From IMG/VR virus record IMGVR_UViG_3300048772_000080, positions 1 to 46,696 of that record: a DNA stretch of 46,696 nucleotides. One strand, written 5' to 3'. The notes below the pieces were generated by a model that was not told where the DNA came from, did no database searches, and saw only the letters and a list, made by a program, of their open reading frames with translations. Below, in pieces: positions 1-46,696 of the stretch (position 1 is the stretch's first letter; each line of letters opens with the position of its first letter). The DNA comes from a virus. Position numbers and translations under genes: made by a program.

Positions 1-1747
1 GAGTACCACTTACCTGTGAATACGCCACCTGAGCGCAAGTTAGCCCGCTGGTTGTCGTAGCAGTCCCGTACTGACCAGCACTGCAATTTCCAACTGCTGC
101 CCGTGCTGCCGCCGCACCTGAAGCATCAAAGGAACCTGCGCTATAGCCGCTCGGTGAAATAGCCCCGTCCCCGCCATTAGCAGGGCTTGCTTCAAGGAAC
201 TCTCCTCCATAACCATTCAATGTCGGCATAGTTATTGCGTTGAAGACCGCATAATTTCCCCCGACACTTGGCTCTAAACCTGCATTGGTTTGCCCACCGA
301 ATGTGGTTCCTCCTACATTCACGGTTTGCATAAGTACGCCGCAAGTTGAGCAAGCAGCAGTCTCACTCACTACCCCGGACATGCCGCCCCCGCCGACTGG
401 AATTGCATGGGCTGTAGTTCCGTGCTTTGCGCGGGTTATATTGTAAGTGCTGTTTCCTCCACTGCTAGAGACGTAGGAGTATCCCATCTCTTCGCCAGAT
501 GTCGTCACCACATGGCCGGTAGCTGGCATTCCAGCTAGAGTCACAATCGTCATCGTCGTGTCGGTTGCTCCGAGTGGATAACCAGTCGCAAGTGTTGGCG
601 CAGACGCTGTTAGCCACGGGGCTTGCCAGATAGCATCGTTCGGGCAGGTGTCTTGCAGATAGCATTGCACGTTGGATGCCGTAAGCGCAGAGTTCACGTT
701 GAGCGTGGATGCAAGCGGACATGTTCCGTCAGATTTCAATAGTCCAGAGCAAGAGCCAGAACCGAATAAGCCTGTAATGTCACTAAATAGCGGAGTGCGC
801 CATGCAGTGTTTCCACTATTCGCCACACCAAGCGTGTTTGCTCCAGGGTAGGTCATGGTATTACCGCATCCCGTAGCCGTCGTGCAGACAGGCGACCCAG
901 CTACCGAGAGCGCGGGCATCGCTATGTTTGCTGCGCCTGGACTGCCAACATGAGTAAATGTCAATGTACTGGTGGGATTAGTCCCAGTGCCTAATACAGA
1001 ACCAAAAGACCACGCATCCTGCGCGGAGGCAGTACCTGTCCAATAATTTCCATCCATATATGTAGGTGTGGCTGAATAATTATAGCCCACGGTGGCAGGC
1101 AAGGGATTCGCTGTTGAAACACCCCCTAAGGTCACCCACACCCCCTGCTGAAAAACCTGCGGATTTACAAGGGCTCCTGTTATTGATCCATCTGTAGTAA
1201 GGTAGTTGCCCGCCCCTTGCGCACCGACTGTATGGTAGTCAACCCTGAGTGCGCTTGAACCGTTGAACGACGATCCCGCTGATGCGCCGCCAGTCGCTGC
1301 GAAGGTGACAGATGCGCCAGTAGACCCACCGCTGCCAACAATGTAGTAGTTCGCCCCATCCGGTGAATTGACCTCGAAATTGGTAGCGCCGCTGGGGATC
1401 GAAACCGTCGCTCCGGTCGCGCCACCCATCGTCACCGCAGCCCCGCATTCGTTCGAGAAGATGTAGTGCTGTCCCAGAGGATAGGTGATAGTGGAACTTC
1501 CGCCGCATGTTCCCGCGAGGCTCTGATTCAGATACCACGGTCTTGCTGCTGCTGCTCCCGGAGCAGTCAAAGTGCAAGTCGATCCCGGCGACAATACATT
1601 GCAGGCCGCATTGGTCATCGTCACCGTCGTGGTTCCAAGCACTGGGCCGCCAACCGAGGGAACGTAGAGTGGACCGCCCTCTTGCACCTGAGCGTGCGCT
1701 ATGACGCCGAAGCAGAATAGTGTGAAAATCAATCGTAGAGTTTTCAT
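1..1747 (-). CDS. Secreted tail-fibre-like protein, C-terminus cut by window edge
   Basis: I translated this frame from the ATG at 1747 to base 1 and found no stop, so at least 582 codons are present and the gene runs off the window. The N-terminus (MKTLRLIFTLFCFGVIAHAQ) is a Sec signal peptide: a positive start, a hydrophobic core and an AHA cleavage site. The rest is rich in Gly, Ser, Thr and Ala with NGSSALRV-type fibre repeats, as in phage tail fibres and adhesins. The start overlaps the stop of the upstream fibre gene (ATGA), so it is the fourth member of one translational unit. Fibre identity is inferred from composition and position; the signal peptide is seen directly. Confidence 0.75.
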   Translation of the reverse strand, partial: MKTLRLIFTLFCFGVIAHAQVQEGGPLYVPSVGGPVLGTTTVTMTNAACNVLSPGSTCTLTAPGAAAARPWYLNQSLAGTCGGSSTITYPLGQHYIFSNECGAAVTMGGATGATVSIPSGATNFEVNSPDGANYYIVGSGGSTGASVTFAATGGASAGSSFNGSSALRVDYHTVGAQGAGNYLTTDGSITGALVNPQVFQQGVWVTLGGVSTANPLPATVGYNYSATPTYMDGNYWTGTASAQDAWSFGSVLGTGTNPTSTLTFTHVGSPGAANIAMPALSVAGSPVCTTATGCGNTMTYPGANTLGVANSGNTAWRTPLFSDITGLFGSGSCSGLLKSDGTCPLASTLNVNSALTASNVQCYLQDTCPNDAIWQAPWLTASAPTLATGYPLGATDTTMTIVTLAGMPATGHVVTTSGEEMGYSYVSSSGGNSTYNITRAKHGTTAHAIPVGGGGMSGVVSETAACSTCGVLMQTVNVGGTTFGGQTNAGLEPSVGGNYAVFNAITMPTLNGYGGEFLEASPANGGDGAISPSGYSAGSFDASGAAAARAAVGNCSAGQYGTATTTSGLTCAQVAYSQVSGT

Positions 1748-3042
1748 CAGTTCCCCACTCCAATCGTGTAGCTCGTGCCGCTCACATACGCATTCACGCT
1801 CTGGTACAGATAGCCGCCCCATGTACCTCCATACTGTCCGGTGAAAGTGAAACTCGTCGGTGCGTTCATCGGGAAGACCGTGGGGCCGGGGATAGTGAAA
1901 CTTCCTCCGCCGGGATTCGACACATTGCATGGAGATAGGTAGTAGACATACTGTGTCCCCGAAGTCGTCGCTGTAAAGCTCTGGCCTGCACAACTTGAGC
2001 CAAGACCGATATTCGTCAGCGTCCCGCTTGCCCCCACCAACGCCGCGCTTGTCCCCGATGCTGTCGCACCCGTCGCTCCTCCCGATCCCGTCCCTCCGTA
2101 AGAGCGCGGCACGAATGCAATACCGTTCGACTGCGTAACCGTCTGCCCGTTGCCCAGAGTCGTGAGCGTGAACGTCGTATTAGACGTGTAGGGGTGGCTC
2201 AGAACCCATGAGGTAAACGGAGTCGAGAGGGTATCGGTGTTCGTCCCATCGGAAACGCTTGCACTGGTCGGCACTGAAGGGTTGGCATAGCTGATCGCAC
2301 CCGAAGCCGCTGTAATGCCGCTGTAGCCAATCTCATAAGTCCCACACTGCGTACATCCAAAGCTGGCCGAGAATGGAGGCCCAGCCGCTGTAATCAGTCC
2401 CTTTGCGCTCACCGTAAAAGCTACGTTGAGATAGGTTCCCGGCGTCACAGTCGAGTCCTGCATCGACACGTTCACCGTCGATCCGCTCGGCGTAGCCACC
2501 ACCGGGGCCGTGGCCGTGACCGCGCTTAGAGGCGTGTAGGCAGCCGTCACCGCCAGTGATGGTGTCGTGTATTGGTTTGTCACCGTCGGCACCAACCACG
2601 ACGGCCATGAGGCATACGGAGCAAGGAATTGTGTCACGCTCTGCCCACCCGGAACATAGCAGTTTACGGTGTCGCACATCACGACTGAACTATTCCCGTT
2701 GGCAATCGAGACACCCGTCCCACCAGCTACTTTGACGTTGATACTCTGTCCGCCCGTCGTGTTGTTTCTGACCACCCAGTTGAAGATGCCCGTGTTGGGA
2801 GCAATCAGATTTCGCGTAGCTGTTAGAGAAGGCGTACTGGTCACGATGATCGTTCCGCCCGATCCGCTCATCTCCGGGTAGACCATCGTGTGGTCTGCGT
2901 CCGTGGCGAAGATGACCGCTGGCGAATTGATGAGTGGGCCATTGAAGCCAGAGCCGATATTGCCGGTCAATGGTATCTGCGGAGCCTGAGCAAGCACCGT
3001 CATCGGAAGCAGGAAGAGAGCGAGTTTGAGGAGTGTTTTCAT
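1747..3042 (-). CDS. Secreted tail-fibre-like protein (431 aa)
   Basis: Residues 1-19 form a Sec signal peptide (MKTLLKLALFLLPMTVLAQ). Residues 20-135 are a close paralogue of the same region in the next gene upstream: both have TGNIG, LINSP, DADHTMVYPEMSGS, TTGG and a conserved MCD/GCD Cys motif. The remainder is a low-complexity Ser/Thr/Gly region typical of beta-structured fibre shafts, with a distinct C-terminal end (about residues 330-431) that could be the binding tip. The start lies a few bases after the upstream stop. It is probably a host-contact or surface-displayed protein. Receptor and enzymatic activity cannot be judged. Confidence 0.75.
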   Translation of the reverse strand: MKTLLKLALFLLPMTVLAQAPQIPLTGNIGSGFNGPLINSPAVIFATDADHTMVYPEMSGSGGTIIVTSTPSLTATRNLIAPNTGIFNWVVRNNTTGGQSINVKVAGGTGVSIANGNSSVVMCDTVNCYVPGGQSVTQFLAPYASWPSWLVPTVTNQYTTPSLAVTAAYTPLSAVTATAPVVATPSGSTVNVSMQDSTVTPGTYLNVAFTVSAKGLITAAGPPFSASFGCTQCGTYEIGYSGITAASGAISYANPSVPTSASVSDGTNTDTLSTPFTSWVLSHPYTSNTTFTLTTLGNGQTVTQSNGIAFVPRSYGGTGSGGATGATASGTSAALVGASGTLTNIGLGSSCAGQSFTATTSGTQYVYYLSPCNVSNPGGGSFTIPGPTVFPMNAPTSFTFTGQYGGTWGGYLYQSVNAYVSGTSYTIGVGN

Positions 3043-3048
3043 AAGTTA

Positions 3049-4806
3049 CTAGTAGAGGGGTGGAACGTATACCGGGCCATTCAACTGGCAGGAGTAGCTA
3101 AAATAAACAGTAGTTAGACTGGTATTCCAAACAATTCCAAGTGCCCCAGCGCTAAAACCCCCTATATTTGGGATATACAAAGTCCCAGCGGGGATTGCGT
3201 TCAGGTAAGGGATGAGATTTACACTGCAAAAGGTGTTCGCTGAATAGGGAGTAGAGGGCGTAACTATCAATGTTCCGCCGTCCGTGAAAGGGACAGTTCC
3301 CACAATCGAAACATTCCCAGCAATAGAGCTACAAGACATATTATTTATACTTGTCATGCATGTGGCTGTTGCAGTGCCTCCAACCTCCGTAGCCGTCAAG
3401 GTGACAGAGTATGCAGTCAAAGTTCCAACACCAAGACAGTCTCCGCCGCCAGAGATCGAGGAACACGGGATTGTCGTCGAGTAAGTATCTGGCGATGCTC
3501 CGTTTCCATATCGGTATCCCGTGCCGTATCCACCCGTGCCGCCGTAGGTAGAAGCAATGGTATCCCCCTGCCAAGTTCCGGTCGTCACCGTACCCAGCGT
3601 AGTCAGGCTGGTACTACCCGCTAGAGGTGATGCTCCCACTGTGTTGTAGCTTACGGACAAAGCATTAGACCCATTGTAGGCACTTCCAGATACTGCCCCA
3701 CTCCCCCCATTATTGAAGGTCAAACTGGGGAGGTTCGACCCCAGCGAAACTCCGCTGATAGTGCTATAGGTCAGGTCTGCATTCGTCACCAACCCGTTTG
3801 CAGTGAACGCTCCTGTTACCGTAGGGCTTGCGATGGACGGCGATGCGGCCAGCACCACACTCCCTGTTCCCGTCACGCCCTTCTCGCCCAACGTGCCACT
3901 GTTGTTGTACTCAATATCCCCGTCTGTTCCGCCGATGATCGTTGTCGAACCAATAGTGATAGCCCCAGCCGATGCTGTGATGGAGCAAGAACCGCCTAGC
4001 GTACACGTTTGTCCATTGACAGTTGTGGACGGATTTAGAAGTTGAGCATTGGGAACTAACCCCGTGATGGAGCTAAAGGGAATCGTAGTGGAGTAACTGA
4101 ATGGGGAACTTCCGTTGTCGTAGGCGTATCCAGTGCCACCTGCGCCGCCCGTACCGCCCTGCCCCGTGCTGAGTGGAGTCGTCAGCCCAGAGAGGGATAG
4201 AATGTCGCTGTTGGCCCCGCTGTGCGCCGGGGCGAAGCCGAGCGCCGCTTGCTTCGCAGCAAAGTAATTGTAGGTTGGGTAATCAAGCCAGCCGTTCGTA
4301 GTTGAGTTCGCTTGTGCCATCGAGCACAACGGATTTGCTCCGCTCGTGCAGGAAATTGGAGCCGTTCCAGTGACGGACAGAACAGTTCCCCCGGAACCCG
4401 CTGGGGGGGTAAAGCAATGAGTCGCATCGCACCCCACAACCTGAGCATATCCATTGAGAATTTGTACTCCCGCTCCGGTTGATTCTTCAACATAGATTGC
4501 CTTCCCGCCAGTCGTCAGGTTCTCAACGATCCAGTTGTACTTTCCAGTTGGCACAATGAGGTTCCGCTGAGTCGAGAGAGTGGTTGAACTTGTGACCGCC
4601 AATACCCCGCTCGACCCTGACATTTCTGGGTAGACCATTGTATGGTCGGCATCGCTCGCAAAAACCACACTGGGGCTGTTGATGAGCGGAAACACCCCAC
4701 CCGCACCGATGTTCCCCGTCACTGGAACTTGTGGATACTGCGCCCAGAGCGTCGGCATAAGCAGCAGCGCGAGGATAGGCGGTACGAGTTTGGCGAGTGC
4801 CTTCAT
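3049..4806 (-). CDS. Secreted tail-fibre-like protein (585 aa)
   Basis: The N-terminus (MKALAKLVPPILALLLMPTLWAQ) is a Sec signal peptide with an LWA cleavage site. It is followed by the head domain shared with the 1747-3042 gene. The shaft carries motifs common in phage tail fibres: VNGQTCTLGGSCSI, DGDIEYNNSGTLGEKG, VLAASPSIASPTVTG, AYNGSNALSVSYNTVG and GTVTTGTWQG. The C-terminal ~110 residues differ from the paralogue. The gene sits one base after the upstream stop (TAG-C-ATG). The fibre call rests on these motifs; export is inferred from the signal peptide. Confidence 0.8.
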   Translation of the reverse strand: MKALAKLVPPILALLLMPTLWAQYPQVPVTGNIGAGGVFPLINSPSVVFASDADHTMVYPEMSGSSGVLAVTSSTTLSTQRNLIVPTGKYNWIVENLTTGGKAIYVEESTGAGVQILNGYAQVVGCDATHCFTPPAGSGGTVLSVTGTAPISCTSGANPLCSMAQANSTTNGWLDYPTYNYFAAKQAALGFAPAHSGANSDILSLSGLTTPLSTGQGGTGGAGGTGYAYDNGSSPFSYSTTIPFSSITGLVPNAQLLNPSTTVNGQTCTLGGSCSITASAGAITIGSTTIIGGTDGDIEYNNSGTLGEKGVTGTGSVVLAASPSIASPTVTGAFTANGLVTNADLTYSTISGVSLGSNLPSLTFNNGGSGAVSGSAYNGSNALSVSYNTVGASPLAGSTSLTTLGTVTTGTWQGDTIASTYGGTGGYGTGYRYGNGASPDTYSTTIPCSSISGGGDCLGVGTLTAYSVTLTATEVGGTATATCMTSINNMSCSSIAGNVSIVGTVPFTDGGTLIVTPSTPYSANTFCSVNLIPYLNAIPAGTLYIPNIGGFSAGALGIVWNTSLTTVYFSYSCQLNGPVYVPPLY

Positions 4807-4807
4807 G

Positions 4808-6412
4808 CTAAGAGGCTACCTTTGGCGTGTACGTCCCGAACAGCGCGTTTGTGGACTGATAGAGATAAAGTGTTATCGACACGCCGTTGGCGTTCAAGAA
4901 TGGCACGGTGATCGGAGCGTTGAAGGCGAATGGGAACCCCGTGCCAGCGTCGATGAACGTGTGCGATCCGCCAGTCAGCAGCAGATAGATGACCTGCCCT
5001 GATGGATTGAACGGTCCAAACGTCTCGCCCACCGTCTCCGCGCCCAGTTGCATCCGCGCCAGCACATTCCCATTACTCAGTACGGCGGTTGTGCCCGCTG
5101 CTGACACGCTCGAAGTTGCGCCCGCCGTGCCCACCCCGCCGAAGATTGCCGGTTGCCAGTTGATTGTCTGTGTTGCTGTCAAGGTCGCCCCCTGTGTTGC
5201 AGTCAATGTAAAGGTCGTGGTGGAAGTCGATGGATGCTGGAACGTCCCGACGATAGTTGCGGTGGTAAATGGAGTCGTCAGGTTCGTGGGCGAAGAGATG
5301 TTGTCCGTATTGGTGATGCTCGCGCTTGCCGGAGTCACGCTGTAAGTCGCTGCAAAAGTCGGGTTGACAACAGGATAGCCAAGTTCTACTGTTGAGCCTC
5401 CCGTAAAACTATTGATTGTGAACGCCGTTGCAAGGGAAACAGTGATTGTGCTGCCACTGGAAATACAGGACAGTCCCGTACCGCAAGCGAGCGTTAGGGC
5501 TGGCCCCGTGAGCGCGTTGACCGAAGTGATGGCAGATGAGATGTATCCCGCAGGGTTTGTCGCATTGTACGGAGTAAACCCCAACAATAGCTGGTAAGTG
5601 CTGGCTGCGGCGGAGGTTGTCAGATAAGTCGAATTATCGTAAGATATCGTAGTCCCACTGGACTTCACAAATCCGGTGCCATTGATCGCTGCTTGCTTCC
5701 CGTTCCAGTTCGACTCATCTGTGGTCGAAGGCATATAATAGCCCGATCCCGCCGATGCGGTGATGGAGGTTGTCCCTGAGCCGGACAGGATACCGCCAAG
5801 AGTTATTGTCTGGTTTCCTGAGATATACCCAGAGGGGTTCGTCGCGTTATAGGGCGTAAATCCAAGAGTTGCCTGCTTGCCGTTCAACTGCGTCTGAATT
5901 GAGCTTGTCGGGTCAACATATCCCATTACGGTCGGCGTAACCCCGTCAACCGTCAGTCCAGAAACCGATGTTGTCGTGCTGCTACCTGCAATAGAGGTTG
6001 ATCCGAGTGTGATCGGAAATCCGCCACTGCCTATCCCGACAGACAGATCAGTTAGCGTGATAGGAATGGTATAGGTATTCGGTGTTATTCCACCACTCAA
6101 AACAACATCATAACCTTGTCCTGTCGCGGCGTAAATCGGAGGGATCGAACCGTTCGTGTTTGCAGTAAAAGGATTAGCTTGCGGTGTATTAGATGAATCC
6201 TTATAGATCGTTGCCGGTGTGGTTGTATTGGTAAGATATACCTTAACCAAGCACGAGGGAATCACTCCCTCTAGGTAATTACTCGAACTTGATCCCGACG
6301 TTACCGCTTTAATGCCAGGATTTCCGCAAGCGTAGACAGGGAGAACCGCAGTCTGCCCGTGAGCCGCGAAGGGTATCAAGAGCATCGAAATCCAGAGAAC
6401 AATCCTTTTCAT
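4808..6412 (-). CDS. Secreted tail-fibre-like protein (534 aa)
   Basis: I take the ATG at 6412, which has AAGGA six bases upstream; an in-frame ATG at 6418 is possible. Residues 1-20 (MKRIVLWISMLLIPFAAHGQ) are a Sec signal peptide. Residues ~35-120 match a typical fibre N-terminal module (VKVYLTNTTTPATIYKDSSN, NPFTANTNGSIPPIYA, GYDVVLSGG). The shaft repeats FTPYNATNP(S/A)GYIS and NGKQA units. The last ~60 residues (QLGAETVGETFGPFNP onward) look like a compact tip. It is the first gene of the four-gene fibre block and follows the 131-aa virion-type gene closely. Confidence 0.8.
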   Translation of the reverse strand: MKRIVLWISMLLIPFAAHGQTAVLPVYACGNPGIKAVTSGSSSSNYLEGVIPSCLVKVYLTNTTTPATIYKDSSNTPQANPFTANTNGSIPPIYAATGQGYDVVLSGGITPNTYTIPITLTDLSVGIGSGGFPITLGSTSIAGSSTTTSVSGLTVDGVTPTVMGYVDPTSSIQTQLNGKQATLGFTPYNATNPSGYISGNQTITLGGILSGSGTTSITASAGSGYYMPSTTDESNWNGKQAAINGTGFVKSSGTTISYDNSTYLTTSAAASTYQLLLGFTPYNATNPAGYISSAITSVNALTGPALTLACGTGLSCISSGSTITVSLATAFTINSFTGGSTVELGYPVVNPTFAATYSVTPASASITNTDNISSPTNLTTPFTTATIVGTFQHPSTSTTTFTLTATQGATLTATQTINWQPAIFGGVGTAGATSSVSAAGTTAVLSNGNVLARMQLGAETVGETFGPFNPSGQVIYLLLTGGSHTFIDAGTGFPFAFNAPITVPFLNANGVSITLYLYQSTNALFGTYTPKVAS

Positions 6413-6420
6413 AGTCATCC

Positions 6421-6816
6421 TTACCGTGTGATCTGACCAGTAACCGTTACACTATTTCCCAGCGTCTTCATGTAAAGTGCAACATACTTCGGATAAACCA
6501 AGGTAGTACCAATACAGTCAAACCTCCCTACATTATTTGAGTTGACCGCAATGATGCTCCCAATCTTATTGAAGTAGTTGGGATTGTCCGTATCCGCCCC
6601 CATAATATCAACCTCAAAAGTCCCCGGCGCACCAGAGAATGCTACCTCAACCGAAAATCCCCACGGATAGGAAACGCTCCGTACACGCTCCAACTGCCAC
6701 GCTTGACTGAGCGATCCATTCGCCGCACTAGCAGGAACAGTTTCGTTATTCCACGCCACGACTTGACGATTCTCACGAAGTAACTGCGCTTGATTGACTC
6801 CTGCATATCCCGGCAT
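6421..6816 (-). CDS. Probable virion protein, unknown function (131 aa)
   Basis: No family is recognised. The protein starts MPGYAGVNQAQLLREN and has alternating hydrophobic/polar strands (GFSVEVAFSGAPGTFEVDIMGAD, YVALYMKTLGNSVTVTGQITR) suggesting a small beta-sandwich. It has no signal peptide. Its place between the connector candidate and the fibre genes suggests a tail or fibre-attachment component. That role is inferred from position only. Confidence 0.7.
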   Translation of the reverse strand: MPGYAGVNQAQLLRENRQVVAWNNETVPASAANGSLSQAWQLERVRSVSYPWGFSVEVAFSGAPGTFEVDIMGADTDNPNYFNKIGSIIAVNSNNVGRFDCIGTTLVYPKYVALYMKTLGNSVTVTGQITR

Positions 6817-6825
6817 ATAATCTCC

Positions 6826-8049
6826 TTACGAACCGACGTTCATTTGACCACCAACACTTGCGAATGGTTCTTGTGCTTGAGTGCGGCGCATTCTTGTAAA
6901 ATACAAATCCACTATGTTTCTATCCATGTTCTTGCATAACTTAAGCCTATTGAGATACTCCTTATTGTAGGCAACCGAAAGGAACTGCCAGTTAGCTCCA
7001 GAGCCGCGTTCCATATCTGTCCCTTTTTGGGATTCAGACCAAAGTGCCGTCATCTCCATGGCGCGAAGTTTTACTAACTCCTCAGTTAAGGGAAAAGGCA
7101 ATGTGTCCGTGGGGGCTACAAGTGCAGGCCAATTGCACTTGCAACCAAAGGTATACGGAAGACTCGCGGTTGGCCCTTCCCATAATTCAAAAAGATACTG
7201 CCCATAAGTAGAACTTCCTTGACGTGAATCAACCCCCCACGGAACTACATATTCCGGTTGGGAAAAATCTGTGCGTTGCGGGTCCTTCTCACTTAGGTCA
7301 ATAGCACTCAGACTCCACCAATCCATCGTGGCGTTATTTGTGGTATCGACGATGTAGTACCACTCCTTAAATCCCGGAGGAGATGCGAAGTAGGCTTGAT
7401 ATGCGAGATAATTAGTCCCTAATGGGGCTGCTGGCTCCATCCAAGGTCGATCAAGCGTAAGGACGGCGATTTGCTGCACCACAAAAGTAGCTGGTGTTCC
7501 TCCCTCGCTAAATGAAATGTACGGGCTTGTATATCCGTTTCCTGCGCTTATGAGTGTAGGTGCGGTTTCTACCGTCCCGTTAGCCGCAACAGTGATTGAT
7601 ACGCTTCCTCCAACTCCGGGGCCACCGTTATCGAGGACAGGATAGGTGTAAGTTCCAGGATTTTGCCCAGAACCTCCAGTGAAGATCGTCGCGTAAGCTA
7701 TCGTTCCGTTTCCGCCAATCGCAATGATGTTGTATAGCGAGTAGTAGGGAACTCTAATCTGAAATTGGGTAATGATTGGCTGATTCGCTCCATACCACGC
7801 AGCGGACGCAATAGCATCTCCAGTGATCTGACTCGTGAAAGTTTGAACCGAGATGGTACCGGGGCTTAAAAACGATGAATTAGCTCCACCTAACATCCCC
7901 GGTGCAAGCCATCCCCCAGTCTTTAATTGGAAGCTCCAAATATTCTCATTCTGGATCGCTTCAAACGCCTCGTTAATACGCGTTTTTGCCAGCCCAAGCG
8001 ACATCCCTGCCACGCCGAGAATTTCATTGTACATCGAGGCGAAGGACAT
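6826..8049 (-). CDS. Putative head-tail connector / tail-stem protein (407 aa)
   Basis: The alpha-helical N-terminus (MYNEILGVAGMSLGLAKTRI, INEAFEAIQNENIW) and the C-terminal segment (LPFPLTEELVKLRAMEMTAL, then NWQFLSVAYNKEYLNRLKLC) look like podovirus head-to-tail adaptor proteins. Residues ~105-195 form a glycine-rich beta insert ending GNGYTSPYISF, similar to the GFGYNSVPTF segment of the 9016-9867 protein. The start has GGAGG eight bases upstream. It lies after the capsid-decoration genes and before the tail genes, where connectors are usual. The specific role is inferred. Confidence 0.55.
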   Translation of the reverse strand: MSFASMYNEILGVAGMSLGLAKTRINEAFEAIQNENIWSFQLKTGGWLAPGMLGGANSSFLSPGTISVQTFTSQITGDAIASAAWYGANQPIITQFQIRVPYYSLYNIIAIGGNGTIAYATIFTGGSGQNPGTYTYPVLDNGGPGVGGSVSITVAANGTVETAPTLISAGNGYTSPYISFSEGGTPATFVVQQIAVLTLDRPWMEPAAPLGTNYLAYQAYFASPPGFKEWYYIVDTTNNATMDWWSLSAIDLSEKDPQRTDFSQPEYVVPWGVDSRQGSSTYGQYLFELWEGPTASLPYTFGCKCNWPALVAPTDTLPFPLTEELVKLRAMEMTALWSESQKGTDMERGSGANWQFLSVAYNKEYLNRLKLCKNMDRNIVDLYFTRMRRTQAQEPFASVGGQMNVGS

Positions 8050-8104
8050 TAGATGGCCTCCGCTGATTCAGGTGATCCGAGTTGGACACAATTCGTCATT
8101 CCAA

Positions 8105-8278
8105 TTACTTTCCTGAAATCTTCTTCCGAGCAACCTTGCTCTTCCCCACATACTTCACTGTCCTGCCGGAAACAACTACTGGCGTGCTGACCTTCCTCGC
8201 CTTGCTCTTTGTCGGAACCCAGTGAGCCGAGTCCCCATCGTCCATCCATGCGTCAGAAGCCTTCTTCTTAGGTGTCAT
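8105..8278 (-). CDS. Small lysine-rich protein (57 aa)
   Basis: This frame starts MTPKKKASDAWMDDGDSAHW and ends KYVGKSKVARKKISGK. It starts one base after the stop of the 83-aa gene, as expected for a coupled gene. The strongly basic tail resembles nucleic-acid-binding or capsid-lumen peptides. I prefer it to the alternative frame at 8049-8249, which is compositionally odd (see rejected items). No family is recognised. Confidence 0.55.
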   Translation of the reverse strand: MTPKKKASDAWMDDGDSAHWVPTKSKARKVSTPVVVSGRTVKYVGKSKVARKKISGK

Positions 8279-8279
8279 C

Positions 8280-8531
8280 TTATTTCCCCGCAGTCGTCTT
8301 CCTGTTCTGATACTTCTTCACTCCGTATTTAACAAGATCGCCAACCATCCCACTACTGGCATCTTTTGCCATATTGCTGATAACTTTGGTTGTCTTAGGA
8401 TACTTCCCCTCTACCTTGGAAATCATCTTCCGTGTGCTATTTGAGTTGTCGTCCTTGTTTGCCATTTTTCGTCCTTTCCCAACCGATTCCAAACTGTTCG
8501 TTTCAACCGAATTGAACTGCGGGTCGCTCAT
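8280..8531 (-). CDS. Small basic protein with capsid-like N-terminal motif (83 aa)
   Basis: From ATG 8531 (AAGGAG nine bases upstream) the protein begins MSDPQFNSVETNSLESVGKG, matching the major capsid protein N-terminus (DPQFNSIDSNNLESV) over about 15 residues. A second ATG at 8465 (MANKDDNSN...), with GGAAAGGA just upstream, could give a 61-aa form without the shared segment. The rest is Lys/Ser-rich with a short helix (SSGMVGDLVKYGVKKYQ). It may bind capsid or scaffold through the shared arm, or carry a remnant of a duplicated capsid gene. Confidence 0.65.
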   Translation of the reverse strand: MSDPQFNSVETNSLESVGKGRKMANKDDNSNSTRKMISKVEGKYPKTTKVISNMAKDASSGMVGDLVKYGVKKYQNRKTTAGK

Positions 8532-8636
8532 CTACTTACTCTCCTTAGCCAAAACGCCCCACATAGGATCGCTCCCACATGAGGCGTTTCAGAGTGTCGC
8601 GCATCCGGGAGAATGTGCAGACTTTACTGACGGCTC

Positions 8637-8966
8637 CTAGAACTGTCCGCCGAATCCACCCAACTGAAAAGTCAATGTAGCTAACGCGGTTCCGCCAGCA
8701 TATTCAGCCCCAGTGCTGACCACGTTGTAACGCAGCGACCACGTTTGCCTTGTTCCCGTCCCAGACGGAACAGCAGTGGCTTCGTATGTTCCAGTCGTAT
8801 CCGCAACCCCACCAAACAGAACGTCGATGTAGTACGGAACAACATTCACCGTCACCGGATCAGCTTTTCCTGCCGTGTAACTCGCTGGTCCTTTACCCAC
8901 TCCGACGAACGCACTACGCCGTCCGATGGAGTCAGGATAGTTTCCGCTCAAAAGTGTAAGTTGCAT
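8637..8966 (-). CDS. Small virion/decoration protein candidate (109 aa)
   Basis: The start is the ATG at 8966 (MQLTLLSGNYPDSIGRRSAF), preceded by AAGGAG. The protein is beta-rich (VTVNVVPYYIDVLFGG, RQTWSLRYNVVSTG, ALATLTFQLGGFGGQF) and lacks a signal peptide. It lies right after the 283-aa decoration-type gene in the capsid operon, so a head-decoration or head-completion role is likely. No named family is recognised. Confidence 0.65.
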   Translation of the reverse strand: MQLTLLSGNYPDSIGRRSAFVGVGKGPASYTAGKADPVTVNVVPYYIDVLFGGVADTTGTYEATAVPSGTGTRQTWSLRYNVVSTGAEYAGGTALATLTFQLGGFGGQF

Positions 8967-9015
8967 TTGTTTCTCCTTATGGAACAAGGGGCGGAATTAC
9001 CCGCCCCAATCCCAA

Positions 9016-9867
9016 TTAGTCCTGCACCGTCATGCAAGCGTATCCAAGCTGAACCTTGAATAGAACCTGTGGCGTAACGCTTGCCACTGCATCAAGCACC
9101 TGTCCGATGGTGTAGGTGGTCAGCGTCGTTGCCGATGCCGCCATCAACCCAGTACCCGGAGTGACGATAGCAAACTGCTGCGCTACCTGTGCAGCCGTAG
9201 TAGCATTCAGAACCGTAGCCGTTCCGAGTTCCTGAATGAAGCCATAGTTGCCCGGAGTGATCGAGTTCAAGAACACGACTGGACGAACTCCTGTTGCCGT
9301 TGCACTGATCTGATCTGCGCTGGTCACGATGTTTGGCGAAGAATCCAACTGCGCCACAACCGTTCCACCCGACGTACTTGTAGTCGTCAGCGAGAAGGTT
9401 GGGACAGAGTTGTATCCGAATCCGCCATTCAGCACAGTGGCCGAGGTAATGAGTCCCGTAGAAGCAACCACAACCTGAATCACCGCACCCGTTCCGCCGC
9501 CACCAGCCGTGGCATTGATCGTGTATGTTCCTGCCGTAGCTCCAGTTCCAGCGTTGGTGATGACAACCGACCTGATAGCTCCAGCCCCGCCACCTGTACG
9601 CAAGAATCCGATGGTACCAGTCTTGACGTTCGCAGCCGTCGCGCCAGAGTCAACCTGCACAAGACGGTAGCGGCCAGCATACAGTCTTCCACTGGACGCA
9701 TAGGAAGCATTTGCAGCTTCTTCATTCGTCGCGTCAAAGTAGTCACCGAGATTCAAGCCACCTGCGGCAACCGGCTGTCCAGTGCTCATGTCCGTGAGAC
9801 CAGTAGGCGACGTGAAATTCGCGTTGTTCCATGCACCCCAGGTCGGAAGTGATTGAAGATTTGGCAT
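9016..9867 (-). CDS. Capsid decoration / head-fibre-like protein (283 aa)
   Basis: This is the first gene after the major capsid protein. Residues 1-75 (NLQSLPTWGAWNNANFTSPT, then NLGDYFDATNEEAANASYAS) form a short capsid-binding-type region. The middle, ~95-160, is a glycine-rich beta module ending VLNGGFGYNSVPTFSLTTTS, a motif frequent in phage fibre and decoration proteins. The C-terminus (TPQVLFKVQLGYACMTVQD) is compact. The start has AAGGAG upstream. Decoration of the capsid surface is inferred from position and the beta module. Confidence 0.65.
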   Translation of the reverse strand: MPNLQSLPTWGAWNNANFTSPTGLTDMSTGQPVAAGGLNLGDYFDATNEEAANASYASSGRLYAGRYRLVQVDSGATAANVKTGTIGFLRTGGGAGAIRSVVITNAGTGATAGTYTINATAGGGGTGAVIQVVVASTGLITSATVLNGGFGYNSVPTFSLTTTSTSGGTVVAQLDSSPNIVTSADQISATATGVRPVVFLNSITPGNYGFIQELGTATVLNATTAAQVAQQFAIVTPGTGLMAASATTLTTYTIGQVLDAVASVTPQVLFKVQLGYACMTVQD

Positions 9868-9897
9868 CGTGTTTCTCCTTGTGCTGCTAAAACTTTG

Positions 9898-11151
9898 TTA
9901 TTTGCTGAAACCAAAGGCGTATGCGTTGTGTCTTGGCTGACAATTATACAAATTGATGCCAAGTCGCATCATAATCCCGTCAACCGAAACGTTGTTCTGC
10001 TGCGGAACACGGCGCACACCAAACTTGAAGCCGCTCTTGTTCGTCGGACGAACCTTGAAGCTCTCTGGCTCAAGGAAGTACAACGCTTCTGAAGGCTGAA
10101 TGGTGGTGTTCGACGGAAGACCAGAGTTGGTTGGAGAGAAGTTGACCGCTCCACCCTGCGCGTTCGTGAACTGAGGAGTTGTGAAGGCAATCGTCTGAGT
10201 GCTCGATCCAACGCCGTCCACCAAGCTCGTGTTTCCTGCCGCTCCGCTTGCTGCCTGACCAAGAGGAATGTAATACTGAGCCGTTGCCGATGGTGCGAGA
10301 GGATCGGCGTAAATTTCCACGCCGTTGTAGCTGAAGGCTACCCACTCAAGATCGTGCTTCTTCAATTGGATGTCACGACGCTGCGCGTCAAGCGCAATGG
10401 CGATAGCCGCGAAGCCAAAGCCGTTCGTGATGCCCAGTGTAGGCTTTCCGCCGCAGGTTGTGATCTGTGTCCACAGTGACTGCAAGGAAGCAACGTCGAT
10501 CTGTCCTGTTCCGCCCGTGGCCGTTCCAAGATAGTTCGGAGTCGAGTTCCAAGTGATGCCGACGTTTCCGTTCCTCGTCTGCCCACCGTAGGTCGTATAG
10601 CGGTTGCCGTAGAGCGACGGGTCGATTCCATTATTCAGCGCCTCGTCCAAGCCGTTCGAGCACTTGATACGGTTGTCGCTGATCGTCGCGTTGTTAACCT
10701 GCCCATGGCGGAAGGAGTCCATTTCGAGCATGGTGTTAATGTTCATCACCATGTTCTCCATGTAGAGGCCATAGATGTCCGCAATCTTGGCAGGGCCGGA
10801 GTTAATCACGCCGCCAGTGCCAGAGCCGTCATCCATTTCCCACTCGTCCATCGGGAACCAAGAAACGTACAGTTTCGGATAGAACTTCACTTTGGTGTCA
10901 ATCTGCTGGCGAGTCAGCGTAACCGTCTGGCCGGGATTGACAGCCGCACCCTGCGCACGGCCATACTGAATGACTTCCGTCATCCCAGCGCCGCCAAGGA
11001 AGTCTTCCCAAACGCCCGCTCTGCGCAGCTTCGCTTGGAACGGAGTGTCCACAAATAGCTGATTAAATACGACATCGCGGCGGACCGACTCCAAATTGTT
11101 CGAGTCGATAGAATTGAACTGCGGATCTGCGGGTAAACTCACGGTTGGCAT
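9898..11151 (-). CDS. Major capsid protein (417 aa)
   Basis: The length is typical of an HK97-fold coat protein of the P22-like size class. The N-terminal arm (PTVSLPADPQFNSIDSNNLE) is followed by a helical region with FQAKLRRAGVWEDFLGG. Then come VTLTRQQIDTKVKFYPKLYV, a spine-helix-like ADIYGLYMENMVMNINTMLE, and a C-terminal P-domain ending FGVRRVPQQNNVSVDGIMMR. GGAG lies seven bases upstream of the ATG. Scaffold upstream and decoration genes downstream support the call. The fold assignment is by pattern and gene order. Confidence 0.8.
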   Translation of the reverse strand: MPTVSLPADPQFNSIDSNNLESVRRDVVFNQLFVDTPFQAKLRRAGVWEDFLGGAGMTEVIQYGRAQGAAVNPGQTVTLTRQQIDTKVKFYPKLYVSWFPMDEWEMDDGSGTGGVINSGPAKIADIYGLYMENMVMNINTMLEMDSFRHGQVNNATISDNRIKCSNGLDEALNNGIDPSLYGNRYTTYGGQTRNGNVGITWNSTPNYLGTATGGTGQIDVASLQSLWTQITTCGGKPTLGITNGFGFAAIAIALDAQRRDIQLKKHDLEWVAFSYNGVEIYADPLAPSATAQYYIPLGQAASGAAGNTSLVDGVGSSTQTIAFTTPQFTNAQGGAVNFSPTNSGLPSNTTIQPSEALYFLEPESFKVRPTNKSGFKFGVRRVPQQNNVSVDGIMMRLGINLYNCQPRHNAYAFGFSK

Positions 11152-11168
11152 TTATTTCTCCTAAACTG

Positions 11169-11825
11169 CTAGGCAGTTTTCTTCATTTCGACTACGTTCA
11201 ACGGTTGCTTTTGCTTGTTCTTTTGGTAATATTCACGCTGATACTGCCGAGCCGCTTCCCGTTGCTCCTCGGTCCAATTTGCACGCATATCGCGTTTCCA
11301 CTCACGATCTTTCTCAACCCACTCAGGGTTTAGCCGGTTTACTGCGTAGTGAGTACGGCTGTTTTCTCTAGAAAGCTCCACGTTACCTTTCCATGTCTCT
11401 TTGCGATGATCTTCGTAAAAGTCGATCATCTTACTTTTCAGTTCATCTACAGACATCCCAACTGGAGATTCCCCACATAGAAACTCAAATGGATTTGCGG
11501 CGTCAATTTGTTCCTTACGCCGAGCAGTCATGTACCCATAAATCAAGGCCATGAAAATTCTGGCTCTGTCTCCGCCAATACTCCAAATACGAAAATCATA
11601 TTTTGGCCCTTGGTCTCGGATGCTCCCGCCAAACCAGTCACGAAGTCTATACAAGAGTTCTGGGTCTTTCTGCCCAACAGAAACCATGAAGCCGCGCTTC
11701 CCTATTCCTCCACCGCACAGGCGGCAGCAACCCTCGCCTTCGTAGATTCCCGCAGACCAAGCAATGTCGATGGCTGTTGGAACCTTCGTAGCGTCTAACT
11801 CCGGCTTGTTGCCTCTAACCCACAT
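11169..11825 (-). CDS. LAGLIDADG-type homing endonuclease (218 aa)
   Basis: Residues 22-33 (AWSAGIYEGEGC) match the LAGLIDADG helix and its catalytic acid, followed by a KRGFMVSVGQKDPELLYRLR strand/helix typical of the fold. Only one copy of the motif is seen, so it may act as a dimer. The C-terminal ~60 residues are basic (EEQREAARQYQREYYQKNKQ) and probably bind DNA. The gene is free-standing between scaffold and capsid genes. Neither neighbour is split, so it is not intron- or intein-borne here. Confidence 0.75.
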   Translation of the reverse strand: MWVRGNKPELDATKVPTAIDIAWSAGIYEGEGCCRLCGGGIGKRGFMVSVGQKDPELLYRLRDWFGGSIRDQGPKYDFRIWSIGGDRARIFMALIYGYMTARRKEQIDAANPFEFLCGESPVGMSVDELKSKMIDFYEDHRKETWKGNVELSRENSRTHYAVNRLNPEWVEKDREWKRDMRANWTEEQREAARQYQREYYQKNKQKQPLNVVEMKKTA

Positions 11826-11841
11826 ACTTTGCTTTCCCCTA

Positions 11842-12831
11842 CTACGCTGCTACACCTTGCTTGGCTTCTTCGTTTACTGCAACGTCAGCCTGAATCTGCT
11901 TACGCATCTCAGATTGCCGCTCTTCCCGAGTCATGCTTAGCGGGTCTTTGCGTGTTCCTTCAGTAACCGCTTTCTTTACTTCCGAGTAGTTGCTGATCGC
12001 TGCACGGCGAACATCAGGATTGTTCCCGCCGAGTTCGGCAACAGCCTTAGCCTTCTCGTCGAGCTTCGCTTGCCAATCCTTGTCCTTCTGCTTCAACTGT
12101 TCCTGCAAAGGAGCGGTAGCTTCAGCCAGCCACTTAGCTTTCTTTTCTTCCTCTTGGCGAGCTACAAGTTCCTGTTCCTTCGCTTGGAAGTTGAAAGTCT
12201 TTGCGGCGTAGTCGGCAGGATTCATCTTCTGCGCTTCAGCCTGACGAACTAGCTCAGTCGGAGCAACAGGCATTGGAGTTCCATAAAGACGCTGATACTT
12301 CCACTGAATGTCAGTCAGGGTTCCCATCGTTCCACCCAATCCATCCCTCACTTGCTCCATCGTGAAGGTCGGGCTACCAGGAGTTCCACCGGGTCCACCG
12401 GCTACGAACTTTCCTTGTCCATCGCGCCCCGGAGTTCCTGCAACTGGAGCAACAAATCCGGGAGCGTCAGCGGCGATGAATCCACCATCCTTCGCGCCTT
12501 TGTTCTGTGCTTCGTAGAAAGCTGCGCGCGCATTGGCGTTGGCAATCTGAGTTTGAAGGTCTTTCTCTTTGTCTTCCCATCCCGTCAAAGACGGCATGAT
12601 GGTTTCGTCATAGAACTGTTTGTTCGCACGCTGCGCTAGCTCAGCAGCATCCTGCGCGGCTTTAGCCGCCACTCTTTCCTCTTCCGCCTTCTTAGCGGAC
12701 TCCGCTGCGGCTGTACGCTCCTGTTCGGCGGTGGTCAAAACACCGTTGAATCCAGCAAGAACCTTCGCATCCAAGGCTGCGATTGCGGCGTCATCCAAAC
12801 CCGAGGCTTTAAGAATCTCTGCGACTGTCAT
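11842..12831 (-). CDS. Scaffolding protein candidate (329 aa)
   Basis: I take ATG 12831 (MTVAEILKASGLDDAAIAAL) with CCGGGAG upstream, rather than a TTG at 12855. The protein is rich in Ala, Lys, Glu and Gln with long predicted coiled coils (residues ~40-110 and ~225-280) around a Gly/Pro-rich linker (~120-165). The C-terminus is charged (MTREERQSEMRKQIQADVAV). Its size, coiled coils and position two genes ahead of the capsid gene are classic for internal scaffolds. Confidence 0.7.
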   Translation of the reverse strand: MTVAEILKASGLDDAAIAALDAKVLAGFNGVLTTAEQERTAAAESAKKAEEERVAAKAAQDAAELAQRANKQFYDETIMPSLTGWEDKEKDLQTQIANANARAAFYEAQNKGAKDGGFIAADAPGFVAPVAGTPGRDGQGKFVAGGPGGTPGSPTFTMEQVRDGLGGTMGTLTDIQWKYQRLYGTPMPVAPTELVRQAEAQKMNPADYAAKTFNFQAKEQELVARQEEEKKAKWLAEATAPLQEQLKQKDKDWQAKLDEKAKAVAELGGNNPDVRRAAISNYSEVKKAVTEGTRKDPLSMTREERQSEMRKQIQADVAVNEEAKQGVAA

Positions 12832-12866
12832 AGCTTTATATCTCCCGGAAATCAATTTTTAGTGCA

Positions 12867-13172
12867 TTAATACTGTGGCTGCTGTTGCGGTGAACTTGGC
12901 TGTGCAGGGCTTACCATAGCCGTTTGCATTTCCTGAATCCCATCCGCTACTTTTCCTGCTCCTGACGCAAGTCTAGGATCAGACGCGGCCATTTGCTTGG
13001 CAGTCTGATACCAACGGGCGAGAAGCATTTGTAGTGGGTTGGCGGGAGCCGATGAAGGCTGGGGCTGTTGCGCACCATCTCCACCTTGAGGCGAGGAAGC
13101 CGCTCCACTAGCATCCGGTGGAGGCGTGGCAGAGCCTTGCTGTTGTGGGTCTGGCATTGGAGATGCGGCCAT
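12867..13172 (-). CDS. Pro/Gln-rich small protein (101 aa)
   Basis: Both ends are Pro/Gln/Ser-rich and disordered, around one amphipathic helical segment (NPLQMLLARWYQTAKQMAAS, DPRLASGAGKVADGIQEMQT). The start has GAGGAA upstream, and the gene lies between a hairpin and the scaffold gene. It may assist head assembly. No family is recognised. Confidence 0.6.
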   Translation of the reverse strand: MAASPMPDPQQQGSATPPPDASGAASSPQGGDGAQQPQPSSAPANPLQMLLARWYQTAKQMAASDPRLASGAGKVADGIQEMQTAMVSPAQPSSPQQQPQY

Positions 13173-13207
13173 TTGTTCCTCACAAAAAACTTATCGTGGG
13201 CGTAATA

Positions 13208-13238
13208 ACAGCCGCACCCCTTATGAGAGTGCGGCTGT
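13208..13238 (-). terminator. Perfect 10-bp hairpin after the 33-aa gene
   Basis: ACAGCCGCAC (13208-13217) pairs perfectly with GTGCGGCTGT (13229-13238) across an 11-base loop. It starts 4 bases after the stop of the 33-aa gene. On the minus strand it is followed by TTATTACG, a poor U-tract, so it may attenuate or stabilise RNA rather than fully terminate. Confidence 0.55.
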
Positions 13239-13242
13239 CAGG

Positions 13243-13344
13243 TTACTTTTTGACGGCAGTGTGCTTGCGAGCGGTCTTGCGGCTGCGCTTGCGGCTCTTC
13301 TTCACATGTTCCGGCTTGACACTGATCTTGCGACGCTTTGCCAT
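13243..13344 (-). CDS. Protamine-like basic peptide (33 aa)
   Basis: The peptide is about half Lys/Arg (16 of 33): MAKRRKISVKPEHVKKSRKR then SRKTARKHTAVKK. AAGGAG sits six bases before the ATG, a strong ribosome site. It lies between a promoter-like site and a hairpin, at the head of the scaffold/capsid unit. It may bind nucleic acid, for example packaged DNA or scaffold RNA. It has no annotated family that I recognise. Confidence 0.65.
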   Translation of the reverse strand: MAKRRKISVKPEHVKKSRKRSRKTARKHTAVKK

Positions 13345-13353
13345 GATGGCTCC

Positions 13354-13473
13354 TTATGCGGTTTTGTACCGGAAGGAAGCCAAATTAATGGCCCCAACCG
13401 GGATTCCGGTTTGGAGCCTCCACATGGTCTGCGCGATGCAGGTGTGAGCATCTCTACTAATTTCTTTATCCAA
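13354..13473 (-). CDS. Possible leader ORF (39 aa from TTG, or 23 aa from ATG 13425)
   Basis: The frame reads LDKEISRDAHTCIAQTMWRL then QTGIPVGAINLASFRYKTA and stops at TAAGGAG, which is also the ribosome site of the 33-aa gene. It looks protein-like, but neither start has a clear Shine-Dalgarno, and the TTG overlaps a candidate -10 box. It could be a coupled leader peptide or a chance ORF. Confidence 0.3.
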   Translation of the reverse strand: MDKEISRDAHTCIAQTMWRLQTGIPVGAINLASFRYKTA

Positions 13474-13501
13474 GATACGTCTAAACCATTCTTATTGTCA
13501 A
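13472..13501 (-). promoter_or_regulatory. Sigma70-type promoter for scaffold/capsid unit
   Basis: On the minus strand TTGACA (13496-13501) is followed after 18 bases by TATCTT (13472-13477); with 17 bases the hexamer is GTATCT. A terminator-like hairpin lies directly upstream, and the 33-aa gene, scaffold and capsid genes lie downstream. This suggests a separate transcription unit for head proteins. Confidence 0.5.
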
Positions 13502-13526
13502 GCACTTTTTTGATTTATTTCAAATA

Positions 13527-13554
13527 GCGCAGGATATTACGGTTATTCCTGCGC
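13527..13554 (-). terminator. Hairpin between portal unit and scaffold unit
   Basis: GCGCAGGA and TCCTGCGC form an 8-bp stem over a 12-base loop, 11 bases after the stop of the 82-aa gene. The following minus-strand bases are only modestly U-rich. Because a promoter-like site follows at once, a unit boundary is likely. Confidence 0.5.
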
Positions 13555-13565
13555 ATTTATGCACT

Positions 13566-13814
13566 CTATTTACCATCTAATTCTCTTGTCCCAACACCCA
13601 CAATGTCTCGAACCTTTTCTGAATGTTGTTCGGAGATATGTTGCTTCTGCTCTACATTAACCCCCAGAAGTCCTCCCTGATTATATGTAGCGACGACCCT
13701 ACCTGTGGCCTTAGATGAGCGCATTAGCTGGTCAATCTCACTGAGATTCGTAGGAAGATCAATTACTACGTCTGTGGTCAGAGAATCCTTCTGCGACTTG
13801 ATATTGATCGGCAT
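13566..13814 (-). CDS. Small protein of unknown function (82 aa)
   Basis: The protein begins MPINIKSQKDSLTTDVVIDL and contains SEIDQLMRSSKATGRVVATY; the charged C-terminus (HSEKVRDIVGVGTRELDGK) suggests a small soluble protein. GGAG lies ahead of the start. It is the last gene before the hairpin that closes the portal unit. No family is recognised. Confidence 0.6.
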   Translation of the reverse strand: MPINIKSQKDSLTTDVVIDLPTNLSEIDQLMRSSKATGRVVATYNQGGLLGVNVEQKQHISEQHSEKVRDIVGVGTRELDGK

Positions 13815-13845
13815 TTGCTGTTATCTCCTTAACTATCTTGGTTCG

Positions 13846-13905
13846 TTAACTCGTTGTTACCGTCGATCTAGGGTCGCCACCTTTGGCCCCTTTGGGGAAG
13901 ATTTT
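13846..13905 (-). pseudogene. Orphan copy of the portal gene 3' end
   Basis: In one minus-strand frame this reads KIFP-KGAKGGDPRSTVTTS-stop. The intact portal ends KIKA-KGAKGGDPRSTVTTS-stop at 15109-15168. The final 15 residues are identical but most codons differ at the third base (for example GAC/GAT, AGA/CGT, TCG/TCC, AGT/AGC). It lies beyond the GIY-YIG gene and the 152-aa gene. The simplest reading is that the cassette entered the portal 3' end, bringing its own recoded tail and stranding the original one. Confidence 0.7.
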
Positions 13906-14315
13906 CCGTCTTTTTCGAATGGTAACGTCTTTCCCCACTCTCCGAACTTTGGCATTCGTCGCCATTCCACAATACGAGGATCGGTTTCCATTTCTCTTTT
14001 ATGGAAGGTGCATAGCTTGTATTTGTGACCATGCGGTCCCTTTCCTACCCATGCGACTCTGCTCATGCATCGAAACCATGGACCCTCATCTCTGCTCTTC
14101 ATCCAACAGGAGTCAGGGAGAGGATTGGGAACTTCAACCGTATGCTTCCATTTTTTATCCTTTATCGTCGTCACCAAAATCTTATCGCGCTCGAACCATA
14201 TGGAGAGGTCGGGTCCACCCATAATCAACCCATCTCCCTTTAGCCTATCGTCATCTTCGAGAACGCACCTCTGGCCTTTTGGTAGAGGCGTGCTGTCCAT
14301 GATTTTATTTTTCAT
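13857..14315 (-). CDS. Unknown cassette gene next to GIY-YIG endonuclease (152 aa)
   Basis: The start overlaps the GIY-YIG stop (ATGA). The protein has KGQRCVLEDDDRLKGDGLIM, PDSCWMKSRDEGPWFRCMSR and KYKLCTFHKREMETDPRIVE; several Cys and His residues hint at metal binding. Its last ~15 residues (SSPKGPKVATLDRR) read the orphan portal tail in another frame, so the C-terminus was probably created by the insertion. Function unknown. Confidence 0.6.
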   Translation of the reverse strand: MKNKIMDSTPLPKGQRCVLEDDDRLKGDGLIMGGPDLSIWFERDKILVTTIKDKKWKHTVEVPNPLPDSCWMKSRDEGPWFRCMSRVAWVGKGPHGHKYKLCTFHKREMETDPRIVEWRRMPKFGEWGKTLPFEKDGKSSPKGPKVATLDRR

Positions 14316-15109
14316 GCTGCTCTCCCGTACTGACCTTTTTCATTCCTGATACTGAGTGTTTTCGACGAAGGTGTAATCGAAGCTGATATAGCCGTAGGAA
14401 CATCTGACCACACCTGCCCACGCTTCACACAGAAAACCATACCGACAGATAAACCATACGATTGAGCAATGGCTCCCATAGAATATCCCTGCTGTATGAG
14501 GAACTTTATCTCGGACTTCTGCTCATCTGTCCATTTGGATTTTCTCTTTACATCTCTTCCTGCCTGTATGAGTTTTTCTAGACGTTCGCCCTGCATCAGG
14601 ATTTTCCCAATTTTACTCAACTTCTCCTTCGTTTCGTCGCTAAGGGGAATACCTATACGCGAACGGTTGAGAATAGAGAAGTTTGTCCCCGAGTTGGGGT
14701 TGAATTGCCGACCTTTGTTCGCAGCGCTAATCTTCGCCTTGTGCTCATCGGACATTGGCTTTCTTTTCTTGCCTTTCAACGCAGCACTCACGGCAGCTCT
14801 GTACTCATCAGAGCACTTATACCCGCGCTCTCCGCCGTCCGTAAAGTTGATTAGATTGCATCCTTTCGCCCTCATATCAGCAATCCATTTTTTCTCCACA
14901 GCGCAGGCTAAATCCTCTTCGGCTTCCTCAACCACCTCCATCACAGGATGAAGAGATTCTTTCTTGAGACTGTTGACCCAATTCCGTAAATGCGTAGTGT
15001 GCGGGTAATTTATCTCGTTATTAAGCCTCTTTGCAGGAAAGCGAGTTAATCCGACATACCGGATTTCATTGGTAATGGGGTGCTTGAGGACGTAGATATA
15101 TACTTTCAT
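14312..15109 (-). CDS. GIY-YIG homing endonuclease with NUMOD3 repeats (265 aa)
   Basis: The N-terminal nuclease domain shows Y4-I-Y6 and RYVG (17-20) with an acidic helix near residue 70 (EEDLACAVEKKWIADM). NUMOD3-type DNA-binding repeats follow (AAVSAALKGKKRKPMSDEH, KAKISAANKGR, ~105-135). A C-terminal helix-turn-helix (EIKFLIQQGYSMGAIAQSYG, ~200-230) resembles other phage homing enzymes. Its ATG overlaps the portal stop (TAATG). The duplicated portal end around it marks it as a mobile cassette. Confidence 0.85.
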   Translation of the reverse strand: MKVYIYVLKHPITNEIRYVGLTRFPAKRLNNEINYPHTTHLRNWVNSLKKESLHPVMEVVEEAEEDLACAVEKKWIADMRAKGCNLINFTDGGERGYKCSDEYRAAVSAALKGKKRKPMSDEHKAKISAANKGRQFNPNSGTNFSILNRSRIGIPLSDETKEKLSKIGKILMQGERLEKLIQAGRDVKRKSKWTDEQKSEIKFLIQQGYSMGAIAQSYGLSVGMVFCVKRGQVWSDVPTAISASITPSSKTLSIRNEKGQYGRAA

Positions 15110-17184
15110 TAGCTCGTAGTCACCGTGGAACGAGGATCACCGCCCTTTGCACCTTTCGCTTTTATTTTCGGCGGAGCGCTGTTCGAATTTGGCCTACCCC
15201 CAGCGTGGGGTTTACCACCCTTATCGTCTCCGCCACCTAATTGTGAAGGATCGATTTCTAAAGCCTTCAACGTCTTGAGAATGTCCACTTGTGTGAGGAT
15301 TTTTAACTTCTCCAACTTCTCGGTCTCTTGGAAACTTTCCTCAATGATCTGATCTGGATTATTCAAATCCATAGCCTCAAAGATTTTCTTCCATGCGATT
15401 GGGGCACCGCCCTTCTTCAATTGGAGGAGAAGCAACTGCTGTTGCATCTGCGTAACTTTCAGTAGTGTGCTTGGAACAGAGATAAGCCTGATCTGCTTGA
15501 CGAACCACCGCGCCCGCTCCAGATTCGTGTACTTCGATTCCGTTTCAGGGAACTGTCCACCAACCATTTCGTCCGGCAAGTGGCTAGGAACTAGGTCGTT
15601 TGGCTTGTAGTCAAACACTTCTGGAGCCATCTTGTCAGGGCCGACGTATTCCATGATTCTCTGTGTATCAAACCATTGTAGAATAAGGTACTTTACCCTC
15701 ATCCCGACAGACTTGTTCGCCTTCTCGACCCTAGCAGCAATTCCTTTTCCTACCGGCCCAATGGATTCGAGCATCTTGTCAGCAGTGTCGCTGGCTATCT
15801 GCAATTTCATATTTGCGCCGAGATTTCCCAAATCCTCAAGCCCAAGTTGCTTGCCTTCCTTGCTGTTAAGGTATTCAAGAAACTTGAAGTGTTCAGATTT
15901 AGGACGTACATCGGGCAGAACTGATTGAAGAATGTCCTTTGGATTCCCCTCCACGCCGTAACGAATATTTGGCTCAAAGACATCGAAATGCTCCATCTTT
16001 GGGCCTCCAGCATTCATATGATCGTAGCCCATCGGTGGGTTCATTTCTGCCGATAGACTCTGATCCATCAGTCTTTCTAATTTCCTGATCGTAGTCTCAA
16101 TGCTTGCTACATCGCCTACGATAGATCGTCCCAGCGGCTCCCATGCCCAGTCGTCAACCGTGTACTGGATAATTGGTATACGAGGGTCCCAGTCGAAGGC
16201 GGGGCCGTCGTACATTGGCTTACCCATCCCTGTTGAGGTGATGATGAGCCGCAGATTGGGGTATACCCGGCAATGCTGTGATTCGGCAGGAATATAGTAT
16301 GGTTCTCCATTCCTCATCCCTCCAAATATTTGTTGCCCTACGAACGGGACACGGTAGAACCACGTCGTTCCCAAGTCTCCCATCGGGAGTTCGTACCCTG
16401 TGTTGTTGATCCGCAAATCGCGCACAAAAGTGTAACGGATTTCAGCATACAGATTACCGAATGTCCTGCCCGTATCCCCGTAGCGGTTCCGCTCCGCGTA
16501 ATCGACTCGCTGCGCCTGCATCCTCGTCTGATAGTTCCGACGCGCTCCTACAGTCTGAATTTCCTTCTGGAACAATGGAAACCTGCCATGCGCCTCAGCG
16601 ATAGGCATGTAGTCGTAGACCGTGACCGCGTAGGCATCCTGAATGTCGTTGGTTCGGGAAGGAATCTGCGTAGGAATAACGTCTAAAAGTCCTAGCGCGT
16701 CAAACTCCATTCTCCTCTCGCCATACCCGTACTCCGTAGCCCTCACCTTCGGCCACAAGTATCCGATCCCCATGACTGAGGCATACTGGAGAACTTTCAG
16801 GATTTGGAATGGGAAGTCAGACTCTAAGTAGACGCATTTGCTTACTCTTGTAAGCATCTCTGCCATCTTCTTGTAAATTGGGGAGTCCGACCCGTAACCA
16901 GCAATTTCACGAACCTGCGCCAGCGTCTCGCAGAACTTGCGAATATCGTATTTTAAGGCGTTTGTTACTAAACTTGATCTACATTTATCGTTGAATACCG
17001 CATTAAAAACTCTGAGATTTTTGGCGAGGTCTTTGTAGCAGCGTTGGGCTTCAAGAAATCCCTCACCCTCTTGAATTTGGCTCTCCACCCAAGCGTAGAT
17101 TTCCTCTGGGTGTGACCAAAAAGGAGGAGCCTGCCAGGAGCTAGTCTCGCTTTTATCCCGGAAATAACTCGTGGATTCGCCCAT
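15109..17184 (-). CDS. Portal protein (691 aa)
   Basis: I take ATG 17184; a GTG at 17193 in frame is possible. The size fits the large portal class of short-tailed phages. Features include a helical N-terminal clip/stem region, the DPRIPIIQYTVDDWAWEPLG segment, IVGDVASIETTIRKLERLMD, and a C-terminal helical region (LLKVTQMQQQLLLLQLKKGG) followed by a disordered Lys/Gly tail. It forms the DNA entry ring at the capsid vertex and docks terminase. Its final codons are duplicated at 13846-13905. Confidence 0.75.
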   Translation of the reverse strand: MGESTSYFRDKSETSSWQAPPFWSHPEEIYAWVESQIQEGEGFLEAQRCYKDLAKNLRVFNAVFNDKCRSSLVTNALKYDIRKFCETLAQVREIAGYGSDSPIYKKMAEMLTRVSKCVYLESDFPFQILKVLQYASVMGIGYLWPKVRATEYGYGERRMEFDALGLLDVIPTQIPSRTNDIQDAYAVTVYDYMPIAEAHGRFPLFQKEIQTVGARRNYQTRMQAQRVDYAERNRYGDTGRTFGNLYAEIRYTFVRDLRINNTGYELPMGDLGTTWFYRVPFVGQQIFGGMRNGEPYYIPAESQHCRVYPNLRLIITSTGMGKPMYDGPAFDWDPRIPIIQYTVDDWAWEPLGRSIVGDVASIETTIRKLERLMDQSLSAEMNPPMGYDHMNAGGPKMEHFDVFEPNIRYGVEGNPKDILQSVLPDVRPKSEHFKFLEYLNSKEGKQLGLEDLGNLGANMKLQIASDTADKMLESIGPVGKGIAARVEKANKSVGMRVKYLILQWFDTQRIMEYVGPDKMAPEVFDYKPNDLVPSHLPDEMVGGQFPETESKYTNLERARWFVKQIRLISVPSTLLKVTQMQQQLLLLQLKKGGAPIAWKKIFEAMDLNNPDQIIEESFQETEKLEKLKILTQVDILKTLKALEIDPSQLGGGDDKGGKPHAGGRPNSNSAPPKIKAKGAKGGDPRSTVTTS

Positions 17185-17359
17185 TACTGGCACTGGGTAT
17201 TCTCACAATTTCTCTCCCGGTACCGCCCCACTTCCCCAAATAGGGCGTTTCACTACAAGTCGTTACTCTGTGAGAGTGTAGCGCAAATTTTCCTGCGCGT
17301 CTATAAAATTGTTTTGACAGCCCCACGCCAAACATGCATCATAGGGAGTGAGGTGCCTT
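17185..17359. other. Divergent intergenic control region
   Basis: This gap separates the leftward portal gene from the rightward membrane-protein pair. It holds a plus-strand promoter candidate, a CCGGGAG element facing the portal, and a small ACTCT/AGAGT dyad near 17267-17279. I found no convincing leftward promoter hexamer pair. Confidence 0.4.
17314..17342 (+). promoter_or_regulatory. Promoter for the small membrane-protein pair
   Basis: TTGACA (17314-17319) is followed after 17 bases by CATCAT (17337-17342), matching four of six -10 positions. The downstream ATG at 17360 has GAGG eight bases before it. This is the only plus-strand unit in the left 39 kb. Confidence 0.4.
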
Positions 17360-17536
17360 ATGTCGGTAGGAAATTGGTTCTGGATAATTTACGTCATCGC
17401 CATTCTGTTCGGGTCATGGTTCAACTATGAAGCGGGACAACCGTTGTGGTATCGCAGGGCTGGAGCCTACGCGATTCTCTGGATTCTGGTCGGATTTTTG
17501 GGGTATAGGGTTTTCGGCTTTGTCGTGAAGCCGTAG
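17360..17536 (+). CDS. Two-helix membrane protein, holin candidate (58 aa)
   Basis: From ATG 17360 the protein starts MSVGNWFWIIYVIAILFGSW and has a second hydrophobic stretch (AGAYAILWILVGFLGYRVFG). Two transmembrane helices joined by a short charged loop (NYEAGQPLWYRR) fit a small holin or inner-membrane protein. It runs opposite to all neighbours and converges on the hydrolase gene. The holin role is inferred from topology and position. Confidence 0.6.
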   Translation: MSVGNWFWIIYVIAILFGSWFNYEAGQPLWYRRAGAYAILWILVGFLGYRVFGFVVKP

Positions 17537-17549
17537 AGAGGTTCATATT

Positions 17550-17687
17550 ATGATCTTGCTACTTATCATCCTGATCCTCCTGTTCGGCGGTGGCGGTTTC
17601 TACCTTGGTCCGGGTCCGGGATACTACGGCGGATTCGGATTGGGCGGAATCCTGTTGATCGTCCTGATCGTTCTCCTGCTCAGATAG
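17550..17687 (+). CDS. DUF3309-like glycine-rich membrane peptide (45 aa)
   Basis: The peptide is MILLLIILILLFGGGGFYLG, a PGPGYYGGFG centre, then GGILLIVLIVLLLR. The hydrophobic-glycine/tyrosine-hydrophobic pattern matches the DUF3309 family of tiny bacterial membrane proteins. It follows the two-helix protein by 13 bases and overlaps the 3' end of the opposing hydrolase gene by 8 bases. Its role is unknown; membrane disruption or a cell-envelope effect is possible. Confidence 0.7.
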   Translation: MILLLIILILLFGGGGFYLGPGPGYYGGFGLGGILLIVLIVLLLR

Positions 17688-18171
17688 CACCTGTAGTCGG
17701 AGAGCGTCGCCCAATGAACAACGGCGAGAGATGGAGCGATTCTGGGGTGATGAGAGCGTCGTATGATGCCAAAGTGTTCAATGGATTGATTCCGGCCTTC
17801 TGTAAGCACCAGATTATCAACTGTGAACAATCCTCCCGCCCCTTCGACAGCAAAGCCAGCCATCTCCAGTGCAAGGCTATTCCCACGATCAGCCAATAGT
17901 TGTACTTTACCCCGATTTGGGATTCAAGCGCATCGTGGAAGGCATCGAATTGTGATTGTGTTACGGGAAGACTGTAGCGATCATCCCTAATCACATGTTT
18001 ATCCCAATCCAAGGGACGCTTCTCAACGCCCGTTATCGCGTGTGCTCCTGTCCATCCAGAACAATCTCTCGATAGAGCTTCCACATGCTCATAGACGCTC
18101 ATTGAGGCAAATCTAACACTCGCTCCAGACGGAGTGCGCGTGGCAACGAAACGAATTACTAAGTTTGGCAT
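17680..18171 (-). CDS. Permuted papain-like (YiiX/NlpC-P60-type) hydrolase (163 aa)
   Basis: A histidine in GWTGAHAITGV (~residues 40-50) precedes the cysteine in EDCSQLIIWCLQKAG (~112-126). This order, His before Cys, is that of the circularly permuted papain-fold amidases. An aromatic helix (YNYWLIVGIALHWRW) lies between them. AGGAG precedes the ATG. It may cut peptidoglycan peptides as an endolysin, or a peptide or lipid substrate. The neighbouring membrane peptides make lysis attractive but unproven. Confidence 0.6.
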   Translation of the reverse strand: MPNLVIRFVATRTPSGASVRFASMSVYEHVEALSRDCSGWTGAHAITGVEKRPLDWDKHVIRDDRYSLPVTQSQFDAFHDALESQIGVKYNYWLIVGIALHWRWLALLSKGREDCSQLIIWCLQKAGINPLNTLASYDALITPESLHLSPLFIGRRSPTTGAI

Positions 18172-18437
18172 GTTTTCTCCTGTTCCACGCGGTACCGCTT
18201 CAAACTATCTAGGTCGGACATATACACCCTGCCGCAAGAAGGACACTGTGCGCTCGATCCCCACCACCACCGAAATCTAGTGCCACAGCCCAAGAACCAT
18301 GGTCCTTCTCCGTTCAACTTACCGGCGATGATTTTAGCCCACTCAGCGGGTTCCATATCCCCCTTGCAAGCATCGCACTGACGCTGGAGGAGGATGGGGC
18401 CGATCACTTGGCCTTCTGAGGTTTTGGAATAATCCAT
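18159..18437 (-). CDS. Zinc-ribbon protein (92 aa)
   Basis: Two Cys pairs are seen, QCDACKGDMEPAEW and AQCPSCGRVYMSD, separated by a Trp-rich loop (CGTRFRWWWGSS). This arrangement fits a small zinc ribbon or treble clef. It overlaps both neighbours by a few codons, so it is part of the leftward polycistron. Function unknown. Confidence 0.65.
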   Translation of the reverse strand: MDYSKTSEGQVIGPILLQRQCDACKGDMEPAEWAKIIAGKLNGEGPWFLGCGTRFRWWWGSSAQCPSCGRVYMSDLDSLKRYRVEQEKTCQT

Positions 18438-18790
18438 TTCTTCCTCTTTTTCTTCCTGTCGCAGACGAAATTAACTACCTCATCAACCACATATTCAACA
18501 TGATACGCGACAAATTCCTCATCCCAACTCTTCATCTCCACATGTTTAGCCATTGCGACTACTAAGTGATATGCCTCATGCGCCACCTGCCCATAGGTAC
18601 ACGACCAAGGGAAAACAAGAATAGATTTGTTCTCATCTTCAGGTTGGAAATGAAACGCCGTCGCCTTTGAAAGAGAAATTGGGGAAATAAACTTCCAATA
18701 TTCATCCACGTCTGAAGTAAACACAACCTCTATGTCCCAGTGAAAGGATTCGATACTCGTCTCAAACTTGACATAGTAAATCTTTTTCAC
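18404..18790 (-). CDS. Putative HExxH metalloprotein (128 aa)
   Basis: I choose the GTG at 18790, which overlaps the upstream TGA (GTGA); a longer GTG start at 18862 exists. The motif VAHEAYHLVVAMAKHVE is followed by EEFVAYHVEYVVDEV, giving the HExxH plus downstream Glu of small zinc peptidases. The C-terminus is strongly basic (CDRKKKRKKWIIPKPQKAK). It may be a phage metallopeptidase or a zinc-binding host-takeover protein. Confidence 0.55.
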   Translation of the reverse strand: MKKIYYVKFETSIESFHWDIEVVFTSDVDEYWKFISPISLSKATAFHFQPEDENKSILVFPWSCTYGQVAHEAYHLVVAMAKHVEMKSWDEEFVAYHVEYVVDEVVNFVCDRKKKRKKWIIPKPQKAK

Positions 18791-19122
18791 TTGGACAGCC
18801 TTGCTTTGATCGCTTCCTGTCGTGTCTTGAATACGCGGCAACCGGGATAGCAGTCCCACCACAAGTCTCCGTCTAAGGCGTATCCTTCCCCGTTAGGGTA
18901 AGCAGGGTGCCGGTCAGGATGGAGATGCCTCTCCCTAACCTTAGCGGGAACAATCCTGTATCCACCGCGACCAGTTCCACGATCCCTCACCCATACGTTT
19001 TCACCGCGCTTGAAGCGGAATACTCCTGCGGGCCAATGGAATCTATATGGCTTCCCGCTTTTGGTTACGACCGTAAAATCGGGAGTCTGTAGTTCGATTT
19101 CGGCATGAGAAAATGTCGCCAT
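18787..19122 (-). CDS. Conserved-looking hypothetical protein (111 aa)
   Basis: ATG 19122 overlaps the upstream TAA (TAATG). The protein has a beta-rich centre (DFTVVTKSGKPYRFHWPAGV, FRFKRGENVWVRDRG) and a C-terminal DLWWDCYPGCRVFKTRQEAI. No family is recognised. Tight overlaps on both sides support translation. Confidence 0.6.
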   Translation of the reverse strand: MATFSHAEIELQTPDFTVVTKSGKPYRFHWPAGVFRFKRGENVWVRDRGTGRGGYRIVPAKVRERHLHPDRHPAYPNGEGYALDGDLWWDCYPGCRVFKTRQEAIKARLSK

Positions 19123-19481
19123 TATTGCACCGCCTTGTAGTACACGCATCTTCCCCACTCTTTGGGCACCCTAGCCGCGCAAGGAGAACCGTTGCCGTCG
19201 TCTATCAAGTCCTGCGGGACGCGAGTCAAGTGCGGCTCTGTGTGATGCTCATGGATACGCCATAGCTCTTTGGCTCCGAGCATGTCTATGGACTGTCCGG
19301 GGAAGCATATCCTGTACCCTTCAGGACAGTTTGGCTGCATCTTCTCAATGTAAGCCTTCTTGCGTTTTTCCCAATCCTTTTTCCCTTTGGCGGTAAGATA
19401 CATTTCTACTGTTCCATCGGCAGTACGCCTTGTGGCAACCATCTCGTCTTTCAACTTGATTTTCTCTGTTACGTTAGGCAC
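19122..19481 (-). CDS. Hypothetical protein (119 aa)
   Basis: Charged N-terminus (MPNVTEKIKLKDEMVATRRT) followed by YLTAKGKKDWEKRKKAYIEK and a C-terminal Cys-containing segment (CAARVPKEWGRCVYYKAVQ). Start and stop overlap neighbouring genes. No function can be given. Confidence 0.6.
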   Translation of the reverse strand: MPNVTEKIKLKDEMVATRRTADGTVEMYLTAKGKKDWEKRKKAYIEKMQPNCPEGYRICFPGQSIDMLGAKELWRIHEHHTEPHLTRVPQDLIDDGNGSPCAARVPKEWGRCVYYKAVQ

Positions 19482-20391
19482 GGGAACCTACCTTCTGACC
19501 ACGGAGGTAGGCTTCGAGAACAGCAGCATTGTGAGCATATCGGGCATCTGACGCTTTGTGTTCTGGGCCATTGAGTGCGCCTTCTGAGTTAATATGCTTT
19601 ACTAGCAAGTCATTCACCGCCTCCGGTACCGATGGCTCTGAACTCCGGTATCCAGCGTGTATGGCTCCCTTTACAAACTCTAAAATCTTATTGCCTTCCT
19701 CTTCGCTGAGGGTAACCGCCCCCATAGCCTTAGTGACGCGCATGTACGCCGATTCTTCCTGTTCCGATGAGTCGCAAATATGTTTACCACTGAGAGCCGC
19801 AGATCGCCACGCAAAGTATGCTGTCTCTTCTAGGTCTCTCATCGTAATTGGCTTATTACTGAACCAATTTTGGTTATTTGTACTCGACCACCATGAATTA
19901 AAAGCAGATTTGTCCTCTCGCGGAAACTCTGGTCCCGGAGCGATTGGGTAATCCCGAACCGCCGATACTGTAGCGATAGACTCAGTGTTTGTACTCTGGC
20001 AATAGACGCAGGATGTAACCTTTTCGCGCAACTGCTGCTTCCATGACTTCTTGCAATTATGGCATTCGTAGACAATCATTTCACGCTCTTCGGGAGTCTC
20101 TGGCGCGAGGAACATGCGCCTCTGCCACTCGGTCGCAACAGCTTGAACTTGCTTATTCCTATCATCCCCTGCACGGAGAGAAACGTCGGCTAAGATAATT
20201 GCATCCGTCTCGCTCGGAACAATCGGATTCTCTGACATCCAGCGCAGGGCGGCTTCCATGATACGCCGATAGAACTTCCGGCTCATCTCATCGCCCTCGT
20301 CCCACTCGAACGTGGGATTGTCTGCGGGTAACTGTGCGTGCCAAGCCGCCCTCAGCATTCCTTCAGGTACTAAATACTTTCTCTCGCTCAT
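19474..20391 (-). CDS. Hypothetical protein with central zinc ribbon (305 aa)
   Basis: A central motif YECHNCKKSWKQQL...SCVYCQS gives two Cys pairs about 20 residues apart. The flanks are helical and acidic (MEAALRWMSENPIVPSETDA; EEGNKILEFVKGAIHAGYRS). CCGGGAG lies nine bases before the ATG. The zinc ribbon suggests nucleic-acid or protein binding. No family is recognised. Confidence 0.6.
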   Translation of the reverse strand: MSERKYLVPEGMLRAAWHAQLPADNPTFEWDEGDEMSRKFYRRIMEAALRWMSENPIVPSETDAIILADVSLRAGDDRNKQVQAVATEWQRRMFLAPETPEEREMIVYECHNCKKSWKQQLREKVTSCVYCQSTNTESIATVSAVRDYPIAPGPEFPREDKSAFNSWWSSTNNQNWFSNKPITMRDLEETAYFAWRSAALSGKHICDSSEQEESAYMRVTKAMGAVTLSEEEGNKILEFVKGAIHAGYRSSEPSVPEAVNDLLVKHINSEGALNGPEHKASDARYAHNAAVLEAYLRGQKVGSRA

Positions 20392-20406
20392 TTTATCTCC
20401 CGGATG

Positions 20407-20625
20407 CTAATTGAATTCCCCAAAGTCTTTCATCTGCTTGCAAAACTTATGTGCAGCCTTACTAAATTTTGAGAAAGCAACCGCTTGCTCCTCATCCCCA
20501 TGCGCGGTCAACGGGACGCCAAAATCTCCCACTCCAATAAAACCAACTGCGGGTATCTTATTCTTGCCTCGGAGGGAGAATTCCAACCTGAGTGCAATAC
20601 GCTTTTCTGTTAATTTTTGGCTCAT
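20407..20625 (-). CDS. Small hypothetical protein (72 aa)
   Basis: A mixed alpha/beta sequence (ALRLEFSLRGKNKIPAVGFI, QAVAFSKFSKAAHKFCKQMK). Its start overlaps the upstream stop, and the gene is followed by a CCGGGAG-led start. Function unknown. Confidence 0.55.
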   Translation of the reverse strand: MSQKLTEKRIALRLEFSLRGKNKIPAVGFIGVGDFGVPLTAHGDEEQAVAFSKFSKAAHKFCKQMKDFGEFN

Positions 20626-20936
20626 TTCAATCCTACCTTTCCTGTTCCTTTGCAGTCAGGGCATTTTACCTTTTCGCCCAGAGGATACGCCATTGTACTA
20701 ATGCCAACCGATCTAGCTTTCATTATAAGAACGATGTATCCAGCCCCATCACACCGTTTGCATATCTTCGGAAGTAGAGCGGCTGCGTCATCCCATGCGG
20801 CCTCTTCCGATTTCCACCAAGTATCTCCAGATATGCGCTCACGAGATGGATCACCGTCGTCGTAGATCGCTCCAAAGTGTTTTGCCCATACTGCATCTGG
20901 GTACGCCGCTAATACTCTACGTTTGCTTATATTCAT
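20622..20936 (-). CDS. DnaJ-type zinc-finger protein (104 aa)
   Basis: The C-terminal half has KICKRCDGAGYI and VKCPDCKGTGKVGLK, the CxxCxGxG pairs of DnaJ-like zinc fingers. The N-terminal half (YPDAVWAKHFGAIYDDGDPS) is of unknown fold. It lacks a J domain, so it is not a chaperone of the full DnaJ type. It may be a small protein-binding or redox zinc protein. Confidence 0.65.
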   Translation of the reverse strand: MNISKRRVLAAYPDAVWAKHFGAIYDDGDPSRERISGDTWWKSEEAAWDDAAALLPKICKRCDGAGYIVLIMKARSVGISTMAYPLGEKVKCPDCKGTGKVGLK

Positions 20937-21145
20937 AGGTATTTGTCTTTCAAGTCTCGTAACCAGAAGAGTTGTTTGACGCTCACGGGCTTGCGTTTGT
21001 CGGCGATCTCAAGCACGAATTTGAGTTCGTTCTGCCTCATCGTATAATCGCCAACCGCAGGCCGGATGATGTCACAAAGGCGCGTGGCCTCGTCTCGCAT
21101 CGCCTCTGGCGTCATGCCCGAATCACTCAAGTCGTGATAGCTCAT
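20933..21145 (-). CDS. Small helical protein (70 aa)
   Basis: Predicted helices are MTPEAMRDEATRLCDIIRPA, MRQNELKFVLEIADKR and SVKQLFWLRDLKDKYL. It shares start/stop overlaps with neighbours. No family is recognised. Confidence 0.55.
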   Translation of the reverse strand: MSYHDLSDSGMTPEAMRDEATRLCDIIRPAVGDYTMRQNELKFVLEIADKRKPVSVKQLFWLRDLKDKYL

Positions 21146-21146
21146 T

Positions 21147-21629
21147 TTACTCCCCCTCGAAAACTCCGCCGTGAGCTAACTTCTTCGGCAACCGTACCTT
21201 TGGCGTAGCAACACTCTTATCATCCGCGCTGTACGCTTCAGAATGGAGGAAACTCTCCCGCGTCATTGCGAATCTATCCTCATAACGCTTTACAGCATTT
21301 GCTCTAGCCTGAATCATAAAATCACGGTTGATGTTGTCCCTTGCATTCGCAATCTTGTTGTCTATATCGCTTAGGACAGCCTTGAATTGCTTTTCCTCCT
21401 GGTGCCGCTGGTACATCTGTGCGATTTCTTCCTTCGTCTCCTCCCACTTCCTCATCCTTGCCGACCACTTCTCAGCCGCAGCGGTGCTTGTGCAAACGAT
21501 TTTCTCAAAGCCCGGAGGCGCGGCATACTGCTCAGGAAGTCCCATGATGATTTCGCCCGTTCCACCATAGACGGACGGATTACTGAAATAGTAGCAGACG
21601 GGTTTGCTCAGTTGTGCGTTACGCTGCAT
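21147..21629 (-). CDS. Coiled-coil hypothetical protein (160 aa)
   Basis: The middle (residues ~50-115) is a charged coiled coil (WEETKEEIAQMYQRHQEEKQ; DNKIANARDNINRDFMIQAR). AAAGGAA precedes the ATG. It is the first gene after terL and has its own promoter candidate. Function unknown. Confidence 0.6.
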   Translation of the reverse strand: MQRNAQLSKPVCYYFSNPSVYGGTGEIIMGLPEQYAAPPGFEKIVCTSTAAAEKWSARMRKWEETKEEIAQMYQRHQEEKQFKAVLSDIDNKIANARDNINRDFMIQARANAVKRYEDRFAMTRESFLHSEAYSADDKSVATPKVRLPKKLAHGGVFEGE

Positions 21630-21649
21630 CGTTAATTCCTTTCATGCAA

Positions 21650-21678
21650 ACTCTATCATTCCTGCGCCTGACTAGCAA
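21650..21678 (-). promoter_or_regulatory. Promoter candidate downstream of terL
   Basis: On the minus strand TTGCTA (21673-21678), 17 bases, then TAGAGT (21650-21655). The spacer contains GCGCAG, a motif repeated at several other promoter candidates. It would drive the small genes from 21629 leftwards. Confidence 0.35.
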
Positions 21679-21685
21679 GAGGAAA

Positions 21686-23842
21686 CTATGTCCAATCTTC
21701 CCCAACGCTCATCTGATTCGCGCTCCCCGGACCTTTAGGCTTATCTTTCTTCTTCGGCGGTGCTGATCTCTTCTGAGCGCGTTCCGTGAGGATGTCTAAA
21801 TCATGCGCCGTGAAGTACGATTGCGCAGCAGCTCTAACTCGATCATCATGCTGCCCACTGCGATGCTCCATCTTGCTCTTTCCTGCCCCCTCATGGCGTT
21901 CCAGAGTCCGCAACTCTTCAATCAGCCACTTCGACCGAGGGGTATACCACCCACCGTTCACAGCCTCGCGGAAGCGATCCATAAGCATCGGCACAGACCA
22001 CGCGCTCGAATACCAGCCTTCCTTTTTGCCCGCATCGTCCTTGATCTTCTTTGAATCATAGCGACGAGGCTTGTGGTGATTATTGAAGCCCATCATCTTC
22101 AACTGATGTTGACAGGTATCTCCCGGCCCCCTAATCTGCTCGACTACATACTTCATTCCTTTGCCGTCAGGAGAATTCTTTCCGTACCACGCACCTACGC
22201 ACGCAGCAAAGGCTACCACTTGCGCTGAGTTTATTTTATTTGAAGTAAGCTCCGCCGATTGAGAGTCACTCTCCCCTTTGAATCTATTGTTTGTTATAGA
22301 GAGTACAGTTCTATCCTCGTCCTCTTTCCCTAAACCGTCCGCCGTATCAATACCGCAAGCATAATAGTTTCCTCGCTCCGGTGGCTCATAGACAAGCAGA
22401 CGATCCATCGTATTACTCTCGATATTCTCGTCCTGATCCTTCAGCGGAACCATCGTCCATTCGTATTCCTGTCCGCGATAGGACTTCCAAGTTACTTTTA
22501 TCTCCTCTTTCGTCTTGTCAATAGATTCAGGGTCAGGATGGAAGCATTCATCTACATCATGCCCCATGATTGCGTAGGCTTGAACGGGAATGCGACGTTC
22601 CTTTACTTCCTTATCGCCTACTGTTCTCACTTCGTAGATTTGATCTTCTACCTCTGCAATAACTTCTGGGTCGAATACGCTGTCGTGTACGCCAGTTAGG
22701 GCTTCAAAATCGTCCGCAGGCATCTGCGCAGCCCACGTCTTCTGTGTATGCGTCTTACAGGCTGTGCCATAGTTAAATTGCCAAAAGTGAATTTGCTCAA
22801 TAGGCATACGCCAATCGCGTCCAGCAATCTTAGACAAGTAAGGAGTGTTGCGCACGAAGGACTCACACTTAATAACATGCTTGCGTGTTGTATCGTGGAT
22901 TTTCGATTCAAAACCGCTAGGAACAGGAAACTTCCTAATCCAATCCCCCTCTGGGTAAATATCAGGACACATCGCCCAAGGAATAAATACTGGGCATAGA
23001 CGAGATTTCCCTTGAGGATAATCTTCCTTAGCAGCTCTCCATGTATCTGCCAACCATCCAGTGTTTCCGCCACCAGTTCCTTCCAATACCATGAAAAGAT
23101 TCTTCGATGAGTGAGTAGCTCTGAATAGTCCTTCCTCAATAACTACTTTTGGATTCGGTATGTCGGCCACCTCCGAAACATGAATACAGGTCGGGGTCCA
23201 TCCCTGCGCAAGTCCTGTCGCTTGACTACCAGATTGAATTGATAGAATTGATCCGTTGTCGAAAGAACGCTTTGGAAGTTTTCTAGGAACCAGCCACCAA
23301 GGAGAGTAATTGTAGGCTGTGTCTAGAATTCTTCCAATTAGTTCAGATTTATCGCGCTGTACCGACGCCATTAGAGCTTGCGTATGCGGAATAAACATCA
23401 AACGGTGTATGAATTTAAGTGCCGTCTTTGTCGAAAGTCCTACCTGGCGCGCTTTCAACACGAGCAACTCGATTGATACCTGTTTCTCATCAAACTCAGA
23501 AATTACGGAATCAAATATCTCCTGAGATCGGCGATTCTTGAATTTATATATTTGCCCCTTCTCATCGCACACCCATGCATAATTTCTCTCCCAATAACTG
23601 CTATCGAGACCACAGATAACCTGCTCGTTCTGTATCCAGTGCCTTATTTCCTTTTGTCTACTCGCGCTGATTTTCTTGGTAAGAAATACTTGGCTACTCT
23701 TAGTATTGGACTCTAGTCTAATGAGTGAGTCGATATATTTGGAAAATCCGAGAACCTCATCATAGGTGTGAAAAACAGGTAGCCAATGGTTCTCTGACTC
23801 GAAATTTTGGATATGCTCGGTAACGACGCGGGGTGAGTACAT
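21686..23842 (-). CDS. terL: Terminase large subunit (718 aa)
   Basis: The packaging motor ATPase/nuclease. A Walker A-like motif KARQVGLSTK lies at ~130-139, an acidic strand (CIHVSEVADIPNP) is in the Walker B position, and LEGTGGGNTG is coupling-motif-like. The RNase-H-like nuclease shows CGIDTADGLGKEDEDRTV near residue 500 and a late acidic motif (QHDDRVRAAAQSYFTA). The start overlaps the preceding stop (TAATG), as small-to-large terminase pairs often do. Confidence 0.9.
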   Translation of the reverse strand: MYSPRVVTEHIQNFESENHWLPVFHTYDEVLGFSKYIDSLIRLESNTKSSQVFLTKKISASRQKEIRHWIQNEQVICGLDSSYWERNYAWVCDEKGQIYKFKNRRSQEIFDSVISEFDEKQVSIELLVLKARQVGLSTKTALKFIHRLMFIPHTQALMASVQRDKSELIGRILDTAYNYSPWWLVPRKLPKRSFDNGSILSIQSGSQATGLAQGWTPTCIHVSEVADIPNPKVVIEEGLFRATHSSKNLFMVLEGTGGGNTGWLADTWRAAKEDYPQGKSRLCPVFIPWAMCPDIYPEGDWIRKFPVPSGFESKIHDTTRKHVIKCESFVRNTPYLSKIAGRDWRMPIEQIHFWQFNYGTACKTHTQKTWAAQMPADDFEALTGVHDSVFDPEVIAEVEDQIYEVRTVGDKEVKERRIPVQAYAIMGHDVDECFHPDPESIDKTKEEIKVTWKSYRGQEYEWTMVPLKDQDENIESNTMDRLLVYEPPERGNYYACGIDTADGLGKEDEDRTVLSITNNRFKGESDSQSAELTSNKINSAQVVAFAACVGAWYGKNSPDGKGMKYVVEQIRGPGDTCQHQLKMMGFNNHHKPRRYDSKKIKDDAGKKEGWYSSAWSVPMLMDRFREAVNGGWYTPRSKWLIEELRTLERHEGAGKSKMEHRSGQHDDRVRAAAQSYFTAHDLDILTERAQKRSAPPKKKDKPKGPGSANQMSVGEDWT

Positions 23843-24750
23843 TACTTGCCATCCTCCAGCATCCTTTGCCTAATCGGAATTAGCTTCTCCTGCATTTCTC
23901 TAGAATCGGGGAATAGGTATTCTTGGTCAATCTCATCTGGATTGACGTTAATTATGTTCCCTTCCTCTCCCTCATCCTCAGAGCTATTACCCTTTCCTGC
24001 CCCCTGCGCGTTCATCGTCTGGTTACCAGAACCAAAGATAGCCTTCCCAATGAATGTTGGACCCTTCGGAGACGGAAGGAACCCCATCGCAGTATCCAAA
24101 GCCGTTCTGTCCTTCTCTCCGCTAGGCAAAAGTCCATACTTCACTCTGGCCGCTGTGATCTTTGGGTGATTGGTCATGGCGATGATCTTGACGGTGTTCA
24201 CAGCCTGAGACTGCAACGCAAGCATGATCGAGCCAAGGAAGACTCGCAAATCTACTCCTGCCGCCAGTGCTATAGCTTCCCACGAAACCCTTTCCCTGTC
24301 ACCCGCAGGAACAGAATCGTACTTCTCTAGGAATGCAGCGATTGAAGGGTCTTCTGCTGTAAAACGCATTGCGCCCAAGACAGCCTTGAGGCCACCTTGA
24401 GCGTTCTTTAGGAGAGGAGTTATTTCAGGAGCAGAGCGTAGAGCTAGAGTGTCTACTCCTAGCCGCTTAAGTGCTTGTTGCGCCCGATCCACTGGCTTTG
24501 GGAGAGGCTTTGGGACGGGCAGGAGGCTTTGATTGTCCTGTTTCGCCGTGCTTTTCGCGCCATTCCCGTTCTCTTGGTCCGACTTCTTCTTCGGGGTCGA
24601 ACTCACTGAGCCAGTCTTCAATGGGTCCGCTTGTGTTTCCGGTTTGGACTTTGATCTTGTCTTCTTCTGTGGGGAGCTTGGAGATAACAGCGTCTCGTCG
24701 TTCTCTTGGTTCAGGCCACTGCTTTCCGATGGCTTGCTTGAGGGTTGCAT
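23842..24750 (-). CDS. Terminase small-subunit candidate (302 aa)
   Basis: The best start is ATG 24750 with AGGTGAG just upstream; a GTG at 24759 follows a stop directly. Residues 1-95 are disordered and Ser/Lys/Pro-rich. The folded part starts near RAQQALKRLGVDTLALRSAP and includes WEAIALAAGVDLRVFLGSIM and NHPKITAARVKYGLLPSGEK, which could form a helix-turn-helix. It directly precedes and overlaps terL. Its N-terminal 280 bases overlap another credible gene out of frame. Confidence 0.6.
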   Translation of the reverse strand: MQPSSKPSESSGLNQENDETLLSPSSPQKKTRSKSKPETQADPLKTGSVSSTPKKKSDQENGNGAKSTAKQDNQSLLPVPKPLPKPVDRAQQALKRLGVDTLALRSAPEITPLLKNAQGGLKAVLGAMRFTAEDPSIAAFLEKYDSVPAGDRERVSWEAIALAAGVDLRVFLGSIMLALQSQAVNTVKIIAMTNHPKITAARVKYGLLPSGEKDRTALDTAMGFLPSPKGPTFIGKAIFGSGNQTMNAQGAGKGNSSEDEGEEGNIINVNPDEIDQEYLFPDSREMQEKLIPIRQRMLEDGK

Positions 24751-24820
24751 TGAACTCACCTATCTCTCGTGCTATTCCCTCCCAAGATACCACGAGACGT
24801 TCTTCCTGTTCCTTAGTCAC
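24467..24820 (-). CDS. Acidic/Pro-rich protein overlapping the terS candidate (117 aa)
   Basis: GTG start preceded by GGGGAGGG, a strong ribosome site. The N-terminal ~60 residues are helical (EERLVVSWEGIAREIGEFNA). The tail is Pro/Lys/Ser-rich (KPPARPKASPKASGSGATST). About 280 bases are shared, in another frame, with the terminase small-subunit candidate. Either both are translated, or one frame is reached by frameshifting from the other. Confidence 0.55.
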   Translation of the reverse strand: MTKEQEERLVVSWEGIAREIGEFNATLKQAIGKQWPEPRERRDAVISKLPTEEDKIKVQTGNTSGPIEDWLSEFDPEEEVGPREREWREKHGETGQSKPPARPKASPKASGSGATST

Positions 24821-24832
24821 TGTAACCCTCCC

Positions 24833-25036
24833 CTATGCTTTGTATACCCCGATAGGCTGACAAATCGGACTTGCATCCTCAGCGTGTAGCCACTCATCCT
24901 CTTCCAGAAATCCATATTCAACGAATATCACTAGCCTATTGCACTTAGCGCATCGCAGAGTTGGGACTGGAGGGACATGGAGAGCATTCCTGTCGTCACC
25001 GCATAGCCATACAAGGAACTTCCGTATCCTACTCAT
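24833..25036 (-). CDS. Small zinc-binding protein (67 aa)
   Basis: From ATG 25036: MSRIRKFLVWLCGDDRNALH, then RCAKCNRLVIFVEYGFLEED and SPICQPIG. The CxxC plus later Cys/His residues suggest a zinc ribbon. The start overlaps the stop of the 53-aa gene (ATGA). Function unknown. Confidence 0.6.
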   Translation of the reverse strand: MSRIRKFLVWLCGDDRNALHVPPVPTLRCAKCNRLVIFVEYGFLEEDEWLHAEDASPICQPIGVYKA

Positions 25037-25194
25037 CCCGCCACCCACTCAGTTCCAGTGTACCTCTCAATTATCCACAGTGGATGACTTCTCCACTCTG
25101 TTGTCTTGACTACCCTAGTCCTGTCGCAGGTAATGCTCGTGAGAAGGCAAGCAACCTCCTGAGCATACGAGTGGCTTGTGAATAGGTCGAACAT
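25033..25194 (-). CDS. Small hypothetical protein (53 aa)
   Basis: I translated MFDLFTSHSYAQEVACLLTS to IIERYTGTEWVAG. It starts one base after the upstream stop, and its own stop overlaps the next ATG, filling an otherwise empty gap. Two Cys and several aromatics are present. No family is recognised. Confidence 0.6.
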   Translation of the reverse strand: MFDLFTSHSYAQEVACLLTSITCDRTRVVKTTEWRSHPLWIIERYTGTEWVAG

Positions 25195-25195
25195 G

Positions 25196-25339
25196 CTATT
25201 TCCCAGCCTCCCTCACCCGCTCAGGATGAGGTTCCTCGACATATTTACTTCCCCACAGAGTTTTGTCCAGACACTTCCCGCCCTTAGCCGCATGGCACTT
25301 TGGGCAAACAATAGCGAGTTGTGCGGCAGTGTACGACAT
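25196..25339 (-). CDS. Small zinc-knuckle-like protein (47 aa)
   Basis: The sequence MSYTAAQLAIVCPKCHAAKG then GKCLDKTLW has a CPxCxAxxGxxC motif seen in many small phage and actinobacterial zinc proteins. CCGGGAG precedes the ATG by about ten bases. Probably a nucleic-acid-binding accessory protein. Confidence 0.65.
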   Translation of the reverse strand: MSYTAAQLAIVCPKCHAAKGGKCLDKTLWGSKYVEEPHPERVREAGK

Positions 25340-25364
25340 TATTCAATTCTCCCGGATGCAAATT

Positions 25365-25832
25365 CTATTCGTTCAACGGTTCAGCCGCGCCGCCCTGCGC
25401 TACAGCCAATGCCTTCAACCGTCTCGAATACTTCCGCTTCGACGGCATGACAGGTCCATCAGCCGTGATCTCAGGCTTCGCCTCGAAGTCAGGAGTAGGC
25501 TGCTGCCCACGCTCACGCACAAGACTCAGGTCAGGCTCAACAGGAACCTCAACCTCAGTGTCGATCAGAACATCCGGCTCCGTTAGGTCAACAGGATTCT
25601 CAGTGTCCTGTACCGGCCCGGTTTCGTCTGCCTCAACCGTATAGTCCACGACCGCCTGATCCAGACCAAATGCTTCAAGATGAATCTTTACGGTTGCTTT
25701 GTACCCGCCAGCATAACCATCAATCGGGCGTAGGTTGCAGTCGGAACGCAGTTTTTCGGCGATAAGGCCACAAATATCAACGACGATTTCTTCGCCGGAG
25801 AGCGCAGGAATAAATGTTAGATCGGATGCCAT
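25365..25832 (-). CDS. Hypothetical protein with acidic linker (155 aa)
   Basis: An N-terminal folded part (residues 1-75, LTFIPALSGEEIVVDICGLI, ATVKIHLEAFGLDQAVVDYT) is followed by a long Glu/Asp/Pro linker and a basic end (SKRKYSRRLKALAVAQGG). AAGGAG precedes the start. The modular layout suggests a nucleic-acid-interacting tail. Function unknown. Confidence 0.6.
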   Translation of the reverse strand: MASDLTFIPALSGEEIVVDICGLIAEKLRSDCNLRPIDGYAGGYKATVKIHLEAFGLDQAVVDYTVEADETGPVQDTENPVDLTEPDVLIDTEVEVPVEPDLSLVRERGQQPTPDFEAKPEITADGPVMPSKRKYSRRLKALAVAQGGAAEPLNE

Positions 25833-25840
25833 GATTCTCC

Positions 25841-26059
25841 TTATGGAACGATTGTCAAACTTGGGGGAGGAAAAGCGTTGATACGGTCGTTGAGAATGTC
25901 GAGATATTCTTTCATCACTCCAGCCTGTTTTGCAAGACGAATCTTCTCTTCTGCTGGAATGACTTTGAATATCTCCCCGCCGATGAAAGAGTCGAGACTG
26001 GTCAACTTCTCGGACAGTTCGTCACGCTCTGTTACTACTCTCTGCTGGAATGGCTGCAT
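25841..26059 (-). CDS. Small helical protein (72 aa)
   Basis: Begins MQPFQQRVVTERDELSEKLT and continues SFIGGEIFKVIPAEEKIRLA, with a C-terminal helix ending INAFPPPSLTIVP. The helical EL..KL spacing hints at a coiled coil. CCGGGAG precedes the start. I recall similar short helical proteins (crAss-like 'DUF'-type) in other phages but cannot name a family. Confidence 0.55.
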   Translation of the reverse strand: MQPFQQRVVTERDELSEKLTSLDSFIGGEIFKVIPAEEKIRLAKQAGVMKEYLDILNDRINAFPPPSLTIVP

Positions 26060-26082
26060 TTTGGTTCTCCCGGATGAAATTA

Positions 26083-26337
26083 TTAGGCGTTTTCCGATTC
26101 GTAGCGGTTTTTCACGATGGCAAAGCGGGTCAAGGTGGACTTGTGCGGACTAATCTTCCCGCTTTCGATCATCTGAATCGTTCTCCTGCAACCAGCAGGG
26201 CTGTCGTCGCCGGGTTCGCGCATCAGGTCGGCCAAGGCTCGCTGCGTGATCTTAAAATCCCGGCGAAACACCTTGAAGGTCTTGGCGAGTGCTTTCCGTT
26301 CCTTGATGTCATCTGCTGTTGGTTTAGGACGAGGCAT
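26083..26337 (-). CDS. XRE-family helix-turn-helix regulator (84 aa)
   Basis: The HTH reads FRRDFKITQRALADLMREPG then CRRTIQMIESGKISPHKSTL, matching Cro/CI-type (XRE) DNA-binding domains. There is no second domain, as in small Cro-like repressors. A strong promoter lies just upstream. It probably represses or times phage transcription units; the repeated GCGCAG sites near promoters are candidate targets. Confidence 0.8.
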   Translation of the reverse strand: MPRPKPTADDIKERKALAKTFKVFRRDFKITQRALADLMREPGDDSPAGCRRTIQMIESGKISPHKSTLTRFAIVKNRYESENA

Positions 26338-26376
26338 TCTGTTCTCCTTGCGGCGTTATGTGATGCGCAGTTTTAG

Positions 26377-26404
26377 AGTATAGGCTGTTTCTGCGCCATG
26401 TCAA
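26377..26404 (-). promoter_or_regulatory. Strong sigma70-type promoter for the XRE gene
   Basis: On the minus strand TTGACA (26399-26404), 16 bases, TATACT (26377-26382). GCGCAG sits in the spacer and CTGCGC lies just beyond the -10, so an inverted pair flanks the -10 box. This layout suggests autoregulation by the XRE protein. Confidence 0.6.
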
Positions 26405-26407
26405 GTC

Positions 26408-26683
26408 CTAATCCTTGCAGGGAAACTCAGCTTCGAGAGCCTTGATGATTTCCAAAGCCTTCTCCGGCTGTTTGAAGTAGACCGTCTCTATAGCTATCTT
26501 GCGAGCCTTGGCGAACTTCTTCTTTCGCTCAGAGAAAAATTTGCTTGTCTTATCGTCGAACGCTGCAATGACCTTGCGGGCCTTCTTGACTTCGGTTGGT
26601 TCTACTACATCCGGGTCTTTGAAAGCGTACTGGTTAGGAATGCGTCCCAAGAGGTACTTCTGCTGCTCTGTCAATGCTGCCAT
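26408..26683 (-). CDS. Basic hypothetical protein (91 aa)
   Basis: Lys-rich helical sequence (VEPTEVKKARKVIAAFDDKT; FFSERKKKFAKARKIAIETV; ALEIIKALEAEFPCKD). AGGAG precedes the start. It lies between the ParB-like gene and the XRE promoter. Function unknown; nucleic-acid binding is possible. Confidence 0.6.
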   Translation of the reverse strand: MAALTEQQKYLLGRIPNQYAFKDPDVVEPTEVKKARKVIAAFDDKTSKFFSERKKKFAKARKIAIETVYFKQPEKALEIIKALEAEFPCKD

Positions 26684-26708
26684 GTTTGTTTCTCCTTTAT
26701 AGTTTCTC

Positions 26709-27551
26709 TTACAGTAAGTCCTTCAAGAATTTTTTAGGAAGATTATCAATCTCAGGCGGAGGCGCGTCCTGCACGAATGCCAGTCTCCGCAGCGGTTGAT
26801 CGGAAACGAAAGCGTTCCATGTCGTGACAGTGAAGAAGTAGATCGCCAAGCTGGTCAGGTTCATGGATGCTTCCTTCTTCCCCGAAATCAATCGAGCGCG
26901 AAGGAGAAGAATAGGATGCCCCTCTGTCAGCCCAACCCCAGACTGAAGGACATTGAAGAACTCATCTGCCTTCTTCTCATCCACTAAGGCAAACAGGTAG
27001 TGAAGTCCTATCGCCATACCAGAGGCGATCAGGAGTCCTCCCGGACGCGACTTGAGCATTGCGTAGAATTTCGTAGACTGACGTAACCCCGGATGCCTCT
27101 CTAGTGTCTGCTCAAGCAGCGGCTTCGTAGCAATCTTCCCCTTCCTCAAGTCACGAGTAGCAATCTGTCCTGTCGCATAGACCCAAAGAAACCGTACTCC
27201 AGAGCCAAGCAGCTTAGGTTGTCCTTCCCCCCTAATGGCAAACACGTCTCCCAAAGATCGTTGGCTTCCATCGTCAATCGTGTCAAAGGCATCGTCATCA
27301 ATTCCCCATACAATCAGAGTTTCGATGGATTTATTGGCGGCAACAATCGCTTTTAGGCGGTGTTGGCCATTCATCAACCAGCCGCTTTTCGAGAAGATCA
27401 CAGGCTGGCCGTTTGTTTTCCATCTGCCAGATTTAATCTCTTGGATGTAGCGATCCACAGTCGATTGGGATACGGGGCGATTGTTACTGTTCTTCGTGTC
27501 CAGCCAGAGAGCGGCTTCTGTAGGTGAGATCGTCGTAAACTTTGAGTACAT
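26709..27551 (-). CDS. ParB/sulfiredoxin-like domain protein (280 aa)
   Basis: I take ATG 27551, six bases after GGGAGG. Residues ~25-75 (VDRYIQEIKSGRWKTNGQPV, WLMNGQHRLKAIVAANKSIE) carry the [DN]GQHRL signature of ParB/Srx-fold proteins. The remainder (~90-280) is helical and of unknown role. Phage members of this group are often linked to DNA modification or replication. Nuclease or CTPase activity cannot be judged from the sequence alone. Confidence 0.7.
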   Translation of the reverse strand: MYSKFTTISPTEAALWLDTKNSNNRPVSQSTVDRYIQEIKSGRWKTNGQPVIFSKSGWLMNGQHRLKAIVAANKSIETLIVWGIDDDAFDTIDDGSQRSLGDVFAIRGEGQPKLLGSGVRFLWVYATGQIATRDLRKGKIATKPLLEQTLERHPGLRQSTKFYAMLKSRPGGLLIASGMAIGLHYLFALVDEKKADEFFNVLQSGVGLTEGHPILLLRARLISGKKEASMNLTSLAIYFFTVTTWNAFVSDQPLRRLAFVQDAPPPEIDNLPKKFLKDLL

Positions 27552-27580
27552 TTTCATCCTCCCGGATTCGGTATGTTGAT

Positions 27581-27609
27581 ACTCTGCGCTTATGAGGCGC
27601 AGTTGTCAA
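27581..27609 (-). promoter_or_regulatory. Weak promoter with CTGCGC/GCGCAG dyad
   Basis: On the minus strand TTGACA (27604-27609) is followed after 17 bases by CAGAGT. The region contains CTGCGC-ctcataa-GCGCAG, an inverted repeat resembling the sites near the XRE promoter. It would drive the ParB-like gene. The -10 match is poor. Confidence 0.3.
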
Positions 27610-28619
27610 GCGGAAAACGTGAAAACATTTTGCGTAACCCCCAGACAGTGCGGAGAGAACCAAATACGCTCCCGATCTGCGTTTTCTCTTCCCGATCCGT
27701 TGCCTTGCGATCCATACCCCCCGCACCCCTTCCATGCAACACATTCCCATGAGTCCGGCATAGTGTGTTCACCTTCATAGCCACAAAGAGCTATTCTCAT
27801 CTCTCTATTATCTCCATTTTCGATAGCCCATTCTCTAACCTCATGGGACACGTCGTTGCTGTCTGAAGAATAGATATTGTCCTGACGACCAGCAGTGTCG
27901 GCATAAGGTGGATCAAGGAACACGCCAGTTAGTCCATGATGGAACGTTACCGAAGGCCCACAGATTCGTTCCCAGTTTCCGCACACTACGCGAACCCGCC
28001 GCAAACGCTTTGCGAGTTCTCCCATGTACGCCTGAGTTGGAGTGTCAACGTAATTTTCCTCCGCAGCGTCCCCTAGATGCGGTAGCTTCCTATGCACCCC
28101 TGTTCCAGCGTTCCCTAGATGCGGTAGCTGTCGATTCACACCGCGTCCAGCGTCCCCTAGATGCGGTAGCTGTCGATTCACACCGCGTCCAGCGTCCCCT
28201 AGATGCGGTAGCTGTACTGAGCACCATCCTGATCCAATCCACACGCACTGCCCCCACACCCACCATCCAGCAATCTTTGGATCATAGAAATCAGGGTCAA
28301 CCTTCATCCTCTCTCGAAACTCTTCCTGCGAAACCAGCCATAGATGACGCGCATGTTGATCGGACTCGTTTACGGGAGAGTCGGCATAGAAAGCTACCTC
28401 ATCGGGGTCATTCTGGCAGGCTCTCCAAAAGTTCGCTACCATACAATCCAGATCATTTACTGTCTCAGTATGCGCGGTGTGCGGACGCCCAAGCAGTACC
28501 GCTCCTGACCCGAAGAACGGCTCGACATAGTTAGGCACATCGCCGAAGTGATCCCAAACCAAGTCCGCAACACGAGATTTCCCCCCAAACCAAGGGAACG
28601 GGGAACGAAGATCAGCCAC
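27606..28619 (-). CDS. DNA adenine methyltransferase, D12/Dam class, with internal repeat (337 aa)
   Basis: Transfers methyl from S-adenosylmethionine to adenine N6. Motifs: FPWFGGKSRVADLVW at the N-terminus, VEPFFGSGAVL (FxGxG) near residues 33-43, and VFLDPPYAD (DPPY) near 230. Between them, ~135-185, a 14-residue unit QLPHLGDAGRGVNR is repeated three to four times, encoded by a 42-bp tandem repeat. Likely role: protect phage DNA from host restriction or affect regulation. The repeat is an odd insertion near the target-recognition region. Confidence 0.85.
   Translation of the reverse strand: MADLRSPFPWFGGKSRVADLVWDHFGDVPNYVEPFFGSGAVLLGRPHTAHTETVNDLDCMVANFWRACQNDPDEVAFYADSPVNESDQHARHLWLVSQEEFRERMKVDPDFYDPKIAGWWVWGQCVWIGSGWCSVQLPHLGDAGRGVNRQLPHLGDAGRGVNRQLPHLGNAGTGVHRKLPHLGDAAEENYVDTPTQAYMGELAKRLRRVRVVCGNWERICGPSVTFHHGLTGVFLDPPYADTAGRQDNIYSSDSNDVSHEVREWAIENGDNREMRIALCGYEGEHTMPDSWECVAWKGCGGYGSQGNGSGRENADRERIWFSPHCLGVTQNVFTFSA
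28065..28215 (-). repeat. 42-bp tandem repeat inside the methylase gene
   Basis: Units start at 28065, 28107, 28149 and 28191, an exact 42-base period. The second and third are nearly identical; the fourth matches for its first ~25 bases. The period is a multiple of three, so copy-number change keeps the frame. Confidence 0.9.
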
Positions 28620-28901
28620 TTACTCGTCCTTCGGCATCAGACCGACAACATCATCCACCTTGGTGGACATGCGGATCGGTTGCAGGGGTTTGTTGAACGT
28701 CAATATGCCAAGAAACAAGCTACCGCCAAGGATAAGATGTATCCTCTCCGCCCATGACAAACTCCATCGCGTAACCACCAAGCCGTCTGAGAACTTCAAG
28801 GATGGCAAAGGGGCGTACTGAGGTTGATCTTTGGCGAATACTACTTCCGATATTCCCCAACGGGTTTCTGGATCATAGGCTACAGGCGATACAGGTTTCA
28901 T
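28620..28901 (-). CDS. Single-helix membrane protein (93 aa)
   Basis: Start chosen at ATG 28901 (MKPVSPVAYDPETRWGISEV) with GGAG upstream; an ATG at 28913 is possible. One hydrophobic helix (IHLILGGSLFLGILTF) lies near residues 53-70, followed by a basic/acidic tail ending VDDVVGLMPKDE. It overlaps the upstream 220-aa gene. It may be a membrane-anchored takeover or exclusion protein. Confidence 0.5.
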   Translation of the reverse strand: MKPVSPVAYDPETRWGISEVVFAKDQPQYAPLPSLKFSDGLVVTRWSLSWAERIHLILGGSLFLGILTFNKPLQPIRMSTKVDDVVGLMPKDE

Positions 28902-29535
28902 CTTTTGCTCCATCTTTGAATTTGTCGTACTGTTGAATACTATATGCAACCGCGTAGCAGCACCATACGAAACGGAAGGTGTACTCCGTGCAGTCCCACT
29001 CCCAAGTATCCGAAAACTCATAGTGGTGACCATTGATTTCACACCCGAACTCTCCTAACGCTCTCCTAGCCTCGTATTCCCCATCGTCAAGGTAGCGATA
29101 AATGTCTTCCTCAATAGCCTCACGCAACTCGACTTCGGGACAGTCGCCATCTTCAACCCAACCTTTAATTCTTTCTTCAACATGCTCGCGCAGTCTCTCT
29201 GGGGAAAATACTAGGTACCCACTCTCTCTCCCGTAGCGATCTACAGCCTCCAGCTTCTCACCCCAGTAGCCAGTGTTTATAAATAGCTTGTCCTTGTCGT
29301 CTGGACGCGTCCGAAAGAACTCGAACATATCCTCCAGCCGAGCAAAGACGAACGCTCCCATGTCGCCCGCATAGGCGAGAAATCCCGGCCACGTCACAAC
29401 ATCGAACCACATGTTACTTGAACCCGGTTGCTTGAATCGAAGGTGACGGTAGATGCCGTTGTCCAGCAGAACCTTCATCTCATGCTTCTCTACATCGTTC
29501 AGAAACGATTCTTCAGTTGGTTGCCTGTTGCTCAT
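28873..29535 (-). CDS. Conserved phage hypothetical protein (220 aa)
   Basis: Starts MSNRQPTEESFLNDVEKHEM and contains YRHLRFKQPGSSNMWFDVVT and TWPGFLAYAGDMGAFVFARL. I recall this pattern as a widespread hypothetical protein of phages and prophages. The C-terminus is acidic and Cys/aromatic-rich. CCGGGAGG precedes the ATG. Function is unknown to me. Confidence 0.75.
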   Translation of the reverse strand: MSNRQPTEESFLNDVEKHEMKVLLDNGIYRHLRFKQPGSSNMWFDVVTWPGFLAYAGDMGAFVFARLEDMFEFFRTRPDDKDKLFINTGYWGEKLEAVDRYGRESGYLVFSPERLREHVEERIKGWVEDGDCPEVELREAIEEDIYRYLDDGEYEARRALGEFGCEINGHHYEFSDTWEWDCTEYTFRFVWCCYAVAYSIQQYDKFKDGAKDETCIACSL

Positions 29536-29810
29536 AGTTCCTCCCGGACTATTCTGTATTCGTATGCTCTCGATCCTTCGCGGATACGCTTTTCTACATT
29601 GTGGCTACCAAACTTAGCCTTGCGTCCATCTCTTAAACGGGCAGTAACTGACGAATCGCTGATCCTAACCTTGTGCGTCCGAAGAATAATGTCGCATAGC
29701 TCATACGGCATTCTCCATCTCCCGTCCGACATAATATCTAGCACAAAGGCGTTCAACGTACCTACGGTCGGAGCAGCGCGTTCCTCAAATAAAGATTGCT
29801 GTGTACTCAT
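29532..29810 (-). CDS. Winged-helix-like protein (92 aa)
   Basis: TLNAFVLDIMSDGRWRMPYE, LCDIILRTHKVRISDSSVTA and RLRDGRKAKFGSHNVEKRIR resemble a winged-helix DNA-binding fold (recognition helix around SDSSVTARLRDGR). Stop and start overlap neighbours. It could be a phage transcription regulator. Confidence 0.6.
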   Translation of the reverse strand: MSTQQSLFEERAAPTVGTLNAFVLDIMSDGRWRMPYELCDIILRTHKVRISDSSVTARLRDGRKAKFGSHNVEKRIREGSRAYEYRIVREEL

Positions 29811-30043
29811 GGCTGGAGCCTTATGTCCTTCGCCCGTAACATCCCTCGCGCCCTCAAGCCACCCTTGTGGAGTTCAAGGCTGTTCCCGTTTCCAGATGGA
29901 GCTAGGAGTACATTCCTGCACTCAGACGACAGCGCACGAAGTTTCTCGCAGCCTCCAAGCCGTCGTATTATTCTATATCCATATTTACTCGTAATGCCAA
30001 GTTCTCTAGCGTAGATAGTTTCTTCTGATGCAATACGTGCCAT
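29807..30043 (-). CDS. Hypothetical protein, possible HTH (78 aa)
   Basis: Residues 1-30 (SEETIYARELGITSKYGYRI, IRRLGG) look like a short helix-turn-helix. The rest is basic (CRNVLLAPSGNGNSLELHKG). It overlaps the previous stop (TAATG) and carries CCGGGAG ahead of its start. Function unknown. Confidence 0.55.
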   Translation of the reverse strand: MARIASEETIYARELGITSKYGYRIIRRLGGCEKLRALSSECRNVLLAPSGNGNSLELHKGGLRARGMLRAKDIRLQP

Positions 30044-30219
30044 TATTTTCCTCTCCCGGATTCCTTCCCTACATTCCTTCTCTGCACATTAAACACGCAA
30101 GCCTGTTTCGCAATATTGAAGGCGTCAGACTGCGATACTCCACATACGCTCTTTACTATTTTCGCCACGGCATCTACCTTCTCCCTTCGTGGCGTGTTAG
30201 GGAGTATTTGCTTACGCAT
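30043..30219 (-). CDS. Small basic protein (58 aa)
   Basis: From ATG 30219: MRKQILPNTPRREKVDAVAK then IVKSVCGVSQSDAFNIAKQA, with a basic tail. Its start lies inside the end of the next gene upstream by 8 bases. Function unknown. Confidence 0.55.
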   Translation of the reverse strand: MRKQILPNTPRREKVDAVAKIVKSVCGVSQSDAFNIAKQACVFNVQRRNVGKESGRGK

Positions 30220-30436
30220 CGTACCACTCCATTCCATACGCCTTTAGAACTTTAGTCGGGACAAAGTATAGATGTGAGTTCTTTACAATAAATTCCAGAA
30301 CTTTCGGATTACCAATCGCTTTGTCTTCTTCTATCCCTTCCGCGATGAGAAATAGCTCCCAGTGCGATAACTCGTTTGGAATATCTTCATATATGCACCC
30401 TTTGATTGACCACGCTGGAGATTTACCTTTGCCCAC
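30212..30436 (-). CDS. Small hypothetical protein (74 aa)
   Basis: Contains ELSHWELFLIAEGIEEDKAI and KVLEFIVKNSHLYFVPTKVL. Overlaps the next gene. No family is recognised. Confidence 0.55.
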   Translation of the reverse strand: MGKGKSPAWSIKGCIYEDIPNELSHWELFLIAEGIEEDKAIGNPKVLEFIVKNSHLYFVPTKVLKAYGMEWYDA

Positions 30437-30460
30437 CTGTATGTCCTTTCCGATGCTGCT

Positions 30461-30916
30461 CTACTGGAGAGTGCTGATTCCTTCTTGAATCGACTTCCGC
30501 AACTGAGCCGCCATGCGGTAAGCTCGCTCACCGATTTCATTCATCGAAGAACGATTCTTGTCCTGCCGCATGATTCTTTCGGCCATGAAGTCGTTCCGAT
30601 CCATATCCTTCGTCTTCGCTAGGAATTGTACTCTCTCCTGTTCGTCTCCGTACAGCACAGAATCCAGAGAGGCGGCAACCTCATCCAGTTTCGTGTCCAT
30701 CACCCTATTCGACAGTTCCATGAGAGTTTCATTGAAGTGTTCTTTGCTCCACTTATCCCCGCCACCAAAGGCAAAGAATGGAATGTTCTGTCCGCCGTCC
30801 AGTGAAGTGAACTGATAGTTACCTTGGCCGAGCAGGACAGAGTCCATCACAGCAACGTCCAGAGAACTCGCCTCGATTGTGTATGGGTCAGATGGATTGA
30901 CAATTTTGAATAGCAT
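30461..30916 (-). CDS. Conserved phage hypothetical protein (151 aa)
   Basis: Opens MLFKIVNPSDPYTIEASSLD and VAVMDSVLLGQGNYQFTSLD, a pattern I recall in phage hypothetical proteins. A long helical C-terminal half (DKNRSSMNEIGERAYRMAAQ) follows. Start overlaps the preceding stop (TAATG). Function unknown. Confidence 0.65.
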   Translation of the reverse strand: MLFKIVNPSDPYTIEASSLDVAVMDSVLLGQGNYQFTSLDGGQNIPFFAFGGGDKWSKEHFNETLMELSNRVMDTKLDEVAASLDSVLYGDEQERVQFLAKTKDMDRNDFMAERIMRQDKNRSSMNEIGERAYRMAAQLRKSIQEGISTLQ

Positions 30917-31572
30917 TATTTTGCCTCCGTCTGCGCTGCCTTTGGGATATTAATGAATAGCCACTGCCCACGGAACTGCCAATGGTCGGCTGACTGATAT
31001 TGATCTGTGTCGCAAGACGGGAATCCGGTAATGTAGCTGGTGGCAAGACAGGTGTTCGTCCCTGCATGAATCAGCTTTGGAACCAACAAAACCCCGTGCG
31101 CCGCTGCAATCTTCATCTCCTCGTCGGCAACGGCTTGGCGGAGCTTCTGGAGACGCGCATACTCTTCATCGGATAGTTTGACTACTCGACCGGTCTGGGA
31201 GTCAATCTCGGACGCGCCAGTGTTTATTTTCGGTATTGACAGCATGGCAGTGGCATGTATCTCACCCATGCGTCCATGCTCACCTTTTGCGAGACACTCT
31301 TTCTCTGTCACTTCGGGTGGATAGAACCCCTTGTCTGTGATGCACACCTTCGTTGCCGTCTGGGGTGCCGGGTCTACCCACGTTCCTCCGACCAACTCGC
31401 AAGCATCCTTCGTGTCGGATGTTGGATGCTGGTAGCCGTGGCCATCCGCCAAACAGATGCAGTGCGCCGCTGTATCGAACTTCTGATCTGGAACATTTGC
31501 AACATTTCCCTGTTGATGCTGGGCGACCGCGACCGCCGAGGCCGCGAGTAGAATTGCGAGTGCGAGTTTCAT
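30916..31572 (-). CDS. Secreted cysteine-containing protein (218 aa)
   Basis: MKLALAILLAASAVAVAQHQ is a Sec signal peptide with cleavage near AVA. The mature part has eight Cys (CICLADGHGY, DACELVGG, KVCITDKG, KECLAKG, NTCLATS, SCDTDQY), suggesting disulfides in the periplasm. The start overlaps the stop of the 45-aa gene (ATGA). It could modify the host surface or block superinfection; nothing names its family. Confidence 0.65.
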   Translation of the reverse strand: MKLALAILLAASAVAVAQHQQGNVANVPDQKFDTAAHCICLADGHGYQHPTSDTKDACELVGGTWVDPAPQTATKVCITDKGFYPPEVTEKECLAKGEHGRMGEIHATAMLSIPKINTGASEIDSQTGRVVKLSDEEYARLQKLRQAVADEEMKIAAAHGVLLVPKLIHAGTNTCLATSYITGFPSCDTDQYQSADHWQFRGQWLFINIPKAAQTEAK

Positions 31573-31706
31573 GGTTTCCTCTCAATATGGTTTATCAGGC
31601 TCTCAGGGCCGCTCGTGATGGCTTTGTCCCACGCTTGCAGGCGGGCGAAGATGAGGGACTCACGGGCGCGGGAGTCCAGGTCTGGACTTGAGTGGATTTC
31701 GCTCAT
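31569..31706 (-). CDS. Small hypothetical protein between two exported proteins (45 aa)
   Basis: Reads MSEIHSSPDLDSRARESLIF, ARLQAWDKAITSGPESLINH, IERKP. Both ends overlap by ATGA with the exported proteins, so the three genes are coupled in translation. It has no signal sequence. Function unknown. Confidence 0.6.
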   Translation of the reverse strand: MSEIHSSPDLDSRARESLIFARLQAWDKAITSGPESLINHIERKP

Positions 31707-32119
31707 GGTTTTACCTTCCCGTATTTGAAGCAGTTGTAGGCTTCCGTGGTGTCCGGTTTCTCGCCTATTCCGTTCCTATACCGCATGGTGTCCAACTCAA
31801 CACCGCCCCTGCACTCGACAGCAAACGCAAGGAGATCGACGGCCCTTTGCAGTCCATCCATCCCGTCGCCTTCGTGGGCTGTCAGCCACTCATCATCCTC
31901 AACCAGCCGATAGTGCTTAGAGTTGACTTGTCGTGTCCACGCCGGGTAATCGTATTGGATTTCTCCTAGATCATCGGCAAAATCAACAAGCATCTGGTTC
32001 CAGTGAGCCGTCCATTCCGCTTGATTGAAGGCGTGTGGATCAGGTGCGATCTGGTTCACATGGCTACTACACCCAACCAGAACCAATATCGTTAGCAGTG
32101 TTGCAAGCACGAGTTTCAT
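31703..32119 (-). CDS. Predicted lipoprotein (138 aa)
   Basis: MKLVLATLLTILVLVGCSSH is a lipoprotein signal with lipobox LVGC, so Cys16 would be lipidated. The mature protein is charged (EWTAHWNQMLVDFADDLGEI). It forms a coupled trio with the 45-aa gene and the secreted Cys-rich protein. Phage lipoproteins can act as superinfection-exclusion factors; that is an inference here. Confidence 0.7.
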   Translation of the reverse strand: MKLVLATLLTILVLVGCSSHVNQIAPDPHAFNQAEWTAHWNQMLVDFADDLGEIQYDYPAWTRQVNSKHYRLVEDDEWLTAHEGDGMDGLQRAVDLLAFAVECRGGVELDTMRYRNGIGEKPDTTEAYNCFKYGKVKP

Positions 32120-32139
32120 TTATTTCCTCCCGAATGAAC

Positions 32140-32167
32140 AGTAAACCAAACTCTGCGCTCAAGTCAA
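32140..32167 (-). promoter_or_regulatory. Promoter candidate before the lipoprotein gene
   Basis: On the minus strand TTGACT (32162-32167), 16 bases, TTTACT (32140-32145). GCGCAG lies in the spacer, as at other candidates. A CTCCCGA-type element follows just before the ATG. Confidence 0.35.
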
Positions 32168-32171
32168 GTAA

Positions 32172-32543
32172 TTATTGCGAAAGCGTAATCTCTGGGAATT
32201 TTAGCCCCGCGCAGTCGTGGAATCCAATTCCTTGCTCACAATACTTCTCCCAACAACCATTTGAAACACATACAGTCCTGTCGCTCATAGGCCAACAGGA
32301 CTCCATTTCATAGATTTCCTTGCCGCAATCAGCGCACAAACCCCAGAGAACTTTAGGCGGATCAGGGGGCTTATGCCATACCCCAGAGCCGTATGGACGC
32401 GCCTTGCACTCACTGAGATGCTTGATGAATCCAGCATCGGTTTTAAACTTCCTGGCCGGGAAATCTGGGTGGTGACAGTCAGGATATGGGCACCTATAGA
32501 ATCCTTTCCAATCGCGTTCATAAACCTTCCCGTCGATAATCAT
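32172..32543 (-). CDS. C2H2/treble-clef zinc protein (123 aa)
   Basis: An N-terminal finger is seen in FYRCPYPDCHHPDF...FIKHLSECKARP (Cys-Cys-His/Cys). A second cluster, GLCADCGKEIYEMESCW and CVSNGCWEKYC, may be a treble clef. It lies after the predicted phase-variable gene and overlaps it. Function unknown; nucleic-acid binding is possible. Confidence 0.65.
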   Translation of the reverse strand: MIIDGKVYERDWKGFYRCPYPDCHHPDFPARKFKTDAGFIKHLSECKARPYGSGVWHKPPDPPKVLWGLCADCGKEIYEMESCWPMSDRTVCVSNGCWEKYCEQGIGFHDCAGLKFPEITLSQ

Positions 32544-32867
32544 AGCTTTTTTATTGTGCTAAACATGCCAGGAAATCCTTGACTTATTCCCGGATTACCG
32601 CCCATCAAACTTCCAAGCATCCCCTGCTGCCCTTGCATCCCTCCAATCTGTTGATTCATGCTTGCATTCTGCCACCCACCACTACAACTGTGTAGTTGAC
32701 GACGATGGTACCTCTGGCTGCGTAGAAGTCTTTCCGCGACAATGCCCGCCATTTCCTTATCGCGCTTACGTTTCTCAACTAACTGACCCAAGATATATCC
32801 AGCGATAAATATATATATATATACTTACCCCAACCACAATCATAATAATAGCTTCATTTGTAGTCAT
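32540..32867 (-). pseudogene. Membrane protein gene interrupted at an AT repeat (phase-variable or frameshifted)
   Basis: ATG 32867 overlaps the upstream stop (ATGA). The frame reads MTTNEAIIMIVVGVSIYIYI, then ends within ten codons. A second frame begins after the repeat with GQLVEKRKRDKEMAGIVAER and continues to 32540 through a Gly/Met/Gln-rich tail (QQIGGMQGQQGMLGSLMGG). Adding one AT unit to the (AT)7 run would join them into a ~108-aa protein with one transmembrane helix followed by a basic segment. The break may be real phase variation or a sequencing/assembly error. Confidence 0.6.
32809..32823. repeat. (AT)7 microsatellite in a coding frame
   Basis: Fifteen alternating A/T bases lie exactly where the reading frame of the membrane-protein gene changes. 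Such runs are typical slippage sites. Confidence 0.9.
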
Positions 32868-33217
32868 AGCCTATTCAGCCTCCCCGACTCCTGACACTCT
32901 CTATCCCAGTCAGTTGGCCCAATGGTTCGATCGGAGTCAATATGCGGCACAAGACTATCCTTATTCCTGCGAAGCCATGCTACCTCTTCAGGAAATTCGC
33001 GCTCCGCGATAGTCTCTACCGGCTCTAAGCCTTCGATCTCCTCAAACTCATCCGGTTTTACCCCGAGTAGCTGTCCATCTGGAAGCACTACCGAAACCGC
33101 TCCGTGCGGATTCCTGACGGCATCATGGATACCCTTATCGGCGATTAACTTGTGACCGATAGGCCAGTCCCCGTGAACCATACGCGGCAGGTAAATCTTG
33201 AAAGTTTCGTCCGCCAT
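32864..33217 (-). CDS. Hypothetical protein (117 aa)
   Basis: From ATG 33217 (MADETFKIYLPRMVHGDWPI). Contains GAVSVVLPDGQLLGVKPDEF and an acidic middle. TAATG overlap with the 56-aa gene supports this start. No family is recognised. Confidence 0.6.
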   Translation of the reverse strand: MADETFKIYLPRMVHGDWPIGHKLIADKGIHDAVRNPHGAVSVVLPDGQLLGVKPDEFEEIEGLEPVETIAEREFPEEVAWLRRNKDSLVPHIDSDRTIGPTDWDRECQESGRLNRL

Positions 33218-33387
33218 TACTTGATCTCCCACATAACCCTCACTCCCTTACATCCTCCACCCTTCGCTGGACGGTACAGGCTGGAGATAAGTTTGTAGCG
33301 AGGATACTCTAACTCGCAGGGAGCCGATTCGATTGCGGCCATGATGTGCGAACGAGCGATACTTACTGGTTTTTTGGTAGTTGTCAT
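33217..33387 (-). CDS. Small hypothetical protein (56 aa)
   Basis: Reads MTTTKKPVSIARSHIMAAIE then SAPCELEYPRYKLISSLYRP, ending GVRVMWEIK. ATGA/TAATG overlaps on both sides. It shows no recognisable fold. Confidence 0.6.
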   Translation of the reverse strand: MTTTKKPVSIARSHIMAAIESAPCELEYPRYKLISSLYRPAKGGGCKGVRVMWEIK

Positions 33388-33542
33388 TTTGATCCCTTCT
33401 TTGGACTCGGATTCTTGATACGTTGAAGTTGAGCACGTTTGATTTGGTTGTCGATCTTAAATCCTTCGAGTGTAGCCTTGTCGATCTGAAGGCGCATCTC
33501 TTCTCTATCTAACTCTATATCTTCTATATTCCTCTTTTTCAC
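33384..33542 (-). CDS. Small charged protein (52 aa)
   Basis: GTG start overlaps the upstream stop (GTGA). Sequence MKKRNIEDIELDREEMRLQI, DKATLEGFKIDNQIKRAQLQ is a likely helix with a basic tail (PSPKKGSK). Function unknown. Confidence 0.55.
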   Translation of the reverse strand: MKKRNIEDIELDREEMRLQIDKATLEGFKIDNQIKRAQLQRIKNPSPKKGSK

Positions 33543-33745
33543 TTATTCTCCTTTTCGTTCCAAATCGGGTTATTGACGCGGTGAGTGTCACGGTCAGAGC
33601 CGATGGTGTGCTCTGCCAGCTTAGTTTGAATGTTGGCAACCTGTTCCTGCCATGTTCGGGCGGGAGCGCAACCACACCCATACTGTAGGTCGATGGGGCG
33701 ATGGCACCTATCGCAAATCTTGTCAGTAGAAGGCGTATTGCTCAT
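33539..33745 (-). CDS. Small zinc-binding protein (68 aa)
   Basis: From ATG 33745 (TGATG overlap): MSNTPSTDKICDRCHRPIDL, then CGCAPARTWQEQVANIQTKL. CxxC plus CGC gives a likely zinc site at the N-terminus. The rest is charged. Function unknown. Confidence 0.6.
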   Translation of the reverse strand: MSNTPSTDKICDRCHRPIDLQYGCGCAPARTWQEQVANIQTKLAEHTIGSDRDTHRVNNPIWNEKENK

Positions 33746-34176
33746 CAGACTCCCTTCGGTGGTTCGGGCAACGGCATCCAGTGAGTGACATGCCCCACCC
33801 ATTGCCGAGTGCGCCGGTCGGTGAAACATCTGGCAATCTCGATCCATGAGGGAAGACTACCCGCTCCAACACGATAAGCGAGAACGTCGCAATCAGTTTC
33901 CGGCAACCGATCTTTCACGCTGATCCATGCGGGCGGTACGGCTACCGGAGTAGCCGCCGTGGGGGAAGGGGTTTGCGATGCGGAGGGGTGTGGTGCGGCA
34001 CGTTTCTGTTCCTTCTTTCGTTCGTAGGCTATAACTCGTCGATCATACTTGCGCACTAATTTCCAATCTTCACCCACATAAGCTAGGGCGTCGCGCTCTC
34101 CGCCGTCTTGCCAAATCTTATCGCCGCTTTCAAACAAACCGGAAATAGCTGCTTGGCAAACTTCTCGGTCGCTCAT
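33745..34176 (-). CDS. DUF551-domain protein (143 aa)
   Basis: The C-terminal half has AWISVKDRLPETDCDVLAYR, then GHVTHWMPLPEPPKG, the diagnostic pattern of DUF551. The N-terminal half has SDREVCQAAISGLFESGDKI and a Pro/Ser-rich linker. DUF551 proteins are common in phages and prophages with unknown function. Confidence 0.8.
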   Translation of the reverse strand: MSDREVCQAAISGLFESGDKIWQDGGERDALAYVGEDWKLVRKYDRRVIAYERKKEQKRAAPHPSASQTPSPTAATPVAVPPAWISVKDRLPETDCDVLAYRVGAGSLPSWIEIARCFTDRRTRQWVGHVTHWMPLPEPPKGV

Positions 34177-34201
34177 TTCACTCCTATCGCCCGCTCAGGG
34201 G

Positions 34202-34339
34202 CTACTGCTTTGCAAGACGCTTCAACGCTGGATAATACTTCGCTATCGTGTTCCTAAATGCAACCGGCACGCTGGCTGGAAGCAGCGGAAGATTCTTATT
34301 TGTTACTGCCAGCAATCGGCGGACTTTGGCAGCCATCAT
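34202..34339 (-). CDS. Small basic protein (45 aa)
   Basis: From ATG 34339: MMAAKVRRLLAVTNKNLPLL then PASVPVAFRNTIAKYYPALK. A GAGGAG site lies just upstream. Very basic and hydrophobic; function unknown. Confidence 0.55.
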   Translation of the reverse strand: MMAAKVRRLLAVTNKNLPLLPASVPVAFRNTIAKYYPALKRLAKQ

Positions 34340-34364
34340 CGTACTCCTCTCGCCCCTCAGGGGG

Positions 34365-34538
34365 CTACTGCTTAGAACGATCCAGCAACCATAGATAGTC
34401 CAGGGCGTCCACATAAGGTCCACTATCGCCCACCATAAAAACGCGAACAGTCTCAGGCTTCCAATATTCGTTAGGATCAGATTGCGTGTCGATTCCAAGT
34501 CTGCGTGCCTCATCATAAAAGTTCGTCTCTTCGGCCAT
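34365..34538 (-). CDS. Small hypothetical protein (57 aa)
   Basis: From ATG 34538: MAEETNFYDEARRLGIDTQS, then RVFMVGDSGPYVDALDYLWL. GAGGAA precedes the start. No family is recognised. Confidence 0.55.
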   Translation of the reverse strand: MAEETNFYDEARRLGIDTQSDPNEYWKPETVRVFMVGDSGPYVDALDYLWLLDRSKQ

Positions 34539-34600
34539 CACTATTCCTCTTTTCTCGCCACCCACAGACGTGAGCAGCAGGTTCTCAAACCTGGGTTCGT

Positions 34601-34771
34601 TCACTTCGCCTCAGCGATTCGGTACTCTTCATCAGGCCAATCCTTCTTTGCCCTTGCCAGAGCCTTCACTGCCGCTCGTTTTGAAACTGGTTTTCCTTGC
34701 CGCGTCCACAAGGTACTACGCCAACGCCCGGATTGCTTGTGCCGTATCACATAAAGTGTCTTTTCAACCAT
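34601..34771 (-). CDS. Small basic protein (56 aa)
   Basis: Reads MVEKTLYVIRHKQSGRWRST, LWTRQGKPVSKRAAVKALAR, then KDWPDEEYRIAEAK. AAGGAG precedes the ATG. The beta-hairpin-like start and helical end resemble small RNA/DNA-binding phage proteins. Confidence 0.6.
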   Translation of the reverse strand: MVEKTLYVIRHKQSGRWRSTLWTRQGKPVSKRAAVKALARAKKDWPDEEYRIAEAK

Positions 34772-34772
34772 T

Positions 34773-34919
34773 TTACTTCTCCTTGTCTTCCTTCGGTACA
34801 GCCTCTCCCAAACATCCTAAATCTAAGCACCATCTCAAATCCGCATCCGCACTATGACGATACTCCTCTGGATCATCCTCGTCCTGTTCGATAGGCTGAA
34901 AACAGACCGCGCAGATCAT
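34773..34919 (-). CDS. Small Cys-rich protein (48 aa)
   Basis: Reads MICAVCFQPIEQDEDDPEEY then RHSADADLRWCLDLGCLGEA. CxxC near the N-terminus and two later Cys suggest a zinc site. Follows the 319-aa gene closely. Function unknown. Confidence 0.6.
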   Translation of the reverse strand: MICAVCFQPIEQDEDDPEEYRHSADADLRWCLDLGCLGEAVPKEDKEK

Positions 34920-34922
34920 GGC

Positions 34923-35882
34923 TCAATACTCTTCTTTCCTTATCGCCTGAAAATCTGCTAGTAACTCCGCAGGAACAAACTCGGCATAGATTCTACCGTA
35001 GTTCCATGTGCAGTCACGGAAAATCCTGCCGTCCCCGTCCCAATTCGTTATGTGGCTTTGAATGTCATCGAAGATCAATTGATCGTCTTCCGTCTCGATT
35101 TTGAATCCATCCAACCCTCTTTCTGCAAAGTCTGATCCTTCGCCCCAATCGCCTCTGTTCCGCTCAAGATAGTAGGCAAGCCTGAGATACTTATTCTTAC
35201 CAAGGAATAGGTCTCTTAGGTCACCCTCTTGAGTTTTAATGGGATCAAACCCATACTTCAAACAGAGAGCTATTCTGCGGCTCTCAGCCTCGATACGAGC
35301 AGTGTTTTTCGCTTCCTCCTGCTCTTTTGCGTGGGTCTTTGCGTCAATCTCTTCCTGCCACTTCTTGACTCGCTTTAGAAAATCCTGATACCAGATTTCG
35401 CTTTGCTCCCAAGTATCGTGAGTGTGAACCTTTGACCCCAAATACATCCAAGGGGCGTCCTGGCACTCTCGCTTAGTGTGCCTAGCCCTTGGCCCGGATA
35501 CTATAACCTCAACTCTGCTAGGAATGCCAGCGTTCTTGATTGAATCTAGCAGGAAGTTTACGATACGCTTGTTCTCAGCGCAGATGACTCGATTCTCTTC
35601 AACCAACAGCTTAGACTCTTCATACGCCTTCGCCGCTCTGGATAACGCAAGAGACGGAGTTGGTTCACTGTTGCCATATTGACTATACGACGGTCTACCA
35701 GCATCGTGAATGTGTGTTCCATAAGTAATTTTGTCGATAGGATAAGGTTTAGGCTCACGCACCTTTCCCGTCTGCGCATCAAGCAATCCTTGAAGCCGAA
35801 TCAACTCAGCCTTGAACTCCACTACCGCTGAATCTAGACGGTCGGCAGGATATTTCAGTTTCCCTAACTCGTCGTTTGCCAT
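34923..35882 (-). CDS. Coiled-coil hypothetical protein (319 aa)
   Basis: Charged helical regions at ~1-45 (ADRLDSAVVEFKAELIRLQG) and ~160-205 (DFLKRVKKWQEEIDAKTHAK) bracket a segment with SGPRARHTKRECQDAPWMYL. The C-terminus has DDIQSHITNWDGDGRIFRDC. CCGGGAG precedes the ATG. It could be a structural or regulatory protein; no family is recognised. Confidence 0.6.
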   Translation of the reverse strand: MANDELGKLKYPADRLDSAVVEFKAELIRLQGLLDAQTGKVREPKPYPIDKITYGTHIHDAGRPSYSQYGNSEPTPSLALSRAAKAYEESKLLVEENRVICAENKRIVNFLLDSIKNAGIPSRVEVIVSGPRARHTKRECQDAPWMYLGSKVHTHDTWEQSEIWYQDFLKRVKKWQEEIDAKTHAKEQEEAKNTARIEAESRRIALCLKYGFDPIKTQEGDLRDLFLGKNKYLRLAYYLERNRGDWGEGSDFAERGLDGFKIETEDDQLIFDDIQSHITNWDGDGRIFRDCTWNYGRIYAEFVPAELLADFQAIRKEEY

Positions 35883-35913
35883 TTCAGTTCTCTCCCGGCA
35901 GTACTAGTAACCT

Positions 35914-36108
35914 TCAACCCTTCACTAACGAAGTTTCAAACGTCACCGTCAGTTTCCTTGGCGCACAGTTTTCCGCGTCCGCCATTGCGCAAGCACAGTG
36001 CTCAAATACCGATTCTTCGCTAGGATAGACCTTTACAGACGTTTCTCCTAGTTCGTGATCGGCGGCGATTCCACAGCACCATACTTCAATTGTTCGCGTC
36101 CTCGTCAT
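35914..36108 (-). CDS. Small hypothetical protein (64 aa)
   Basis: Contains TIEVWCCGIAADHELGETSV and ESVFEHCACAMADAENCAPR, with five Cys. It overlaps the upstream gene by 23 bases. Function unknown. Confidence 0.55.
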   Translation of the reverse strand: MTRTRTIEVWCCGIAADHELGETSVKVYPSEESVFEHCACAMADAENCAPRKLTVTFETSLVKG

Positions 36109-36334
36109 AAATCATCTTCCCCCATTTCCTGTGTGGCCGTCTCTCGCTCAAAGAGTCTCCTGTTATTTCTACTCCATCCGTCATCTGTTCTCGCGCTATC
36201 CAGCCACGACAAGCCCAAATCATCTCATTCCTGCCGCCGCCCGATCTCATGTACTGACCGTGAGCCTTCCACCACTGCTGGAAAGGATGGCGTGGATCAT
36301 CGAAGTCGCGGAACCTTGTGCGGAAGTCGTCCAT
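36086..36334 (-). CDS. Conserved-looking phage hypothetical protein (82 aa)
   Basis: FRDFDDPRHPFQQWWKAHGQ and GGRNEMIWACRGWIAREQMT form a recognisable aromatic-rich pattern. Ends overlap its neighbours. Function unknown. Confidence 0.6.
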   Translation of the reverse strand: MDDFRTRFRDFDDPRHPFQQWWKAHGQYMRSGGGRNEMIWACRGWIAREQMTDGVEITGDSLSERRPHRKWGKMIYDEDANN

Positions 36335-36335
36335 A

Positions 36336-36530
36336 TTATGCCTGCCTATCTCTTAATCCCCACGGAATGGGATTCTTCGGGAACATCGGCTCTTTCACTG
36401 GCCTTGGTTCCTCGTGTTTCGTTACTTCAAAGATAGTCGCGCAGGAACCACAGACATAAGCATTGAACGTATATTGATGCTCGTCGGTAATACGCTTCTT
36501 ACGCAGTGTATTATGCGGACAATCTTGCAT
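36336..36530 (-). CDS. Small zinc-binding protein (64 aa)
   Basis: CPHNTLRKKRITDEHQYTFN then YVCGSCATIFEVTKHEEPRP gives CxxxH-like and CxxC ligands. TAATG overlap with the upstream 59-aa gene. Function unknown. Confidence 0.6.
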   Translation of the reverse strand: MQDCPHNTLRKKRITDEHQYTFNAYVCGSCATIFEVTKHEEPRPVKEPMFPKNPIPWGLRDRQA

Positions 36531-36709
36531 TACTTTACTCCTAGCGCACGCAAGTCTTGAATAGCCTTTGCCCGTGCGCAGAGATGAGGTTCTCTATCTA
36601 GGTTCCCGGTACACCACGGACACGCCATAATAGCATCGTCCTGTCCAGTTTGAGGTATCTCGTATTCTTGGCATCCACAGCAGGGACACTCTGTAATCTC
36701 AGCCATCAT
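36530..36709 (-). CDS. Small double-CxxC zinc protein (59 aa)
   Basis: MMAEITECPCCGCQEYEIPQ and IMACPWCTGNLDREPHLCAR give two CxxC pairs and a further Cys/His. A second ATG at 36706 is equally possible. Function unknown. Confidence 0.65.
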   Translation of the reverse strand: MMAEITECPCCGCQEYEIPQTGQDDAIMACPWCTGNLDREPHLCARAKAIQDLRALGVK

Positions 36710-36721
36710 GCTCTCCGTTTG

Positions 36722-37360
36722 CTACAGTAATGCGTTTGCGATTCTACCTTTCAACTCTGCTACCTTCTCCTCTGCTGCCAAAGCACGTCCTTCCCAATGC
36801 TTCATATACGAATCCACGTTAGGATTTCGTATAGCGATCTCTACAGTACCCCACGTCTCCCAATTCCTTAGCTGCGAACGGAGTTGGGCGTTAATATCGC
36901 GGGTAGCCTTAAGTTCACGCATGGATATGCGGAGTTGTATAGAGTCTACAGTTTCCGACTCCTGCGCGGGAGATTTCCAAGACTCTACAAGTCTACGCGC
37001 CGCTGTGGGATAGTTTAGATGATATTGATGTACGGGACATTCCATCGCATGACATCCCCAATCCATACCTTTATCCGCTCCACAAGTACAATCTGGCTCT
37101 CCCGTCGCTACCGCTTGCGCAAGTTCGGGAGATTCCTTTGGCTCAGGATAGTTGCGTTTCAGTTCGTCGGCGGTTAGATTCTGTGAGCATGTAGGCCATT
37201 GCGGACATTGTGGGAACGCTCCTACGTCGCCAAAATACTCCCCATGACGGAAACAGTTCCCTTTGCCACGGTGCCCTCCCTCATGCCCCTTATCAAGCGC
37301 ACAGGAAATCCACGACGCTCCAGCAATAACAGTGATTACATGCTCTCCACACAATTCCAT
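36722..37360 (-). CDS. Cys/His-rich hypothetical protein (212 aa)
   Basis: The first half is rich in Cys/His (ISCALDKGHEGGHRGKGNCF, CTCGADKGMDWGCHAMECPV), the second half is helical (RDINAQLRSQLRNWETWGTV, EEKVAELKGRIANALL). The His/Cys spacing suggests one or two zinc sites. Function unknown. Confidence 0.6.
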   Translation of the reverse strand: MELCGEHVITVIAGASWISCALDKGHEGGHRGKGNCFRHGEYFGDVGAFPQCPQWPTCSQNLTADELKRNYPEPKESPELAQAVATGEPDCTCGADKGMDWGCHAMECPVHQYHLNYPTAARRLVESWKSPAQESETVDSIQLRISMRELKATRDINAQLRSQLRNWETWGTVEIAIRNPNVDSYMKHWEGRALAAEEKVAELKGRIANALL

Positions 37361-37363
37361 CGC

Positions 37364-37534
37364 TTATTCTCCTCCCGCCTTCGTACACTTCTCGCACAGC
37401 GGCCCCGCAAGGTCTCTGGGTGTGGTTCCCATCCCAATACAGACGCGGCAAAATAGCCGGTGACAGATATTACAGCGTATCCTCTTCGCCGTCTCTTTTC
37501 CGCAATGCTGGCAATGCTTCAATTCCCGATTCAT
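37364..37534 (-). CDS. RING/FYVE-like cross-brace zinc protein (56 aa)
   Basis: Sequence MNRELKHCQHCGKETAKRIR then CNICHRLFCRVCIGMGTTPR and LCEKC. Eight cysteines in CxxC pairs, with the RCNICHRLFCRVC core, look like a cross-brace zinc fold. Such a domain in a phage small protein could bind host proteins. Confidence 0.65.
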   Translation of the reverse strand: MNRELKHCQHCGKETAKRIRCNICHRLFCRVCIGMGTTPRDLAGPLCEKCTKAGGE

Positions 37535-37558
37535 CCTGTTCCTCCCTATCCAAATGCA

Positions 37559-37801
37559 CTACAGTTTTATACCTTCGAGTGATTCCACATACTGCTTGTA
37601 TAGAGCATCGCTGATTGCTTTGACATCTTCCGGTAGCCAATCATACTCCCTCTGCACGGCGGGCGCAGCAACTTTCTCGATAATCTCACGCTGAAGACGG
37701 CAGAGCGCAAGGAGTTTATCAAAGTCTTTGGCGAGTACGAACTCGTCACCAGTCAAGTCAATATGACCCCGTTTTACTTTCTCTGGATCAAAAACACTCA
37801 T
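37559..37801 (-). CDS. Hypothetical protein (80 aa)
   Basis: From ATG 37801 (GGGAGGG upstream): MSVFDPEKVKRGHIDLTGDE then LALCRLQREIIEKVAAPAVQ. Mostly helical. No family is recognised. Confidence 0.6.
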   Translation of the reverse strand: MSVFDPEKVKRGHIDLTGDEFVLAKDFDKLLALCRLQREIIEKVAAPAVQREYDWLPEDVKAISDALYKQYVESLEGIKL

Positions 37802-37814
37802 CTCGCAACCCTCC

Positions 37815-38009
37815 CTACCAGCGACTTTCGTTTGTCGTAACCTTTGCAACCAAGTCCACAGGATACGCAGTGGTCGCGTCCCACACGTCCTTAACGATCA
37901 CGAAGTCTCCCTCGTACCGCACTGAGTTTGTCCATGAGCCGCCAGGACGACGCTGCTCAGGGATATGCTTAATTGTCCCATCCCGAAACTCAATAGTGAT
38001 TGCGCTCAT
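37815..38009 (-). CDS. Small beta-rich protein (64 aa)
   Basis: SAITIEFRDGTIKHIPEQRR, then SVRYEGDFVIVKDVWDATTA. ATGA overlap with the membrane protein upstream. Function unknown. Confidence 0.6.
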   Translation of the reverse strand: MSAITIEFRDGTIKHIPEQRRPGGSWTNSVRYEGDFVIVKDVWDATTAYPVDLVAKVTTNESRW

Positions 38010-38149
38010 CGCGTGAACCTCCCCTTTGCGTCCCGCTTCAACTTATCCCCACGCGACTTACCAAGATCGTATCCTACGCCGAACCCGATGATAAATCCTG
38101 CCGCTAGAACCAAGAATAACGCTACAATGGCTGCATTTACTGAGATCAT
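38006..38149 (-). CDS. Single-helix membrane protein (47 aa)
   Basis: MISVNAAIVALFLVLAAGFI then IGFGVGYDLGKSRGDKLKRD: an N-terminal transmembrane helix with a basic cytoplasmic tail. Start and stop overlap neighbours by ATGA. It could anchor a complex, or act as a small inhibitor or holin-like protein. Confidence 0.6.
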   Translation of the reverse strand: MISVNAAIVALFLVLAAGFIIGFGVGYDLGKSRGDKLKRDAKGRFTR

Positions 38150-38727
38150 CCGTCTACCCCTTTCTGCTCTCCAACTCCCACCACACCGCTTTCAACGCCA
38201 TCATCACCCTTCGATACGGCTTCAACAGTTCGTCTATCTTCTCCTGCCGCGCCTCCCGCTTCAACGCCATCCAATCCTCCCGAATTTTCGGCGATAATTT
38301 CCGCCCACTGCTCTTTACTGTACCCCCTCTTATCTTCCTCCGTCAGAGGCGGTTGCCCGTCAAAAATAGATGGACGGGTTCTTTCCGGCAACTCACCGAA
38401 CCGATCCGGCAAATCATCATCCTGCGCTTTACTCGTAAGATGTTCGGCATGACAGTAATCGCAAATAACCTTCCCATCCACGATATTCTCGTTTCCGCGT
38501 ACTCCCCCCTTAGTGCCGTGGCAAACTTCGCAATCATCCTGAGCTTTACCCTCAAGCGGCAGGGTAGGGGTGCCCCGAACGCCAGTCGCGATTTTTTCGG
38601 CGGCAGTAACCACCCCACGACAGCGTGGGCAGCGGTTAGACTGCATAAACGTGCTCCTGATGCCCTTCCAGACACAGGCGGTACATGCAACCTTGACCTT
38701 CGGATATTTATTCCTTCCCGGCCTCAT
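38146..38727 (-). CDS. Multi-zinc-ribbon protein with acidic tail (193 aa)
   Basis: VKVACTACVWKGIRSTFMQS and NRCPRCRGVV form one ribbon; DCEVCHGTKGG and VICDYCHAEH another. The tail (~110-193) is acidic and Gly-rich. ATGA overlap with the first gene of the operon. Likely binds nucleic acid or RNA polymerase; not proven. Confidence 0.6.
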   Translation of the reverse strand: MRPGRNKYPKVKVACTACVWKGIRSTFMQSNRCPRCRGVVTAAEKIATGVRGTPTLPLEGKAQDDCEVCHGTKGGVRGNENIVDGKVICDYCHAEHLTSKAQDDDLPDRFGELPERTRPSIFDGQPPLTEEDKRGYSKEQWAEIIAENSGGLDGVEAGGAAGEDRRTVEAVSKGDDGVESGVVGVGEQKGVDG

Positions 38728-39248
38728 TCTACCCTCCCTTGCTCACGGCCATATATCCCGCAAGACTGATCCCCACACGCCCACTTCCCCTTCGCCGCAA
38801 CCATCTCCTCGCCACACAGCGAACAAGGCTTGGCTCCCGCAATAAACGATTCCTGAATTACCCCACACTCAGGGCATCCATCAATAATCCCTCTCCCACC
38901 ACACACAGGACAAATCTCTACGAAATTCCCGTCCTCCCCCATCGTCGGCGTAATTATTACATTATTCTTGATCCCCGCAACCAACCCGCGCAATTCATCC
39001 AAGACCTTTCCCTTATCCTCCACTGGGGTCGTATCAATAACTGGGAAATAATCCCCATATTCCCGTTTACCCATAGGCGCGCAGGCAGGGTTTTCCCCAA
39101 CCACCCACGCCAAATCATCCGCGATTTTTTTTCGGGACTCAAATATCGCTACGCAGTAATCCTTGATCCCCATAGCCGCCTGTGCCGCCTCCACTCGCAG
39201 CGCATGTGCCAAATCATCGGGTACATCCCGCAAATTCAAAACCGCCAT
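38724..39248 (-). CDS. RHH-like/zinc-ribbon fusion, first gene of leftward operon (174 aa)
   Basis: The N-terminal ~40 residues (MAVLNLRDVPDDLAHALRVE, AAQAAMGIKDYCVAIF) resemble a ribbon-helix-helix (FitA/Arc-like) DNA-binding segment. The C-terminal half has two Cys clusters, CPVCGGRGIIDGCPECG and CSLCGEEM...CGDQSC. GGGAGG lies upstream of ATG 39248. Being promoter-proximal, it is a good candidate early regulator. Confidence 0.7.
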   Translation of the reverse strand: MAVLNLRDVPDDLAHALRVEAAQAAMGIKDYCVAIFESRKKIADDLAWVVGENPACAPMGKREYGDYFPVIDTTPVEDKGKVLDELRGLVAGIKNNVIITPTMGEDGNFVEICPVCGGRGIIDGCPECGVIQESFIAGAKPCSLCGEEMVAAKGKWACGDQSCGIYGREQGRVE

Positions 39249-39276
39249 CTTGAGTTTCCTCCCTATCTGTGTTCCC

Positions 39277-39305
39277 GTTGTAACAGACACACAGAACCGT
39301 GTCAA
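39277..39305 (-). promoter_or_regulatory. Main leftward promoter
   Basis: On the minus strand TTGACA (39300-39305), 17 bases, TACAAC (39277-39282), about 30 bases before the first gene's start codon. It would initiate the long leftward run of small genes. The HNH gene begins divergently only 17 bases away. Confidence 0.6.
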
Positions 39306-39321
39306 GTGTTTTGGAGAAAAA

Positions 39322-40032
39322 ATGTCAGACTCGGAACTTTCTTGGGGAGACTTCGATAATCCAATGCCCCTACCGCGAAAAATAAAGCGGTGCAAAAAAT
39401 GTGGCACAGATCACTATATAGGCGATGGCTGCGAAACCTGCCGGAAAAAACGCCTTGCTGAGTGGCACCAGAAAAATGGTGTGCGCATCCGCATCAAAAC
39501 CAAAGAATACAGCGCAACCCACAAAGCAGAACGCCGCGCACGTTGGAATAAATACCGCGCCGAACATTTAGAAGAAGTGAGGGCAAAAGAGAAAATCTGG
39601 CGAGACAAAAATCGAGAAAAAGATAAAGCTCGTAAGCGTGAAAATAACATAATAAACCCATATTCTAAATCGTGGGAACAAAAGGCCGCGCAACGATGCA
39701 ATAAACGTGCCCGTCAAAAGCATGTCCCTGGTGGCATGAAGCCAGCCGACCTCTATGATTCAAATACCGGAATACTCCCCGTTTTTTGCCCGATATTCCC
39801 CCATATCAAGCTCGATTACAACGCAGGTTCCGACATGCGCTGCTGGGCTAGTGTTGACCGTAAAGTGCCAGAACTCGGCTACACCCCCGGAAATGTTTGG
39901 GTAATCTCGATGGCCGCAAATACTTGGAAATCAAACGGTTCCAACCCCTCCGAACGTGCCAAAATTTCTAAATTAATGACTCAGAAAAAATCCAAAACTA
40001 AAATTTCAGAATCCCAAATTCCCCTATTTTAG
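39322..40032 (+). CDS. HNH-type endonuclease (236 aa)
   Basis: ATG 39322 has GGAG upstream. N-terminal zinc pairs (CKKCGTDHYIGDGCETCRKK) are followed by a basic helical linker and a C-terminal nuclease core (CPIFPHIKLDYN, CWASVDRKVPELGYTPGNVW, VISMAANTWKSN). The S[LV]DR...GY.PGNVWVIS pattern is common in phage HNH-like/endonuclease VII-related enzymes. A free-standing homing or recombination nuclease is likely. Confidence 0.75.
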   Translation: MSDSELSWGDFDNPMPLPRKIKRCKKCGTDHYIGDGCETCRKKRLAEWHQKNGVRIRIKTKEYSATHKAERRARWNKYRAEHLEEVRAKEKIWRDKNREKDKARKRENNIINPYSKSWEQKAAQRCNKRARQKHVPGGMKPADLYDSNTGILPVFCPIFPHIKLDYNAGSDMRCWASVDRKVPELGYTPGNVWVISMAANTWKSNGSNPSERAKISKLMTQKKSKTKISESQIPLF

Positions 40033-40160
40033 AGTAATAAATAGTATCTCTGCGCCTCAATATACGACCCCCTATAATTTTTATTCCATTTTACATCCTG
40101 CGCCTTCTCGTGTTCCCTATTCGTAAGTCGAACGCTAAAACACGTCGATGCAATCAGATA

Positions 40161-40201
40161 GGTTGTCACCCCCGGACAACTGAAAACAGTTATAGACAAC
40201 C
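40161..40201. repeat. Nested dyads
   Basis: GGTTGTC (40161-40167) pairs with GACAAC (40175-40180) or GACAACC (40195-40201). In between, AACTG-AAAA-CAGTT (40178-40191) is a second palindrome. They lie just ahead of the GGGGGCAT repeats. Confidence 0.6.
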
Positions 40202-40204
40202 TGC

Positions 40205-40320
40205 GGGGGCATCTGGGGGCATATCCGATCTAAATGTACAGATTAAGCAATGCCCCCTTATGCCCCATCAAATAGTACCCTCATAACGCGCTGATAGTAG
40301 GGTGTTTATGCCCCTATGCC
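40205..40320. repeat. Iteron-like GGGGGCAT array
   Basis: Two GGGGGCAT copies start at 40205 and 40215. Inverted copies, ATGCCCCC at 40250 and ATGCCCC at 40260, mirror them. Another ATGCCCC starts at 40308 and a partial ATGCC at 40316. Paired copies are 10 bases apart, on the same face of the helix. Confidence 0.7.
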
Positions 40321-41155
40321 GCAGGATACCCCAAACCTATTGAATAATTATTATGATCGCATGGTAAATGGTTTGTATGTATCTGCGCCGAGACTACAGA
40401 GGGGGGCAGTTGAGGACGTTGCAGGTGGCGAAAAATGGGTCCGAGTCTAGGGGATGTTTGTACGCGTTAGTTGTGCGCAATTGTTAGGGGATTATCGGGG
40501 ATGGTTTGGGGATAATAATATCGGGTTTGATATAGTGGCGGAGTCTGGGGGAATCCCCCCCCCTCTCTATTAGAGTATCTATCACTCCGTAGGATCTCAG
40601 TACGATCCTGCTCACCGTACCCTAAGCCGTGTCTGAGAGTGTCACAGTATCCTGCCGCGCTATGCCGTGCCGGGGTCCCCCGCTTGCCCCGTCTAGTAGC
40701 TCTCTAGTGCGATACGTCACAGATTCCTGCCCGCGTATGGTTCCCAGCGTCAAAACGTGCCGGTTTCGCCTTATATTCTCATTTTTAGCCTGTTTTCGCC
40801 TTAGTTACGCATTTTAGCGAATAATCGGCGAAACGAATATGCCCCGTAGTGACGCGCTGCGGTACCGTAGTGACGCCGATAAAATAAACCATCCTACCCC
40901 ACATTAAGAATTGCCTGCCCCGTATAAGGCAACGTGGAGCGATTGACGGCTATTAATCAATTTATAACAAAAGCGAACATGTTGCGAAGTGTTTAATCCC
41001 GCTGGCGCGGGGAATCCCCCGCTCATCCCCCGCTGTAATGCTCTTCCCGTCTGTTGCAAGTTGCATCCTGCCCGCGCTGTGGTAATTCCTCGCTATATAT
41101 AGATACGCGATTAATCCTAGTCTGAATAATAATTCACAGCTAAAGCATTTTATAC

Positions 41156-41198
41156 TTGACAGTGATTGGAACAAAAGCGCAGTATTACAGAGTATGAT
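41156..41198 (+). promoter_or_regulatory. Possible promoter for the MoxR unit
   Basis: TTGACA (41156-41161) lies 69 bases before the first start. GCGCAG follows, and TATTAC or TATGAT could be -10 boxes, but spacing (21 or 31 bases) is unusual. It may need an activator or an alternative sigma factor. Confidence 0.3.
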
Positions 41199-41224
41199 GT
41201 TTTACAGTGTTCTAGGGGGATGCG

Positions 41225-41380
41225 ATGCAGCCCATTTACAGCACGTCAAACGGTTTTGTTTCATCGGTTAACGGCGAGTTGCGCAGCTTCGATAGTCTAC
41301 GCGATCTACTCCGCTCACTCGAATTACAGCGAATCTTAAACAATTCCTGCTGGTATCAGATACCGGCATATTCAAACTGA
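41225..41380 (+). CDS. Small hypothetical protein, first gene of MoxR unit (51 aa)
   Basis: Reads MQPIYSTSNGFVSSVNGELR then SFDSLRDLLRSLELQRILNN. A GGGGGA sequence precedes the ATG. It is short but shares the ribosome-site style of the following genes. Function unknown. Confidence 0.55.
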   Translation: MQPIYSTSNGFVSSVNGELRSFDSLRDLLRSLELQRILNNSCWYQIPAYSN

Positions 41381-41390
41381 AGGGGGATAT

Positions 41391-41690
41391 ATGACGCAAG
41401 TTATCGAATTGATTAGAGATATTATTGCCAACCCGTCAACTGCTCCGATCTCTAGCTACCGCGATGAATTGACGGTTACTACCGGCGCATTAACCGCCCT
41501 TGCCGCTTCTCAACCGTATAATTTTGACGCAATAGACGCGTACATGGTACGGGTTTGGGATGCTGGATTCCCAGAATATACGGTTATGTTCTTGCGCAGT
41601 CTCACCGTCTATACAGCGCGGGATAATAAATTCATGGCTAAGTTTTGCGCCTCTAAGTCTTATGCGCGTTTCGCCACAACGTCAATCTAA
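41391..41690 (+). CDS. Hypothetical protein (99 aa)
   Basis: Helical sequence: VIELIRDIIANPSTAPISSY, GALTALAASQPYNFDAIDAY. AGGGGGATAT precedes the ATG, ten bases after the previous stop. It lies directly before the ATPase gene. Function unknown. Confidence 0.65.
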   Translation: MTQVIELIRDIIANPSTAPISSYRDELTVTTGALTALAASQPYNFDAIDAYMVRVWDAGFPEYTVMFLRSLTVYTARDNKFMAKFCASKSYARFATTSI

Positions 41691-41722
41691 CCATAGCATT
41701 AATCCATTATCCGGGAGGATAT

Positions 41723-42760
41723 ATGCAAGTTACACCGTCACAATTAGTTACGCTTCTCACCGCTGCCATTCCTGCCCGCTTGCCTGTATTAATTACAGGT
41801 TCGCCGGGAATCGGGAAAACAGACATAACGGAACAGGTTAAGGATATTCTCGGTTACGATCTATTAACCTCTCACCCTGTCGTATCGGACCCAACCGATT
41901 TCAAAGGTTTGCCATTCGCAAACAATCAGTCCACACAGGCCACTTTCCTGCCGTTTGGGGACCTATCAATCGCCATTAACGCAACCCGTCCCCTGATATG
42001 GTTTTTTGACGACTTGGGGCAAGCGCCGCAAAGTGTACAAGCCGCTTGTATGCAGCTGTTCCTTGCCCGCCGCATTAACGGGCATTTTGTTTCAGACTTT
42101 GTAACTTTCATCGGCGCAACTAACCGGCGAACAGACCGCGCTGGAGTATCGGGAATCTTGGAACCTGTTAAGTCCCGGTTCGCGTCTATCGTGGAATTGA
42201 CGCCGGATATTGACTCATGGTCAAACTGGGCATTTGGCGCGGGCATCCCCGCCACGCTGATCGCATTCCTGCGATTCCGGCCTGATCTTCTCAGTAACTT
42301 TCAGCCTACCGCCGATATGTCAAATTCGCCTATGCCGCGTACCTGGGCGAACCTTGCCAAACTGGAAACCCTGGGCCTGCCCGCGCAAGTGGAAACGGCT
42401 GCAATGGCCGGGGCGGTTGGGGAAGGGGCAGCGGTTGAATACATTGCTTTTCGCCGCATGTTCCAATCCCTAACCTCGATTGACGCTATCTTACTTGATC
42501 CTGCCGGTTGCAAATTGCCGACTGCTCCAAACGAGCTTTATGCGACTTGCACGGCGCTCGCGTCAAAGGCTACAGATGTTAACCTATCCCGTATCGGAGT
42601 CTATGCGCAGCGTTTGGTTGACGCGTCACGCGGGGAATTCGCCGTACTCCTGATGCGCGATTGTATTCGCCGTACTCCCAAACTGCAATATACAGATTCA
42701 TTTATCCGTATTTCATCCGGTCCCCTCGGTCAACTAATCTCAGGAATGGAGAGTAACTAA
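41723..42760 (+). CDS. MoxR-type AAA+ ATPase (345 aa)
   Basis: Walker A GSPGIGKT (26-33), Walker B LIWFFDD (91-97, second acid Asp where Glu is usual), sensor GATN (131-134), and an arginine-finger region around SRF (151-153). MoxR ATPases use ATP hydrolysis to remodel or mature partners, typically with VWA proteins. CCGGGAGG precedes the ATG. A VWA/metallopeptidase gene two places downstream fits a MoxR-VWA chaperone pair. Confidence 0.85.
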   Translation: MQVTPSQLVTLLTAAIPARLPVLITGSPGIGKTDITEQVKDILGYDLLTSHPVVSDPTDFKGLPFANNQSTQATFLPFGDLSIAINATRPLIWFFDDLGQAPQSVQAACMQLFLARRINGHFVSDFVTFIGATNRRTDRAGVSGILEPVKSRFASIVELTPDIDSWSNWAFGAGIPATLIAFLRFRPDLLSNFQPTADMSNSPMPRTWANLAKLETLGLPAQVETAAMAGAVGEGAAVEYIAFRRMFQSLTSIDAILLDPAGCKLPTAPNELYATCTALASKATDVNLSRIGVYAQRLVDASRGEFAVLLMRDCIRRTPKLQYTDSFIRISSGPLGQLISGMESN

Positions 42761-42761
42761 C

Positions 42762-43628
42762 ATGGCAAACGATACCCTTATTTCACGCGCAATGCTCGCA
42801 AGTCTCAGAATTTCGTCCTGGTCCGCTCGCAAGTATGACAAACGTATCACAGCGGAAACTAACGCGGCGCTGGGAGCATCTTCAGACGCCGGGCGGTATA
42901 ACAAGATGCTCCTGCCCGGCGATGCCTCATCCTATAAGGCATTAACCTCTCACATCGCCGGTGTACGCGTACTACACTACGCGCAGACGCTTGCATGGAG
43001 TGACGACGGATGGCGAATGCTGCCAGTTGCAAATTATCAGCGATACACGGATAAACTCCGCGATGCCAAACATGTTTACGATTCGCTGCTCGCCGATTTT
43101 ATCGCGGATTATCCGGCACTTCAGATTAACTCTAAAATCGCTCTCAATGGGGGATGGAGAGCAGAAGATTATCCCGACAATATCGCGTCAAAGTATTCTT
43201 TCGCCATTGAATACTCGCCTGTTCCATCTGGCGGGGATTTTCGTGTGGAGTTGTCGCAGGCGGAGATAGACGTTATCGCCACCCGCACCGAATCCCGCGT
43301 CAAAACCGCATTCGAAGACGCGCATAGGGACGCGGTTAAACGGCTTTACAAGTGTGTGGCAAGCATCCATGAAAGACTCGCGTCCCCTGATGCGATTTTT
43401 CGGGATTCGCTCATCAGTAATGCAACCGATCTCTGCGATGTCCTTACCCGTCTGAATATCAGCGGGGATGCGAATTTGGAAACATTGCGGAAACAGACGG
43501 ATGCGCTCGCAACCGTGCAACCCGCTACGCTCAGGAATGACACTGTGACGCGCATACAGACGGCTAACGCGGCGCAGGGTATCCTCGATTCAATGATGAG
43601 TGTCTATGGCAAGGGGATAGCGGCATAA
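42762..43628 (+). CDS. MoxR-associated partner protein (288 aa)
   Basis: Starts one base after the ATPase stop. Early residues LRISSWSARKYDKRITAETN resemble the opening of DUF3150-type proteins, which I recall beside MoxR/VWA genes; this match is tentative. The middle is helical (KDAKHVYDSLLADFIADYP-like stretch) and the end is helical with ANAAQGILDSMMSVYGKG. Likely the adaptor or substrate-holder of the ATPase system. Confidence 0.6.
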   Translation: MANDTLISRAMLASLRISSWSARKYDKRITAETNAALGASSDAGRYNKMLLPGDASSYKALTSHIAGVRVLHYAQTLAWSDDGWRMLPVANYQRYTDKLRDAKHVYDSLLADFIADYPALQINSKIALNGGWRAEDYPDNIASKYSFAIEYSPVPSGGDFRVELSQAEIDVIATRTESRVKTAFEDAHRDAVKRLYKCVASIHERLASPDAIFRDSLISNATDLCDVLTRLNISGDANLETLRKQTDALATVQPATLRNDTVTRIQTANAAQGILDSMMSVYGKGIAA

Positions 43629-43632
43629 GGGC

Positions 43633-43655
43633 AGGGGGATGATCCTTATCCCCCT
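43633..43655 (+). terminator. Terminator after the MoxR/partner pair
   Basis: AGGGGGAT pairs with ATCCCCCT over a 7-base loop, 4 bases after the stop codon region, then ATTCTTACC. A promoter follows within 12 bases. U-tract is short. Confidence 0.55.
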
Positions 43656-43666
43656 ATTCTTACCGT

Positions 43667-43695
43667 TTGACACTGTAACGCCGATGGAGTAACGT
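43667..43695 (+). promoter_or_regulatory. Promoter for the VWA gene
   Basis: TTGACA (43667-43672), 17 bases, TAACGT (43690-43695). It shares TTGACACT and GAGTA with the promoter at 44956. Transcription would begin only about a dozen bases before ATG 43715. Confidence 0.55.
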
Positions 43696-43714
43696 AGCAA
43701 CCGGGAGATAATTT

Positions 43715-44908
43715 ATGAGTCGCATGGATAATTATCCGTTTGGGTTATCTGTAAATACGGAAGGTGCGCGGCGCAAGATAACCTCCGCTCGCACAAGCCT
43801 TATTTTAGACTCGCCTTTTTTCGGCGCTCTAGCTTTATCACTTACGCCAAAAGAAGACACGGCCTGCGATACAGCGTGGACCGATGGCCGGAGTATAGGC
43901 TACAATCCAACCTTTGTAGAATCGCTCACTCATGCGGAGTTAACCGGCCTGATCGCTCATGAGGTTATGCACTGCGCAATGGGTCACCCATGGCGGAGGG
44001 ATGCGCGAGACCCTAAGCAATTCAATGTGGCCTGCGATCTTGCGATTAACGGGGACTTGAAAGACTCCGGTTTTAGCCTGCCCGCTGGGGGATTGTTTCC
44101 CGATAAGGCGCAACATGGCAAGTCTGCGGAGTGGATTTTCGCCCGCTTGCCACAACCCAAACCGGGCAAGGATAAAACCGGCAGCGGGGGGCAAGGTACT
44201 CCACAAGCGGGCAAGGGCAAGCCTGATCCTGCCGGGGAAGTGCGGGACGCGCCTACCGGGGCGGATACAGACGGAACGCCTGCCCCAACTGAAGGGGAAT
44301 GGAAACAGAAGACGGCAGAGGCATTGCAAGCGGCGAAATTACAGGGGAACCTTCCCGGCGGTATGCTTCGCAAAGTGGAATCGGCGCTAGATGCGCGAGT
44401 CGATATTAAGGCTTTACTCCTGAGATTTTTTACGGAACGGGTTAAGGCAGATTATTCCTGGGCCTATCCTAATACCAGATTTTTAGCTTCTGGCCTATAT
44501 TTGCCATCCCTCAATTCTGTAAGCATGGGGGAGGTTGCCGTGCTAGTCGATACCTCCGGGAGTACCTCATCCGTCGCTCTACAGTTTGCAAAGGGCATTT
44601 TAGAGCAGGTATTGGATGAGGTACAACCTGCCGGAGTGACGCTGTATTTTGTCGATACAAAGATTCACGGAGTACACCGGATGGAACAGGGTGAGCCTTT
44701 GACGTGGGAACCCAAGGGCGGGGGAGGTACATGCTTTAAGTCCTTCTTCGCTGAAATAGAGGCGAGCGATACTCCCCCGGTTTGCATAATCGCTATCAGC
44801 GATCTATATGCGTCCTTCCCCGAATCCTGCTCAATTCCTACGCTATGGCTCACTGATAGCGCGGGGAAAGAAGCTCCATTCGGGGAAACGATCTTTGTTG
44901 ACAGATAG
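43715..44908 (+). CDS. DUF2201-like metallopeptidase/VWA protein (397 aa)
   Basis: N-terminal zinc-binding motif HEVMHCAMGH (82-91) lies in a peptidase-like domain (LTHAELTGLIAHEVM; FNVACDLAINGDL). A Gly/Pro-rich linker (~150-195) follows. The C-terminal VWA domain has a MIDAS DTSGSTSS (279-286), Thr339 in GGGGTCF and Asp363 in ISDLYA. This two-domain layout accompanies MoxR ATPases. CCGGGAG precedes the ATG. Confidence 0.8.
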   Translation: MSRMDNYPFGLSVNTEGARRKITSARTSLILDSPFFGALALSLTPKEDTACDTAWTDGRSIGYNPTFVESLTHAELTGLIAHEVMHCAMGHPWRRDARDPKQFNVACDLAINGDLKDSGFSLPAGGLFPDKAQHGKSAEWIFARLPQPKPGKDKTGSGGQGTPQAGKGKPDPAGEVRDAPTGADTDGTPAPTEGEWKQKTAEALQAAKLQGNLPGGMLRKVESALDARVDIKALLLRFFTERVKADYSWAYPNTRFLASGLYLPSLNSVSMGEVAVLVDTSGSTSSVALQFAKGILEQVLDEVQPAGVTLYFVDTKIHGVHRMEQGEPLTWEPKGGGGTCFKSFFAEIEASDTPPVCIIAISDLYASFPESCSIPTLWLTDSAGKEAPFGETIFVDR

Positions 44909-44914
44909 GCTTTA

Positions 44915-44944
44915 CAGGGGCAGGATGCCGTATCCTTGCCCCTG
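44915..44944 (+). terminator. Terminator after the VWA gene
   Basis: CAGGGGCA-GGAT pairs with ATCC-T-TGCCCCTG across a 5-base loop with one bulged T, starting 7 bases after the stop. A promoter begins 12 bases later. Confidence 0.65.
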
Positions 44945-44955
44945 ATAGCCGTATA

Positions 44956-44984
44956 TTGACACTAGCGTACCACTAGAGTATTGT
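44956..44984 (+). promoter_or_regulatory. Promoter for the right-end small-protein unit
   Basis: TTGACA (44956-44961), 17 bases, TATTGT (44979-44984). The TTGACACT start and GAGTA end match the 43667 promoter. The first ATG (45005) is about 14 bases after the likely start site. Confidence 0.6.
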
Positions 44985-45004
44985 AACGCTGTAAGGGGGA
45001 CGAT

Positions 45005-45139
45005 ATGACGGCAGTTAAGGTTGGAACATCATGGCGCATACAGACGGAGTGGGGAACCTTTGAAGGGTGGTATATGACGCAAGCGCAAGCCATCAAAGGA
45101 ATTGAGAAGCGGCTGCGCGATAGGCTAAAGAATACATAA
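45005..45139 (+). CDS. Small hypothetical protein (44 aa)
   Basis: Reads MTAVKVGTSWRIQTEWGTFE then GWYMTQAQAIKGIEKRLRDR. GGGGGA precedes the ATG. A beta-hairpin plus basic helix is likely. Unknown function, first of the right-end run. Confidence 0.6.
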   Translation: MTAVKVGTSWRIQTEWGTFEGWYMTQAQAIKGIEKRLRDRLKNT

Positions 45140-45150
45140 CCGGGGGATGT

Positions 45151-45474
45151 ATGACGCGAGCGATGCGAGCGGAGTTGAAAAAAACAGAAGATGCGATCTA
45201 TACGGGATGGCCTGCCCGCGCATTCCTCCACGCTGTAAACCTGGCGCGCTTAGGATTTCAAGCGCATCCCGAACTAAGGGAAGGGGGGAAGGGTATGACA
45301 CTTTCACAGCTAATTAGTGAGTGGCGAATGGTTGCGGCATGGCAAGCCTGCGCACGTCCGAATCATGGCCGCAACCGTAAACGTCCCCAGCGTACAATAG
45401 CCGAACTCGAAGCGATTATTAACGCGCTGGGATACAGGTATGACTATCGCCAGCAGCGGGCGGTTGCGATCTAA
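45151..45474 (+). CDS. Basic hypothetical protein (107 aa)
   Basis: Helical: AMRAELKKTEDAIYTGWPAR, LSQLISEWRMVAAWQACARP, IAELEAIINALGYRYDYRQQ. CGGGGGATGT precedes the ATG. No family is recognised. Confidence 0.6.
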   Translation: MTRAMRAELKKTEDAIYTGWPARAFLHAVNLARLGFQAHPELREGGKGMTLSQLISEWRMVAAWQACARPNHGRNRKRPQRTIAELEAIINALGYRYDYRQQRAVAI

Positions 45475-45486
45475 CCGGGGGACGGG

Positions 45487-45807
45487 ATGAGAACACCGGC
45501 AGGAATGTTCGGGAAGAAGTGGCGATGGGTTCCACAGCGGGGACTAGCTGAGATCATATTCCTATGCGTCCGGGAAGTCCTAGACCCATCCCCGGCGCAT
45601 CCTGATAGCAAGCGGCAGGATCGACGCAAGCGCAGAGACTTGGAACGGCACGGCGCAAGGATTCTAAAACAATCCAGTGTGTCCTGCTCGCCAGCGAAAA
45701 AGACGAATAAACGCCGGGAGGTTAAAGCGATGAGGTTGAGAATACAGGAGGAGCGTAAGGAATTCGCCAGAAAGATTGCAACCCGGTTAATGGGAAGGTG
45801 GATTTAA
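45487..45807 (+). CDS. Basic small protein, ARRLLGK-type motif at C-terminus (106 aa)
   Basis: CGGGGGAC precedes the ATG. N-terminal part MRTPAGMFGKKWRWVPQRGL; a very basic middle; and the C-terminal IQEERKEFARKIATRLMGRW matches the motif shared by the next genes. CCGGGAGG lies before an internal ATG (45730), so a 25-residue short form is possible. Confidence 0.6.
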   Translation: MRTPAGMFGKKWRWVPQRGLAEIIFLCVREVLDPSPAHPDSKRQDRRKRRDLERHGARILKQSSVSCSPAKKTNKRREVKAMRLRIQEERKEFARKIATRLMGRWI

Positions 45808-46043
45808 TGCATCCTGACCGCGATGAGGTTTATGTGGAATGGCTCGCCGCAGCCCCAAAGGGAGTGAGATGGGATAAGGCGCAGGAGATGTATGCGATGT
45901 ATCAGGAACGGCGCAAGGAACAAGCGGCTGCCGTGGCTACACGACTTTTAGGAAAGACTGGTAATCATACAAGCATGGGAGATGGAACCTATCGGCGTAG
46001 GCGGAAAGTTAGAGGCCGTGGCTGCCCACCACTTTTGTTCTAA
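45807..46043 (+). CDS. Small protein with ATRLLGK motif (78 aa)
   Basis: ATG 45807 overlaps the preceding stop (TAATG); GTG 45798 is an alternative. Motif: YQERRKEQAAAVATRLLGK at ~33-51. The last ~25 residues (basic RRRRKVRG, ending CPPLLF) are out of frame with the overlapping zinc ORF and may be a read-through tail. Function unknown. Confidence 0.5.
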   Translation: MHPDRDEVYVEWLAAAPKGVRWDKAQEMYAMYQERRKEQAAAVATRLLGKTGNHTSMGDGTYRRRRKVRGRGCPPLLF

Positions 46044-46188
46044 GGCTTGCCGCACCGAATGGATTGGAATATCAGGATTCAGCGGAGGAATGATAATGAT
46101 GAAGATCGGAAGAGAGGATGAGCTAACAGACGGCGAGGTTTGCGATAGGTGCAACAGTCCGCTTGAAGGGAAGACTCATGGGAACTAA
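45982..46188 (+). CDS. Small zinc protein (68 aa)
   Basis: Reads VAAHHFCSKACRTEWIG and EVCDRCNSPLEGK, two Cys pairs with His, the style of a small zinc ribbon. Starts 62 bases inside the previous ORF in another frame. GGGAG-like sequence precedes the ATG. Plausible but overlapping. Confidence 0.45.
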   Translation: MEPIGVGGKLEAVAAHHFCSKACRTEWIGISGFSGGMIMMKIGREDELTDGEVCDRCNSPLEGKTHGN

Positions 46189-46369
46189 CCGGCGAAGATG
46201 GGAGAGAATCAAGCGCCGATTCCCGCCGCATGGCCGGTACTATTTCCGATGGGAAGAGCAAAGGAAAGCTGGAATCATAGCTAGACGACTATTAGGGAAG
46301 AGCTTACCAGATATGCCAAACTTTAGAAACGCGCTGAAAGAGGCTAAACGCTTAGGGTTGGTTAGATAG
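46178..46369 (+). CDS. Small basic protein, MGTxR/ARRLLGK family (63 aa)
   Basis: From ATG 46178: MGTNRRRWERIKRRFPPHGR then EEQRKAGIIARRLLGKSLPD. N-terminus and ARRLLGK motif match the following gene. A TTG at 46163 is an alternative start. Its start overlaps the preceding stop by 11 bases. Strongly basic; function unknown. Confidence 0.6.
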   Translation: MGTNRRRWERIKRRFPPHGRYYFRWEEQRKAGIIARRLLGKSLPDMPNFRNALKEAKRLGLVR

Positions 46370-46377
46370 GGGCACTC

Positions 46378-46557
46378 ATGGGAACTAAGCGAAGCAAGTG
46401 GACGCGATCACAGCGGAAGAGCTATCAGGAACGGCGCAAGAGGCAGGCCGCTCGCGTAGCCATGAGGTTGCAAGGGAAACGGAAGATGCCGCTTGACGGC
46501 TGGGAATGGGACGGGAAACTTGACCAGTGGAAGTCCGAGGTAATCAATGCAAACTAA
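46378..46557 (+). CDS. Small basic protein, same family (59 aa)
   Basis: MGTKRSKWTRSQRKSYQERR then QAARVAMRLQGKRKMPLDGW. Same MGTK start and ARxAxRLxGK motif as neighbours; the preceding bases ACTCATGGGAACTAA also match those before the 46178 gene. Function unknown. Confidence 0.6.
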   Translation: MGTKRSKWTRSQRKSYQERRKRQAARVAMRLQGKRKMPLDGWEWDGKLDQWKSEVINAN

Positions 46558-46696
46558 GTGGACTCGGACACAGAGAAAACGGTATCAGGATGAAAAAATA
46601 ACAGGGGGACTCTCGGATATTCGGGGCATCTTCCTATCCAAGAAAATGAAAATCAAACGTAAGTATAAAGCCTACAAGGTGGCTAGACGACTATTA
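46547..46696 (+). CDS. Small basic protein, same family, cut by window end
   Basis: ATG 46547: MQTKWTRTQRKRYQDEKITG then KYKAYKVARRLL at the window edge, frame open for 50 codons. The start overlaps the previous stop by 11 bases, as at 46178. Clearly part of the same tandem family. Confidence 0.6.
   Translation, partial: MQTKWTRTQRKRYQDEKITGGLSDIRGIFLSKKMKIKRKYKAYKVARRLL

Follow-up and report, generated by a model that had tools for sequence, protein, structure and literature searches.

A Portal Gene 3' End Encoded Twice Around a Putative GIY-YIG Homing Endonuclease Cassette in a Metagenomic Virus

The Portal Locus and Its Two Tails

The window, which is the whole stretch analyzed, comprised 46,696 nt of the IMG/VR virus record IMGVR_UViG_3300048772_000080. 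Its portal gene encoded a protein that ended in ...KIKAKGAKGGDPRSTVTTS-stop and was 29% identical over 85% to the annotated portal of Tunturiibacter phages, the nearest cultured relatives, and 61–89% identical to the portals of 80 IMG/VR loci (designated below by L numbers). One relative lay in an Acidobacteriaceae genome bin which, together with the relationship to the Tunturiibacter phages, indicates that the hosts are probably acidobacteria. The features of the locus were as follows.

15109..17193 (-): portal gene, 694 aa, an essential structural gene whose 3' end was probably replaced (similarity to portals)
15109..15420 (-): portal tract of the last ~100 codons, probably imported; its approximate upstream limit was deduced from the identity step against L002
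15109..15156 (-): active portal tail, KGAKGGDPRSTVTTS-stop, the end in use (translation)
14312..15109 (-): putative GIY-YIG homing endonuclease, 265 aa, with NUMOD3 and a C-terminal HTH (PHROG_314, Pfam, fold match)
13857..14315 (-): passenger ORF, 152 aa, without known relative
13846..13893 (-): orphan (probably resident) portal tail, same peptide in other codons, not translated with the portal (nearest tails: cassette-less L016, L002)
13566..13814 (-): orf82, 31 nt after the orphan here and after the portal tail in most cassette-less relatives

Comparison of the window translations revealed that the C-terminal portal peptide was encoded twice, both times on the minus strand. The repeat consisted of the last 15 portal codons plus the stop, with similarity running from the first K to the stop and flanks that were unlike. 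The 60-nt spans given in a preliminary description of this DNA located both copies but extended 12 nt beyond the similarity, the exact spans being 48 nt. The two peptides were identical, while 11 of the 16 codons and 12 of the 48 nt differed, and every one of the 12 differences was synonymous (over 45 nt, 33 were identical, with 11 codons different). The copies matched each other with a BLOSUM62 score of 78, and in 64 other 1.3-kb stretches of the window no score was above 30. In cassette-less relatives the score did not exceed 39, and the match at 39 fell in an unrelated gene. The duplication is real, and the preliminary description was confirmed on this point. It had also taken the orphan copy to be out of use, which was borne out because the ORF overlapping the orphan (13857–14315) is read in another frame. 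In an unused copy about 73% of changes are expected to be non-silent, so that the probability of finding none among 12 is ~1e-7. The copies therefore diverged as working portal ends, before coming together.

The cassette, made up of a portal tail, the endonuclease gene and the passenger ORF, was situated inside the portal frame, 15 codons before the resident stop. The tail that it carries completes the portal frame and, judging from the sequence, is the end used by the portal, and the resident tail stays downstream, adjoining orf82. The 3' end of the gene is duplicated around an endonuclease ORF, as in mobile ORFs that replace the 3' ends of genes. The ATG of the endonuclease gene overlapped the portal stop (TAATG), the start of the passenger ORF lay in the endonuclease stop (ATGA), and its end lay out of frame inside the orphan tail. 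Searches of Pfam, PHROGs, NCBIfam, phages and IMG/VR gave no match to the passenger ORF. Different phages carried different genes behind the endonuclease gene; L088, for example, had another passenger ORF of ~200 aa at ~5800–6440, between the endonuclease gene and orf82. Read-through of the passenger ORF into the orphan was considered as a conserved feature and dropped, being in frame in L007 and not in L054.

The Putative GIY-YIG Endonuclease

The product of the endonuclease gene matched the homing endonuclease family PHROG_314 (1.2e-17) and NUMOD3 (2.7e-12, 46.8 bits), as well as the Pfam GIY-YIG domain at 4e-4, just under the family cut-off, and a helix-turn-helix (HTH) at residues 188–222, a weak match below the cut-off. 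A search of its profile against the sequences of solved structures gave no match. The catalytic motif residues Y6, Y18-V-G20, R28, E72 and N88 were invariant in seven homologues, and dN was far below dS. The top fold match of the structural model was the I-TevI catalytic domain (E 0.011, prob 1.00), the model being of moderate quality (pLDDT 71, ~80 in the catalytic part). These data indicate a predicted enzyme that is intact, I-TevI-like and under purifying selection.

Like the I-TevI family of GIY-YIG homing endonucleases, the predicted enzyme combined a GIY-YIG catalytic domain retaining the conserved residues with a modular DNA-binding part (NUMOD3 and C-terminal HTH), and sequence and predicted fold would place it among them. 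In contrast to that family, this predicted nuclease is not intron-encoded. The cleavage motif of I-TevI is CNNNG; as a means of discriminating between tails it was useless, since the Pro-Arg codons supply it in every one of them.

Other Endonuclease Genes and Repeats

A second endonuclease gene, of the HNH type (PHROG_5046), was located at 11169–11825 (-) of the window, between orf337 and the major capsid gene. Compared with L023, from which it was absent, it was a clean intergenic insertion with flanks 95–97% identical and no tail duplication, as expected because no coding sequence needs rebuilding there. L023 itself carried, at 1882–3093 (-), between orf82 and orf101, an oppositely oriented gene for a 403-aa HNH-like protein with repeated CxxC motifs, and the contig of L101 started with a GIY-YIG gene. 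The cluster of head genes is a hot spot at which endonuclease genes insert.

Several repeats were also observed in the window. Tandem repeats of ~42 nt at 28064–28200 were open in several frames on both strands. Minus-strand frames contained the repeated peptide DADHTMVYPEMSG at 2860–2900 and 4610–4650, and the repeated peptide LGFTPYNATNP at 5550–5590 and 5840–5870; both are possibly tail-fiber repeats.

Relatives With and Without the Cassette

Scans of IMG/VR yielded ~78 distinct portal loci without the cassette, and endonuclease-bearing tails of seven distinct haplotypes. In the cassette-less loci the portal stop was followed, mostly after a gap of ~10–100 nt, by orf82, with other insertions in this gap in a few cases (L018, L079, and L132). 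The preliminary description had named cassette-less relatives with both copies as the case that would count against it; a second portal tail was found in none of the ~78.

Three of the seven endonuclease-bearing haplotypes had an orphan tail (the window, L007/L008/L009, and L054), a small number, of which L007 and L054 probably derive from one original event. The other four (L056, L071, L085–87, and L088) had no orphan, and their endonuclease gene lay between the portal gene and orf82 (or the place where orf82 would be). The endonuclease gene can therefore exist free-standing behind the portal gene, and duplication is not obligatory; in some lineages the displaced tail additionally records the route by which the endonuclease gene came in. 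Among all loci scanned, no other 3' end was duplicated around an endonuclease gene, the only similar cases being paralogous tail-region genes (L027, L051, L070, and L101). In L101 these included adjacent paralogous ORFs at 3239–3829 and 3836–4369, with similar ends (TLNDLHTGGEFVSP and TLDDLSTGGEFVAP).

Divergence of the Two Tails

According to the preliminary description, the active tail had been recoded. This was not borne out, as two cassette-less loci, L011 and L013, were just as divergent from each other as the two window tails (15/15 aa and 32/45 nt identical, 11 codons different). Moreover, divergence from L002 reached far upstream of the duplicated 48 nt, with 86–98% identity in the portal body just upstream giving way to 40–65% over the last ~300 nt. 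In those ~300 nt the window was closest to the cassette-bearing L007 and L054, and the L002 group differed from every other lineage in the portal 3' region; the identity step may partly be due to foreign DNA having entered L002, not the window. The active tails of L007 and L054 were near to natural tails elsewhere (31/39 nt to L015 and 31/39 nt to L013, respectively) and included amino-acid changes relative to their own orphans. Capture of the tail from a diverged donor during homing would explain the divergence, so that recoding is not needed. The term "recoded" appears to overstate a silent divergence that is of a size normal between lineages of this phage group and is not necessarily anything more.

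In its strong form, recoding would mean that selection changed the codons of the active tail so that the resident endonuclease cannot cut them. All changes between the window tails are indeed synonymous, and L007 and L054 differ in a pattern that looks as if target and specificity had changed together: identity was 97% in the portal body and 83–100% over most of the catalytic domain, against 66% in the tail and 48–68% in the DNA-binding part, returning mostly to 70–92% beyond it. Cassette-less pairs with at least 88% body identity never fell below 87% in the tail. A GAT codon before PR was present in four of seven endonuclease-bearing tails and in one of 61 others (Fisher p 2e-4, for a comparison chosen after looking, uncorrected, and made on tails that are not independent). 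Against this stand the equal divergence of the cassette-less L011 and L013, the natural counterparts and amino-acid changes of the L007 and L054 active tails, and the upstream extent of the divergence from L002, which together make the strong form unlikely. The L007/L054 and GAT data, few and post hoc, are consistent with tails escaping the accompanying nuclease and give a hint in that direction; immunity of the carrier to self-cutting is plausible. Whether the tail might further serve as a DNA-level antidote matched to its nuclease, with the DNA-binding part and the tail changing together, is a tentative and rather doubtful proposition. If true, tail and nuclease would travel together from phage to phage, pairing cutting with immunity within an essential gene.

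Identity of the Resident Tail

Tails were compared over 39 comparable nt (39–45 nt in all), a short stretch that gives modest margins. The window orphan was nearest to the cassette-less L016 (31/39) and L002 (29/39), to which the active tail matched at 25 and 24 positions. Similarly, the L007 and L054 orphans matched the cassette-less L014 at 32/39 and 31/39, against 25 and 23 for their active tails. The expectation of the preliminary description that single-tail relatives would resemble the orphan thus held for L016 and L002, the nearest relatives lacking the cassette, and not for the cassette-less L015 and L010, which do not favor the orphan. As in 3'-end-replacing mobile ORFs, the displaced copy resembles relatives lacking the element and the inserted copy has diverged, here by modest margins over 39–45 nt. 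Since the orphan is like cassette-less tails and occupies the same setting next to orf82, it fits the resident tail, and the active tail would be foreign, having come with the GIY-YIG homing endonuclease. The earlier proposal that the cassette brought a replacement portal tail and left the old end as an orphan is supported by the tails of relatives and by the order relative to orf82.

The roles might instead be reversed, with the active tail resident and the orphan brought by the cassette as a homology arm or as a remnant of an earlier host gene. In favor of this reading, the orphans of L007 and L054 are ~90% identical and their active tails ~66–70%. However, orf82 is next to the orphan, in the position where cassette-less relatives have their only tail; the orphans match cassette-less L016, L002, and L014; and close cassette-less pairs (at least 88% in the body) keep the tail at 87% or more, so that a 34% difference between L007 and L054 is more than expected of resident active tails. 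A reversal of roles is therefore very unlikely.

An assembly chimera of two related phages from one metagenome might be suspected, given the metagenomic origin of the virus record and the heavy recombination among close relatives. The same anatomy in four independent contigs from other metagenomes (L007, L008, L009, and L054) shows that the architecture is not an assembly accident of this window, and leaves a chimera extremely improbable. Least probable of all is a self-splicing intron or other spliced element, with the orphan as downstream exon and the active tail as decoy. Phage group I introns typically bring an endonuclease ORF into a conserved gene (PMC2988022). However, an intron core would find no space here, since the portal gene, endonuclease gene and passenger ORF overlap or abut; the sequence behind the endonuclease gene is unrelated between the window and L007; and even with relaxed thresholds no intron family or other RNA element was matched in the window, in L007 or in L054. 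Assignment to the endonuclease-bearing group I introns was rejected for want of an intron core.

Proposed Mechanism

The arrangement is probably best explained by a homing endonuclease cassette that carried its own substitute for the portal 3' end. During co-infection, the endonuclease would cut the resident portal gene near the codons for KGAKGG, close to the insertion junction (~13890 in the window), and the repair template would be a diverged phage in which the endonuclease gene already stood at the portal 3' end. On the upstream side, homologous recombination in the portal body would copy in the donor tail, the endonuclease gene and the passenger gene, while the downstream side would be joined without long homology, so that the resident tail was retained as a relic rather than replaced. 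The essential protein would stay whole thanks to the new tail. The active tail, with codons from another lineage, would probably no longer be a site for the enzyme, and the orphan would lack the upstream half of the site, leaving the carrier genome uncut.

The junctions of the window and of L007/L054 coincided within about one codon, their passenger ORFs were unrelated and their orphans came from different residents, which suggests two entries at the same cut. Some observations sit less easily with the replacement cassette. It is slightly unexpected that the two window tails, if one came from a diverged donor, should encode exactly one and the same peptide, down to the rare TTS end. No donor of the window's active tail was found among the sampled loci, the best natural match being 27/39 nt; the L002 region is odd; and four lineages lack an orphan.

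Comparison With Known Systems and Implications

Restoration of a host gene by an incoming element has parallels among integrating elements. Prophage e14 in the icd gene of E. coli reportedly restores the 3' end of its host gene with a synonymous variant, and other integrases also rebuild the 3' end of their target gene. Whereas e14 relies on an integrase and attachment sites, the window cassette contains a putative endonuclease, and no integrase or attachment site was seen.

A closer likeness is found in the carboxy-terminal-duplicating mobile ORFs (mORFs) of Glomus sp. mitochondrial atp6, atp9, cox2, and nad3, described earlier in Allomyces atp6 (PMC3630166). In these, the inserted C-terminal takes over from the native one, and the latter is still found downstream and matches the element-less relative; native and inserted ends share 64–81% nt identity and encode near-identical protein, and the atp9 mORF of Glomus combines a GIY-YIG enzyme with a 51-bp tail (PMC3630166). 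The window likewise has an endonuclease ORF in the 3' end of a gene and the replaced tail kept downstream, and the argument published for those mORFs runs along the lines followed here (PMC3630166). The window differs in belonging to a double-stranded DNA phage, in affecting the portal gene, and in its passenger ORF.

Among phages, the free-standing Seg and Mob endonucleases of T4-type phages resemble the predicted window enzyme as intronless endonucleases encoded beside a conserved gene; flanking DNA is co-converted with them, and the carrier is protected by a difference in target sequence (review PMC2988022). They lie between genes or split genes, in contrast to the duplicated, displaced 3' end of the window, an arrangement of which no mention was found in the passages of that review that were searched (PMC2988022). 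No phage precedent was found in the phage homing reviews and papers searched, in which subscription journals were little covered. By analogy, the portal cassette appears to be a phage variant of an arrangement known from fungal mitochondria.

With cassette-bearing, cassette-less and orphan tails all in hand, escape of the carrier through natural codon divergence becomes directly testable. The arrangement would offer an intronless selfish nuclease a way to settle within the coding part of an essential virion gene and leave that gene unharmed.
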